Of a stretch of DNA of 43,055 nucleotides, positions 1 to 43,055 are shown piece by piece. A program made the position numbers and the translations under genes. Source of the DNA: a virus; IMG/VR virus record IMGVR_UViG_3300021478_000008, positions 1 through 43,055 of that record. The stretch is one strand, 5' to 3'. Under the pieces are notes generated by a model. That model saw nothing but the letters and a program-made list of their open reading frames with translations. It was not told the DNA's origin and made no database searches. Every line of letters begins with the position of its first letter. The first letter of the stretch is position 1.

Positions 1-88
1 CCTGCCGCCGATCCCCGACGACGGCTCCGAGGCCGCCGCCTACGCCGCCGCCACGCTGGCTTACGAGTATCGCGGGATGGCGCGATGA
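1..88 (+). CDS. 3' end of small early protein (continued from 42735)
   Basis: This is the C-terminal part of the 93-residue protein that starts at 42735, repeated here because of the terminal overlap. The frame starts at base 2 and reads to a TGA at 86-88. The stop overlaps the next start in an ATGA junction, which indicates translational coupling. No family is recognised. It should not be counted as a second gene. Confidence 0.85.
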   Translation, partial: LPPIPDDGSEAAAYAAATLAYEYRGMAR

Positions 89-127
89 GCGTGGTGTATT
101 ACGTCCAGCACGGCCCGCGTCACATCG
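1..127. repeat. terminal direct repeat, left copy
   Basis: Bases 1-127 are identical to 42929-43055. The length equals a commonly used maximum assembler k-mer, so this is most simply the overlap left when a circular or circularly permuted genome is assembled. The unique genome is then 42,928 bp. It lies inside coding sequence, unlike most genuine phage terminal repeats. Confidence 0.95.
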
Positions 128-276
128 ACTACGAAGTGGTGCGCTGGGAGAACAAGGAAGGCGTCATCAAGAAATTGGTGGTGGCGGTGGCGCGGACGCC
201 GGAGAAGGCGGCCGTGACCTGCGAGATCTGGCGGCAACGCGAAAGGACGCGCAATGGCCAAGCGAACCAAACCTGA
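85..276 (+). CDS. hypothetical early protein, 63 aa
   Basis: A small soluble basic protein that opens with MSVVYYVQHGPRHIDYEVV and probably forms an N-terminal beta hairpin followed by a helix. The start is set by the ATGA overlap with the gene upstream. Its last 23 bases overlap the start of the next gene, so it sits inside a tightly packed rightward run of small genes downstream of the 42667 promoter. Its first 43 bases recur at the end of the window. No catalytic motif is visible and no function is proposed. Its position in an early promoter-proximal cluster fits a host-interaction gene, which is inference only. Confidence 0.75.
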   Translation: MSVVYYVQHGPRHIDYEVVRWENKEGVIKKLVVAVARTPEKAAVTCEIWRQRERTRNGQANQT

Positions 277-544
277 TGACCGCGTTGATAGCCAGCTGGC
301 GCGTGATCTGCACCAGCTGCTGTACGATCGCTACCGGATGGTCAGTTATGACTGGGTGGACACCGCCCAGCGCGCCAATTTGAGCGATGGCGACATCATG
401 GCCAGCCTCGTGGCGGTGATGTGCAGCGAGCTGACCCGTGCCGCGGTCTACCTCAAATTGGACCGCGATCGATTTCTGGAGATCTGCTGCCACGCCTATG
501 ACACCCGGCGGCGCGAAGGTTCCGGCCCGACACGTACCGCGTAA
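254..544 (+). CDS. hypothetical early protein, 96 aa
   Basis: A mainly helical soluble protein beginning MAKRTKPDDRVDSQLARDL, with no membrane segment. The ATG lies inside the 3' end of the preceding gene (23-base overlap), after a GGCAACGCGAAAGGA stretch that can serve as the ribosome site. The middle part (SDGDIMASLVAVMCSELTRA) looks like a compact helical bundle. A strong rho-independent terminator follows 14 bases after the stop, so this is probably the last gene of the first early transcript. No family is recognised. Confidence 0.75.
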   Translation: MAKRTKPDDRVDSQLARDLHQLLYDRYRMVSYDWVDTAQRANLSDGDIMASLVAVMCSELTRAAVYLKLDRDRFLEICCHAYDTRRREGSGPTRTA

Positions 545-557
545 CGGCCGGTTGACT

Positions 558-592
558 GGGGAGGGCGCCGCCAATGGGCCCTCCCCGATTTT
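558..592 (+). terminator. rho-independent terminator
   Basis: A perfect 9-bp G+C-rich stem (558-566 pairs with 578-586) with an 11-base loop, followed by GATTTTAT. It ends the early run 42735 to 544 and lies just before the next gene at 615. Confidence 0.8.
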
Positions 593-614
593 ATGCAACG
601 AGAAGGATGCGAGA

Positions 615-818
615 ATGTCTTGGAAACCCGAAGTGATCGCCGACAACACCGGCAAATGGTGCGGCAACGCGTTGTGCTTCGCCACCAAAGCCGAGGCCGA
701 GGCCTACGTCACCGAGCTGGCCTATCGCTGGAGCAGTGTCCGCAACCACCGCGTGGTCGAAAGCGAGGATCTGGTCAGCTACGTCTGGCGCAACGGGCAA
801 GCCGAGCCCATCACGTAA
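615..818 (+). CDS. conserved hypothetical phage protein, 67 aa
   Basis: Starts at an ATG seven bases after a good ribosome site (AGAAGGA, about 601-607); the open frame extends further upstream but crosses the terminator. The protein (MSWKPEVIADNTGKWCGNAL...) has an ATKAEAEAYVTELAYRW helix and a VVESEDLVSYVW strand, and it resembles small conserved proteins found in alphaproteobacterial phages and prophages. The fold suggests a small alpha/beta domain. The role is unknown. It is flanked by two hairpins (558-592 and 826-865), so it may form its own transcript unit. Confidence 0.8.
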   Translation: MSWKPEVIADNTGKWCGNALCFATKAEAEAYVTELAYRWSSVRNHRVVESEDLVSYVWRNGQAEPIT

Positions 819-825
819 CAACAGA

Positions 826-865
826 CGCCCCGGACGTGAGGGGGCTGCCAACTACTTCCGGGGCG
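826..865 (+). terminator. possible weak terminator hairpin
   Basis: A perfect 9-bp stem (826-834 pairs with 857-865) directly after the 67-residue gene. There is no U tract behind it, so it may be a pause, processing or mRNA-stability element rather than a true terminator. Confidence 0.4.
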
Positions 866-937
866 CCTGCGTCTCGGTTTGCATTGTGCATCACCACAAC
901 GCCGGTCCAACATAAGGCCGGTCAGGAGATCCCGCAA

Positions 938-1255
938 ATGAAGATCATCGTACCACCGAGCGTCGACCCCGCCGTCGCCGCCGAGGCCATCGGCATTATC
1001 CCGGCGTGGCTCGACGAGGACGATCCGCGGCCCGCCGCCAAGCAGTTTGATGAGCACTACCAGCACGGCGGCGGCTGGCAGCCCTTCATCGGCTTCAAAT
1101 TGTTGCCCGACGGCAGCCTCAAATATCCGGGTGACAAGCCGCTGAAGCCGCTCGCGGCGCTGGCGTTCCGCAAGGAGCTGGTGCTGTTCTTTCCGTTTGC
1201 GTGGGTGCTCATCTTGCAAAAAGACGGCACCTACGAAATCTGCCGGATGGACTGA
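938..1255 (+). CDS. hypothetical protein, 105 aa
   Basis: The ATG at 938 follows a GTCAGGAGAT ribosome site with good spacing; the longer open frame upstream runs through the previous gene and hairpin and is not used. The protein is acidic to neutral, with an N-terminal helix (PAVAAEAIGIIPAWLDED), a central GGGWQPFIGFKLLPDG strand pair and a hydrophobic stretch near residues 83-97 (LVLFFPFAWVLILQKDG) that may be a buried strand or a short membrane helix. The next gene begins on the base after its stop. No family is recognised. Confidence 0.75.
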   Translation: MKIIVPPSVDPAVAAEAIGIIPAWLDEDDPRPAAKQFDEHYQHGGGWQPFIGFKLLPDGSLKYPGDKPLKPLAALAFRKELVLFFPFAWVLILQKDGTYEICRMD

Positions 1256-1510
1256 ATGATCACTATCCTCGAACTGCACAACGTCTGCCCGTTCTGCGCC
1301 GCCCAGTGCGACACGGCAGCGGAGGTCGTGGAAGAGGATGTGGGTCCCACCGATGGCGACGTCAGCCTGTGCATCTACTGTGGCCAGTTCTCGATGTTCA
1401 AGCGCGATGCGCCGGGTGGCTTAAGGGTGCCGACCCGGCGCGAGGCCCGCGAGATTACCCGCAACACCGTCTTGCAGCGGCTGCACGCCGCGTGGCGCCT
1501 GCTGGGCTAG
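1256..1510 (+). CDS. small zinc-ribbon-like protein, 84 aa
   Basis: Contains two CxxC knuckles, VCPFCAAQC near residue 11 and LCIYCGQF near residue 39, spaced as in a zinc ribbon, followed by a basic helical C-terminus (RREAREITRNTVLQRLHAAW). Small phage zinc ribbons of this type often bind nucleic acid or a host protein; the exact role is unknown. The ATG starts immediately after the previous stop. Its TAG stop shares the CTAG at 1507-1510 with the stop of the leftward gene on the other strand, so the two transcription units converge with no spacer. Confidence 0.75.
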   Translation: MITILELHNVCPFCAAQCDTAAEVVEEDVGPTDGDVSLCIYCGQFSMFKRDAPGGLRVPTRREAREITRNTVLQRLHAAWRLLG

Positions 1511-1605
1511 CAGCCGCCCCACCAGCCCACCACCGTCAAGGTCGCACCCATCGCGATGACCGCGCCCACCGTCAATCCCGCGAGGAAGGCCCTGTCGGTG
1601 CTCAT
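1507..1605 (-). CDS. 32-aa membrane peptide
   Basis: Opens with MSTDRAFLAGLTVGAVIAMG and has one hydrophobic segment (about residues 8-28) ending in WWGGC. It lies 4 bases after the stop of the polysaccharide lyase gene and is the last frame of the leftward late block. No clear Shine-Dalgarno is seen, so it may rely on coupling to the gene above. A spanin or holin-accessory role is possible because the lysis genes lie nearby, but nothing in the sequence shows this. Confidence 0.5.
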   Translation of the reverse strand: MSTDRAFLAGLTVGAVIAMGATLTVVGWWGGC

Positions 1606-1609
1606 AGGC

Positions 1610-2371
1610 CTAGCCGGTGTACATGTGGATGTGGCTGAAGTCGGCCTTGGTCGTCTCCGGCGCCGCGCCGCGATAGATGCCGTTTTTCCAGTAGTATTTC
1701 GAGTTGGTGGCGCCGACCTTGCCGTTGAAGTTGACGATGTTTTTGCCGTCCCATGTCATCACAACGCTGCCGTTGCCGGTCGGTCCCATCTTGACCTTGG
1801 CCCGCAGATCCATCGGCTTGCCACGCTCGATCGCATTCGGCGACGTGTAGACGTAGTTGTTGGCGCTCTGCTTTGGCTCCTCCAGAGAAATCTGCAGCTT
1901 GTCGGTGTTCTGCTGGAGGTTGATCGAGAACGGCGCGTAGGTGGGCGCCACATTGGTGGTGGCGTGCAACTGCACCAGCGTGCACCAGCTGCCGGTGTTC
2001 TTCGGTCCGGCCAGCACGGTGATGATGCCTTCCCAATTCAGCAGTGCGCCTTCATCAAGATGATTTTGGTCAAAGCCGATCTCGCAGCGCTCGGCCTCGG
2101 GGCCATCGGTGTAGCTGCCGCCGGAGGCGGCCCAGACATCGCCATGGCGAACTTCGAACCGCAGCGTGTAGTCGTCCAGCTTGGTCAGGCTCCACGGGTT
2201 GGTGGTGTTGTTGCCGACGTCGAGGCCGTCGCATTTCCAGTACTGGCCGTTGGCGTTGGTGAAGTTCTCGATCAGGCCGTGCGTATTCGCGGGCGGCACC
2301 GGATCCGGCGGCGTGGCCTCGGTGTAGGTGAAAGTGCCGGTGGCGTTGGTGAAATTGATGGTCGGTGACAT
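1610..2371 (-). CDS. polysaccharide lyase-like depolymerase, 253 aa
   Basis: Resembles the phage and bacterial Polysacc_lyase family (PF14099, jelly-roll/concanavalin-like fold). Visible hallmarks are the strand pair TLRFEVRHGD...ERCEI with its Arg and Glu residues, an internal WCTLVQLHA strand, and a late KYYWKNGIYRG motif typical of that family. The likely role is cleavage of host capsular or exopolysaccharide, either as a tail-associated enzyme or one released at lysis. I chose the second ATG because the AGAGG ribosome site has about 9 bases of spacing to it but abuts the first ATG (2380). There is no signal peptide. It sits downstream of the tail fibre and lysin in the same transcript. 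Substrate is unknown. Confidence 0.7.
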   Translation of the reverse strand: MSPTINFTNATGTFTYTEATPPDPVPPANTHGLIENFTNANGQYWKCDGLDVGNNTTNPWSLTKLDDYTLRFEVRHGDVWAASGGSYTDGPEAERCEIGFDQNHLDEGALLNWEGIITVLAGPKNTGSWCTLVQLHATTNVAPTYAPFSINLQQNTDKLQISLEEPKQSANNYVYTSPNAIERGKPMDLRAKVKMGPTGNGSVVMTWDGKNIVNFNGKVGATNSKYYWKNGIYRGAAPETTKADFSHIHMYTG

Positions 2372-2449
2372 CGTTAGCATCCTCTGCAGATGTTGGGGTG
2401 AAGGTGTTCGGCCGGTGGTAGTATCGTGGGCTCGTCCGCGCCCGGCGCG

Positions 2450-2626
2450 TCAACGAATGGGGCTCCCGAACGCATGCAGCCCGAGGATCCCGATAAGAAG
2501 GAACAGGATGAACCAGCTCCCGAACGGCGCCCAAGTCTGGCCCGCGGGCCGCCACGGGTTCATGCCCCAAACGCCAAACACCAAGGTGAGAACATAGATC
2601 AGCCAGAACCAGATGTTGGCACCCAT
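2450..2626 (-). CDS. two-helix membrane protein, holin candidate, 58 aa
   Basis: A short frame with two hydrophobic segments, about residues 4-22 (NIWFWLIYVLTLVFGVWGM) and 35-52 (PFGSWFILFLLIGILGL), joined by a short polar loop. AGGGAGCTGACC upstream is a good ribosome site and the start lies 2 bases after the lysin stop. Two-helix size and direct linkage to a GH25 endolysin fit a small class II/III-like holin, but many phages of this type carry such membrane proteins without proof of function. The 78-base stretch before the lyase gene holds nothing else. Confidence 0.65.
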   Translation of the reverse strand: MGANIWFWLIYVLTLVFGVWGMNPWRPAGQTWAPFGSWFILFLLIGILGLHAFGSPIR

Positions 2627-2628
2627 GG

Positions 2629-3342
2629 TCAGCTCCCTGCTTTGCTCTCGTTGACCCGCACCGTGACCTTGACGTCGGGCGGCGCGGTGATCTCGACCAG
2701 CACCTCGCTCGTCACCGGCAGCGGATCGACATTCGCCGGGTTAATCCACGCCAGCAGCTGCCCGTCGCTGCCGTTGAAGCGGTTGAGGTCGACCGCGGTG
2801 CCGTCGATGCCGTCGACCGTGCCGCTCTCCGAGTACTGCCACAGCGTCCACGCCGGGTAGGTCGCCTCCGGCCAGCTCGGCGTGCCGGTGGTGTACTGCG
2901 CCAGCCACAGGTCGGTGTGGTCGGCGAGCACGGCGTCGTAGTTGTTGCCGAGCTGCTCCTTCAACAGATGGCCGCTGTAGACGGTGATCTTGAGGTCGCG
3001 CGGATCGGACAGCAGCACCTGCACCGCCTCGCGCAGGTCGTCGAGGCTGCAGCCGTCCTCCTCGTAATCGATCACCACGCGCTCGCCCGGCTGCGGATCC
3101 ACCACGCTCAGGAAGTATTCCATCTGCGCGGTGGCGTTGCCGGGCTTGATCCAGTGATAGCAGCACACCGCAATGCCCGCTTGAATGGCGTTGGCGCAGT
3201 TCTTCGCCCGGTTCGGATCTTCGTAAGAGGTGCCCTCGGTCGCCTTGTGGATCATGGCGATGACGCCCGCCGCCTTCACCTTGGCGAAATCGGGGAAGCC
3301 CTGCCAGTGCGAGATGTCGATGCATGTGACGGTGTCGCTCAT
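2629..3342 (-). CDS. GH25-family endolysin (lysozyme/muramidase), 237 aa
   Basis: A glycoside hydrolase family 25 muramidase, which cleaves the MurNAc-GlcNAc bond of peptidoglycan. Residues 1-190 carry the family signatures: CIDISHWQG with Asp9, HKATEGTSYEDP at 32-43, YHW at 62-64, the catalytic VVIDYEE with Asp92 and Glu94, LWLAQYT, and WTLWQYSESGTVDGIDG ending in DLNRF. Residues about 195-237 form a short beta-rich extension that may bind wall or capsid. There is no signal peptide, so release probably needs a holin; the two-helix gene downstream is the candidate. The start overlaps the upstream gene's stop by ATGA. Confidence 0.88.
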   Translation of the reverse strand: MSDTVTCIDISHWQGFPDFAKVKAAGVIAMIHKATEGTSYEDPNRAKNCANAIQAGIAVCCYHWIKPGNATAQMEYFLSVVDPQPGERVVIDYEEDGCSLDDLREAVQVLLSDPRDLKITVYSGHLLKEQLGNNYDAVLADHTDLWLAQYTTGTPSWPEATYPAWTLWQYSESGTVDGIDGTAVDLNRFNGSDGQLLAWINPANVDPLPVTSEVLVEITAPPDVKVTVRVNESKAGS

Positions 3343-3554
3343 TTCAGCTCCTCGATCCGTTGCCGCACGATAGCGCAGGTCTCCATCACGCTGACGAACT
3401 TGCCGTCTGATGTGTTGATCATGCAGCGCACGCCCTTGGTGAAGTCCTTGTTGTCGGCGCTGTCAGGCTTGGCCTCGCGCATCGAGGTGATCTGCGAAGC
3501 GACGACATCAATCTCGCGCCCGTCGAGCGTGTGCAGCACGATCAAGAGCGCCAA
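3339..3554 (-). CDS. hypothetical protein, 71 aa (TTG start)
   Basis: A small beta-rich protein, IVLHTLDGREIDVVASQIT, then MINTSDGKFVSVMETCAIV and a closing helix. The pattern of two strand-turn-strand units ending in a helix recalls FlbD-like small proteins but is too short to be certain. No ATG exists in the frame; TTG at 3554 lies 6 bases after the tail fibre stop and about 14 bases after GGGAGG, and a GTG further in is an alternative. Its stop overlaps the endolysin start by ATGA, so it is coupled to lysis. Function is unknown. Confidence 0.6.
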   Translation of the reverse strand: MALLIVLHTLDGREIDVVASQITSMREAKPDSADNKDFTKGVRCMINTSDGKFVSVMETCAIVRQRIEELK

Positions 3555-3559
3555 CGCGA

Positions 3560-5110
3560 TCAGTTCAGCCTCCCACGGGTGTCGGCCCAGCCCGACGTTA
3601 TGATGAAAAACTGGTTGTTACTTGCACCAGACGCCACCGCCATGATTTGCGCCAACGTGTTTGTCTGTATGTTGAACTGGCCCGAGGCCCACTGACCTGT
3701 AGCTTGGTTATACAGGCTCCAGTTGCCTCCCGGAGTGCCAACAGCCTGTGGCGATCCCAGCGGAGAATACACCAAGGCCGAGCCGCCCGGCCCTACCGTG
3801 TTGGAGTACTGACCCTGAAACAACGCGGTAACGACAGCACCAGACGGGACAGACAGCGTGATTGCCTGCGGTGTTGTTCCGAAGGTCGTGGTCAGCGCGG
3901 CATCCTGCACCGGAATGTCCCATAAAAAACTATCACCGTTCTGGTTGAATTTAATCCACTGCGAGGAGGCGTTGATCTTCATCGAACCGATGCGCCGGAA
4001 CAAGGTGAAACCCGCAGGCATCAAGGTCGGACCGTTTGCAGGCGTCGGCGTCGCGCTGAACACCAGATCAACTGCCGAGGTGGTCGGATTAAAAATCAGA
4101 AACCAGTGATACCATGTGTTCGTCGCAATCGCGCCGGTGTCGAGCCCGCCAGCCGCACTGCCAGCAGCCCATGCCGCCGTGGTCTTCGCCATCGCCGCCA
4201 CAAGTTTCATGAGGCGCACGCCGGTACTGTCGCAGGCCGCGCCCGGCGCCACGCTCAAGGTGGTCGAGGCACCTGCAGTGCTCATGGTCAGTCCGAACAG
4301 ATAACCGCGCAGCCCTATGGCAGTGATGGTTGCGGTGTCACCGGCGTCAACGTACTGCTTGGTTGCGGCGTCGAGCGCGGCGGCCGGATCACCCGCCAGC
4401 AGCACGCGGTTGAGCGCGCGCTTTACCGTAATCGCGGGTGGCGCAATCGCAACGCCGGTATCGTCATAGGCCTGCAGCGCGTAATCCGAACCGGCATTGG
4501 AGCCGCTTTCTGCGCCAGCGTCCCCCAGCGTGATCGCCCAGCGCAGTAGTGCAGCAGTGCGCGCCACGATGCGGGCGACATTGCCCGCCGTCTTGGTCAG
4601 GTTGAGACCGGGCTGCGCGTAGTTCAGCGTCAGGTCGCCGGTCATGGTGTCGCCAGTCTTCTTGACGTACAGCCCGACGTTGCTCGCCGCCCAAGCCCCC
4701 CACACCCCGCTGGCCATCACCCGCACGTAGCGGATATTGGCGGGGTCGGTTAAGTCGGTCGCCTCCAGCACGAAGTCGGTGGCGTTGGCGTAGTAGGCGA
4801 TGCCAGCAAAGGCATGACCCGCGACCGGCGCTGCACCGCTCGCAGTGATGGCCGCGTAGAACGAGCCTGCGCGCCATACATTACTGTCCCAGTTGGTGAC
4901 CACCTGCTTGAACTTTTCCGCGCTGAGATTATCGAGCGCGCTGTCGGGGCTGGTGGCGCCGGTGCCGCCCGCCACGATCGGCCGCGGCAGGTTGAGATCC
5001 TGCTCGACGTCGGCGGTGAAGGCGTTGTAGCGCGCGCTCTCGACCGTGTAGTTCGGCACCCCGTCGGTGCCGGGCGGCCGGTGGTAGATGTTTGAACCGT
5101 CACGCGGCAT
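3560..5110 (-). CDS. tail fibre protein, 516 aa
   Basis: Carries the repeat-type motifs of phage fibres: VAGGTGATSPDSALDNL near residues 46-62, VKKTGDTMTGDLTL near 148, and AATKQYVDAGD near 247, each typical of fibre shaft segments. The rest is Ala/Thr/Ser-rich beta structure ending in a probable receptor-binding or trimerising C-terminus (FFIITSGWADTRGRLN). The likely role is host recognition at the baseplate-less tail tip. The ATG lies directly after the stop of the upstream virion gene. No S74-type auto-processing domain is present here; that sits on another protein (8875-10320). The third base composition and codon use look like the neighbours. Confidence 0.82.
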   Translation of the reverse strand: MPRDGSNIYHRPPGTDGVPNYTVESARYNAFTADVEQDLNLPRPIVAGGTGATSPDSALDNLSAEKFKQVVTNWDSNVWRAGSFYAAITASGAAPVAGHAFAGIAYYANATDFVLEATDLTDPANIRYVRVMASGVWGAWAASNVGLYVKKTGDTMTGDLTLNYAQPGLNLTKTAGNVARIVARTAALLRWAITLGDAGAESGSNAGSDYALQAYDDTGVAIAPPAITVKRALNRVLLAGDPAAALDAATKQYVDAGDTATITAIGLRGYLFGLTMSTAGASTTLSVAPGAACDSTGVRLMKLVAAMAKTTAAWAAGSAAGGLDTGAIATNTWYHWFLIFNPTTSAVDLVFSATPTPANGPTLMPAGFTLFRRIGSMKINASSQWIKFNQNGDSFLWDIPVQDAALTTTFGTTPQAITLSVPSGAVVTALFQGQYSNTVGPGGSALVYSPLGSPQAVGTPGGNWSLYNQATGQWASGQFNIQTNTLAQIMAVASGASNNQFFIITSGWADTRGRLN

Positions 5111-6691
5111 CTATTCCTCCGTGGTCGGGTCGCCCATGAACCCGCGGTTCTTCAGCTGGTTGAGCATCTGGATGGTGATGGCGTTGCGGGTGCTCTCGCC
5201 GAAATTGCCGAGCCCGGGCCCGGCCACCGTGGGCGCGTTGGCGGCGCGCTCGCGGTACAGCGGCGAGCGCATCGCCATGCGGTCGGCCAGCTCACTCGCC
5301 GCGTTGACCATGGCGCGATTGCCCGCGCTCTTGACGGCGTATCCGGCCGCCGGAATGCCGATGCCCGCGATCAGCGGCTTGACGTCGCCGGTCATGAAGG
5401 CCGTCGCCGCGCCGCCTGCCCCAAGCGTGCCGCCGTAGGCCCCGAGGCCGCCGCCCATCAGATTGCCGAGACCACGCACGACGTTGGCGCCGGTGTCGCG
5501 GCGAACCACCGACCTTATGTCGGCCTTTTCTTCGGGGCTGTACCAGCGGCCTTCCCGGCTCTTGGGATTGAGCAGGGCAACGAGCTTTTGCCGATAGGTG
5601 TTCTCGACGTTCTGGCCGGAGTAGGCGCTGGCGGCGCGATCAGAGGCGTACTGGTTGGTTTCCTCGACGGTCTGGGTGCGCTTGGCGGCGCGGTAGTTGC
5701 CGCGGGCCTGATTGAGCAGCTGCCCGATCTGGGCCTGCTCCCTTGGACCACCACGAACCACGCCGCTCGGGTCCTGCATGTAGTTATCCAGCCACTGACG
5801 CGCCTGAGAAGCGCCCGGCTCATTGACGCCAGTGAGCTGCTGACGCAGCTCGTCAATGTTCTTGGGGCTGACGGTGGCGCCGACAACGCCGGGCTGATTG
5901 GCCTGCTGTCGGTTTTCACGACCGAGCCGCAGCGTCTCCCAGACGCTGGGGGATTTGACTTGGTTGGTGGTGCCATAGAGCTGCTGCTCCAGCGCGTCGA
6001 GGCCGCCCCAGAAATGGTTGGCATCATAGGCGATCGGGACGGCGTGGGTCGCGGTATAATTGCGGGTGGTCTCGGCTTTCAAATCGGCCGAACTCGGCGC
6101 CGTCGCCAGCGAGCGATCGGCGACGTTGGCACTGGGGCCAAACGGCGCCCCGAGCGCGCCGCCGAGCGCGCCGCCGATCAGCGCGTTGCGACCATAGTCG
6201 GACGCGTTGCCGCTGTAGGTGTTGCCCGCCGCCTGTGCGGCGCCGAGCACGCCGCCCTCGATGCCATAACCGACGGCCCGCGCCCCGGTGCCATAGGCGC
6301 CCGGCAATGCACCGCCGAGCGTGCGCGACACGGTGCGGCCGATCGCACCGGCGCCGGGCACGTAGGCCTGCGCGGTGCCGCCCGCGACGTCACCCGCGAC
6401 CGACAGATACGGACTGCGCTCGCGCCGCATCGCGCTGTCGGCAACCGCCTGATCAACGCCCGCCGAGTAGCTCGGCGCCTCGCCGGTCAAGGCGCGATAG
6501 CCGCCCTCCAGCCGGTCGCGCATCCCCATCGAGAAGGTGTTGGAGGCCGCCTTGGCAAAGTCGGCGGCATTGCCCAGTGCCGTGGCTGGCGGCGGGTAGT
6601 TGACCGGCGCGCGGTCTTCGAACGGGTTGCCCGAGATCGGCACCTGCGGCGGCGGCAACGGGGCGTCTTCATCGAATGGGTTGACTGGCAT
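5111..6691 (-). CDS. probable internal virion / ejection protein, 526 aa
   Basis: A large Ala/Gly-rich protein with a proline-rich N-terminus (NPFDEDAPLPPPQVP). Several small-residue amphipathic or hydrophobic stretches occur (about residues 100-185 and 405-455, for example GLGAYGGTLGAGGAATAFM) between polar helical parts. This composition and its place between the tail fibre and the transglycosylase-like protein match ejection proteins of podoviruses, which leave the virion and form a conduit through the envelope. The function is inferred from context and composition; there is no diagnostic enzymatic motif. The gene begins 3 bases after the upstream stop. Confidence 0.6.
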   Translation of the reverse strand: MPVNPFDEDAPLPPPQVPISGNPFEDRAPVNYPPPATALGNAADFAKAASNTFSMGMRDRLEGGYRALTGEAPSYSAGVDQAVADSAMRRERSPYLSVAGDVAGGTAQAYVPGAGAIGRTVSRTLGGALPGAYGTGARAVGYGIEGGVLGAAQAAGNTYSGNASDYGRNALIGGALGGALGAPFGPSANVADRSLATAPSSADLKAETTRNYTATHAVPIAYDANHFWGGLDALEQQLYGTTNQVKSPSVWETLRLGRENRQQANQPGVVGATVSPKNIDELRQQLTGVNEPGASQARQWLDNYMQDPSGVVRGGPREQAQIGQLLNQARGNYRAAKRTQTVEETNQYASDRAASAYSGQNVENTYRQKLVALLNPKSREGRWYSPEEKADIRSVVRRDTGANVVRGLGNLMGGGLGAYGGTLGAGGAATAFMTGDVKPLIAGIGIPAAGYAVKSAGNRAMVNAASELADRMAMRSPLYRERAANAPTVAGPGLGNFGESTRNAITIQMLNQLKNRGFMGDPTTEE

Positions 6692-6694
6692 CGC

Positions 6695-8875
6695 TCACCT
6701 GCCCCCGCGCCGTTGCGCGCGACTGAAGCGGGTGATCTCCAGATCGGCCGCGCCGGGCCCGTAGCGTTCGTCGAAGTAGCTGCGCATGGCGTCGGCCTTG
6801 GTCGGATCGCGCTGGCTCTCCAGCAGCAGCCTGATCTTGTCGGGCGGCGCCACCGGCTTCGAATTGGTGGCGTAGTTCAGCTCCTGCGGGTGCCCGGCGA
6901 GGAAGTGGTCGACCTTGTCCTCGTAGCGCTGGATCGACATGTTGTTGATCTTGGAGGCCTGATCCATGATCGAGCGGATGGTCTTCATCTGCAGCTCGGG
7001 ATCCGAGCCTGAAATGCCCTCTGCAATACGAACATCCGCGTTGGAGACGCCGGGGCCGGAGCCGTTGACGGTCTCGACCGCCTGCCTGAGCCCGGTCTTC
7101 AGCGCCGCGCTCATGATCTCGGTGTTGGACGCGAGGTCGCCGCTCATGCCGTTCTTCAGCGCCCAGTCGGCGAATTTGGCACTGGCGATCTTGAAGTTGG
7201 CGCCGTAGCCGGTGATGACACCGTCGCGGATCGCCTTGCGGGCGAGCTGCTGGATATCCTGCGCCTTGACGGTCTGGTCGATCGCAGCCTTCTGCTTGTC
7301 CATCTCCGGAAAAAACTGCTCCGGCGATTGCCCGGTGCGGGCATAGATGTCGGCCGCGGCGCCCTGCTGCGCGCCCTCGGCGCGGCGCTTGGCCTCGGTC
7401 TCGACTTGGGTCGCCTGCTTCAGCATCATCTCGCGGCGCTGCGCCAGATCGGCGGCGTACTGCTCGTTCAGCGTCTTGTCGGCGATCGCGCGCTTTTGCT
7501 GCTCCTCGGTGATGATCTGGTCCATGTTGCGCCCAAGGTAGGCGTTGTTGGGGTACTGGTTTTTCTGGCTCTGCGCCCACGCCTCGGTCGGACTGACCGG
7601 CGTCGCCTTCGGCTGCATCACCGGCGCCGGTGTCGGCATCACGTAGCCGTAGTCCGGCGCGGGCCGGACCTGCGCCAGTTGCTGCGGTGGCTGCGGCGGC
7701 ATCGCCCGCAGCTGTGACGGCATCGGCGGCGCCGCCGGGATGCCACCTGCGCCGGGCAGTGTCGCCATTGCCAGCCGCTGGTCAGGAACGGGGCCACCAG
7801 CTCCCGGGGGCAAAGGCGAAGGGGGTGGGGTCAAGGTAGCTGGGAGCGGCGGGGTTGCTCCCGCCAGCGTAGGGTTTGGCAGGGGCCCTCCCGGCGGCGC
7901 CACAGGCGGCGGCTGCGGTTGCTGCGGCTGCGCCACCAGCTGCGCCGCGATCGCATCACGGCCCACCGGAGCCACGGCGTTGGGCATGCCGTAATACTTG
8001 TTAATGCCAGCGACCGCTTGCGCCGGGCCCGCGCCGGGCGGGATGTTGTTAACCGCGAGATTGCCGGGCGGCGCATTGCCGGTCCCGGCGGCCATCCGGG
8101 AGCCGGTCACGCCGCCTTGCTGGTGCATCAGCGCCAGCTCTTGGAAGGTCGGCGGCCGACCGTTGATCTTCTCGAACACCGCGGCGTTCTGCGCCGTCAG
8201 CTGGCGCACCGCATCGGTCGAGGCGGCGGGATCGAAGCGCTGGTTCGGCTGTAGCCCGAGCCCGCGGCCGGTGCCCTTGGTGATCTGATAGGGCCCGGCG
8301 GCGCCGGTCGGTGAGACGTCCTGCGCGTTCTTGGCCTCCTTGGCCGACAGCTGGCCGTAATAGGCCTGCATGTCCGGGTCTTTCTCCTTGGCCGCGATCG
8401 CGTCCTGCAGATAGCCCGGCCCCGGCTTGAAGCCGAGGTTGGCCTGCGCATCGAGCACGTTGTAGTCGCCCGGGCTGACCCCGGCCTTCTGTTCGTCCGG
8501 CGTCAGCGCCGGGCCCGGCTGCTGCGGTGTTGCGGCACTGTCGGCGGGCGGCGTGACGGCACGGTCAATCGCCGCCACCGCGGGCGGCGTCGCCGCGTCA
8601 CTGCTTGGCGCGTAGCTCGACGTCTCCGCCGGTGGCTTGCTCAACCGCTGGGCCTGCGCCTGCTCCGCCAGATCGCCCTGCTCCAGCCGCCGCGCCATGC
8701 CGATGTCGCCGAGCGCGTCGCCGATCGCGGTCAGCCCCTCGCCGATGTTCTTCGGGTAGCCCTTGCTCTTGCCCTGCCCCATCATCTGCAGCGCGATGCG
8801 CTGCCGCAACTGTTGGTTGACGTTAGGGTTGTTGCCCCAGAAGAAGCCGGGAAGATCGTCGGTTGAGACTGCCAT
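6695..8875 (-). CDS. internal virion protein with transglycosylase-like domain, 726 aa
   Basis: Residues about 165-260 resemble a lytic transglycosylase (SLT) core: Glu180 precedes DVSPTGAAGPYQITKGTG, the family's S-x-x-G-A-x-G-x-x-Q signature, and FQELALMHQQGG follows as in the third conserved block. Such domains in virion proteins open peptidoglycan locally during DNA entry. The region 280-430 is proline- and Gln-rich low complexity, and residues 440-720 are helical with coiled-coil character. The ATG at 8875 overlaps the upstream stop as TGATG; a GTG one codon earlier is the alternative. Neighbours are all virion proteins. Enzymatic activity is predicted, not shown. Confidence 0.7.
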   Translation of the reverse strand: MAVSTDDLPGFFWGNNPNVNQQLRQRIALQMMGQGKSKGYPKNIGEGLTAIGDALGDIGMARRLEQGDLAEQAQAQRLSKPPAETSSYAPSSDAATPPAVAAIDRAVTPPADSAATPQQPGPALTPDEQKAGVSPGDYNVLDAQANLGFKPGPGYLQDAIAAKEKDPDMQAYYGQLSAKEAKNAQDVSPTGAAGPYQITKGTGRGLGLQPNQRFDPAASTDAVRQLTAQNAAVFEKINGRPPTFQELALMHQQGGVTGSRMAAGTGNAPPGNLAVNNIPPGAGPAQAVAGINKYYGMPNAVAPVGRDAIAAQLVAQPQQPQPPPVAPPGGPLPNPTLAGATPPLPATLTPPPSPLPPGAGGPVPDQRLAMATLPGAGGIPAAPPMPSQLRAMPPQPPQQLAQVRPAPDYGYVMPTPAPVMQPKATPVSPTEAWAQSQKNQYPNNAYLGRNMDQIITEEQQKRAIADKTLNEQYAADLAQRREMMLKQATQVETEAKRRAEGAQQGAAADIYARTGQSPEQFFPEMDKQKAAIDQTVKAQDIQQLARKAIRDGVITGYGANFKIASAKFADWALKNGMSGDLASNTEIMSAALKTGLRQAVETVNGSGPGVSNADVRIAEGISGSDPELQMKTIRSIMDQASKINNMSIQRYEDKVDHFLAGHPQELNYATNSKPVAPPDKIRLLLESQRDPTKADAMRSYFDERYGPGAADLEITRFSRAQRRGGR

Positions 8876-10320
8876 CACGCTGCCATCCCGAGTAGGCCGC
8901 CCATCAGGCGGCGTTGGTCAATGTACTTGGTGCCCTTGATCGTCTTGACGGCTTTAGGATCGAGTTTCTCAACGTCCTGCGCCATCGGCCCAATGTGCTG
9001 GGTGCTCGCCGGATCCTGCTTGTAGCTGTAGGCGTAGATCGGCAGCTTGTCTCCGGCGCCGAACACGCTCGCCATCTGTGGTTGCGTGTCGTCTTGGTCG
9101 TGGCCGATCAGGTCGCCGAGCTTGTGGATGTTCTCTTTTTTGCGCTCGTCCGACACCTTCAGCGCCCCGGCGCCAAGCCCGAGCACGCCGCCCATCAGCG
9201 CGTTGTACTGCTGATTTTGTTGGCCGTAGATCGCCATTTGATTATTGAAATTCTGGTTCTGCAGGCCCGCGATGTCGGTGGTCGGGATCTGCGAGGTTGG
9301 CGCGTTGAGGAAGTTCGGCGCCTGCACCTGCGAGCCACTCAACAGCGCGGTGATCTCGTTGATCGGCTGGTTACGCTGCGCATACTGCTGTTGCAAATAC
9401 TGGTTGAGCGCGCTCTGCGAGGCGTTGAAGCCAGCTTGTTGTTGCGCTAATTGCTGCGCGATCCCGGCGTTGTAGAAGGTGCCTTGGCCTGCGTTCTGCT
9501 GGTATTGCTGGTTCTGCGCCTGATTGGCAAAGCTGCCGAGGCCGAGTGACTGGTCGTAGCCCTGCTGCTGCGCTTGGTTGCCGAACGCGGCTTGGGCGCC
9601 CGCCATCTGCAGCTGCTGCGCCCGCTGCGCCGTGGCGCCGGTGATGCTCTGCATCCACGCGTTGTTCTCTTGCTGGTTGAACGGGATCATGGCGTTGTTG
9701 TAGGCGTCCGAGCCGTAGCGGATGCCCTGATCCGCCAGCTGCTGCTGCAACTGTTGTTTCTGGATATCCAGCTGCGGCTGCATCTGCGCCATCAGCGACT
9801 GCTGCACCGCCTGCGTCGAGAACGTCGGATCGGTGCCGTAGCTCTGCTGGATGTTGTTCGGGTCGGCCGCACCGGTCAGGTTGATGTTGCTCTGGATCGG
9901 GCCGCCGGGATCGAACCCGGTCGCCGCCGTCGGCACGTTGAGGATGTTCTGGGCGTTGCCGCCCGACGGCGCACCAGCGAAATTCATCGGCTGTGACAGC
10001 AAACTCGAGATGTTGGCCGATTGCGTATTCGCCATCCCGGCGAGGTTGTATTTGGCCGCCTCGGTCTGGCCTTGGATCGCCTGCTCCTGCGGCGTCAGGG
10101 TCTGGGTCGCGGTAAAGGTCGGGATGGTGTAGCTCGACCCGGTCGACGGATCGGTCCAGTTGTAGCTGCCGGTCGGGTTGTAGTTTAGCGAGCCGGTCGG
10201 CGTCACCTGATTGACGTTGTTGAGATAGGCGTTGGCGACCGCGGTCGACACGTTGGTGCCGGTGGCGGCGCGCGCGGTATCTTGCACGCTCGGCGGTGTC
10301 GGTGCGGACGGCTTGCCCAT
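8875..10320 (-). CDS. Gln/Asn-rich virion protein with S74-like C-terminal domain, 481 aa
   Basis: Residues 1-370 are Gln/Asn-rich and probably fibrous or helical, with many QQQ and NQ runs. Residues about 388-481 match the peptidase S74 intramolecular chaperone type: VSDERKKENI holds the Ser390 and Lys395 pair spaced as in the known Ser-Lys dyad (S-D-x-R-x-K), then LPIYAYSYK and HIGPMAQDVEKLDP. In tailspikes and fibres this domain helps trimerise the protein and then cuts itself off. Here it sits on a protein in the internal-virion cluster, not on the tail fibre. An alternative is a non-cleaving S74 relative. The gene starts after the Pro-rich gene with a 3-base gap. Confidence 0.7.
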   Translation of the reverse strand: MGKPSAPTPPSVQDTARAATGTNVSTAVANAYLNNVNQVTPTGSLNYNPTGSYNWTDPSTGSSYTIPTFTATQTLTPQEQAIQGQTEAAKYNLAGMANTQSANISSLLSQPMNFAGAPSGGNAQNILNVPTAATGFDPGGPIQSNINLTGAADPNNIQQSYGTDPTFSTQAVQQSLMAQMQPQLDIQKQQLQQQLADQGIRYGSDAYNNAMIPFNQQENNAWMQSITGATAQRAQQLQMAGAQAAFGNQAQQQGYDQSLGLGSFANQAQNQQYQQNAGQGTFYNAGIAQQLAQQQAGFNASQSALNQYLQQQYAQRNQPINEITALLSGSQVQAPNFLNAPTSQIPTTDIAGLQNQNFNNQMAIYGQQNQQYNALMGGVLGLGAGALKVSDERKKENIHKLGDLIGHDQDDTQPQMASVFGAGDKLPIYAYSYKQDPASTQHIGPMAQDVEKLDPKAVKTIKGTKYIDQRRLMGGLLGMAA

Positions 10321-10323
10321 GGC

Positions 10324-10671
10324 TCAGTACCCTTGTTGCGGCGGCGGCGCGCCCATCGGCGGCGCGCCCATCGGTGCGCCGCCCATCGGTGCAGCACCCA
10401 TTGGCGGCATCCGCGGCGGGATTGGCAGCCCCATCGGCGGCGCGTTCGGCAGCGGCTGGCCTTGCGGCGGCGAGCCGGGCGGCAGGATCGGCGGGTTCGG
10501 CAGGCCCTGCTGCGGGATCGGCGACGGCACGCCTTGCGGCAGCCCCTGCGACATCGCCGGGTTCGGCGTCTGCGGCGGCGGCGAATTGATGCCCATCAGC
10601 GTTTGCGCGATGTTGTTGCGCTGCATGTCGGCGCCGGGCGCGAGATAACTCTGGTTGTTGCCGTAGGGCAT
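10324..10671 (-). CDS. Pro/Gly/Met-rich protein, 115 aa
   Basis: After residue 30 the protein is almost wholly proline, glycine, glutamine and methionine, ending in tandem APMGGAPMGAPPMGAPP repeats, so it is likely disordered. The ATG overlaps the preceding stop by one base (TGATG). It lies among virion genes and may be a minor structural or linker protein. The DNA repeat of this tract is recent-looking (near-identical GCGCCCATCGG units), so the length may vary among relatives. No domain is recognised. Confidence 0.65.
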   Translation of the reverse strand: MPYGNNQSYLAPGADMQRNNIAQTLMGINSPPPQTPNPAMSQGLPQGVPSPIPQQGLPNPPILPPGSPPQGQPLPNAPPMGLPIPPRMPPMGAAPMGGAPMGAPPMGAPPPQQGY

Positions 10672-11156
10672 CAGGCGGCCTCCTTGAGGGGCTCGGCCTC
10701 ACGGTGATGGCCGTAGCGTTGACAGATCTTGTTGGCGGCCCAGTCCTCGCGCGTCAGCAGCCCGAGCACGCCGTCCTGCTCACGGCCGAACAGCCGCGGC
10801 ACCTTGATCAACATGTAGTTGAGCGCGGCGAATTGCCGGAGCAGTCGCGTGTTGGTGGCAGGCACCCGCTGCACGATCATCTGGCAGCCGAGCTGCAGGA
10901 ACGGATAACGATAGATTTTACCCAGCGTGAACGGCGTGCACCAGTGCGTGCCCGGCAAACCCGCGCCGGAGATCTCGACCACCGCCGCACCGGGGTCGTA
11001 GTTGTGGTAAACAAAGCCCGCGATCAGCTCGCCCTCTGATGTGACGACGCCGATCGCCTTAATGTTGGGGCCGAAGCCATAGTCGCGGACGTGCGGGATC
11101 ATCATCGCCACGAACTGCGCCACTAGCTGGTCCTGCTCGTAGACATAGCCGAGCAT
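10671..11156 (-). CDS. GNAT-like phage virion-cluster protein, 161 aa
   Basis: Resembles the small GNAT-fold proteins that occur beside internal virion genes in podoviruses: IKAIGVVTSEGELIAGFVYHNYD forms the typical beta-hairpin, AVVEISGAGLPGTHWCTP the central strand with bulge, then a helix and YMLIKVPRLFGREQDGVLGLL. No clean acetyl-CoA loop (Q/RxxGxG/A) is seen, so it may be a structural rather than catalytic member. The stop-start overlap (TGATG) couples it to the Pro-rich gene, and its own ATG overlaps the stop of the 700-aa gene upstream. The GNAT assignment rests on pattern only. Confidence 0.6.
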   Translation of the reverse strand: MLGYVYEQDQLVAQFVAMMIPHVRDYGFGPNIKAIGVVTSEGELIAGFVYHNYDPGAAVVEISGAGLPGTHWCTPFTLGKIYRYPFLQLGCQMIVQRVPATNTRLLRQFAALNYMLIKVPRLFGREQDGVLGLLTREDWAANKICQRYGHHREAEPLKEAA

Positions 11157-13258
11157 CAGTCGTCGCCTCCCTCGCCGCCATCGCCACCCTCGCCTACGCC
11201 ATCGCCGGTGTCGCCATCGTCGCCCATCGCAGCCGCCGCAGCCGCTGCCGCCTCTGCGGCCGCTTGCGCCGCTGCGTCGCTGCCGATGCCCAACGTGCCG
11301 GTAGGTGCGCTTGTCGGCGCTGCTGCGCTTGTCGGCGCTGCTGCGTTCGCCGCCGCCGCCACGTCACCGATGTTACCGTAGCCGTAGCCCAGCGCCGGAC
11401 TGACCGCGCTGGTGGCACCTAAGCCGTAGCCGCCCGCCAAGCCTGCGCCGGGTGCACCCTCGGTGGCCGTGCCGGTTTGACCGGTGATGCCCGGCGCGGC
11501 AAAACCTTGCCCGGTGATACCGGCGATGCCGGACGGTGTGCCAAAGCCTGCCTGCGTGCCGATGCCAGCCAAGCCGGTGGCGCCCAAGCCAAAGCCGTAG
11601 CCGCCGGTGACACCGGTGCCGACATCGCCGACTTCGGCGGTGGTGGCGGCGGTCGGCGACGTGGTGTTCACGGCTTGGTTCTGCGCCTCGGTGTAGCCGA
11701 AGGTGTCGGCGATCGACTGCGTCAGCGCGTCGGCCTTGTCGGCTGGCGTCATCTCGGCCGGGTTTGCCTTGCCCTGTGCCAGCGCATCCGCCATCTGGGC
11801 CGGGCTCATCGGCGCGGTCGGCGCCGCGACCGCTGCAGGCGGCGCCGCGACGGTCGGCGTGGCGTTCAGCGTGGCCACATCGGTCTGATCCGGCGTCAAG
11901 CCGGGCACCGCGGATACCGGCGCGCCGGTAAAGCCGGTTTGCGCTGGCGTGCCCACCGTGGCGGTGCCGAACCCGGAAATAGCGCCCGACGCATTCGCCG
12001 CCCCGGTATTCGACGCCGGTCCCACGGTGGCACTGCCCGGCGTGCCCGCCGGAGCGGCGCTGATGCCGGTGGCCCCCAACCCGAAGCCGCCACTGAGGCC
12101 AGCGCCGGGCGTGCCGGTGGTGCCGTAGCCGCCCGTCACCCCGGTTATCCCGGTCGCCTCGGCGACATCCGCAGCATTGGCCTCGGCCTGCGAAACCGGC
12201 GACGTCGTCGTGATGCCCTGCGGCACGCCCGTCGGGCTCATGTAACCTTGCGCGATAGCTTGGGCATTAGCAGCGGCCAGCGCGGCGGCGTCTTCTTGCG
12301 CCGTCGGCTCGCCCTTCTCCGCGACGATGCCGCGCTCGGCGGGCGGTGCAGGCGCCACCGGCGGCGCGGGCGGCGCCGTGATGGACTGATAGGCCTCATT
12401 CGCCTTGCCGATCGCCTGCTGGGCCGGGGTCGGAGTAGCGGTGGTGACGGCCGCGGCAAACGCCGGGTCGTTCTGCATCGCATCCGCGATCGCCTGCGAC
12501 TGCGTGATGGAAGCCAACTGGCTGTTCTGCGTGGTCTGGCTCAGCGCCTGCTGGGCCTGCGCTGTCTCAGTGTGCCCGGCCGCCTGATCCTCATCCGCCT
12601 GCGTGGCCGGGCCCACCGTGGGCGAGGTCTCAGCAGGCGTGTCGGCCTGCTCGTCGATCGCGTTCTTGTCGGCCGGATCCTGCGGCGGATTTTCCAGCGG
12701 CGCGGGCTGAACGGTGATCTCGGTCGTGGTCTCAGCTGGCGGAGCCGCTGTGGTTGGCGTCGCGGTGGTCGGCGCGCTGGTGTCGTCGGGCGCGGTGGCT
12801 GGCGTCGCGGTGGTGGGCGTGGCATCTGGCGCGGTCGGATCGCTGATGTCGTAGCTGCCCTGACCCTGCATGCCGCCGGGCGACTGCTGCGCCATCAGCG
12901 CCCACGCGATCGCGGCGCGGCGCGCCGCGGCGTCGTCCGTGGATCCGCTGCTGCCTGCCGCGGTGGGCGCCACAGGCGCCGCGATCGCACCACCGCTCTG
13001 CGGCGCCGTCAGCAGGTGCGCGATATTCCAGCGCCGCACCGCGTCCTCGGAGGTCGGGTCGCCGCGGATCAGCCCCGGCGCGAACAACCCGTTGTCGGCG
13101 CCGGTCGGATTGTAGGCGCTGGTCGGTGTCGAGGTCGGGGTCCAGCCCGGCACATACGGTGCCGGGTCGCCGGGATAGTTGAACACCGACGGGTGCGGAC
13201 CGCCCGGGCCATACAGGTAGTCGCGGTAGCGTTTCTGGTCTTCAACCGAATAGACCAT
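11156..13258 (-). CDS. large low-complexity Ala/Thr/Gly/Pro-rich virion protein, 700 aa
   Basis: The N-terminus (MVYSVEDQKRYRDYLYG) is the only ordinary sequence. Residues about 140-240 are Thr/Pro/Ala runs and 350-640 hold repeated Gly-rich units such as GAGLSGGFGLGATG, GYGFGLGATG and GAGLAGGYGLGATS. The C-terminus is polyalanine followed by an acidic Gly/Asp tail (DDGDTGDGVGEGGDGG). The 181-aa protein at 22907-23452 ends in the same way. It lies between the nozzle and the GNAT-like gene, so a virion or ejection role is likely, but the composition allows no domain call. AGGGATGGCAGC precedes the ATG. The strand opposite also carries a 600-codon open frame, an artefact of G+C-rich repeats. 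Confidence 0.65.
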   Translation of the reverse strand: MVYSVEDQKRYRDYLYGPGGPHPSVFNYPGDPAPYVPGWTPTSTPTSAYNPTGADNGLFAPGLIRGDPTSEDAVRRWNIAHLLTAPQSGGAIAAPVAPTAAGSSGSTDDAAARRAAIAWALMAQQSPGGMQGQGSYDISDPTAPDATPTTATPATAPDDTSAPTTATPTTAAPPAETTTEITVQPAPLENPPQDPADKNAIDEQADTPAETSPTVGPATQADEDQAAGHTETAQAQQALSQTTQNSQLASITQSQAIADAMQNDPAFAAAVTTATPTPAQQAIGKANEAYQSITAPPAPPVAPAPPAERGIVAEKGEPTAQEDAAALAAANAQAIAQGYMSPTGVPQGITTTSPVSQAEANAADVAEATGITGVTGGYGTTGTPGAGLSGGFGLGATGISAAPAGTPGSATVGPASNTGAANASGAISGFGTATVGTPAQTGFTGAPVSAVPGLTPDQTDVATLNATPTVAAPPAAVAAPTAPMSPAQMADALAQGKANPAEMTPADKADALTQSIADTFGYTEAQNQAVNTTSPTAATTAEVGDVGTGVTGGYGFGLGATGLAGIGTQAGFGTPSGIAGITGQGFAAPGITGQTGTATEGAPGAGLAGGYGLGATSAVSPALGYGYGNIGDVAAAANAAAPTSAAAPTSAPTGTLGIGSDAAAQAAAEAAAAAAAAMGDDGDTGDGVGEGGDGGEGGDD

Positions 13259-13268
13259 GCTGCCATCC

Positions 13269-14984
13269 CTACACGTTGACGCCCGCGGCCTCGTACAGTG
13301 CGGCGATCGAAATCAATTCCACGTTCGGCGGCGCCTGCTGCGCCACCGTCACCTGACAAATCGGCGCGTGGGAAAATCCGGTATAGCCGATCGAGACCCA
13401 GCCGGTGCTGCGCACCACGGCGGTCGACGGCGGCGCGATCTGATCCCACTGCAGGTAGGCGACCTTGTCCGGCGCGCTCGGCGGGTTCTGCACCGGCAGC
13501 GGATTGCCCGGCGACCACGGCGGCGTAAAGCCCGGTGTCGGGCCCCACAGGCCCTGATCCCAGACGTCAGCGACGCCGGGATCCGGCGCCGCTGAAGGTG
13601 CGGGAGGGATCGTGATCACATAGTCCGTACAGGCCGACAGCTGCGGCTGGAACGGCTCGCCATTGCCGGATGAAAACGCGGCCCGTGCCTGCCGAAACAC
13701 CATGGTGGTGGCCTGCGACGAGAACATCTCCCAGCCGCCGACCATTACGGCAGTGTAAGGCTGCCCGTCATCATAGCCGGTGCGGTCAGCCTGCATGATG
13801 AGACCGAGCTGGGTGCCGAAGAACATGTCGCCGCGCATTCGACAAAAGCACATCGCATCCCAGCCGAGATAGCGCGCCCACGCGCCGGTGGCGATGTTGA
13901 CGATCGCGCAATACTGGTTGCCGGGGTTGCCGCCCGGCCACGTCACGAACATGCCGCCGTATTCGTCCCATTTGCACATCGTCCACGGCAACGCGCGCTT
14001 GGCGATCACTTCATCGCGCCACATCGGCTTGATGGCGCGGGTGATCGAGGCAAGATCAAGTTGTGAAACATCTTTGGTGATGGAAGCGCTGATCGGGATG
14101 ATGCCATCCACCGTAGCGATCAGGATGTCGCCGCCGATCGCCTGATGCGCGTTCATCCCCAGTGGAACGGACGTGGTGTAGCGGCCCTCCTGCCGCCAAT
14201 TGGCGGCGTCGGACGGGTTACTGCCAGTGAAGATCAACAGCTCGCCCTGATCGGTGCAGAACACGCACTTGTCGTCGATGCCGTCCCCGGCATCGATCGA
14301 CCACGAGGCACCCCACAGCAGGCTGCCGCCCTTGGTGGCGGCACCCGCCAGCGGGATCAGCGACAGCGCGCCCTGAATGGCGTTGGTCGCGAGGTACCAC
14401 GCATTCATGGTGCCGCCTTCGAGGAAGAAGTAGCGGCCGCGGTATTTCCAGACATAGACGAGGTTGTGCCCGGCGACCACGCTGGTGCCGACGGGGCCGG
14501 TGATCTGTCCGGCATTGAAGGTGGTCCACGCCGCGCCGTCGAAGTGCAGCACGTAATCACCGGCGTCGTTGCAGACCAGCATGTGATCGCCCGAAGCGTT
14601 GGCAAGCTGCGAGGCGACGTAGTTGCCGCTGAGCTGCCCCGACTTGATCAGGGTTGGCGTGCCCGCAGTGACGTCGTAGAGCTTGGCGGCGTTGCCCGCG
14701 AAGATCTTCTGGTTGTTGCCGGAGATGAACTGAAACATCGAGATGACGGGCGTGGTCTCCGGCAGCGTGCACCAGCGGGTGCAGCCGCCGCGCAGCGCAA
14801 TGCCCTTCATGGTCGGCTTCCAGTTGTCCAGCACCAGCGCGCCGCCGGGCTGCATGAAGCTCTCGTTCTCATTGAGAATAAGGCCTCTCGTCGGCGCCGG
14901 TAGCGTCGTCACCTGCAACTGCTGCGCCACCTGCTGCGGCACCGGCATGCGGCGAAATTTGGCGTAGGCGGTCACGGCGGTCAT
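13269..14984 (-). CDS. tail tubular protein B-like nozzle, 571 aa
   Basis: Placed directly after the adaptor gene, as gp12 follows gp11 in T7-like phages. The protein begins with PAPTRGLILNENESFMQPGGALVLDNWKPTMKGIALRGG, the typical opening of podoviral nozzle or stabilisation proteins, and continues as repeated beta-strand pairs (KIFAGNAAKLYDVTAG, HLVCNDAGDYVLHFDG-like, IFTGSNPSDAANW) consistent with a beta-propeller. It would form the distal tail tube that carries the fibres. I chose the ATG at 14984 because it makes an ATGA overlap with the adaptor stop; a GTG at 14999 gives five extra residues. The C-terminal part (450-571) is Pro-rich and may contact fibres. Confidence 0.78.
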   Translation of the reverse strand: MTAVTAYAKFRRMPVPQQVAQQLQVTTLPAPTRGLILNENESFMQPGGALVLDNWKPTMKGIALRGGCTRWCTLPETTPVISMFQFISGNNQKIFAGNAAKLYDVTAGTPTLIKSGQLSGNYVASQLANASGDHMLVCNDAGDYVLHFDGAAWTTFNAGQITGPVGTSVVAGHNLVYVWKYRGRYFFLEGGTMNAWYLATNAIQGALSLIPLAGAATKGGSLLWGASWSIDAGDGIDDKCVFCTDQGELLIFTGSNPSDAANWRQEGRYTTSVPLGMNAHQAIGGDILIATVDGIIPISASITKDVSQLDLASITRAIKPMWRDEVIAKRALPWTMCKWDEYGGMFVTWPGGNPGNQYCAIVNIATGAWARYLGWDAMCFCRMRGDMFFGTQLGLIMQADRTGYDDGQPYTAVMVGGWEMFSSQATTMVFRQARAAFSSGNGEPFQPQLSACTDYVITIPPAPSAAPDPGVADVWDQGLWGPTPGFTPPWSPGNPLPVQNPPSAPDKVAYLQWDQIAPPSTAVVRSTGWVSIGYTGFSHAPICQVTVAQQAPPNVELISIAALYEAAGVNV

Positions 14985-15685
14985 GACGGCACCGGCCACG
15001 GATAGGCGACGCGCACGCCTGCCGACATCGGCCGCCGCCCGATGATGATCGGCGACGGCTTGTCGTGCGCCTGCATGTACTCCAGCGCGTCATTGTAGGT
15101 CGCCATGTCCTCGGCATAGGGTGAGCCCTTGTTGGCCTTCCATTGCCAGATCATGCCGAGCCGCAGCACCCGCTCGTTGAGCCGGAAGTTATCGGTGTCG
15201 GCGGCGAATGTGTTGCCCGCGCCACCGCTCGACAGGTTGATGCAGTTGCCATCGAGGTAGGCGAAGCTGGCGGTGACACCCACACCCATCGCGGGCCACA
15301 CCAGCATGTTGCCGCCGAGAATGATCCACTCGCCCCACGGCGTCGACCAGTTCTGCGCCCGGCGCTGCATCCACTCGTCGGCGTCGGAAATGAAGGTCAT
15401 CGGCTGCAGCGCCGAGGTCGAGCGCCAGACGTTTGACGTCAGCAACATGCGCTTGTAATTGGCGGGCAGCGGGAAACTGGTCTTGACCCCATCACCCGTG
15501 AACACGTTGGTCAGGATCAGCTGGGTCCAGTCGCGGTTGTCGTAGGCAATCCGGTTGGCCATTTCGTTGGCCAGTGCCAGCAGCTCCTGCATGGTACGGT
15601 TGGCGGTGATGTTGACCAGCACGGATTGCGGGCTCGGCACCCCGATCACCGCGCAGACGTTCTGCACCACCGACAACAGGCTCAT
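14981..15685 (-). CDS. head-to-tail adaptor (tail tubular protein A-like), 234 aa
   Basis: N-terminal helices MSLLSVVQNVCAVIGVPSPQSVL and MQELLALANEMANRIAYDNRDWTQL, followed by LTNVFTGDGVKTSFPLPANYKRML and a beta-rich middle (GEWIILGGNMLVWPA), match the gp11-like/gp4-like adaptor pattern of podoviruses. Late helices (ERVLRLGMIWQWKANKG, DMATYNDALEYMQA) complete the family shape. It would form the dodecameric ring between portal and nozzle. Gene order capsid, small protein, adaptor, nozzle agrees. The start lies one base after the upstream gene's stop region and its own stop is ATGA-coupled to the nozzle gene. Confidence 0.75.
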   Translation of the reverse strand: MSLLSVVQNVCAVIGVPSPQSVLVNITANRTMQELLALANEMANRIAYDNRDWTQLILTNVFTGDGVKTSFPLPANYKRMLLTSNVWRSTSALQPMTFISDADEWMQRRAQNWSTPWGEWIILGGNMLVWPAMGVGVTASFAYLDGNCINLSSGGAGNTFAADTDNFRLNERVLRLGMIWQWKANKGSPYAEDMATYNDALEYMQAHDKPSPIIIGRRPMSAGVRVAYPWPVPS

Positions 15686-15686
15686 C

Positions 15687-16421
15687 TCAGGCTACCTTGT
15701 CCGGGCGGCAATTCTCCGCCATCCGCACCAAGTTCTTGCGATTGAGCGAACCGAGCGGCGCCTGTCCGCTCTGCACCGTGATGTACTCGCGCAGCTGGTC
15801 GAGTGACATGGCGTCGAACTCACTGTCGTGCGCCACTTTCGCCTCCAGCTCTTTCTGCTTGCGCCGCTCATAGTCCTCTTCGAGGATGCTGTTGCGGGCC
15901 TTCAGCGCCTCCAGCTCCGCCATCATCTGCATGTTGAGCGCGGTGCCCTTGGACTGCTCGATGTATTCCAGCGCGGCGTTCTTCATGTCGCGGCCGCCGG
16001 GGCCCAGATTTTTCAGTTCAGCCCCCTCGACCGCGGCGAGCTGCTCGACCACGTAGATGTTCTGCGCCCGCAACTCGGCGCGGCGGCCTTCACTCAGGAA
16101 CGGCGCGTAGTCCAGCGGCGTCCCGCTCTTGGTTTGGGATGCCTGCGCCTTGAACTGCTGGTACTGGCGTCGAAACCGCTCGGCATAGGTGATCTGGGTC
16201 TGGCCGCCGGTGAACGGATCGTCTTTCCAATGCGACACCGCGGTCGCCGGGTAGACGCCGTAGTCCTTGGAGCCGGGGCGGCGGATCTCGACCACCTCCA
16301 TGTCGTCGAACACCGGTCGGCCTTCCGCCAGCGTCTTGGTGGGGTTCGGCACCGACTGCTGCTTGAACAGCGCCACGAGGTTGTCGTCGGGATCTTGGTT
16401 CATCGGTTGCAACATCGGCAT
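15687..16421 (-). CDS. conserved virion-cluster protein with coiled coil and HeH-like C-terminus, 244 aa
   Basis: Starts at an ATG 9 bases after CGGAG; the longer open frame runs into a hairpin. Residues 40-130 contain MEVVEIRRPGSKDYGVYPAT and a RFRRQYQQFKAQ helix. Residues 165-210 are a charged coiled coil (AELEALKARNSILEEDYERRK). The last 35 residues (SLDQLREYITVQSGQAPLGSLNRKNLVRMAE, split here only for description) look like a HeH/SAP-type helix-extended loop-helix often seen in phage head-tail proteins. Its place between capsid and adaptor fits a head-completion, decoration or assembly factor. No family name is certain. Confidence 0.65.
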   Translation of the reverse strand: MPMLQPMNQDPDDNLVALFKQQSVPNPTKTLAEGRPVFDDMEVVEIRRPGSKDYGVYPATAVSHWKDDPFTGGQTQITYAERFRRQYQQFKAQASQTKSGTPLDYAPFLSEGRRAELRAQNIYVVEQLAAVEGAELKNLGPGGRDMKNAALEYIEQSKGTALNMQMMAELEALKARNSILEEDYERRKQKELEAKVAHDSEFDAMSLDQLREYITVQSGQAPLGSLNRKNLVRMAENCRPDKVA

Positions 16422-16452
16422 TGAAACTGGCTCCGTAACCTTGGGTTGAGGA

Positions 16453-16501
16453 CCGGGTTGCCAGCGCGGAAGGATGCGAAACCTACACGCTGGCAACCCG
16501 G
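16453..16501 (-). terminator. long hairpin behind the capsid gene
   Basis: A perfect 14-bp stem (16453-16466 with 16488-16501) and 21-base loop in the gap after the capsid stop. No strong U tract follows on the leftward strand, so it may attenuate or stabilise capsid mRNA rather than end it. The next gene's ribosome site lies about 25 bases beyond. Confidence 0.6.
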
Positions 16502-16533
16502 CTACGCCGCAGTCCTGATGTGTGGTCGAGCCA

Positions 16534-17559
16534 TCAGGCCGCAGGGTTGCTGTCGTAGAACCGCCAATTGAACAGCGGATTTGTCATGGTCAGCTCGCCC
16601 ATCCAGCCGATGAACTGAGCAATCGCATCCTTGTCGATGGGCATCTGGCCTTCGCCTTCGAACAGCTTGTCGAAGTTCCTCTTGGAGTTGTAGCGGATCC
16701 GCATCGTGTCGGTATTGATGCCCAAGGTTGTGTTGGCGGGCATGTTGGATCCGATGCCGCCGTCGAGCACGATCTCGGCGCGTTTGCCCCCACCGATGTA
16801 CTCCAGCGCGGAAAAGCCGAGCTTGCCGAGCGAGGTCTCGTTGGTCTGACGCTGGATCGCCACGGTCGCCGCGTCATAGGCCGCGTAGTGCTCCGGCGAC
16901 ATGATCAAGAGATCCGCGTAGTCGCGGCCGCGGCTTTGCCGGGTCATAATCAAGTTGAGCATGGGACGGATGGTGGTCGACAACACCTGCGTGCCGATCG
17001 AGGTGAACGGCGCCGCGTTGGCGTCGTAGATCGAGGTGCGCCAGATCGTGGCACTGCCGCGATCGATGCCGCCATAAATGCCGGAGGTGTTGACGATCGG
17101 CACCGCGGTGGCGAGGCCGGTGATCTGCTTGCCGCCATTGGCGGTGCCGTCAGAATAGATGCCCGCGTCCATGGCGTCTTCGAGCGCCTTCTCGGCCGCC
17201 GACATGTAACTCTCGTAGACGTCCATCAGCTGGGCTTCGCCCTCGTTGTTGAGGATCTCCTGCATGCTGAGGATGATGGGAATGACGACCATCTTCGGAT
17301 CGAAAAACGCGTCATTGAACAGATCGATCGCCGGGTTGAGCAGCTGGTCGTAACCGCTGTACCACTGCGCCGACTGCTTGCCGATCTGCAGCGTTTGCCG
17401 GATTTTCGGCCCAGAGTAGGTTTGCCAGAGACCCTTGCGGCGCATCACCGCAAGCATCGCGTTGTTGTTGGAGACGAGGTCCTGATAACCTGACGAGCGG
17501 TCCTCGACCGCCATGCTCAGGATCTGCTGATATGCAGCATTCGAGGTGACATTGGGCAT
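16534..17559 (-). CDS. major capsid protein, 341 aa
   Basis: A phage major capsid protein of the HK97-type fold as found in podoviruses lacking a cleaved delta domain. Recognisable parts are the N-arm (YQDLVSNNNAMLAVMRRKGLWQTYSGPKIRQTL), the long spine helix region (MQEILNNEGEAQLMDVYESYMSAAEKALEDAMDAGIYSDG) and the P- and A-domain strands (ADLLIMSPEHYAAYDAA, LEYIGGGKRAEIVLDGG; LGINTDTMRIRYNSKRNFD). The C-terminus WMGELTMTNPLFNWRFYDS is typical. The ATG follows GGTGGAG with 5-base spacing, one of the best ribosome sites in the block, as expected for the most abundant protein. The scaffold gene lies immediately upstream. Confidence 0.85.
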   Translation of the reverse strand: MPNVTSNAAYQQILSMAVEDRSSGYQDLVSNNNAMLAVMRRKGLWQTYSGPKIRQTLQIGKQSAQWYSGYDQLLNPAIDLFNDAFFDPKMVVIPIILSMQEILNNEGEAQLMDVYESYMSAAEKALEDAMDAGIYSDGTANGGKQITGLATAVPIVNTSGIYGGIDRGSATIWRTSIYDANAAPFTSIGTQVLSTTIRPMLNLIMTRQSRGRDYADLLIMSPEHYAAYDAATVAIQRQTNETSLGKLGFSALEYIGGGKRAEIVLDGGIGSNMPANTTLGINTDTMRIRYNSKRNFDKLFEGEGQMPIDKDAIAQFIGWMGELTMTNPLFNWRFYDSNPAA

Positions 17560-17583
17560 GATGCTCCACCGGAGGAAAAGGGG

Positions 17584-18837
17584 TCAGATCAGCGAGCCGT
17601 TCAGCTGCCGGATGGCGCGCTGGACCGCCTCGCGCGGAGACCTGCTCGGTTCTCGGGGCCGCGATGTCCCGTTTGAGGGGCCTGCATCGGGAGCGCCGTA
17701 GATCGATCGGTCGACGGGTCGGGTCTGAGCCGGTGGGTTGCGGGTCTGAGCCGCGTGGGTGGCTGGCCGGAGCAAGTCAGCCCTCTGGTACGCTGTAGGG
17801 AGGTCGTAGCCGGACTTCAGCTCGATCTCGATCAGGTCTCCTAGTTCGTCAAACCGCGGGTGGCTGTCGGCAAACTGGTCGACGGCTGAGCGCGTGTAGG
17901 TGAACTGCTGTTGAGTATGCATCTGATTGACGGTCTGCTTCAAGCCGCTGATTTCCCGGTGCAGGGAACCAATCTGCTGGCTGGCCGCCGACTGGGCATT
18001 GCCCTGCTGCAGCTGTTGCAGCTGCTCCGGCGTACGCGACAACACGAAATAGGAGATATCGCGCAGCCCGATGCGCTGGCCGGTCTGGGGGTCGACAATG
18101 CCAAGATTGTTGACGATCTGGTCCAGCCCCGCGACCGGATCAGCGCGCAGCTTGTTCTCCATGGTGACGTAGGAGGTCAGCGCCCGCTGCAGGGTGGTCT
18201 GGTGCTTGGCGGCCAAGTTCTGGAACGGCCGGATCGAGTTCATCACCTCGTGGTCGCCGCGATACTGCTGGTAGGCGTTGGAAAACTCCTGCTGCATGCG
18301 GTGCACTTCGCCGCGCACGCTCTCCGGCGCGGCATGCCACTCGGCTTTCGCCCGCTCGGCCATCCGCGGCGGCGGATCCCGGAACGGCGCGTGGCTGGGC
18401 AACGGATTGACGCTTTGGGCGTTTTGGGCGTTCCGGGTTTGATCCGGTTGGTAACTTAAATTCGGTTTCCCGCTCTGTTCTCGTGGCGCGAACTGGCCGC
18501 GATCGCCGCGCGGCTGGTCCGACGGTCGCTTGCGCAGGTCGATGCGCTCCTGCGGCGTCTCCTCCGGCGGCTGGTTGTGGCCCATCTTGGCCTCAGCAGC
18601 CTTCGGCTGCGGCCGCTCCACCGGTTTCGCCGGTTTTGGTTGGGGATTGCTGGCCTTGTCGAAGGCGCGCTGGATGGCGTTGCGACGGCCCTCGGCCGGG
18701 CTCTCGGTGGACGGCGTCTGCGGCCCGATCGGGTTAGGGACGTTAACCGGGTTCGGGTTGATCGGAACTTCAGCGGCAGGCGGCGCGGCCTGTGGCGCCG
18801 GGCTCGGCGCGGCCGCTGGAATACTGGTGTCTGACAT
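17584..18837 (-). CDS. probable scaffolding protein, 417 aa
   Basis: Lies directly upstream of the capsid gene and 24 bases from it, the usual place of a scaffold. The first 160 residues are Pro/Ala/Gln-rich and charged, probably disordered. Residues about 160-300 are mainly helical (RGEVHRMQQEFSNAYQQYRG, TTLQRALTSYVTMENKLRADP, then a VDPQTGQRIGLRDISYFVLSR segment). Residues 280-320 form a probable coiled coil (GSLHREISGLKQTVNQM), and the C-terminus is basic (RSPREAVQRAIRQLNG), as expected for a capsid-binding tail. The family is assigned from composition and context rather than a motif. Confidence 0.72.
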   Translation of the reverse strand: MSDTSIPAAAPSPAPQAAPPAAEVPINPNPVNVPNPIGPQTPSTESPAEGRRNAIQRAFDKASNPQPKPAKPVERPQPKAAEAKMGHNQPPEETPQERIDLRKRPSDQPRGDRGQFAPREQSGKPNLSYQPDQTRNAQNAQSVNPLPSHAPFRDPPPRMAERAKAEWHAAPESVRGEVHRMQQEFSNAYQQYRGDHEVMNSIRPFQNLAAKHQTTLQRALTSYVTMENKLRADPVAGLDQIVNNLGIVDPQTGQRIGLRDISYFVLSRTPEQLQQLQQGNAQSAASQQIGSLHREISGLKQTVNQMHTQQQFTYTRSAVDQFADSHPRFDELGDLIEIELKSGYDLPTAYQRADLLRPATHAAQTRNPPAQTRPVDRSIYGAPDAGPSNGTSRPREPSRSPREAVQRAIRQLNGSLI

Positions 18838-18847
18838 GGTGCGCTAC

Positions 18848-19171
18848 TTACGGACCTCTCGTCCGTACCCCTGATCGGTATTGCGCAAGGGCTTTCTGGA
18901 TAGATCGCCGTCGCGCCTCGTTCGCACCCTTCTCAGACGACGCCCTGACCTTGGGCGGCAGCTTCTCGTTACCCACCTCGGTCAGGCCCAGCGCGCGGCC
19001 CACCGCGCGGAATGCCCGTTTCGAGGTATAAAACCGACCATCCACCTGCTCGGTCGGCTCCATGGTGTCGCTGATCACATACGGCAACGACAGATCCGAT
19101 CGCGCCGGTTTTGTGACGGCCCGCTTAATCCGCCATTTACCGGGCTCAACCTCCTCCAGCTCGACGCTCAC
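18848..19171 (-). CDS. conserved hypothetical protein, 107 aa
   Basis: Starts at a GTG that overlaps the upstream stop as GTGA. The middle (YVISDTMEPTEQVDGRFYTSKRAFRAVGRALGLTEVGNEK) is of a kind widely seen in phage genomes beside scaffold genes, with conserved DGRFYTSKxAFR wording, followed by a basic helix (EARRRSIQKALAQYRSG). It ends 10 bases before the scaffold gene. The role is unknown; the position between portal and scaffold suggests an assembly-related or virion-associated protein. Confidence 0.7.
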   Translation of the reverse strand: MSVELEEVEPGKWRIKRAVTKPARSDLSLPYVISDTMEPTEQVDGRFYTSKRAFRAVGRALGLTEVGNEKLPPKVRASSEKGANEARRRSIQKALAQYRSGVRTRGP

Positions 19172-19347
19172 GGCGGCGGCACCACGTAGCTGACCGTGAC
19201 GCCTGCGGCCGGGGACGTGACCTTGGTCACCCGCAAGCCGATGCCGCTGGCTGCCTCGCTGACCGGCAGGCCAAGGCCGGGCTTGGTCGCGGTCATGTCG
19301 ACCACCGGCAGGCCGCCCGCGGCGACGGTGACAACGGCTTTGGCCAT
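19168..19347 (-). CDS. small beta-rich protein, 59 aa
   Basis: Not long, but has the strongest ribosome site in this neighbourhood (GAGGAGGGCACT before ATG). The sequence MAKAVVTVAAGGLPVVDM...GLRVTKVTSPAAGVTVSYVV is composed of Val/Thr/Gly strands with little else and could be a small trimeric decoration or fibre fragment. Its stop overlaps the GTG start of the 107-aa gene. No family is recognised; beta-rich composition links it with the TIG-domain proteins just upstream. Confidence 0.65.
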   Translation of the reverse strand: MAKAVVTVAAGGLPVVDMTATKPGLGLPVSEAASGIGLRVTKVTSPAAGVTVSYVVPPP

Positions 19348-19362
19348 AGTGCCCTCCTCAAT

Positions 19363-19383
19363 TGCAATTCAACTGCAATTCAA
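19363..19383. repeat. short direct repeat, TGCAATTCAA twice
   Basis: TGCAATTCAA occurs at 19363-19372 and again at 19374-19383, in the AT-rich gap before the 59-aa gene and overlapping the stop of the TIG-domain gene. It may be part of a leftward internal promoter or a regulator site; nothing else is visible. Confidence 0.5.
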
Positions 19384-19796
19384 TGCATTGGCGTGAACAC
19401 GTCGCGCTGTCGCGTTATTCGCGTCGCGGTCACCGTGAACATCATCGCCGGGGACGCCGTGAACGGCCCCAGCGCCACCGTGACCGGGTAGCCGCGGGCG
19501 TCGACAAATGCGGCGGGATTAAGATCGAGCGTCAACTCGGTGTCGGACACGAATGTCGTCACCGACGGCACCTCGTCGAACACGATCAGGGTGTCGGTGG
19601 TGAAGTCGGTGCCGGTCACATGCAAGGTCAGCGGCGCGTCGCCGATCGCGCAGCCGGTTGGATCCATCCCGGTGGCGCGCGGCGGGTTCAGCTCGCCGTC
19701 GACGCCGTCACCCGGCGCCGGGGGCTCGTTGATGGAAGCTGGCTCCAGCATGGTCAGCCGCGAGTTGCCGGGCTCGTTGATGCTCTCGACGCTCAT
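19380..19796 (-). CDS. TIG/IPT-domain protein, 138 aa
   Basis: Residues about 50-130 form an immunoglobulin-like TIG/IPT fold: DAPLTLHVTGTDFTTDTLIVFD, then VTTFVSDTELTLDLNPAAF and GYPVTVALGPF...FTVT, the usual strand order with the conserved G-T-x-F and V-x-S/T-D-T-x-L pattern. Such domains occur on capsid decoration or tail proteins that bind surface sugars. Residues 1-45 are polar and Pro-rich. The protein resembles the C-terminal domain of the 236-aa protein two genes upstream, so the pair may have arisen by duplication. Leftward operon between portal and scaffold. Confidence 0.72.
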   Translation of the reverse strand: MSVESINEPGNSRLTMLEPASINEPPAPGDGVDGELNPPRATGMDPTGCAIGDAPLTLHVTGTDFTTDTLIVFDEVPSVTTFVSDTELTLDLNPAAFVDARGYPVTVALGPFTASPAMMFTVTATRITRQRDVFTPMH

Positions 19797-19799
19797 GCT

Positions 19800-20003
19800 T
19801 CACCTCCAAATATACCGACGTTTATTCGTCGGTTCCAATTCCGTCGGTAGCCCCAATGCCGCGTCGATGCTGTCAAATTCACCGCGGAAGTAGGCCCGCG
19901 CGCTCTCAATGAACCATCGCATCTCGCGCGTGGCCTTCTCCGGCCGAGCCGCCAGATAGCGCTCCAAGCTGTCGACCAGATCATGCAGCTTCTGGTCGCT
20001 CAC
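19800..20003 (-). CDS. small helical protein, 67 aa
   Basis: A charged protein (SDQKLHDLVDSLERYLAARPEKATREMRWFIESARAYF...) likely made of two or three helices, with no recognised family. The GTG at 20003 makes a GTGA overlap with the stop of the 236-aa TIG protein; an ATG at 20015 gives four extra residues and cannot be excluded because neither has a clear ribosome site. It sits between the two TIG-domain genes. Confidence 0.6.
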   Translation of the reverse strand: MSDQKLHDLVDSLERYLAARPEKATREMRWFIESARAYFRGEFDSIDAALGLPTELEPTNKRRYIWR

Positions 20004-20710
20004 GTGATGGTCCACGTCTGCGGCGCGGTGGTGACGACGCCGCCGGTGACCACCGTGACCGCGGGCGTGCCCGCTGCGGCGGGCGGCGTCGCCAGACAGG
20101 TCAGCGAGGTCGAGCTGACGTAGGTGGTGGCCTGCGGCACGCCGCCGATCACGATCTTGGACTGCGGCGTAAAGCCGACGCCGGTCGCGGTCAGGGTAAT
20201 CGCCGCGCTGCCGTGCACGCTGGTGGTCGGCGCGATCGATGCCAAGGTCGGGTTGGTCGCGGGTGACAGGCTGGAGGCGTGGCTCTGGTTCGGGCCCGCC
20301 AAGATCGAAGCCGCGGTGGCGTTCGGCCCGGTGCCCACCGTCTTGAGCGGGATCGGCGCCAATACGTTGGGATTGTAACTTTGCGTGAACACCGTCTCGG
20401 TGCCGAGACCCTCAGGCGTGACGCTGGTTTGTCCCGTGGTGTCCTGCACCAGCGCGTGGGCAGCTGCGAACGCCGTCACGGTGCCGACCGGCGCCGGGGG
20501 TGTGGTGCCTGCGGTGCCGCCACCCTCGTTGAGGCTCATCAGCGGCGGGGTATTAACGACACCGTCATCAAACACCGGCGGCGCGGTCGGCGGCGGACCA
20601 TACACCGCCGCGAGGTAGTTCTTCGGGTTCGGCGGCGTCTGCCCGATGCTCGACAGGTTGGTCGGCGGTGTCGGGTTCTCAGGCGTGACGGTCAGTGCGC
20701 TCTGGGCCAT
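20000..20710 (-). CDS. TIG/IPT-domain protein with Pro-rich N-terminus, 236 aa
   Basis: Residues 1-100 are Pro/Thr/Ala-rich, likely an extended stalk. Residues about 150-236 form a TIG/IPT Ig-like domain: LASIAPTTSVHGSAAITLTATG, then GFTPQSKIVIGGVPQATTYVS, then STSLTCLATPPAAAGTPAVTVVTGG and a closing strand. Placement between portal and capsid suggests a head decoration or head fibre rather than tail protein. The strand pattern repeats in the 138-aa protein downstream. No signal peptide. It ends with a GTGA overlap into the next gene. Confidence 0.7.
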   Translation of the reverse strand: MAQSALTVTPENPTPPTNLSSIGQTPPNPKNYLAAVYGPPPTAPPVFDDGVVNTPPLMSLNEGGGTAGTTPPAPVGTVTAFAAAHALVQDTTGQTSVTPEGLGTETVFTQSYNPNVLAPIPLKTVGTGPNATAASILAGPNQSHASSLSPATNPTLASIAPTTSVHGSAAITLTATGVGFTPQSKIVIGGVPQATTYVSSTSLTCLATPPAAAGTPAVTVVTGGVVTTAPQTWTIT

Positions 20711-20713
20711 GGT

Positions 20714-22381
20714 CTACTCCTGTGGTTGATAACGGTCTTGCGCGGCGAGCGCGCCCATGCCGAGGGCACCGGCGACGCCGTACATCGGGATCTCCTTCAG
20801 CACCACGCCACGCCTGAAGATCTCGTCGCGCGGCATCCCGGTCAGACGATGCGTGGTCTCGATCGAACGGTTGATGTGGTTGATCATCGGGCCTTCGTAG
20901 TCGAACAGCTTGCCCGCGGCCTCGGTCTTGCCGCCCTTCAATCCCGCCCATCCGATGTCCTGAAAACCGCGCGGATCGACCCCGGCCTTGGCCGCCTCCT
21001 CGCGCACAACGCGCGTCGCCGGGCCGTACCACTCCGGCAACCCGACCGACGGCTTGGTGGTCGGTGGCCGAAGCGCGCCATACATCTGTTCGTCGATCGT
21101 CGCAGCGTTCTTGTTGCCTTGGAACGCGCTGGAGAAATCGTATCGTTTCGGGTTCTGCGCCGGATCGAACCCGGTCATGCCTGCGTCGATATATTTTTGC
21201 GCCTGCGCAATGTTGCCGGAGGCGTAGCGACCGCCGATCGGGAACGGCAGCTGATAACTGCGCTCGGGCATTCGCGCGCCCTGCTTGGCCATCACGTTGG
21301 CATATTGCGACATCAGGTAGTTGTCGTAGGGGTTCGCCCCGCCGGTGGTCGCCGCCATCATGTCGCCGAACTCACGCTTGAACGCGTCGCGACCGGCCTG
21401 TGGCCCGAGCACGTCCGTGTAGCCATGTTCGAGCTGACCCATGTGATACCAGTTGGCGCTGTCGGGGACAGTCTGGCCCTTGACGTAGCCCGCCTGCAGC
21501 TTGGCGCGGTTCTCCGGCGTGCCGTACTTCGCGAACCATTCCGCATCGGTCTTAGCCGTCGCAGGCGCCGCCTCGACGCCGGTGTCGGCGAACGGTCCAT
21601 AGTGCTTCGGGTCGACATCGAACCGTTTGGCCGGGTCGAAATACGGCTCGTAGCCGTGCACATCCATGTCCTTCTGGATGATGTTGCGGTCCTTCTGAAA
21701 CTGCTCAACCTCGGGTGTCAGCTTCTTTTCGAGGAAGAACCCCGGCTCCGCGTCTTTCGCCAGCGCTTCTTCCATCGTGCTGTACGGCACCGAGCCGCCC
21801 GACTTTTTCAAGAACGCGCCGGGCTTGTCCGGGTCCGGCAGCTTCCACATCAGATCGGGCGGGCCAGTCGGCGGGTACTGCTCGGCATATTGCGGGTACT
21901 TGCCCTGCAGCGCTTGCGCCTTGGCCCGCGCGCGCAACTGTGAAGGGTTCAGCGCCTCGGGTGCTCCGAGCACTTCTCCCATCTTCAAGCCGCCGCCTGA
22001 AAACGCCATCGCATTGCTGGTGGCGTCGGCGAGATCCTGCTGGGTGATGTTCACCAGCGGGCTCGCGGTCCGATACAGCACCGGCGAGTTGGGATCGCGC
22101 GGTTGCGGCGTCGTCAGTGCGGTGACGGCGTTATTGGCCCACGGCAGACCCGGCGACACCTGCGGCCCCGACGGGATCAGCGGCGCGCCGACGTCCGGCA
22201 GCTCCGCTGCTGGACGATAACGGGCCTGAACGTCAGCGGCATCCTGCAGCCAGCGCGCGTCGACCGGCGGCACGGCTCTCGGATAGTTGGGCTGGATTGA
22301 CATGTTGCTGGCGGTCGGATAGCGCGACGGCTGCTCGTCATCATACTCGTCGCTGCGCGCCAGATCGCCGATCGGGGTCAT
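20714..22381 (-). CDS. large hypothetical virion-cluster protein, 555 aa
   Basis: An unrecognised protein in the head region. The ATG at 22381 overlaps the upstream stop (ATGA). Residues 1-115 are Pro-rich, then a helical and polar domain follows with distinctive stretches such as NWYHMGQLEHGYTDVLG, FGDMMAATTGGANPYDNYLM and ATRVVREEAAKAGVDPRGFQD. The last 30 residues are hydrophobic and Gly/Ala-rich (VAGALGMGALAAQDRY), which could insert in a membrane. Conserved Trp, His and Asp clusters would suit an enzyme or a DNA-binding role, but no known catalytic motif is present. It is the second largest protein between portal and capsid and deserves a structure-based search. Confidence 0.65.
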   Translation of the reverse strand: MTPIGDLARSDEYDDEQPSRYPTASNMSIQPNYPRAVPPVDARWLQDAADVQARYRPAAELPDVGAPLIPSGPQVSPGLPWANNAVTALTTPQPRDPNSPVLYRTASPLVNITQQDLADATSNAMAFSGGGLKMGEVLGAPEALNPSQLRARAKAQALQGKYPQYAEQYPPTGPPDLMWKLPDPDKPGAFLKKSGGSVPYSTMEEALAKDAEPGFFLEKKLTPEVEQFQKDRNIIQKDMDVHGYEPYFDPAKRFDVDPKHYGPFADTGVEAAPATAKTDAEWFAKYGTPENRAKLQAGYVKGQTVPDSANWYHMGQLEHGYTDVLGPQAGRDAFKREFGDMMAATTGGANPYDNYLMSQYANVMAKQGARMPERSYQLPFPIGGRYASGNIAQAQKYIDAGMTGFDPAQNPKRYDFSSAFQGNKNAATIDEQMYGALRPPTTKPSVGLPEWYGPATRVVREEAAKAGVDPRGFQDIGWAGLKGGKTEAAGKLFDYEGPMINHINRSIETTHRLTGMPRDEIFRRGVVLKEIPMYGVAGALGMGALAAQDRYQPQE

Positions 22382-22737
22382 GCCCGCCTCCCGAACAAAG
22401 AGGTATCCCACGGCACCATGTCGGGAGTGACGGCATTGGGATCATTGGTCGGTGTGATCCCGAGTACCGCCGACGGCGGCGGCTCCAGCCGCGGGTCAAT
22501 CTCCGGCCCGATGAACGGCTGCCGTTGCCTGCGCGCGAGGCGTTCATCCATTCCCGGCGTATCCTCGCGGTACGGTGCAGCTCCCGGCGCACGAAAGTCA
22601 TCCAGATAAATCCCGCGCTTGGCCAACGTCTCCGCATTGCCCAGCGGCTGAACCGGCGGCTGGGCCGGGGCTTGCAGCCCTTCCCACGGCGCCGTCAGTC
22701 GCGTGATCACACTGCTGATACGATCGCGCCAATCCAT
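22378..22737 (-). CDS. hypothetical protein, 119 aa
   Basis: Pro- and Arg-rich (RISSVITRLTAPWEGLQAPAQ, then YLDDFRAPGAAPYREDTPGMDERLARRQRQ), probably disordered apart from an N-terminal helix. Its ATG overlaps the TAA of the gene above by one base (TAATG) and its stop overlaps the next start by ATGA, so it is a tightly coupled member of the head operon. Function is unknown. Confidence 0.65.
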   Translation of the reverse strand: MDWRDRISSVITRLTAPWEGLQAPAQPPVQPLGNAETLAKRGIYLDDFRAPGAAPYREDTPGMDERLARRQRQPFIGPEIDPRLEPPPSAVLGITPTNDPNAVTPDMVPWDTSLFGRRA

Positions 22738-22907
22738 TAGTCGTCCTTGATGGCTTTGGTGAAGTTCTCGATCACGTCATCGTCCATCGCGTTGGTGACC
22801 TCGCGATGCGTCGGCACGCGGCCGAGCTGACGCTTCAGCCGGTCATAGGTTTGCTCATAGCGCACCAGCTCGCCGTGCTCGGCCATCCACTCCTTGGTTC
22901 GGTCCAT
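22737..22907 (-). CDS. small helical protein, 56 aa
   Basis: A charged helical protein (MDRTKEWMAEHGELVRYEQT, then RLKRQLGRVPTHREVTNAMDDD) resembling a short helix-turn unit of the kind seen in small head-completion or assembly factors. The start overlaps the upstream stop as TGATG and the stop overlaps the next start as TAATG, which supports it as a real gene despite its size. No family is recognised. Confidence 0.65.
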   Translation of the reverse strand: MDRTKEWMAEHGELVRYEQTYDRLKRQLGRVPTHREVTNAMDDDVIENFTKAIKDD

Positions 22908-23452
22908 CAGTAGCTCCCTATCCCGCCCTCGCCAGTCGAGCCGACACCGCCCTCGCTGCCGCCTTGGGTACCATCACCCGTGTCACCATCCGCCGCCGCT
23001 GCTGCCGCGACCGCGGCCGCCTCGGCCGGGCCCGTAATGCCGTAGCCGTAGCCGCCCAGATTAGCGGTCGCGCCGGGGTCACCAGCAAAGCCGGGCGGGC
23101 CCGGCGCATCCGCGCCCGACAGCCCGACGGTGCCGAAACCGTAGCCGAGCGCGGAAAAGCCCTGCGACACCGCATCATTGGCGGTGATGCCCGGCGTGGG
23201 CGCGGTATCGGTGGCGATCCCCATCATGGGGTTCGCCTGCTGTGGCCCGACCACGCTGTTGACCGCACCGATCGCGGTATCGATCCCCGACAGCGGCGAA
23301 GCCTGATAACCCATCTGGTCGAAGGCGTCGTCAATCGCCTGCTGCGGCGTGGCAAACTGCGCCTGTGGCGGACCAAACACCGCCGAGACCGGCCCGGTCG
23401 GCGGCGCAGGTGCCACCGGTGCTGCTGGTGCTAGGCCGCCATAGCCCGGCAT
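22907..23452 (-). CDS. low-complexity Gly/Ala/Pro-rich protein, 181 aa
   Basis: The first third is Pro/Ala-rich, with one ordinary helix (TPQQAIDDAFDQMGYQASPL). Residues 95-150 contain Gly-rich units (GYGFGTVGLSGADAPG, GGYGYGITG), then polyalanine and an acidic Gly tail (DGDTGDGTQGGSEGG). The same arrangement ends the 700-aa protein at 11156-13258, so the two share a tail by duplication or convergence. It directly follows the portal gene. Probably virion-associated. Confidence 0.6.
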   Translation of the reverse strand: MPGYGGLAPAAPVAPAPPTGPVSAVFGPPQAQFATPQQAIDDAFDQMGYQASPLSGIDTAIGAVNSVVGPQQANPMMGIATDTAPTPGITANDAVSQGFSALGYGFGTVGLSGADAPGPPGFAGDPGATANLGGYGYGITGPAEAAAVAAAAAADGDTGDGTQGGSEGGVGSTGEGGIGSY

Positions 23453-23453
23453 T

Positions 23454-25868
23454 TCAGATCCCTCCCGCCACGGGCGGCGGTTGCTGCGCCTTCATCTGCA
23501 TCGCGGCCTGCCGCTCGTTCTGCCGCGCCGCCATGTCCTGCGCCTTCATGCGGTGCTGCGCCGCCATCAGCATGGTCTTCTGCTGCACCGCCTGCAGCTC
23601 GGCCTGCGCTTTCGCCATCTCGGCCTGATGCGCCTGCTGGCTCTCCACCATCTTCTGCTGCTGGATCGCGACGTCGGACTGCTGCTCACCGGCCGCGCCC
23701 TGCAGGTCCATCTGCTTGGCCATGGTCTCGCTCTGCAGCTTCTGCTGGAAGTGTGCATTTTCCATTTGCAATTTGTCGGCCGCCAGCTTGGCGTCGGTGG
23801 CGTTCTTCTCGCGCACGGTGCGATCCTTCATCGCCTCGACCTGCAGCATGATCTGGCCCTGCGCCGTGGTCGGATCCGGCGCCTGCGGGCCCTGCCCCTT
23901 CGCCTCCATCTGCTGCACCAGCTCATCGATCGCGCCGTCCAGCGCGCGACCGGCGCGGAACGGCGCGGTGGCGAACTTCAACAGCTCGCCGCAGAACTTC
24001 GCGGTCGTGGGGTCGGCTTGGATCATCTGCGCCAGCTGCGGCAGCAGCTGCCCGAGCACCCCAACGAACTCGGTGCGGCGCTGCTTCTCGCCGTTCTCGT
24101 CCGCCATGATCGTGCTGTCGGTCTCGATGTCGAGCACGAACTGCTTGGCGCGGTTGTCCCTGAGAAAATTGAGCACCTGCTCGACGGTGACCTGCTGCTG
24201 GGTCTGTTCGATCTCGCCGACCATCTGCTCCAGCTGCTGCTGCGCCTGCGCCATCTGCTGCTGGCGCTGCTGCTGCTGATCCGGTGGTGGCGGCCCGCCG
24301 GGCGGTGATCGGCCGCCCGGCGGAGGACCGCCGGGTGAAGGTGGTCCCGGTGGCCCTTGCGGAGGCGCCGCCAATTGCGGAGGTGGCGGCGCCATCTGCT
24401 GCTGATACTGCTGGATCTGCGCCTGCAGCTGCTGTTCGAGCTGTGCGACCTGCTGCTCGACCATGCGCGTGGTCGGCAGCTGCGTCTGCGACATCTCGAT
24501 CATGGTCTGCGGCTTGAATTTCTGGGTGATGATCTCGCTGGTGATCTCGACCACGTCGCGCGCCAGCCGCACCAGCTCCTGCTGCTTGTCGCGGATCCGC
24601 GTGGTGCCGTACTGCGTCTTCAGCTGCTGCGCGCCGAGCGTCTCATCGGGATCGGTGTCGCCGCGCATGATGTCGGCCATGCCCGTTAACTGATAGATAT
24701 CGTCGATGATCTGCTTGCGCAGCGTCACCAGCGCGATAATCGTGGTTGAAATGGTGTCAATCGGCAGCCACTCGATCACCGAGTTGGTGCCGCCGAACGC
24801 CGCCCAGTTGGCGATCGGCACCAGCATCCGCGAGGTCGCATGCGTCTTCACCGCGGTCTCGACCGCCTCGGCGATCTCGCCGCCGCCCGCGGGGTAGAAG
24901 CCCTTCGCCTCCAGCGCATCGCTGAGCGCGTGGATCCGCGCGGTCAGCGTGTTGACCTCGTCCAGCTGGTCCTTGTACTGCATCACGTCAGGCACGGGTA
25001 TCAGCGATCCCCGCTGCACCGTGGCATACGCAGGCTTGGGACACGGGAAGTAGTTCTGCAGCTCCAGATGCGGGTCGTCCTCGTCGAGAATATCCTCGCA
25101 GCCGTGCGCCACCCACAGCACGCGGCGCGAGGTCTTGTCCCAGATCTCCCAGAACATGGCGCGCTCGCGGTTGTCACCGCCACCGACTTCCTTGCTTTCT
25201 TTGTCGACCTTGTAGTCGGCGTCTTGGTAAGCGTTGCCACTGTGCGCGTGGAAGCGCTTGCGCGCCTCGCTGCGCGTCAGATAGGAGGCGCCCGCCACCC
25301 ACGTCACTTCACGCCAGTTACGCGAGAGCGAGTGCAGGAAGTCGCGGCGGTGCTTGAAGTCGATGCAGACGCGCTCGGAGGCGTAGTAGCCCTCGCCTGC
25401 ACTTTCATACCGGCACCACGCCACGCCGCGGCTGTTCATGGCGACGTCGTCGCGCACCAACAGCATCAGGTCGTTGATCCGCGTCAGATCGAACGCCACC
25501 ACGCAGCAGCGCTCCATGAACTCGCTGGCGGCTTGGTAGACCGGCCGTCGGTCCTTGAACTTCGGCACCACCACCGGCACCGGCGGCTTGGCATAAATGC
25601 TGGGCTTGATGACTTCGCAATTGGCCCAGAACATCGCGAACTGGCGATCGCGCACCGCGCGTCCCGTGACCGAGTTGGTCGCGAGACGCTCTAACGATGC
25701 GTAGAGTTTATCGATGTTGTCGCAGTGGTCGTGCCAGCGCTCGAAGGCTTCCTCGCTTTCGAGCAGCAGGTTGAGCCACGCCTTCGCCTTGTTGGGCTCG
25801 ACGGCAGGGTTGTATTCCTGATCGTCGTGCCGCAGGTCGTCGCCCACAGGCGCGTCAGGTTCGGCCAT
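23454..25868 (-). CDS. portal protein, 804 aa
   Basis: A large podoviral-type portal. The N-terminal third carries ERWHDHCDNIDKLYASLER, NCEVIKPSIYAKPPVPVVVPKF and LLVRDDVAMNSRGVAWCRYE, typical clip/wing-region segments. The core follows (VMQYKDQLDEVNTLTARIHALSDAL, IIDDIYQLTGMADIMRGDTDPDETLGAQQLKTQ, split over family-conserved blocks), where QLTGxxDIxRGxxxxxETxxAQ is the portal hallmark. The C-terminal 320 residues are Gln/Pro-rich with long coiled coils (barrel extension). It makes the dodecameric DNA channel that docks TerL. The ATG lies about 7 bases after GGGAAG. The 216-aa repeat protein precedes it. Confidence 0.87.
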   Translation of the reverse strand: MAEPDAPVGDDLRHDDQEYNPAVEPNKAKAWLNLLLESEEAFERWHDHCDNIDKLYASLERLATNSVTGRAVRDRQFAMFWANCEVIKPSIYAKPPVPVVVPKFKDRRPVYQAASEFMERCCVVAFDLTRINDLMLLVRDDVAMNSRGVAWCRYESAGEGYYASERVCIDFKHRRDFLHSLSRNWREVTWVAGASYLTRSEARKRFHAHSGNAYQDADYKVDKESKEVGGGDNRERAMFWEIWDKTSRRVLWVAHGCEDILDEDDPHLELQNYFPCPKPAYATVQRGSLIPVPDVMQYKDQLDEVNTLTARIHALSDALEAKGFYPAGGGEIAEAVETAVKTHATSRMLVPIANWAAFGGTNSVIEWLPIDTISTTIIALVTLRKQIIDDIYQLTGMADIMRGDTDPDETLGAQQLKTQYGTTRIRDKQQELVRLARDVVEITSEIITQKFKPQTMIEMSQTQLPTTRMVEQQVAQLEQQLQAQIQQYQQQMAPPPPQLAAPPQGPPGPPSPGGPPPGGRSPPGGPPPPDQQQQRQQQMAQAQQQLEQMVGEIEQTQQQVTVEQVLNFLRDNRAKQFVLDIETDSTIMADENGEKQRRTEFVGVLGQLLPQLAQMIQADPTTAKFCGELLKFATAPFRAGRALDGAIDELVQQMEAKGQGPQAPDPTTAQGQIMLQVEAMKDRTVREKNATDAKLAADKLQMENAHFQQKLQSETMAKQMDLQGAAGEQQSDVAIQQQKMVESQQAHQAEMAKAQAELQAVQQKTMLMAAQHRMKAQDMAARQNERQAAMQMKAQQPPPVAGGI

Positions 25869-25943
25869 GACGTGGCTTCCCGTCAGTTCCGCTGTCGCAT
25901 CCTGAAGTCAGCGTATGCTTTCACACAACTGTCGTCGAGAGCC

Positions 25944-26594
25944 TCAGGCAGGCTTGGGCGTCGGTGTGGTCGGCTGGATCGGATGGGTCGGGCTGACCGG
26001 CTGGGTCGGCGGCTGGCCACCGGCGGGCGGTTGCGGCTGCGGCAAACCCTGATCCGGGTGCGGCTGCGAACCCGGCAGGCCGTGATCCGGCCGCGGCTGA
26101 TCGCCGGGCAGGCTGTGGTCCGGCCGCGGCAACGAACCGGGCTCCGGCGGCACCTTGGCCCACATCCAGCCGTAGCCGGGCACGTAGCACCAAACCCAAC
26201 CCTCGGGATCGCTGGCCGGGATCTGGCCGGGGAAACCGGGCGGCGGTGTCGTCGGTTGCGGCGGCGGCAGGCCTTGGTCGGGATAATTCGGCGGTCCGCC
26301 CCAGATGCCCGGCGGACGGCCACCGGGCGCGATCGGGTGCGACGGATGCGGCTGGCTGCCCGGCAAGCCCTGATCCGGGTGCGGTGGTGCGACGCCGCCC
26401 CAGTAGCCCGGTGGTTGACCCGGCAGGCCCTGATCAGGATAGAGCGGCGGACCGCCCCAGATACCGGGCGGTCGGCCGCCGGGCGCGATCGGATGTGTTG
26501 GGCGGCCGGGGCTGCCGATGCCGACGCCGTAGCCGGGATCCACCGGGCCGGTATCGATCGGGGTGATCATCGCCAGAAATGGTCGTGGTTGCAT
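25944..26594 (-). CDS. Pro/Gly-rich repeat protein, 216 aa
   Basis: Built from near-identical units: HPIAPGGRPPGIWGGPP followed by a YPDQGLP tag occurs twice (about residues 34 and 86), and LPGxQPxPDxGLP occurs four times towards the end. One ordered island, WVWCYVPGYGWMWAKVPPEPG (about 133-153), is aromatic-rich. GAGAGGAAACAGC precedes the ATG. Comparable Pro/Gly repeat proteins lie between terminase and portal in many phages of rhizobial hosts; their role is unknown. The repeats could form a flexible virion fibre. DNA repeats here may vary in number between relatives. Confidence 0.68.
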   Translation of the reverse strand: MQPRPFLAMITPIDTGPVDPGYGVGIGSPGRPTHPIAPGGRPPGIWGGPPLYPDQGLPGQPPGYWGGVAPPHPDQGLPGSQPHPSHPIAPGGRPPGIWGGPPNYPDQGLPPPQPTTPPPGFPGQIPASDPEGWVWCYVPGYGWMWAKVPPEPGSLPRPDHSLPGDQPRPDHGLPGSQPHPDQGLPQPQPPAGGQPPTQPVSPTHPIQPTTPTPKPA

Positions 26595-26724
26595 GCTGTT
26601 TCCTCTCGGTTGCCGTGTTTTACGCCGGGGGCCGGAAGGGCTGAAGGCAGAGAATGCCTAGGACATGATGCCAGTATTCCGGCCGTTGCCGCTGGCTCAA
26701 TGCCCGCCAGCCCCGGCCGGTGCC

Positions 26725-28131
26725 TCATAGCACGATCCCGCCGCGATAGCTCTCGTCGACCGGCGGAATGACCCAGCCACCCGGTACCGGCGGCCTGACC
26801 TGCCGCAGCGGCGCCGGGCGCCACGCCTGCGACAGGTAGCGGAAGGCGTCGGCGGGATCGGTGGTCCAGTCCTTGTAGGCCGTTGGTTTGAAGCACTTCT
26901 TCTCGTCATCCCACTCGCGCCGGTACTGCTCCAACGCGCTGATGCCGCCGGGCTCGCAACGCGGATGGAACACGCACAGCGGCAAGGTGAAACGAACGGC
27001 CTGAATACCATCCGCGATGGTCGCCTGCGGGATCGGCTTCGGGTGCAGTCCGATCAGCCGCATGGTCTCGACCCGGGTGCGGCCGGTGCCAAATTCCAAG
27101 ACGTTGGCGTCGTGCGGCACGAAGTCATAGCCTTCCTTCCAGCCGTGCTCCTCGCGGCGCTGCGCGATCACCTCGGCGTAGTGCTCGACGCCGACGCCGG
27201 AGGCGGCGTAGTGGTCGAGGATCACGAGCTGGGCGCCGCGCGGCTGAAACCACCAGATGCTCGTGTCATTGGCGACGCCGAGATCCCACGCCCGATGCAC
27301 CGGCCGATCCTCCAGCGCGATCGCCTGCGCGGTGATGCGGCCCTCGCTGCGCACGGCCGCCATTTCTCGCGCAAAAAATGCGCCGACAATCGCCGCCGAG
27401 AAGCTGCAGAGATACTCTTGTTCATAGGCCGCGGTGCCCATGTCCTCGCCATATAGCGCCTGATACTCGCTGAGCGCTTCGGCCAGCTCGACGTCGCTCA
27501 GCGCGCCAGTGTCCTCGGCGGTGAGCAGCTCGGCGAACCAGCCCTTGGTGCGCTGGGCATATTCGTAGATCGCCTTCGCATGATTATGACCCCGCGGGGT
27601 GGTGATGAAAACCGCCCAGCCATGGTTCTCCTGCAACATCGGGCGATGATAGGCCCACGCGCTCGGGTTCGCGGTCGCATACTCGGAATAAGTGATGCCC
27701 GCGGGCCCGGCGCCGAGGGCTGCGTCATAACGATCGCTGCCGATGCACTGGAACGTCGAGCCGTTGTGCAGCCGGATGAACATCTCGTTGTCGACGGTGT
27801 TGGACCTGATCTCATGCGGGAAGGCCTCGTCAATGCGTCGCTTGCCGGTGTGGGCGTTGACCGCGGTCCAGATCGCCTTGCGGCACTGGTTGTATTCCGG
27901 CAGCGCGTGCCAGTAGTTGCCAACGCGGCGCAGCGCGCTCATGGCGCTGTGATGCAGGCAGATCTCGTCCTTGCCTGCGCGGCGGTGCCAGATCGCCACC
28001 GCGCGATCGCCGCCATCCTGCAGATATTTCCACAGCTTCATCTGATGATCGCGCGGCCACCATTTGTTGGCGGGCATTTCGAACCCGCCCTCCGCGGCCT
28101 CGGCGCGGTACGATGCGGAGTGATACGTCAT
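26725..28131 (-). CDS. terL: terminase large subunit, 468 aa
   Basis: DNA-packaging motor ATPase and headful or site-specific nuclease. The N-terminal ATPase shows a deviant Walker A, IWHRRAGKDE with Lys54, a Walker B-like GITYSEYA near residue 145, and the coupling motif FITTPRG near 175. The nuclease half begins with the RAWDLGVANDTS aspartate near residue 282 and shares the RNase H-like pattern of the family, with a late DAxRY region (PADAFRYLSQAW). Length is typical for podoviral terminases. The ATG overlaps the stop of the 41-aa membrane gene (ATGA). Portal, scaffold and capsid follow downstream in the same direction. Confidence 0.87.
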   Translation of the reverse strand: MTYHSASYRAEAAEGGFEMPANKWWPRDHQMKLWKYLQDGGDRAVAIWHRRAGKDEICLHHSAMSALRRVGNYWHALPEYNQCRKAIWTAVNAHTGKRRIDEAFPHEIRSNTVDNEMFIRLHNGSTFQCIGSDRYDAALGAGPAGITYSEYATANPSAWAYHRPMLQENHGWAVFITTPRGHNHAKAIYEYAQRTKGWFAELLTAEDTGALSDVELAEALSEYQALYGEDMGTAAYEQEYLCSFSAAIVGAFFAREMAAVRSEGRITAQAIALEDRPVHRAWDLGVANDTSIWWFQPRGAQLVILDHYAASGVGVEHYAEVIAQRREEHGWKEGYDFVPHDANVLEFGTGRTRVETMRLIGLHPKPIPQATIADGIQAVRFTLPLCVFHPRCEPGGISALEQYRREWDDEKKCFKPTAYKDWTTDPADAFRYLSQAWRPAPLRQVRPPVPGGWVIPPVDESYRGGIVL

Positions 28132-28253
28132 CGCTCGTCATCCATCGGCCACGTGCGCTTCACCATCGCCTGCATCAGCCACAACATCAGAGGGAAGCTG
28201 ATGAAGCCGAGCAGGAACACCACGAAGCAGATCAGCACGTCGGTCACGGTCAT
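28128..28253 (-). CDS. 41-aa single-span membrane protein
   Basis: MTVTDVLICFVVFLLGFISF plus PLMLWLMQAMV is one long hydrophobic helix or a helical hairpin, ending in a basic and then acidic tail (KRTWPMDDER). The start overlaps the Acb2/Tad1-like gene's stop (ATGA) and its stop overlaps the terL start (ATGA), so three genes are translated as a chain. A membrane peptide beside the terminase is unusual; it may be a superinfection or lysis-accessory peptide, but no evidence decides. Confidence 0.7.
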   Translation of the reverse strand: MTVTDVLICFVVFLLGFISFPLMLWLMQAMVKRTWPMDDER

Positions 28254-28465
28254 TTCTTCGTGGTGGCCGCCTTCACCGCCCACATCGCCGCTTCCTCGTA
28301 AGACGTCTGCGCCAGACTGGCGAGCCGCGCGTCGAGCGGCTTCAGCTCCTCGCAGAGATCGATCAGATCCGCGGTGTAGCGCTTGATCTTGTCGACCATG
28401 TCGTCCTTCGACGGATTGAAACTCTCGCGCACCCGCTGCGCGCCTAGGCTCATGCTCTCGGTCAT
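28250..28465 (-). CDS. Acb2/Tad1-hairpin-domain protein, putative immune-signal sponge, 71 aa
   Basis: Residues about 16-71 fit the helical hairpin of the Acb2/Tad1 family: FNPSKDDMVDKIKRYTADLIDLC forms the first helix and DARLASLAQTSYEEAAMWAVKAAT the second, with the conserved R-x-x-x-L-A-x-T-x-x-E-x-A-x-M-W-A-x-K-A pattern. Known members bind and sequester cyclic oligonucleotide (CBASS) or gcADPR (Thoeris) signals and so block host abortive immunity; they act in the cytosol as oligomers. Here the gene lies in the packaging cluster, with ATGA coupling to a membrane peptide upstream of terL. Function is inferred from the pattern and the ligand is not predictable. Confidence 0.62.
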   Translation of the reverse strand: MTESMSLGAQRVRESFNPSKDDMVDKIKRYTADLIDLCEELKPLDARLASLAQTSYEEAAMWAVKAATTKK

Positions 28466-28713
28466 GGTTTTTTATCCACAATGGTTCTGAGGATGATCTT
28501 CAAGTCGCCGCCCTCGGCGTCGGTGTGCGGCTGGTTGGGCTTGCCCCAACCGCGGTCGAGCAGCATGCCGATCGCGCGCAGTTTGATGTCGTCATCGACC
28601 TTCGGGCCGTTGGCGTAGGCACCCAGTGTGGCGATGCTCGACGCGGTGTAGGCGCGCGCCAGCGAGCGCATCTTGGCGAGAGTATCCGGCGTTTTCTTTT
28701 TCGCGTTAGCCAC
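28462..28713 (-). CDS. putative small terminase subunit, 83 aa
   Basis: A short helical protein with KMRSLARAYTASSIATLGAYA and RAIGMLLDRGWGKPNQP, the wording found in small terminase-like phage proteins (helix-turn-helix bundle followed by LLDRGxGKPxQ) and a C-terminal beta strand (LKIILRTI). It would bind the packaging site as a ring and present DNA to TerL. It lies two genes from terL and overlaps the Acb2-like start by ATGA. It is shorter than classic TerS proteins, so this may be a partial or reduced version; no other TerS candidate is present. Confidence 0.6.
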   Translation of the reverse strand: MANAKKKTPDTLAKMRSLARAYTASSIATLGAYANGPKVDDDIKLRAIGMLLDRGWGKPNQPHTDAEGGDLKIILRTIVDKKP

Positions 28714-28888
28714 TTAATGGCGGGGATAACCCCTTCTCCAATTGCGCGATACGTGCTTCTAATCGCTGGATTTTTTCGTCCAGCGCCGCCACCAGCCGGT
28801 AGCTGGTTTCCTGCAGATGTAAGAGCAGCTGGTCGCGCTGCTCGGCCTCCGCGGCCGCGATCAGCGGCACAATCTTCATGTTCGACAT
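28706..28888 (-). CDS. small coiled-coil protein, 60 aa
   Basis: Mainly one long helix with a heptad pattern (AALDEKIQRLEARIAQLEKGL), so probably a dimer or trimer. It overlaps the next start by 8 bases. Small coiled coils just before TerS are frequent in podoviral genomes but their role is unknown. A strong hairpin lies upstream at 28910-28931, so it may begin a new transcript segment. Confidence 0.65.
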   Translation of the reverse strand: MSNMKIVPLIAAAEAEQRDQLLLHLQETSYRLVAALDEKIQRLEARIAQLEKGLSPPLSG

Positions 28889-28909
28889 TTAGCGCCCTGA
28901 AACGACCGA

Positions 28910-28931
28910 GGCCCCACCGATAGGTGGGGCC
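28910..28931. terminator. strong bidirectional-type hairpin
   Basis: A perfect 9-bp stem GGCCCCACC/GGTGGGGCC around a GATA tetraloop in the 80-base gap between the 33-aa and 60-aa genes. On the leftward strand CGGTCGTTT follows, not a clean U tract, so it is a likely attenuator between the short regulatory genes and the structural block. Confidence 0.6.
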
Positions 28932-28968
28932 CGGCCAAAATGACACCCGATCCGCAGGCCGTCAACGC

Positions 28969-29070
28969 TCAGAACAACAGGCAGATCACCAGCCAGATCA
29001 GCCCGCACAGCACCCAGCACCCCGCCCAAGCCGCGAACCCCGGCCAGATCGGCTCATGTTCCGGGCGCAT
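28969..29070 (-). CDS. 33-aa membrane peptide
   Basis: MRPEHEPIWPGFAAWAGCWV followed by LCGLIWLVICLLF: one membrane helix, with Trp and Cys at its borders. The start overlaps the stop of the HTH gene (TGATG), which supports translation. Function is unknown. Together with the 32-, 35- and 41-aa peptides it shows that this phage encodes several one-helix micro-proteins. Confidence 0.6.
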   Translation of the reverse strand: MRPEHEPIWPGFAAWAGCWVLCGLIWLVICLLF

Positions 29071-29300
29071 CACCAACTCCTTTTCGGCCGCTTCGGCACG
29101 TCAGGCACGTCGCCATGCTGCAGCATCGAGCGCAGCAGCAGGCTGGTGGCGCCGGGGATGCCCTGCTCGCCGTGGACGTAGCGCCGGATCTGGCGGCCGC
29201 TGACCCCGAGAAACCGCCCGGCGCCGTCGCGGCTCAGCTTGAGCTGAGCCAACGCCCGAGCGAACTGCTCGGGCGTCATCTCGCGCTGCTGCCAGCTCAT
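29070..29300 (-). CDS. small helix-turn-helix DNA-binding protein, 76 aa
   Basis: MTPEQFARALAQLKLSRDGA then GRFLGVSGRQIRRYVHGEQG is a classic XRE/Cro-like helix-turn-helix (helix 2 DGAGRFLGV, helix 3 GRQIRRYV). It closely resembles the widespread short phage and prophage regulators with an R-x-W/Y-x-x-G-E ending. It is encoded in the leftward operon whose promoter (30041-30070) carries the GGACC dyads, so it is a good candidate for the autoregulator that binds them. No inducer domain is present. Confidence 0.75.
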   Translation of the reverse strand: MSWQQREMTPEQFARALAQLKLSRDGAGRFLGVSGRQIRRYVHGEQGIPGATSLLLRSMLQHGDVPDVPKRPKRSW

Positions 29301-29473
29301 GGCTTGGCCTCCTCACGTTTTCGATAAACCTCGGCGGCGCGCTCTGCGGCCTCTTGGCTACGATATTTGGCGAGCTGGATCTGAAGGCGTTTGGGGCCAT
29401 CGACCACGCGATACACCCGGTAGGTGTAAACCGACCGGCCGCTGTGCCCCCGGTGATGCTTAACGACAATCAT
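29297..29473 (-). CDS. small basic protein, 58 aa
   Basis: MIVVKHHRGHSGRSVYTYRV then VVDGPKRLQIQLAKYRSQE...VYRKREEAKP, a beta-hairpin plus basic helix, rich in Arg, Lys and His, suggesting nucleic-acid or ribosome binding. The ATG overlaps the preceding stop (ATGA) and its stop overlaps the HTH gene start. No family is recognised. It is one of four short promoter-proximal genes of the leftward operon. Confidence 0.65.
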   Translation of the reverse strand: MIVVKHHRGHSGRSVYTYRVYRVVDGPKRLQIQLAKYRSQEAAERAAEVYRKREEAKP

Positions 29474-29664
29474 TGCTCGGCCTCCGCCTTGCGCAGCGCC
29501 TCGTTGAGGTCGGCAATCGCCTCCAGCACGGTTGAGCCGTAGCCTGCGGCGTCGACGTCGACCTTGTCGCCCTCGACCAGAAAAGCCTTCAACACCGAAA
29601 CCGACAGCCGCGCCACGGCGACGACGTCGTCGCCGAGGGTGTAGCGCTTGATTTCTTCCGTCAT
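29470..29664 (-). CDS. small hypothetical protein, 64 aa
   Basis: MTEEIKRYTLGDDVVAVARL, SVSVLKAFLVEGDKVDVDAA and an acidic helix (TVLEAIADLNEALRKAEAEQ). It looks like a compact alpha/beta mini-protein with an acidic surface. Both ends use ATGA overlaps with neighbours. No function is recognised; acidic small early proteins sometimes mimic DNA or inhibit host enzymes, which is only a possibility here. Confidence 0.65.
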   Translation of the reverse strand: MTEEIKRYTLGDDVVAVARLSVSVLKAFLVEGDKVDVDAAGYGSTVLEAIADLNEALRKAEAEQ

Positions 29665-30011
29665 CACACGGCCTCCTTCGCAAACTTCTTGGCATCGCGC
29701 TTCTGAGCCTGCTCGACCCGCTTCACCGCGGCGCGGCGGGCTTCCTCCAGCGTGGCGAAACGCAACGTGCGGCCGCTGGCGCCGTAGTGCTTGGTATTGC
29801 GGGTCGGATAGGCGACGAGCATGAAGAACTCGAACAGGCCGTCGGTGGGTGCGGCGTAACCCCAGCGCTCGTCGTTGGTCTTGGCCACAAAACGACCGGG
29901 CGAGATCACCCAGCGGTAGCCGACATGACGGCCAAGCTGATCCTTGAAGCCGAAATCGACCTGACCTTCGTCGACGACGGTATCCTGCTGCAGGCTGTAG
30001 AGAGTGGACAT
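29664..30011 (-). CDS. first gene of the leftward operon, 115 aa
   Basis: MSTLYSLQQDTVVDEGQVDF then GFKDQLGRHVGYRWVISPGRF and a middle beta region (GLFEFFMLVAYPTRNTKHYGA), closing with a basic helix (LEEARRAAVKRVEQAQKRD). Such proteins with a FKDxxGRxxGYRW-like strand pair occur near early promoters of phages; the role is unknown. AGGAG lies 10 bases before the ATG, and the promoter -10 at 30041-30046 is about 30 bases upstream. Its transcript can extend into the whole late block. Confidence 0.68.
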   Translation of the reverse strand: MSTLYSLQQDTVVDEGQVDFGFKDQLGRHVGYRWVISPGRFVAKTNDERWGYAAPTDGLFEFFMLVAYPTRNTKHYGASGRTLRFATLEEARRAAVKRVEQAQKRDAKKFAKEAV

Positions 30012-30040
30012 CGGGGTGCTCCTGTTGGTTGAACCAGACC

Positions 30041-30070
30041 ACTTTAGGACCTTTGGTCCAGTGCCGTCAA
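30041..30070 (-). promoter_or_regulatory. leftward promoter
   Basis: A sigma70-like promoter read leftward: -35 TTGACG (30065-30070), 18-bp spacer, -10 TAAAGT (30041-30046). It drives the 115-aa gene and, through it, the leftward block. The dyad GGACC-TTT-GGTCC (30047-30059) fills the spacer and touches the -10. Confidence 0.7.
30045..30059. promoter_or_regulatory. operator copy 1 (leftward promoter)
   Basis: TAGGACCTTTGGTCC, with a perfect 5-3-5 dyad GGACC-TTT-GGTCC. It matches the copy at 30113-30127 at 14 of 15 bases in inverted orientation. Confidence 0.7.
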
Positions 30071-30077
30071 CAAAAAT

Positions 30078-30090
30078 AAATTGGCAATTT
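30078..30090. promoter_or_regulatory. central dyad between the divergent promoters
   Basis: AAATTG-G-CAATTT, a perfect 6-bp dyad with one central base, placed at the midpoint between the two -35 elements. Either an AT-rich upstream element for RNA polymerase or a second regulator's site. Confidence 0.5.
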
Positions 30091-30102
30091 GCAATTTTGT
30101 TG

Positions 30103-30131
30103 TTGACCGACCGGACTAAAGGTCCTAGAAA
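30103..30131 (+). promoter_or_regulatory. rightward promoter
   Basis: -35 TTGACC (30103-30108), 17-bp spacer, -10 TAGAAA (30126-30131). It serves the 97-aa gene at 30166. The operator copy (30113-30125) sits next to its -10, mirroring the leftward promoter. Confidence 0.7.
30113..30127. promoter_or_regulatory. operator copy 2 (rightward promoter)
   Basis: GGACTAAAGGTCCTA, the inverse of TAGGACCTTTAGTCC. The core centres of the two copies are 66 bp apart, about six helical turns, so bound dimers would lie on the same face. Confidence 0.7.
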
Positions 30132-30165
30132 GGGTCATTGTTCATCACAACAACGGAGCTGCCCC

Positions 30166-30459
30166 ATGACCAACCTCACCACCACCATCGACGCCTTCGG
30201 TGACCTCAAGGCCGACATCGCCGAACTCGAATTGAAGTTGCAGGGCATGAAGGACGCCCTCGCCGAGCTGTCCAAGGGCGCCTACGAGGGCGAACGCTAC
30301 CGCCTCAACGTGATCGATGCCGAGGTCGAGCGGGTCGACTGGAAGGCGGTCGCCGCCAAACTGGAGCCCAGCCACCAGCTGGTCGCCGCCCACACCACCA
30401 AGACGGTGCAGCGTTCCTACCGGGTCGGCGCCCGCACCGGCAAGAAGGTCGCGGCCTAA
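30166..30459 (+). CDS. hypothetical coiled-coil protein, 97 aa
   Basis: The ATG at 30166 follows CGGAG with good spacing and lies downstream of the rightward promoter; the longer upstream frame crosses the promoter and is rejected. Residues 5-40 are a coiled coil (LKADIAELELKLQGMKDAL), then GERYRLNVIDAEVERVDWKAVAAKLEPSHQLVAAHT and a basic end (YRVGARTGKKVAA). The middle resembles small phage proteins of unknown function with a VDWKAVAxKL core. It is the first gene of a three-gene rightward unit and likely early. Confidence 0.72.
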   Translation: MTNLTTTIDAFGDLKADIAELELKLQGMKDALAELSKGAYEGERYRLNVIDAEVERVDWKAVAAKLEPSHQLVAAHTTKTVQRSYRVGARTGKKVAA

Positions 30460-30484
30460 CCCCCCACCCTTTCACTCAAAACGC

Positions 30485-30503
30485 CCCAGCGGCCTCCGCT
30501 GGG
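30485..30503 (+). terminator. small hairpin between genes, possible attenuator
   Basis: An 8-bp stem (CCCAGCGG/CCGCTGGG) with a 3-base loop between the 97-aa and 150-aa genes. No U tract follows, so full termination is unlikely. Confidence 0.35.
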
Positions 30504-30534
30504 ACACCTCGCCCCCTCCCAGAAAGATCCCACC

Positions 30535-30987
30535 ATGTCCGACAAAGCCAAATTCAACGCCACCTATGAAGCCCGCCCGTTCATGCTCGGCGGCAACGCC
30601 ACCGTCACCCTCGTGTCGCCCAAGACCGGCACCCGCTTCACCTACAAGATCCGCGCCTCCGAGGACGGGCAGGTGCACTTCGTCTCGCTGCTCTCCGGCC
30701 CCGACAACGAGGCCGACTACAAATATCTCGGCATCATCCGCCGCGACATCTTCTGGCCCGGCCGCAAGACCCCCAAGCCGGGCGACATCGGCCGCGACGC
30801 GCCATCGTCGCTGGCGTTCGCCTATACGTGGGCCAAGCTCGCCAAGGGCGTGATGCCCGCGGTCGAGATCTGGCACGAGGGCCGCTGCGGACGCTGCAAT
30901 CGCAAGCTCACGGTGCCGTCATCGATCGCGTCCGGCTTCGGCCCCGAATGCATCGGCAAGGTCGGCTTTGTCGCGGAGGAGGTCTGA
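30535..30987 (+). CDS. DUF6011-like zinc-knuckle protein, 150 aa
   Basis: The C-terminus carries GRCGRCNRKLTVPSSIASGFGPECIGK, the DUF6011 pattern (CxxC...L-T-x-P-x-S-x-x-x-G-x-G-P-x-C), a small zinc-binding fold seen in phage proteins. The N-terminal 110 residues are a beta-rich region (NATVTLVSPKTGTRFTYKIR, DGQVHFVSLLSG). These proteins are common in actinobacterial and proteobacterial phages but unassigned in function; nucleic-acid binding is plausible. Its TGA overlaps the start of the aspartyl protease gene (TGATG), so the two are coupled. Confidence 0.75.
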   Translation: MSDKAKFNATYEARPFMLGGNATVTLVSPKTGTRFTYKIRASEDGQVHFVSLLSGPDNEADYKYLGIIRRDIFWPGRKTPKPGDIGRDAPSSLAFAYTWAKLAKGVMPAVEIWHEGRCGRCNRKLTVPSSIASGFGPECIGKVGFVAEEV

Positions 30988-31535
30988 TGCGCCCCGTAAT
31001 ACGCCCCATTGCGCTCGCCGCCCGGCTGCTGCTCCTGAGCATCAGCCCGGCGGTCGCCGGGCCCCTGACCACCTGCATCGGCATCATCGAGGCCCCGGTC
31101 GCCGCGGTTGGCACCCTGCCGCGCCCGGTCGCGACCCAGCGCGTCGTCAAACTCGACGCCGTGCCACTGCTGTCCTACCGCAAGGGCAACGGAGTGCAGC
31201 TGCAGGTCACCGTCGGCGGCGAGCAGCTGCTGATGCTGCTCGACACCGGCGCCACCATGGCCCAGATCCCGACCGGGATGGCCAACCGGCTGGTCGCCTT
31301 GGGCCGGGCCCGGTTCAACCCGACGCCCGTCACCGTGCGGCTGGCCAACGGTGCTTTTCACACCGCCAGATCGGTCACGGTCGACACCGTGGTGCTGGGC
31401 GATCACGTCCTGCACAACGTGGTGGCGCTGGTCTCCGACAGCGGCGATCCGCTACTCGGGTTCCCGGTTGTCGACGGCATTGCCCCGTTCACCATCGACA
31501 CCCGGGCGATGCAGCTGGTCTTTCACCCCAGCTGA
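30987..31535 (+). CDS. exported retropepsin-like aspartyl protease, 182 aa
   Basis: Residues 1-24 form a signal peptide: basic MRPVIR, a hydrophobic core (LAARLLLLSI) and SPAVAG as the likely cleavage site. Residues about 60-180 are a clan AA retropepsin-like domain: VQLQVTVGGEQLLMLLDTGATMAQIP with catalytic Asp86 in D-T-G-A-T, a flap region (VTVRLANGAFHTARSVTVDTVVLGDHVL) and DPLLGFPVVDGIAPFTIDT, the I/L-L-G near the end. Retropepsins act as dimers of such halves. GGAGGAGG lies before the ATG. Its place in an early phage operon is unusual; it may cut a periplasmic host protein. The last 84 bases overlap a gene on the other strand. Confidence 0.75.
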   Translation: MRPVIRPIALAARLLLLSISPAVAGPLTTCIGIIEAPVAAVGTLPRPVATQRVVKLDAVPLLSYRKGNGVQLQVTVGGEQLLMLLDTGATMAQIPTGMANRLVALGRARFNPTPVTVRLANGAFHTARSVTVDTVVLGDHVLHNVVALVSDSGDPLLGFPVVDGIAPFTIDTRAMQLVFHPS

Positions 31536-31784
31536 CCGGGCTTTCTTGTGCCGGTCACGCCAGCCTCGGTACCGTCGCCAGACCCCCGGCGCGGCACTGA
31601 GCGCTGGCTCGCAGGCGTTGTGAAAAACCAGATACCGGCGCAGCGCACGGTAGCTCGTGACGTCAGGGAGCGTGCGGTCGTAACGCAGGTCGTACAACAG
31701 GTCGTCCTCGAACATGTCGGCCGCGCCCGGGCGCGCCACACGGGCGTAGTCTTTCAACGTCAGTCGCTTTTCGGTTGCAGCCAT
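31452..31784 (-). CDS. small helical protein, 110 aa, antisense-overlapping
   Basis: The ATG at 31784 has a strong AGGAGGGTGAA site. Residues 1-75 look like a compact helical domain (LTLKDYARVARPGAADMFED, TSYRALRRYLVFHNACEPAL) resembling the YozE SAM-like group, followed by a basic tail of unusual composition. The last 84 bases lie antisense to the end of the protease gene; the conserved part ends near RDRHKK, so the tail may be read-through coding. It sits just left of the origin candidate, so a DNA-related role is possible. Confidence 0.6.
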   Translation of the reverse strand: MAATEKRLTLKDYARVARPGAADMFEDDLLYDLRYDRTLPDVTSYRALRRYLVFHNACEPALSAAPGVWRRYRGWRDRHKKARSAGVKDQLHRPGVDGERGNAVDNREPE

Positions 31785-31794
31785 TTCACCCTCC

Positions 31795-31982
31795 TGAGAC
31801 CGAGACCTCGATATGCAAATTCTTTTCAACGCAATCGACGTCGACGACGACGTCCGGGGCTATATGCATACACACGTATTACATATATAACTATTATATA
31901 CAGGGGTCTCAGGTCTCATATATATAATAGACCACTGTAAACGTTAGTCTTTTCGATCGAGACCGCTAATGAGACCGAGACC
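31795..31982. other. candidate replication origin with GAGACC repeats
   Basis: GAGACC or its complement occurs seven times here. The 13-mer TGAGACCGAGACC is present exactly at 31795-31807 and 31970-31982, and GGTCTCA is repeated in tandem at 31905-31918. Between them lies the most AT-rich stretch of the genome (about 31860-31930), a plausible DNA-unwinding element. The segment is next to the primase-helicase gene, and the last three copies lie in its 3' coding end. Confidence 0.55.
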
Positions 31983-34451
31983 GGGCTCGTTGTCCACGCC
32001 GCCCCATTTTGCCACTTCACGCCGGATCGCCGCCTCCGGCATGCTCTCGACTTGGCGGCGCCGGACGCGAAAACAGAACAGTTTGCGCTGCGTTCCGGCC
32101 ATTCGAACCCGCCGCGGGCCGCCGTCCCCGGTTTTGAGACCGGCGCAATAGCGGCCCCACGCCTCCTTGAACTCGCCCCGCCAATACGCCCCTTGCCCGT
32201 TGAAGTTGTTGGCCACCAGCATCTCGATGTGGCCCTTGGTGAAGACGAGGCCGCGGTGCTCGTCCTCGATCAGGTCGCGCAGGATCTCCTCGACCTCGGA
32301 GCGTGCCAGCTCCGCCATCTCGGCCTTGGCGGTGGTCGCCAGCGGCTGGAACATGTCGAAGCCGGTCAGGTCCCGCGCCGCCAGCAACTGCGACAGCGCC
32401 CCGACGTTGGCGCCGTCCAGCCACGCCGCCATCGCCAGCGTCTCCGCGCGGGTCATGACCCGGCCATTGCTCAGGATGGTGAAACGCCGGTCGCTGGCCG
32501 GGATCGCCACCGCGTCGGCGTGGTTGGTCGCCACGATGATCGAGCAGTAGGAGATGCCGTCGAAGGCCTGCCCGTGCTTGACCTTGAACCGGCGGTGCCG
32601 CGGCGCCGGGTCGACCACGTTCTTCAGCACCTCGTAAACCGACTTGCGCTCGCCACGCCGGTACGCCGTCGCCGAGGTCTGCGCCTCGTCGACCGTGACC
32701 AGCACGGTGCCGTGCATCCAGTCGGTGAAGGCGCTCTGGCCGCTGGAGCCGTCCAGAATATTGAAATCCTCGCTCCGCGCATAGTCCACGCCATAGAGCT
32801 GGTGCAGCGCCCGGAACAGCAGGCTGCGCCCGACCCCGTACTTGCCCTCGCGGGTGTCGTCATCGGTGTCGGCGACGAAGATCACCGAGGTGCCGGGGAT
32901 CTCGGGCCGGGCCTGCTTGTGTGCCATCCAGTCCAGCAGCCATTCGCGCTCGACCGGGTCGGGCAGGAAGCGCTCCAGAAAACTCAGGAACGGCGCCACG
33001 TCGCCAGCAGCGGTGTGGACCGGGCGGCGGTAGGTGTTCTTGAACAGCGCGCCGCGCTCCGTGTAGAGCGGGAACGACTGGTCAGGCCGCATCCGAAGCC
33101 CAGCCACGTTTTTCCGGCCTGACGTCTCCTCCCACAGGTCGGTGGCGTAGATCGGCCGCTTGAAGCGCTTGTCGGAGTTGGGCTGGCTCCAGTGCCGGAA
33201 CCGGCGGTGAAACGCGGCGGGCGCCGTCGTGTCGGTCAGCGTCGTGCCATGGATCCGCACGATCTTGTCGTCGCGTTCGCAGTAGGCCCGGGTATCCACC
33301 AACCATTTCGCCTTGGTGTGCAGATCCGCGTCGTCCGCGGGTTCCGGCGGCTCGTCCGCGTCGGTCGGGGGCGTCAGCTGCCGCAGCAGTTCCGCCAGCT
33401 TCGTGGCCTCGGCCCCGGGCGCCTTGTCCTTCGGGTAGTGCCGCGCCGCGGTCTTCCAGTCCTTCACCACCAAACAGTCGTAGCGGGTTGACCAGAACGC
33501 CTGACAGCGGTCGACCGTGGTCGAGATCTCGCCGGGAATGAAATTGGCGGTGAGCCGCACCTCCAGCCGGGTGTGGAACAACTCGGTCAGCCCGACATAG
33601 TCGACCATCTCCGGCTCACCCAGCACCTCGAACCGAGTTGCGTCAGGGTCGATGTCATAGATATCGACCGCGTTGCCGTCGGCGCCTTCTTTGATCAGCG
33701 GCAACGCCTCGAAGCCCGCGGCGATCGCGGCGGCCTCGAAACCGTCGATGATGGCGCAGGCCTGCGCCTTGGTCAGGCTCGGCAGCTGCGCAAGCGGCGT
33801 GGTCGCCAGCTCGGGGCCTTCAGCCCAGCGGTATTCCACCTTGACTATGTCGCCCACCGTGGTGTGCGGGCCATAGACCCCGAATTGCCTGCTGCACAGC
33901 CCTTTGGACGTCGGTGCGCCGCCGAAAATCTCGATCTGGTGGTAAGGCGGTTCCGGGGGCAGTTCCGGTTTCTTGTCAGTCCCGACAACGGCATCGCGCG
34001 CGGCTTTTACGGCCGCGCGCCACGGCGTCAGATGCTCCGGCCGCGAATATTTGCGCACCGGGAGCGATACAAACGGGTCGGGCCCGACAAAGCGCACGAA
34101 CCACGCCACCTTGTGCTCGCCGCCGCCATACCGCGCAGGCGCCCGGTCGGCGATCTCGGGCGCGACTTGGCGCACGACGTCCCACATCGCGCCTGCCAGC
34201 GCGTCGTCCTTGACGTCGCCGTCGACCACGGCAAGGCCGTTCTCGATCCGCACCCCGGTCGAGCGCGCATCGGAGAAGCGTCGCCGCCAGCTCGTGACCA
34301 CGGCTTCTCGCGTCGGGTATTTGTCACTGGTCTTCAGGTAGTCCGGCGTGTTGTAGCCGGTCAGCACCGGCCGCTTGTCGTGGTTGGGGAGGGGGTTATA
34401 GCCGGATGCCAGCAGTTGCAATCGGACGGCAGTTGGGTCATTACTCGTCAC
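31944..34451 (-). CDS. primase-helicase (Prim-Pol-like and SF3/D5-type, DUF5906), 835 aa
   Basis: N-terminal primase-polymerase-like part (GYNPLPNHDKRPVLTGYN, TGVRIENGLAVVDGDV with its aspartates near residue 75, and a Cys/His-poor central linker). The C-terminal ATPase has a Walker A-like GKYGVGRS near 534, Walker B GTVLVTVDEAQ near 584, sensor SIIVATNH near 645 and the arginine-finger DRRF. It is the DUF5906/D5-type helicase region found in phage replication proteins. It would open and prime the DNA. The neighbour nuclease gene lies upstream, the origin candidate at its 3' end. The C-terminus includes GLISGLDRKD read across the GAGACC copies. No transcription promoter for this gene was recognised. 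Confidence 0.8.
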   Translation of the reverse strand: MTSNDPTAVRLQLLASGYNPLPNHDKRPVLTGYNTPDYLKTSDKYPTREAVVTSWRRRFSDARSTGVRIENGLAVVDGDVKDDALAGAMWDVVRQVAPEIADRAPARYGGGEHKVAWFVRFVGPDPFVSLPVRKYSRPEHLTPWRAAVKAARDAVVGTDKKPELPPEPPYHQIEIFGGAPTSKGLCSRQFGVYGPHTTVGDIVKVEYRWAEGPELATTPLAQLPSLTKAQACAIIDGFEAAAIAAGFEALPLIKEGADGNAVDIYDIDPDATRFEVLGEPEMVDYVGLTELFHTRLEVRLTANFIPGEISTTVDRCQAFWSTRYDCLVVKDWKTAARHYPKDKAPGAEATKLAELLRQLTPPTDADEPPEPADDADLHTKAKWLVDTRAYCERDDKIVRIHGTTLTDTTAPAAFHRRFRHWSQPNSDKRFKRPIYATDLWEETSGRKNVAGLRMRPDQSFPLYTERGALFKNTYRRPVHTAAGDVAPFLSFLERFLPDPVEREWLLDWMAHKQARPEIPGTSVIFVADTDDDTREGKYGVGRSLLFRALHQLYGVDYARSEDFNILDGSSGQSAFTDWMHGTVLVTVDEAQTSATAYRRGERKSVYEVLKNVVDPAPRHRRFKVKHGQAFDGISYCSIIVATNHADAVAIPASDRRFTILSNGRVMTRAETLAMAAWLDGANVGALSQLLAARDLTGFDMFQPLATTAKAEMAELARSEVEEILRDLIEDEHRGLVFTKGHIEMLVANNFNGQGAYWRGEFKEAWGRYCAGLKTGDGGPRRVRMAGTQRKLFCFRVRRRQVESMPEAAIRREVAKWGGVDNEPGLGLISGLDRKD

Positions 34452-34522
34452 GGTTCAATCTCCTTGGTCCCCCTTGGGGGTTGAGTTAGGGCATTCTTAG
34501 CGGGATGGCCTCGTGGTTGATC

Positions 34523-34552
34523 AACCGGGCCGTCGCACACGGCCCGGTTTTT
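34523..34552 (+). terminator. rho-independent terminator, rightward
   Basis: A 10-11-bp perfect stem (34523/24-34533 with 34539-34548/49), 5-base loop, then TTTTT. It is a strong terminator for rightward transcription but follows no rightward gene; the last one ends at 31535. On the leftward strand it lacks a U tract. Confidence 0.85.
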
Positions 34553-34557
34553 CTCTG

Positions 34558-34866
34558 TCAGCTCGACGCCAACAGCCGGGCAATGTCTCCCGGATTTTTC
34601 ACCAGCGCAACTGTCATCTGCAGGTTCCGCAGCTCAGCGTGGAATTGTTTTTGTTGCGGCGACAACCGACCGCCGCGCGGCCGCTTCAGCTCGACGAACT
34701 TGACCTTGCCGCCCGGCAGCAGCACCAGACGATCGACGAAGCCGCGGCGACCTGTCACCTTGACCTTCAGCGCCATGCCGCCCGCCAGCATGGTCTGGAT
34801 GGTCAGCTCGCGCTCGACCGTGCGCTCCCTGACTTTGGCATTGACACCGACATTGACGCGCTGCAA
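34558..34866 (-). CDS. VRR-NUC domain nuclease, 102 aa (TTG start)
   Basis: A minimal VRR-NUC nuclease of the PD-(D/E)XK superfamily: GRRGFVDRLVLLPGG with Asp45, KFVELKR with Glu59 and Lys61, then RGGRLSPQQKQFHAELRN, matching the D-x(n)-E-x-K catalytic order. Family members cut branched DNA or resolve replication junctions. The TTG at 34866 has AGGAG six bases ahead; ATG codons further upstream would overlap the divergent gene by over 50 bases. It faces the DUF2800 nuclease across a 52-base divergent gap. Confidence 0.78.
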   Translation of the reverse strand: MQRVNVGVNAKVRERTVERELTIQTMLAGGMALKVKVTGRRGFVDRLVLLPGGKVKFVELKRPRGGRLSPQQKQFHAELRNLQMTVALVKNPGDIARLLASS

Positions 34867-34918
34867 TCTGCTCTCCTGATTTGTGATTTGATCAACGCGC
34901 AACACGGTACAGGAAAAA

Positions 34919-36196
34919 ATGTCTGAGCACTCCGCCATTGTCGGCGGCAGCAATGCCGCCCGCATTCTCAATTGCCCGGCTTCCTATCAGGCCACCCTCG
35001 CACTGCCGCCGAGCGCCGACATCCCCTCTGACTACGCCGAGGAAGGCACCGCAATGCACGCCGTGATGGCGCTGCTGATGGATTATCGCCGCGGTGACAA
35101 CCGGCTGTCACTGCCGGAGGTCGCGCACAGCTGGCTCGGCGAGAGCTTTCACGATCGCAAGCTGACGCAGGCGCATCTCGACACCATGGTGCTGCCCGCG
35201 CTGGATGCACTCGACGAGCTGGAGCAGGCGTATGGCGGCGGCTTCGAGGTGGTCGGCGTCGAGCGCCGGGTGAAATTTCCCGGCATCCCCGGCGCCTTCG
35301 GCACCTGCGACCTGATCCTGCGCTCACCCACCCACGCACTGCACGTCGACTGGAAATTTGGTCAAGGCGTGCCGGTGCCGATCGTCACCCGCGACGAGCT
35401 GGGCGAGAAGGTCAACGCGCAACTGCTGTTCTATCTCGCCGCCGCCAAGGCCAGCGCCCGGCACCTGTATCGCCGCGCTCCGCGCAGCTGGCCGGAGCGG
35501 TTGCCGTATCTCCAGCTGGTGGTCGCGGTGATCCAGCCGCGGGTCGAGCCCGCGCTCGGGCACATTGTCGTCTCGCGCAAGGAGATCAGCTGGTTCACCG
35601 AGGACCTGCAGAACGCGGTGATGCGCGCCACCGACCGCGATCCGCCACTCGCCAAGGGCGAGCATTGCCGCTGGGCGCCGTGCAAGGTCAACTGCAAGCT
35701 GTGGACCGGGCCGCTGCTCGATCTCACCGCGCTCGGCGTCGTCCCACGCGAAACCGCCGACGCCTCGAAAGATGGCGTTACCGCCTACGGCAACTACCTC
35801 GCGCGCGCCAAGGCGCTGGTCGACATCCTCGCGATCTACGGCAAGGGCGTCAACGATCAGCTGCATGCGTATCTGGAAGACGGCGGCCGAGTGCCGGGCT
35901 GGCGGCTCAAAGCCAAGGCCAAGCAGCGACAGTGGGTCGACGAGAACGCCGTGGTGGAAGCGCTGACGAAGCTCGGCTTGCAGCCTCATGAGATCTGGCA
36001 GACCAAGCTGCAGACTTTCCAGTCGACCGACGCCGCAGCGAAGCGGCTCGGCGTCAAGATCCCGGACGAGCTGCGGGTGGCGCCGCCGTCGGACGAGACC
36101 ACCGTCACCACCACGGATGACCCGGCGCCGATCGTCGAGCGCGGGCTGGCGATCGAGCAATTCCGCGCCGCATTGAAGGAGCTGAGCAAGTCGTGA
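34919..36196 (+). CDS. DUF2800 family PD-(D/E)XK nuclease, 425 aa
   Basis: Matches the DUF2800 group of RecB/Cas4-like phage nucleases. Signs are AEEGTAMHAVMALLM near residue 41 (the E-G-T-x-x-H opening), GTCDLILRS with Asp131, LHVDWKFGQG with Asp144 and Lys146, and a late CRWAPCKVNC cysteine cluster that probably holds an iron-sulphur cluster together with Cys19. Such enzymes act as recombination or exonuclease partners of phage polymerases. The ATG follows ACAGGAAAAA. It begins the rightward replication operon; the next gene overlaps it by GTGA. Confidence 0.78.
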   Translation: MSEHSAIVGGSNAARILNCPASYQATLALPPSADIPSDYAEEGTAMHAVMALLMDYRRGDNRLSLPEVAHSWLGESFHDRKLTQAHLDTMVLPALDALDELEQAYGGGFEVVGVERRVKFPGIPGAFGTCDLILRSPTHALHVDWKFGQGVPVPIVTRDELGEKVNAQLLFYLAAAKASARHLYRRAPRSWPERLPYLQLVVAVIQPRVEPALGHIVVSRKEISWFTEDLQNAVMRATDRDPPLAKGEHCRWAPCKVNCKLWTGPLLDLTALGVVPRETADASKDGVTAYGNYLARAKALVDILAIYGKGVNDQLHAYLEDGGRVPGWRLKAKAKQRQWVDENAVVEALTKLGLQPHEIWQTKLQTFQSTDAAAKRLGVKIPDELRVAPPSDETTVTTTDDPAPIVERGLAIEQFRAALKELSKS

Positions 36197-36396
36197 GGCG
36201 GCCCACCGACACCGAAATCATGCGCGCGCTGTGCTGCGGCGAGAAGTGCAAGCTCGGCCCCAACACCGGGTACTGCCACGCGTTTGATTTCGTCGAGGAG
36301 ACGCGGCGCATTCGCGCGCTGCTGGAACGAACGGCGGCGTCACCCGCCGTGAAACTGCAACAGGAAAAAGCAACAGGAGACACCCACCATGGATGA
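36193..36396 (+). CDS. small Cys-containing hypothetical protein, 67 aa
   Basis: Starts at a GTG overlapping the nuclease stop (GTGA). CCGEKCKLGPNTGYC offers four cysteines, a potential metal site, before a polar helix (VEETRRIRALLERTAAS). It overlaps the next gene by 8 bases. Function is unknown; it may be an accessory to the nuclease or to the next protein. The frame is short, so its reality rests on the overlaps and neighbouring orientation. Confidence 0.55.
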   Translation: MRRPTDTEIMRALCCGEKCKLGPNTGYCHAFDFVEETRRIRALLERTAASPAVKLQQEKATGDTHHG

Positions 36397-37216
36397 GATC
36401 GTCAAGCACGCCCAGACCGGCATCAGCGCCGATCAGGCCCAGAAGCTGATGAAGGGCATCGCCGAGAGCCGCAACACCACCCCCGCCGGAAGCGGCGGCA
36501 AGCCGTTTCTCCGTCTGCTCAAGGACGGCAACTGGGTCTACGGGCAGGAAAACGTCGAGGTGCAGGAAGGCAGCCACTGGGCGGTCAATCCGATGACGCT
36601 GAGCCACGGCTGGGTCTGCTGGTTCAACCCGCCGGAGGGCTCTGGCCAGAAGAACGAGATGCGCGGCGACGTCATGGTGCCGATGACCCACGACAAGCCC
36701 GAGCAGCCCGCGCCGAAGGGCGGCGCGCCGTTCGTCAGCCAGCTCGGCTGCGAGATGCGCTGCATGAGCGGCGAGGACAGTGGTGTCGAGGTGCTCTACA
36801 AGACCAACAGCGACGGTGGCCTGAAGGCGATGGATGGCCTGCGGCTGGCGATCCAGCTTCACCTCGCCGAGCCGCGCGGGCTGGCCTTCCCCTGTCCGGT
36901 GCTCGACCTCAAGATGACCCACTACCCGCACCCGAACTACGGCCGCACCTACAAGCCCATTTTCGAGATCGCGGGCTGGTGCGACATGCTGGGCAATATG
37001 GACAAGGGCGAGCCGATCGCGGCGGTGCTGCCGGAACCGACCGCCCCGCCGCCCGAGGAGCCGGTGGCGCCGGTGCGCACGCGGGCCCGGCGCCCGGCGG
37101 TGGCCAAGGCGACTGAAGCCGCCCCACCCCCGCCCAAAGCCGCAGAGAAGCCCGTGGAGCCGGTTGCCGCGCCGCAGGCGCATACTGGCCAGCGCCGCCG
37201 TCCAGTCGCCCGCTGA
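36389..37216 (+). CDS. probable single-stranded DNA-binding protein, 275 aa
   Basis: A conserved phage protein with the segments FLRLLKDGNWVYGQENVEVQ, HWAVNPMTLSHGWVCWF and a closing region (TYKPIFEIAGWCDMLG), all beta-rich in an order compatible with an OB-fold, followed by a Pro/Ala-rich acidic-to-basic tail (205-275). Proteins of this type lie between nuclease and polymerase genes in podovirus replication operons and are thought to be ssDNA-binding. The sequence alone does not prove it. CAGGAGA precedes the ATG. The polymerase gene starts 64 bases after its stop. Confidence 0.6.
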   Translation: MDEIVKHAQTGISADQAQKLMKGIAESRNTTPAGSGGKPFLRLLKDGNWVYGQENVEVQEGSHWAVNPMTLSHGWVCWFNPPEGSGQKNEMRGDVMVPMTHDKPEQPAPKGGAPFVSQLGCEMRCMSGEDSGVEVLYKTNSDGGLKAMDGLRLAIQLHLAEPRGLAFPCPVLDLKMTHYPHPNYGRTYKPIFEIAGWCDMLGNMDKGEPIAAVLPEPTAPPPEEPVAPVRTRARRPAVAKATEAAPPPPKAAEKPVEPVAAPQAHTGQRRRPVAR

Positions 37217-37280
37217 CCTCCTGAAGGCCGCCACGCGCCCTTTAAGGGGGCGTGGGCGGGATGCGACAGGGAGCACGCGC

Positions 37281-39449
37281 GTGGACATCGAGCAGGCCAT
37301 TGAACGGGAACCGGGCGCCACCTTCGCCCTCGAAGACCTCGGCTGGATCGATTTCGAGACCCGCAGCCCGGTCGGCATCGAGGCTGGCGCGGTGCGCTAC
37401 GCCACCGAGGCCGACGCCATCGTGCTGGCCTACGCGCTCGGTGCCGGACCGGTGAATACGGTCAAGGTGTCCGCATTTGACGGTCCGCTGCAGTGGCGCC
37501 ATATGCCAGCCGAAATACATAACTGGCATTCCCGGCTATTGCGCGGCGAGGTCAAATGGGCGGCGTGGAACGCGGGCTTCGACCGTGCCGTCTGGAACTA
37601 CGCTACCCTCGGGTTCCCGATGCTGGAACCGCAACATATGATCGATCCGATGGTGCAGGCGGCGGCCTCTGGCCTGCCCTCGGATCTGGCGATGGCCTCG
37701 AAGTTCTGCGGCGGCCCGGCCAAGGTCAAGGGCGGCCACGACCTGATGAAGCTGTTCTGCTACCCCGGCGCCACCGCCACCCCCGAGACGCACCCCAGCG
37801 AGTGGCAACAGTTCACCGACGTCTATGCCACTGGCGACATCGCGGCGATGCGCTCGGTGTTCCTGCGCACCCGCCAGCTGCCGCTGGCGGAGTGGCGCGA
37901 ATACTGGGCGATGGAGGCGATCAACGACCGCGGCGTGGCGATCGATATCAGGCTCGCCAAGCACGCCTCCTACCTCGCCATGATTGACCGCAAGGCCTCC
38001 AACGACAAGATCGCCGAGCTGACCGGCCGCCACGTCTTGACCGTCGACCAGATCGCGCGCCTGACCGAGTGGCTGCTGGCGCGGCTGCCGGTCGAGGGCC
38101 GCGAGATCCTGACCAAGCGGGAGGAGGAAATCAACGAGGAAGGCGAGCTGGTCAAGCCCGCCAAGTTTGCGCTGACCCGCGCCCGGGTCGAGCGCCTGAT
38201 CGCGTTCTGCGGCGACAAGGCGGAGCTGGCCGAAGTCAAGCGGCTGTTGCAGATCCGGCTCTACGGCGGCGCCAAGACGCCGATGAAGTTCGCCAAGATG
38301 CTGCAGCAGCACTGCGACGGCATGCTGTACGGGCAATACGTCTTCAACGGCGCCGGGCAGACCGGACGCGCTTCCTCGCGCGGCGTGCAGGTGCACAATC
38401 TGGCGCGCGACGCCTTGCCCGCCGAGCCCGAGCTGATCGATGCCATGCTCGACGGCTGCAAGTATGGCACGCTGGACGCGATCGGCGGCGACACCCCGGT
38501 GGCGCGGAAATTGTCGCTGTTGATCCGTCCGACCTTCGTGCCGCGCGGCGACAACGTGTTCGTGTGGAGCGACTGGTCGCAGATCGAGGCCCGCATCCTG
38601 CCGTGGCTGTGCGACCACTATCCGGGTGCTCGCAAACGCTTACAGATTTTCCGCGACTGCGACGCCGATCCGAAGCTGCCGGACCTCTACACCCGCAGCG
38701 CAGCTGATGTCTCCCACCTCACGATCGAGCAAGTCACCAAGGCCATTCGTCAACGTGGCAAGGTCGCCGAGCTGGCGCTGGGCTACTGCGGCGGGGTTGG
38801 CGCGCTGCAGGCGATGGCGGCGGGCTACGGCCTGCATCTGACCGATGCCGAGGCCCGCGAGATCGTGGCGCGCTGGCGCGCCGCCAATCCGTGGGCGCTC
38901 GACTTCGCCCGCGAGATCTGGGAGGCGATGCGGCTGGCCATGAACCAGCCGCACACCGAGGCCAAGGCGGGCCGCGTTACCTTCGTGTACCTGCCGGGGT
39001 ATTTCAACGGCTCGCTGCTGTGCCAGCTGCCGTCCGGCCGCTGGTTGACTTATAGGTCAATGCGTTGGGACCGTGTCGACGTGCTTGACGAGGACGACAA
39101 GCCGACCGGCGAGAAGAAGCTGGAGCTGATGTGCGCGCGCAACTACGGCCGCATCAAGCTGTGGCCCGGCCTGTTCGTCGAGAACGTGACGCAGGCCACC
39201 GCGGCGGACTTCCTGCGCGGCACCCTGTTCCGGCTGGAGGACAACGAGGCATCCGACTGGATGCCGGTGCGGCTGCACACCCACGACGAGATCGTGTGCG
39301 AAACCGCCGTCGGCGACGTCGACGCCGCCGTGCACGAATTGCACTGGGCCATGCAAGACGGCTTCGACTGGAGCGCGGGCCTGCCGCTGATGAGCGAGGA
39401 GACGATCGGCTACTGCTACACCAAGCACGAAGGGAGCCACGGGTTATGA
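37281..39449 (+). CDS. polA: family A DNA polymerase with 3'-5' exonuclease, 722 aa
   Basis: A replicative polymerase without a 5'-3' exonuclease domain. The proofreading part shows WIDFETRS (Asp24, Glu26), WNAGFDRAVW and YATGDIAAM (Exo I-III). The polymerase shows motif A SDWSQIE (Asp431), motif B RQRGKVAELALGYCGG (Arg490, Lys494) and motif C HTHDEIVCE (Asp669). The GTG at 37281 follows AGGGAG with 7-base spacing; an upstream ATG at 37164 would overlap the previous gene by 53 bases and has no ribosome site. It would copy the genome with the primase-helicase. The stop overlaps the next start by ATGA. Confidence 0.88.
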   Translation: MDIEQAIEREPGATFALEDLGWIDFETRSPVGIEAGAVRYATEADAIVLAYALGAGPVNTVKVSAFDGPLQWRHMPAEIHNWHSRLLRGEVKWAAWNAGFDRAVWNYATLGFPMLEPQHMIDPMVQAAASGLPSDLAMASKFCGGPAKVKGGHDLMKLFCYPGATATPETHPSEWQQFTDVYATGDIAAMRSVFLRTRQLPLAEWREYWAMEAINDRGVAIDIRLAKHASYLAMIDRKASNDKIAELTGRHVLTVDQIARLTEWLLARLPVEGREILTKREEEINEEGELVKPAKFALTRARVERLIAFCGDKAELAEVKRLLQIRLYGGAKTPMKFAKMLQQHCDGMLYGQYVFNGAGQTGRASSRGVQVHNLARDALPAEPELIDAMLDGCKYGTLDAIGGDTPVARKLSLLIRPTFVPRGDNVFVWSDWSQIEARILPWLCDHYPGARKRLQIFRDCDADPKLPDLYTRSAADVSHLTIEQVTKAIRQRGKVAELALGYCGGVGALQAMAAGYGLHLTDAEAREIVARWRAANPWALDFAREIWEAMRLAMNQPHTEAKAGRVTFVYLPGYFNGSLLCQLPSGRWLTYRSMRWDRVDVLDEDDKPTGEKKLELMCARNYGRIKLWPGLFVENVTQATAADFLRGTLFRLEDNEASDWMPVRLHTHDEIVCETAVGDVDAAVHELHWAMQDGFDWSAGLPLMSEETIGYCYTKHEGSHGL

Positions 39450-39739
39450 TCAACAGTCTCGGCAGCGACATTCCACTGGCACGCGCCCACCTCTACGAGG
39501 CGGTGGCCTACTGCGTGATGGATGCCACGGCGCGCAGGCATTGCCTGACCGCGCTGTCGCTGATGTCGCGCCGCTCGGCGGTGCGCCGCGCGCCGGTGCA
39601 TCAGCAGCGCATCACCCCGGAGCAGAAACGGCGGGTGCGGGCGCTGCAGCACAGCGAGATGACCATGCATGAGATCGCCAACGCGGTGGGGCTGGCGAAC
39701 GGCGGCCGGGTCTCCGAAATCATGACGCACAAGCGATGA
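39446..39739 (+). CDS. small protein with C-terminal HTH, 97 aa
   Basis: The C-terminal half reads TPEQKRRVRALQHSEMTMHEIANAVGLANGGRVSEIMT, broken at a helix-turn-helix of the HTH_7 or resolvase type (helix MTMHEIANAVG, helix GGRVSEIM). The N-terminal half is helical. It may bind DNA near replication or regulate the operon. The ATG overlaps the polymerase stop (ATGA) and the helicase start overlaps its stop (ATGA). No catalytic residues are present. Confidence 0.7.
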   Translation: MINSLGSDIPLARAHLYEAVAYCVMDATARRHCLTALSLMSRRSAVRRAPVHQQRITPEQKRRVRALQHSEMTMHEIANAVGLANGGRVSEIMTHKR

Positions 39740-41133
39740 GAACCCCGGACCAATTGCGGCCGTACCAGCAGCGCATTGCCACCGCGCTGTACGACCACGA
39801 CGAGCATTTGTGCATCGTGCGGCCCGGCGGCGGCAAGACCGCGGCGGCGCTGACCGCGATCGAAGAGCTGTTGCGTGATAACGTGATCCGGCATGCGCTG
39901 GTGGTGGCGCCGAAGCGGGTGGCGCGGGTGGTCTGGCCCGACGAGATCGACAACTGGGCGCATACGACGAAGTTGCGATATCACGTGCTCGACGGCAGCC
40001 CAAGCCATCGGTTGTCGCAGCTGCACTCGACCGCGATCGCCGAACGCGATCTCACCATCGTCGGCCTCGACATCCTGCCGTGGCTACTGGAAGCGGTAGC
40101 GAGCCTGCCCGGCAACAGTCCGATCTTTGACCTGCTGGTGATCGACGAGATCTCACGGCTGCGCAACCCCAAGGGCGAGCGGGTCAAGCAGCTTACCAAG
40201 GCGTGTCACTGGTGGAAGATGATCTGGGGGCTGTCCGGCACGCTGCGCCCCAACAGCGCTTTGGATTTGTTCATGCCCGCCCGCGTGGTGACCCGCGGCA
40301 AGCTGTGGGGCAAGTCGTTCTACAAGTGGCGGCCGCTGCACTTCTATCCGGTCGACTATCAGGGCTACGACTGGCAGCCGCTGCCCGGCGCCGAGGCCAA
40401 GCTCAACGCCGAGCTGGCGCCGCACATCGTCACCGTCGGCGAGGGCGAGCTGGTGCAGCCGGAACCGACCATCATCTACGACGAGATCGAACTGCCGTGG
40501 GAGGCCCGCAAGCAGTACGACGACATGCAGCGCAGGCTGCTGACCGAGACCAAGAGCCGCAGCATCATCGCCAAGTCGGCGGCGATCGCCAGCGGCAAGC
40601 TGGCGCAGATCGCCAACGGTTTCATCTATGACACCGAAAGCGGCGACACCGAGGACATCCATTTCGCCAAGCGCGAGTGGCTGATGGATCTGGTCAGCGA
40701 GGCCACCGGGCCGATGCTGCTGGTCTATGAGTTCATCGAGGACCTGCGGGCGCTGCAGGCCGAACTCGGCGAGGAGCTGCCCTACCTCGGCAACAACGTC
40801 AGCGACGCGCAGGCCGCCCGACACATCAAGGCGTGGAATAACCGGGAGCTGCCGTTCATGGCGCTGCACCCGGCCAGCGGCGGCCATGGCTTGAACCTGC
40901 AGCATGGCGGCGCCGACATGGCGTGGCTGTCGCCGACGTGGTCGGCCGAGTACTGGGAGCAGACCATCGCGCGGCTCAATCGCAGTGGTCAAACCCGGCA
41001 AGTCGTGGTCCGGGTCTGCGTCGCCCGCAACACCGTCGACCAGATGAAGCTCAACCGCGTGCACAAGAAGATGACCGCGCAGGAGGCCTTCGAGGCCTAC
41101 CTGCGCGGCTGGAAGCAGCAGCAGCGGACTTAG
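39736..41133 (+). CDS. SNF2-type DNA helicase, 465 aa
   Basis: A superfamily 2 ATPase of SNF2 type. The Walker A is RPGGGKTAAAL with Lys34, motif Ia LVVAPKRVARVVW, motif II VIDEISRLRN, motif III WGLSGTLRPN; the second lobe has HPASGGHGLNLQ and the arginine-finger helix ARLNRSGQTRQVVVR. It could drive fork remodelling or D-loop processing with the nucleases in this operon. The last gene of the rightward unit. It overlaps the GcrA gene's stop by 3-4 bases with convergent orientation. Length is typical of phage SNF2 proteins. Confidence 0.85.
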   Translation: MRTPDQLRPYQQRIATALYDHDEHLCIVRPGGGKTAAALTAIEELLRDNVIRHALVVAPKRVARVVWPDEIDNWAHTTKLRYHVLDGSPSHRLSQLHSTAIAERDLTIVGLDILPWLLEAVASLPGNSPIFDLLVIDEISRLRNPKGERVKQLTKACHWWKMIWGLSGTLRPNSALDLFMPARVVTRGKLWGKSFYKWRPLHFYPVDYQGYDWQPLPGAEAKLNAELAPHIVTVGEGELVQPEPTIIYDEIELPWEARKQYDDMQRRLLTETKSRSIIAKSAAIASGKLAQIANGFIYDTESGDTEDIHFAKREWLMDLVSEATGPMLLVYEFIEDLRALQAELGEELPYLGNNVSDAQAARHIKAWNNRELPFMALHPASGGHGLNLQHGGADMAWLSPTWSAEYWEQTIARLNRSGQTRQVVVRVCVARNTVDQMKLNRVHKKMTAQEAFEAYLRGWKQQQRT

Positions 41134-41579
41134 GGGTGCGGCTTCGGCCCTCTCAGGCCGCTGCGCGCCAGCCGGGTGTGCTTGACGCAGTAGGGCAGGC
41201 CGGTCAGCGCCTTGCAGCCGCAATAGGTGAACGGCGGCCGCGGCTCATCGCTTGGCCAGCGGCAATCATGGGTCCGCAGCTGGTCGATGGTGAGGGTGAA
41301 CGGCTCGGTCGAGCGCGGCGGCAAATCCGGCAGGATCGGAAAGGTTAAAAATCTAACCACGGCGGGCAGCTCCTTCTTCAGCGTCGGGTTGTTGACGGGA
41401 TCGCGCGGCGGCATCGCCAGCCGCCGCGCCTTGCCGATGCAGGCGTTGCGGGTCAGGTCGGTGTCGAACTCGACATTCATGAGATCGCGGATGGCGCGGA
41501 AGGTCAGGCTCTCGTCGCCGCACAGCACCTTGAACCGCGCCAGCATGGCCGGTGTCCAGAGGTGGGTCTTAGCCGTCAC
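41130..41579 (-). CDS. GcrA-like cell-cycle regulator, 149 aa
   Basis: Resembles GcrA (PF07750), an alphaproteobacterial transcription factor that binds methylated GANTC sites and sigma70. Signs: WTPAMLARFKVLCGDESL and the hallmark TRNACIGKARRLAMPPRD in the DNA-binding domain, and a C-terminal zinc-like CRWPSDE...YCGCKALTGLPYCVKH. I chose the GTG at 41579, with GGGGAG eight bases ahead; an earlier ATG adds 20 mostly Arg residues. Phage copies may redirect host cell-cycle transcription. Convergent with the helicase gene. Codon use looks like the neighbours. Confidence 0.78.
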   Translation of the reverse strand: MTAKTHLWTPAMLARFKVLCGDESLTFRAIRDLMNVEFDTDLTRNACIGKARRLAMPPRDPVNNPTLKKELPAVVRFLTFPILPDLPPRSTEPFTLTIDQLRTHDCRWPSDEPRPPFTYCGCKALTGLPYCVKHTRLARSGLRGPKPHP

Positions 41580-41757
41580 TGTTCGGTCTCCCCGGCGGCG
41601 GCGGCGCCCGCGGCGGCTCCGGCTTGGGCGGGCAGACATGGCGGGCGCGCGCCATCGCGTTGGTCGAGCAGATGCTGCCGCAGTTCGGGCAGACGCACTT
41701 GCCGGGGCCGTGCGGGCGCCAGCCCTCTTTCAGGAACTGCGGGTTACGATTGCCCAT
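41569..41757 (-). CDS. small zinc-finger protein, 62 aa
   Basis: CVCPNCGSICSTNAMARARHVC gives five cysteines and a His, suited to one zinc site, and a Pro-rich tail (PPKPEPPRAPPPPGRP) follows. AGAGGACAACC precedes the ATG. The stop overlaps the GcrA gene by 11 bases, so both are expressed from one leftward mRNA. Function is unknown; binding to nucleic acid or to a host protein is plausible. Confidence 0.65.
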   Translation of the reverse strand: MGNRNPQFLKEGWRPHGPGKCVCPNCGSICSTNAMARARHVCPPKPEPPRAPPPPGRPNSDG

Positions 41758-41851
41758 GGTTGTCCTCTTGCGCGAGCAGGTAGAACCCAAACAGCACCCC
41801 GACCACTAAAACGAGCAGCAGCCCGAGCGCGATATAAGCGATGGTTGTCAT
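41744..41851 (-). CDS. 35-aa membrane peptide
   Basis: MTTIAYIALGLLLVLVVGVL then FGFYLLAQEDNHGQS: one transmembrane helix with an acidic C-terminus. The start overlaps the stop of the zinc-ribbon gene (ATGA), which supports translation. It is the only membrane protein of this early operon; a role in superinfection exclusion or inhibition of a host membrane protein is possible but unproven. Confidence 0.65.
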   Translation of the reverse strand: MTTIAYIALGLLLVLVVGVLFGFYLLAQEDNHGQS

Positions 41852-42039
41852 GTGACGCGGCCCTCCATCAGCCACTCGTGCGGGCCGAACACCCGCCGCT
41901 CGCCGCAGTCGTCGCAGCGGTAGTTGCGGGCGTCGGGCTCGCAGCACTCGCGGCTGGCACCGCAGCTCTTGCAGATGCCGTGCTGCAGCCGCTCGGCCTC
42001 CTCGTACTGTTCCAAGGTGATGGTGCGCGGCCTAGACAT
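41848..42039 (-). CDS. small zinc-ribbon protein, 63 aa
   Basis: An N-terminal helix (LEQYEEAERLQHG) followed by ICKSCGASRECCEPD and YRCDDCGERRVFG, two CxxC knuckles forming a zinc ribbon of the type frequent in alphaproteobacterial phages. The ATG lies inside the end of the coiled-coil gene (8-base overlap). It may help bind RNA polymerase or DNA. No exact family. Confidence 0.7.
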   Translation of the reverse strand: MSRPRTITLEQYEEAERLQHGICKSCGASRECCEPDARNYRCDDCGERRVFGPHEWLMEGRVT

Positions 42040-42373
42040 GGGTCGGCTCCTTGCGGTCCTGCCGCGGCACCTCGCTGTTGTACTTGCCGATCGCCTTCTG
42101 CGGGTCGGCGATCGCCAGCAGCGTCTCCTTGGTTTCCTCGTTGTAACGCTGGATCGCGGCGACCAGCGAGGCGCCGGTCTGGTCGAGCAGGGTCTTCAGC
42201 CGCACCTTGCCCTGCATGTGGGCGTCGCGCGCGGTCTCGGAGCGCTTCAGCTGCAGCTTGAGCTGCTCGTTCTCCACCTCCATGGTGATGCGGGCGTCGC
42301 GCAAGATCTTGTTCTCGGCGCGCAGGCTCTCCAGCTCGCTCTCCAGCGAGGCCAGTTCGTTAGCTAGGTTCAT
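42032..42373 (-). CDS. coiled-coil protein, 113 aa
   Basis: Residues 1-55 are one long heptad-patterned helix (ELASLESELESLRAENKILR, then ITMEVENEQLKLQLKRSE), followed by a helical end. Likely a dimer. The stop overlaps the zinc-ribbon start and the start overlaps the HTH gene's stop (ATGA). Function is unknown. Confidence 0.68.
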   Translation of the reverse strand: MNLANELASLESELESLRAENKILRDARITMEVENEQLKLQLKRSETARDAHMQGKVRLKTLLDQTGASLVAAIQRYNEETKETLLAIADPQKAIGKYNSEVPRQDRKEPTHV

Positions 42374-42621
42374 TTCGTCCCCTCATTCGTTGTGATGAAC
42401 GTCGACGTGGTGTCGCGCACCGCCGAGGTGGTGCGCCGCATGTAGCGATAGACTTGATCAATCGTGGTGAGCCGCGGGAGCCTCCCAGCTTCCACGCGGG
42501 CGATGAAGTGACCGTCATGGGCCGCCTTTTTTCCAAAAGCGGTCCTATCGATGCCGACCCGCGCGCGATACGCCTCGATGTCGGCCAGCAGCTTGGCTGC
42601 CATAGGGTGTAGCTTGGGCAT
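42370..42621 (-). CDS. helix-turn-helix regulator, possibly leaderless, 83 aa
   Basis: MPKLHPMAAKLLADIEAYRA then VGIDRTAFGKKAAHDGHFIARVEAGRLPRL: a lambda-repressor-like HTH (helix 2 RTAFGKKA, helix 3 GHFIARVEAG). The ATG at 42621 is chosen because the extended frame passes through the promoter region. No ribosome site precedes it, and the -10 ends about 9 bases before it, so its mRNA may be leaderless like PRM of lambda cI. It is the likely regulator of the divergent region and could bind the ATTGCA dyad at 42652. Confidence 0.72.
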   Translation of the reverse strand: MPKLHPMAAKLLADIEAYRARVGIDRTAFGKKAAHDGHFIARVEAGRLPRLTTIDQVYRYMRRTTSAVRDTTSTFITTNEGTK

Positions 42622-42629
42622 GGAAGCCA

Positions 42630-42658
42630 CAGTTAGCCGAAACTTATCCACATTGCAA
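42630..42658 (-). promoter_or_regulatory. leftward promoter of the regulator
   Basis: -35 TTGCAA (42653-42658), 17-bp spacer, -10 TAACTG (42630-42635). It fires toward the HTH gene and lies so close to the ATG that the transcript would be almost leaderless. Confidence 0.5.
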
Positions 42659-42667
42659 TGATGCAAT
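42652..42667. promoter_or_regulatory. operator dyad
   Basis: ATTGCA-ATGA-TGCAAT, a perfect 6-bp dyad with a 4-base spacer. It covers the leftward -35 and touches the rightward -35, so one bound protein could control both promoters. Confidence 0.6.
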
Positions 42668-42696
42668 TGACATCCGGCAAGCGGCACCGCTATACC
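42667..42696 (+). promoter_or_regulatory. rightward early promoter
   Basis: -35 TTGACA (42667-42672, consensus), 18-bp spacer, -10 TATACC (42691-42696). It drives the rightward small-gene run from 42735 to the terminator at 558-592. Confidence 0.68.
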
Positions 42697-42734
42697 TCGA
42701 TTGCTAACATTCAACCCGGAAAGCGAGCATCACG

Positions 42735-43016
42735 ATGATACCGACGACCTACCTGCAGCTGCATCTGGTGCAGGGGCTGCGCGCCTCGACCTGCGGCGCC
42801 GAGCATCCCCTGATCCTGCACGTCGACAGCCGCGACGGCCCGATGCAGATCACGCTGTTCTTCGACACCCCCGACCCCGAGCGCAGTCTGGCGCTGGCCG
42901 ACGCGCTCAACGCCGCAATGGCAATCGACCTGCCGCCGATCCCCGACGACGGCTCCGAGGCCGCCGCCTACGCCGCCGCCACGCTGGCTTACGAGTATCG
43001 CGGGATGGCGCGATGA
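42735..43016 (+). CDS. hypothetical early protein, 93 aa
   Basis: First gene of the rightward early run, 39 bases after the -10; GGAAAGCGAG precedes the ATG. The sequence (TYLQLHLVQGLRASTCGAEH, LILHVDSRDGPMQITLFFD, then SLALADALNAAMAIDLPP) suggests an alpha/beta mini-domain with two strands, one helix and an acidic Ala-rich end. Its last 88 bases are the same as 1-88 of the window, so the gene is single. No family is recognised. Confidence 0.8.
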   Translation: MIPTTYLQLHLVQGLRASTCGAEHPLILHVDSRDGPMQITLFFDTPDPERSLALADALNAAMAIDLPPIPDDGSEAAAYAAATLAYEYRGMAR

Positions 43017-43055
43017 GCGTGGTGTATTACGTCCAGCACGGCCCGCGTCACATCG
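42929..43055. repeat. terminal direct repeat, right copy
   Basis: Exact copy of 1-127; see the left copy. It shows that the ends join, so the 63-aa gene that begins at 43013 continues at 85-276. Confidence 0.95.

Follow-up and report, generated by a model that had tools for sequence, protein, structure and literature searches.

We analyzed DNA from an uncultured soil phage (an IMG/VR virus record of 43,055 bases), the whole of which is referred to here as the window. On the minus strand of the window, a candidate gene for the terminase small subunit (TerS; 28713-28462) is followed by a short gene that we call acb2, by the gene for a 41-aa peptide (28253-28128) and by the gene for the terminase large subunit (TerL; 28131-26725), and then by those for the portal and major head proteins:

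28462..28713, minus strand: 83-aa candidate for the terminase small subunit, with a GTG start and an ATGA overlap with acb2; assigned from its position and the PHROG match of its homologue in relative L066
28250..28465, minus strand: acb2, a 71-aa Acb2/Tad1 hairpin protein and candidate cyclic-nucleotide sponge; assigned from PF24729, an AlphaFold2 model, BFVD matches and conserved residues
28128..28253, minus strand: 41-aa single-pass membrane peptide; assigned from sequence and hydropathy; ATGA overlaps with acb2 and with TerL
26725..28131, minus strand: terminase large subunit, 468 aa; PHROG matches phrog_2 (E 2.9e-19) and phrog_2472 (E 2.1e-28)
23454..25868, minus strand: portal protein; PHROG portal (E 8e-176), downstream in the same operon direction
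16534..17559, minus strand: major head protein; PHROG major head protein (E 1e-72), a same-strand structural gene

A preliminary description of this DNA had placed acb2 between the small and large terminase genes. The large-subunit part of that statement stands (E 2.9e-19), while the small-subunit part is plausible but weak: the TerS candidate of the window has a PHROG match of its own at only E 0.32, its L066 homologue has E 6e-4 against a PHROG for the terminase small subunit, and its predicted structure is of low confidence (pLDDT 65.7). The small-terminase label for 28462-28713 is thus used here with that qualification. The reported ATGA coupling of acb2 to the 41-aa peptide is a real overlap, and the two other junctions, TerS candidate/acb2 (28462-28465) and 41-aa ORF/TerL (28128-28131), are ATGA as well. 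Given these junctions and the lack of a clear ribosome-binding site before acb2, acb2 most likely relies for its translation on the preceding gene being translated. Since ATGA junctions run from the TerS candidate through to TerL, acb2 is probably produced together with the packaging and head genes, its position pointing to late expression. Elsewhere in the window, an endolysin is encoded at 2629-3342. The match of a 576-aa protein encoded between head and tail genes (13269-14999) is to a PHROG that bears the name amidase (E 1e-117) but may be a structural family under a wrong label.

The translated acb2 of the window (71 aa, minus strand) is MTESMSLGAQRVRESFNPSKDDMVDKIKRYTADLIDLCEELKPLDARLASLAQTSYEEAAMWAVKAATTKK. 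Its assignment to the Acb2/Tad1 hairpin group had been proposed from a C-terminal residue pattern, which is matched exactly by RLASLAQTSYEEAAMWAVKA; this is the only occurrence across all six reading frames, compared with ~1e-9 expected from residue composition. When the protein is scored against the Pfam profile PF24729, it reaches 51.8 bits (E 9.6e-14), above the curated cut-off of 27 bits. As yardsticks, the same profile scores T4 Vs.4 at 71.4 bits, Acb2 of Pseudomonas aeruginosa phage 20Aug470 (97% identical to PDB 8h2j) at 65.9 bits, VP882 p26 at 65.6 bits and FNPS-subgroup proteins of four cultured phages at 37.5-51.4 bits. A phmmer search of PDB sequences gave no significant match to the window protein, a profile search reached a solved Acb2 weakly (T4 Vs.4, E 0.18), and the PADLOC and NCBIfam models did not match it. 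Likewise, a near-identity search with positions 18001-43000 of the window found no match among cultured phages. Comparison of acb2 with its counterpart in relative L001 yields a dN of 0.076 and a dS of 0.46, indicating that the gene is under purifying selection. At the level of sequence, then, the window protein is judged to be a genuine member of PF24729, a family that was already known, and the profile, the fold model and the conserved residues described below bear out the proposed assignment.

We modelled the protein with AlphaFold2 as a monomer, using a 48-row alignment. The model (pLDDT 92.6) has helices at residues 7-11, 22-40 and 46-67, that is, a short N-terminal helix and two long antiparallel helices, and a short N-terminal helix with a hairpin is the published layout of Acb2 (PMC10419184). 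When the model was searched against BFVD, a library of viral structures, the first and second matches were named Acb2/Tad1 hairpin proteins. Foldseek and VIA-align searches of the PDB listed no Acb2 chain and returned unrelated helical hairpins of a generic kind. Significance is not reached with hairpins of this size, so the result is perhaps expected for so short a protein, and we count it neither for nor against the assignment.

The residues of the presumed ligand site are largely conserved. In an alignment with T4 and PaMx-type Acb2, K28, T54, M61 and A66 of the window protein are invariant (K28 and T54 across all aligned members), and F16, K28, R47 and T54 are invariant in 48 relatives. 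K28 falls on K26 of PaMx33 and R47 on R67, which we take to be ligand contacts, K26 presumably at the dinucleotide site. F16 aligns with T4 Y8 and PaMx33 Y11, the stacking aromatic of the cyclic dinucleotide site, so that the aromatic ring is kept and the hydroxyl lost; in T4 Acb2, the Y8A mutation disrupts binding (PMC12657218). T54 aligns with T4 T68, and the T68M mutant of T4 Acb2 has a lower affinity (PMC12657230). The loop from F16 to the conserved lysine is three residues shorter than in T4 and PaMx33, Thr68 occupies the place of the base-stacking F82 of T4, and in L008 the loop before the conserved lysine has three residues more than in the window. Given the phenylalanine in place of tyrosine, the shorter loop and Thr68 at the F82 position, the ligand specificity of the window protein may differ from that of the T4 and PaMx33 proteins.

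Among known systems, the PaMx33/PaMx41-type Acb2 of P. aeruginosa phages (PDB 8h2j, 8ixz) shares with the window protein the PF24729 family, the short N-terminal helix and hairpin, and the lysine (K26/K28), arginine (R67/R47), threonine (T74/T54) and C-terminal-helix methionine and alanine. It differs in that aligned identity is ~14%, its length is 93-94 aa compared with 71 aa for the shorter window hairpin, Tyr11 stands where the window has Phe16, and PaMx41 acb2 lies at that end of the operon which is opposite to the structural genes, whereas acb2 of the window lies among packaging genes. T4 Vs.4 (Acb2, PDB 7uq2) shares PF24729, a C-terminal helix of the A-x-M-W-A-x-(R/K)-A type, T68 at the position of T54 and an aromatic-x-Pro at Y8/F16, but is 25% identical to the window protein, and its gene sits among vs genes by regB and not near the terminase. 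Closer in sequence (41-51% aligned identity) are FNPS-type PF24729 proteins of the cultured phages EcP1, FCL-2, elemoA and DSL-LC05, which share its FNPS N-terminal motif and are annotated as hypothetical only. Tad1 has the PF24729 hairpin in common with the window protein by Pfam's definition, but possesses an N-terminal antiparallel beta-sheet (PMC12043709). The 71-aa model contains no beta-strand, and the four-strand sheet domain of Tad1 is absent; the window protein is therefore no Tad1, and its all-helical architecture, as modelled, fits Acb2.

The position of acb2 within a packaging operon had been described as an uncommon arrangement. A scan of viral contigs found 191 acb2 relatives; the contigs of the best 80 of the 191 were used, and TerL was located in them by PHROG, Pfam and protein searches. 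After dereplication, 26 contigs measure 15 kb or more and carry TerL; in 19 of them, acb2 shares the strand of TerL and is no more than 2 kb away from it, compared with ~3.4 expected under uniform placement (P ~1e-12, a value that overstates the surprise, given the partial relatedness of the phages and the non-uniform placement of genes). With TerL clustered at 40% identity, these terminase-linked genes span eight clusters. The description of the arrangement as uncommon thus fails; in its place stands a site beside the terminase that recurs and is used by sponges from two families, a finding of moderate interest. A TerS-like ORF, acb2 and TerL are consecutive or have one small ORF between them in L067 and in the L005/L053/L076 lineage, and in the cultured phage DSL-LC05 the gene lies two genes after TerL. 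The Acb2 protein is 86-88% identical in phages with a TerL that either shares 27% identity with the window TerL or cannot be aligned with it, and synonymous sites in these comparisons are at or near saturation (dS > 1 or not computable), indicating that the protein is held similar by strong constraint and not by recent transfer alone.

Seven relatives of the window TerL (60-64% identity) lack acb2, and in these TerS directly adjoins TerL or a different small ORF stands between the two; acb2 is thus an accessory at this site, an optional passenger at a favored location that does not belong to the packaging machinery. The acb2 relatives of T4 and PaMx41 lie away from terminase genes, those of EcP1 and elemoA away from annotated terminase genes, and that of PM105 two genes after the capsid gene. 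Other small ORFs that occupy the TerS-TerL gap of relatives (L008:5805-5996, L008:6338-6556 and L129:3864-4034, one of them Cys-rich and 63 aa long) are candidate accessory or counter-defence genes. On the host side, SMODS (CBASS synthase) matches occur in 6 of 21 host genomes with acb2 relatives, a count without a matched control that we set aside. In one uncultured Rhodobacteraceae genome, seven contigs (L101-L107) carry acb2 relatives of equal identity score, as if the genome held several related prophages.

A second sponge family, Tad2 (PF11195), is found in 4 of 50 acb2 contigs, a small number; it was searched for in the whole window and is absent there. The four genes (76-97 bits to PF11195) are:

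L131:772-1026, Tad2-like gene, directly upstream of acb2 (L001/L131)
L061:1409-1639, Tad2-like gene, directly downstream of acb2 with an ATGA overlap
L076:5515-5748, Tad2-like gene, likewise downstream with an ATGA overlap, in the order TerS-acb2-tad2-TerL
L067:8229-8447, Tad2-like gene, just past TerL

These Tad2-like genes by acb2 and TerL suggest paired sponge cassettes at the terminase. Tad2 relatives also stand beside head genes, assigned by eye, in L142 and L143, where acb2 was not detected. Several other neighbors were observed. In L063, a 64-aa ORF (6207-6398) that overlaps the end of acb2 by ATGA has a sub-threshold PF24729 match (13.5 bits) and may represent a second hairpin that has diverged and lies in tandem with the first. 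A conserved ~150-aa protein (M(S/T)KxIQYCTCK(I/V)NLAGQNCHTV...) follows acb2 or acb2-tad2 in L034-L039, L061 and L080. The 6.2-kb contig L001/L131 is nearly palindromic and contains TerS, Tad2 and acb2 twice, one copy being frameshifted; the near-palindrome is probably an assembly artefact.

PF24729 membership, the fold model, residue conservation, location and ATGA coupling together lead us to favor, at a probability of roughly 80%, the reading that the window ORF encodes an Acb2-type nucleotide sponge. The purifying selection on acb2, its optional presence at the site and the Tad2 genes beside it in relatives also speak for this reading; the weak sequence match to solved Acb2 structures, the phenylalanine at the stacking position, the shorter loop and Thr68 in place of F82 weigh against it. 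In this scheme, the helical hairpin and short N-terminal helix would assemble into a hexamer, which would hold the cyclic di- or trinucleotide alarm signals of CBASS-like systems. With the signals sequestered, the CBASS effector would stay off and the cell would survive long enough for phage production, the sponge presumably being made late with the packaging and head proteins. A same-fold sponge with a main ligand other than a CBASS nucleotide (a Thoeris signal, or a cyclic or ADP-ribose signal of another kind) appears unlikely to us. PF24729 includes both Acb2 and Tad1, Tad1 binds gcADPR in addition to cyclic nucleotides (PMC12043709), some relatives pair acb2 with the anti-Thoeris family Tad2, and the phenylalanine and shorter loop could shift specificity, making a shifted ligand possible. 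However, the N-terminal beta-sheet domain of Tad1 is missing from the window protein and, if Tad2 covers Thoeris, its partner acb2 would more likely cover CBASS.

The preliminary description also suggested that acb2 and the membrane peptide may work together. The peptide (Kyte-Doolittle maximum 2.8) matched no family in searches of Pfam, PHROG and further models, and its relatives were found only in L008 and L001, beside acb2 in both; a peptide with the motif LLGF(I/T)(S/T)FPL thus follows acb2 in the window and these two, the three nearest genomes. In other close relatives the gene 3' of acb2 is TerL, Tad2, an FlbD-like ORF or an unrelated ORF, and a dedicated partnership is therefore not supported as a general rule. 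A two-part device, such as a membrane-anchored sponge or a sponge with a membrane-effector inhibitor, would fit the motif and the ATGA overlap, but every junction in the operon is ATGA, so this feature does not set the pair apart, and the peptide is absent from other close acb2 relatives; we consider such a device very improbable. We give even less credence to a packaging or virion accessory role, in which the hairpin fold would aid the terminase or capsid. The ATGA-linked position between the TerS candidate and TerL, and the recurrence of terminase linkage, are what such a role would predict; against it stand the TerL relatives without acb2, the association of acb2 with terminases that lack detectable mutual similarity, the conserved ligand-site residues, and the location of the T4, PaMx41 and EcP1 relatives away from terminase genes.

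Returning to the Acb2-type sponge, we tentatively extend this reading, at somewhat less than even odds, to a general one: the terminase neighborhood of uncultured soil phages may be a docking site for late-made sponges (Acb2, Tad2 or both) across unrelated packaging lineages, so that the sponge would appear along with the proteins for head and packaging, the assembly of which may trigger signal-based immunity. The 191 relatives that one search recovered from uncultured viral contigs, many of them by the terminase, in at least eight terminase lineages and some with Tad2, give this site its wider relevance. Since Acb2 also triggers Panoptes defence (PMC12657218), carriage of acb2 has a testable cost. 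Provided that the sponges are functional, the site beside the terminase would be a place to seek new counter-defence genes, and late co-expression would provide a testable link between capsid and packaging proteins and the timing of CBASS-type immunity.
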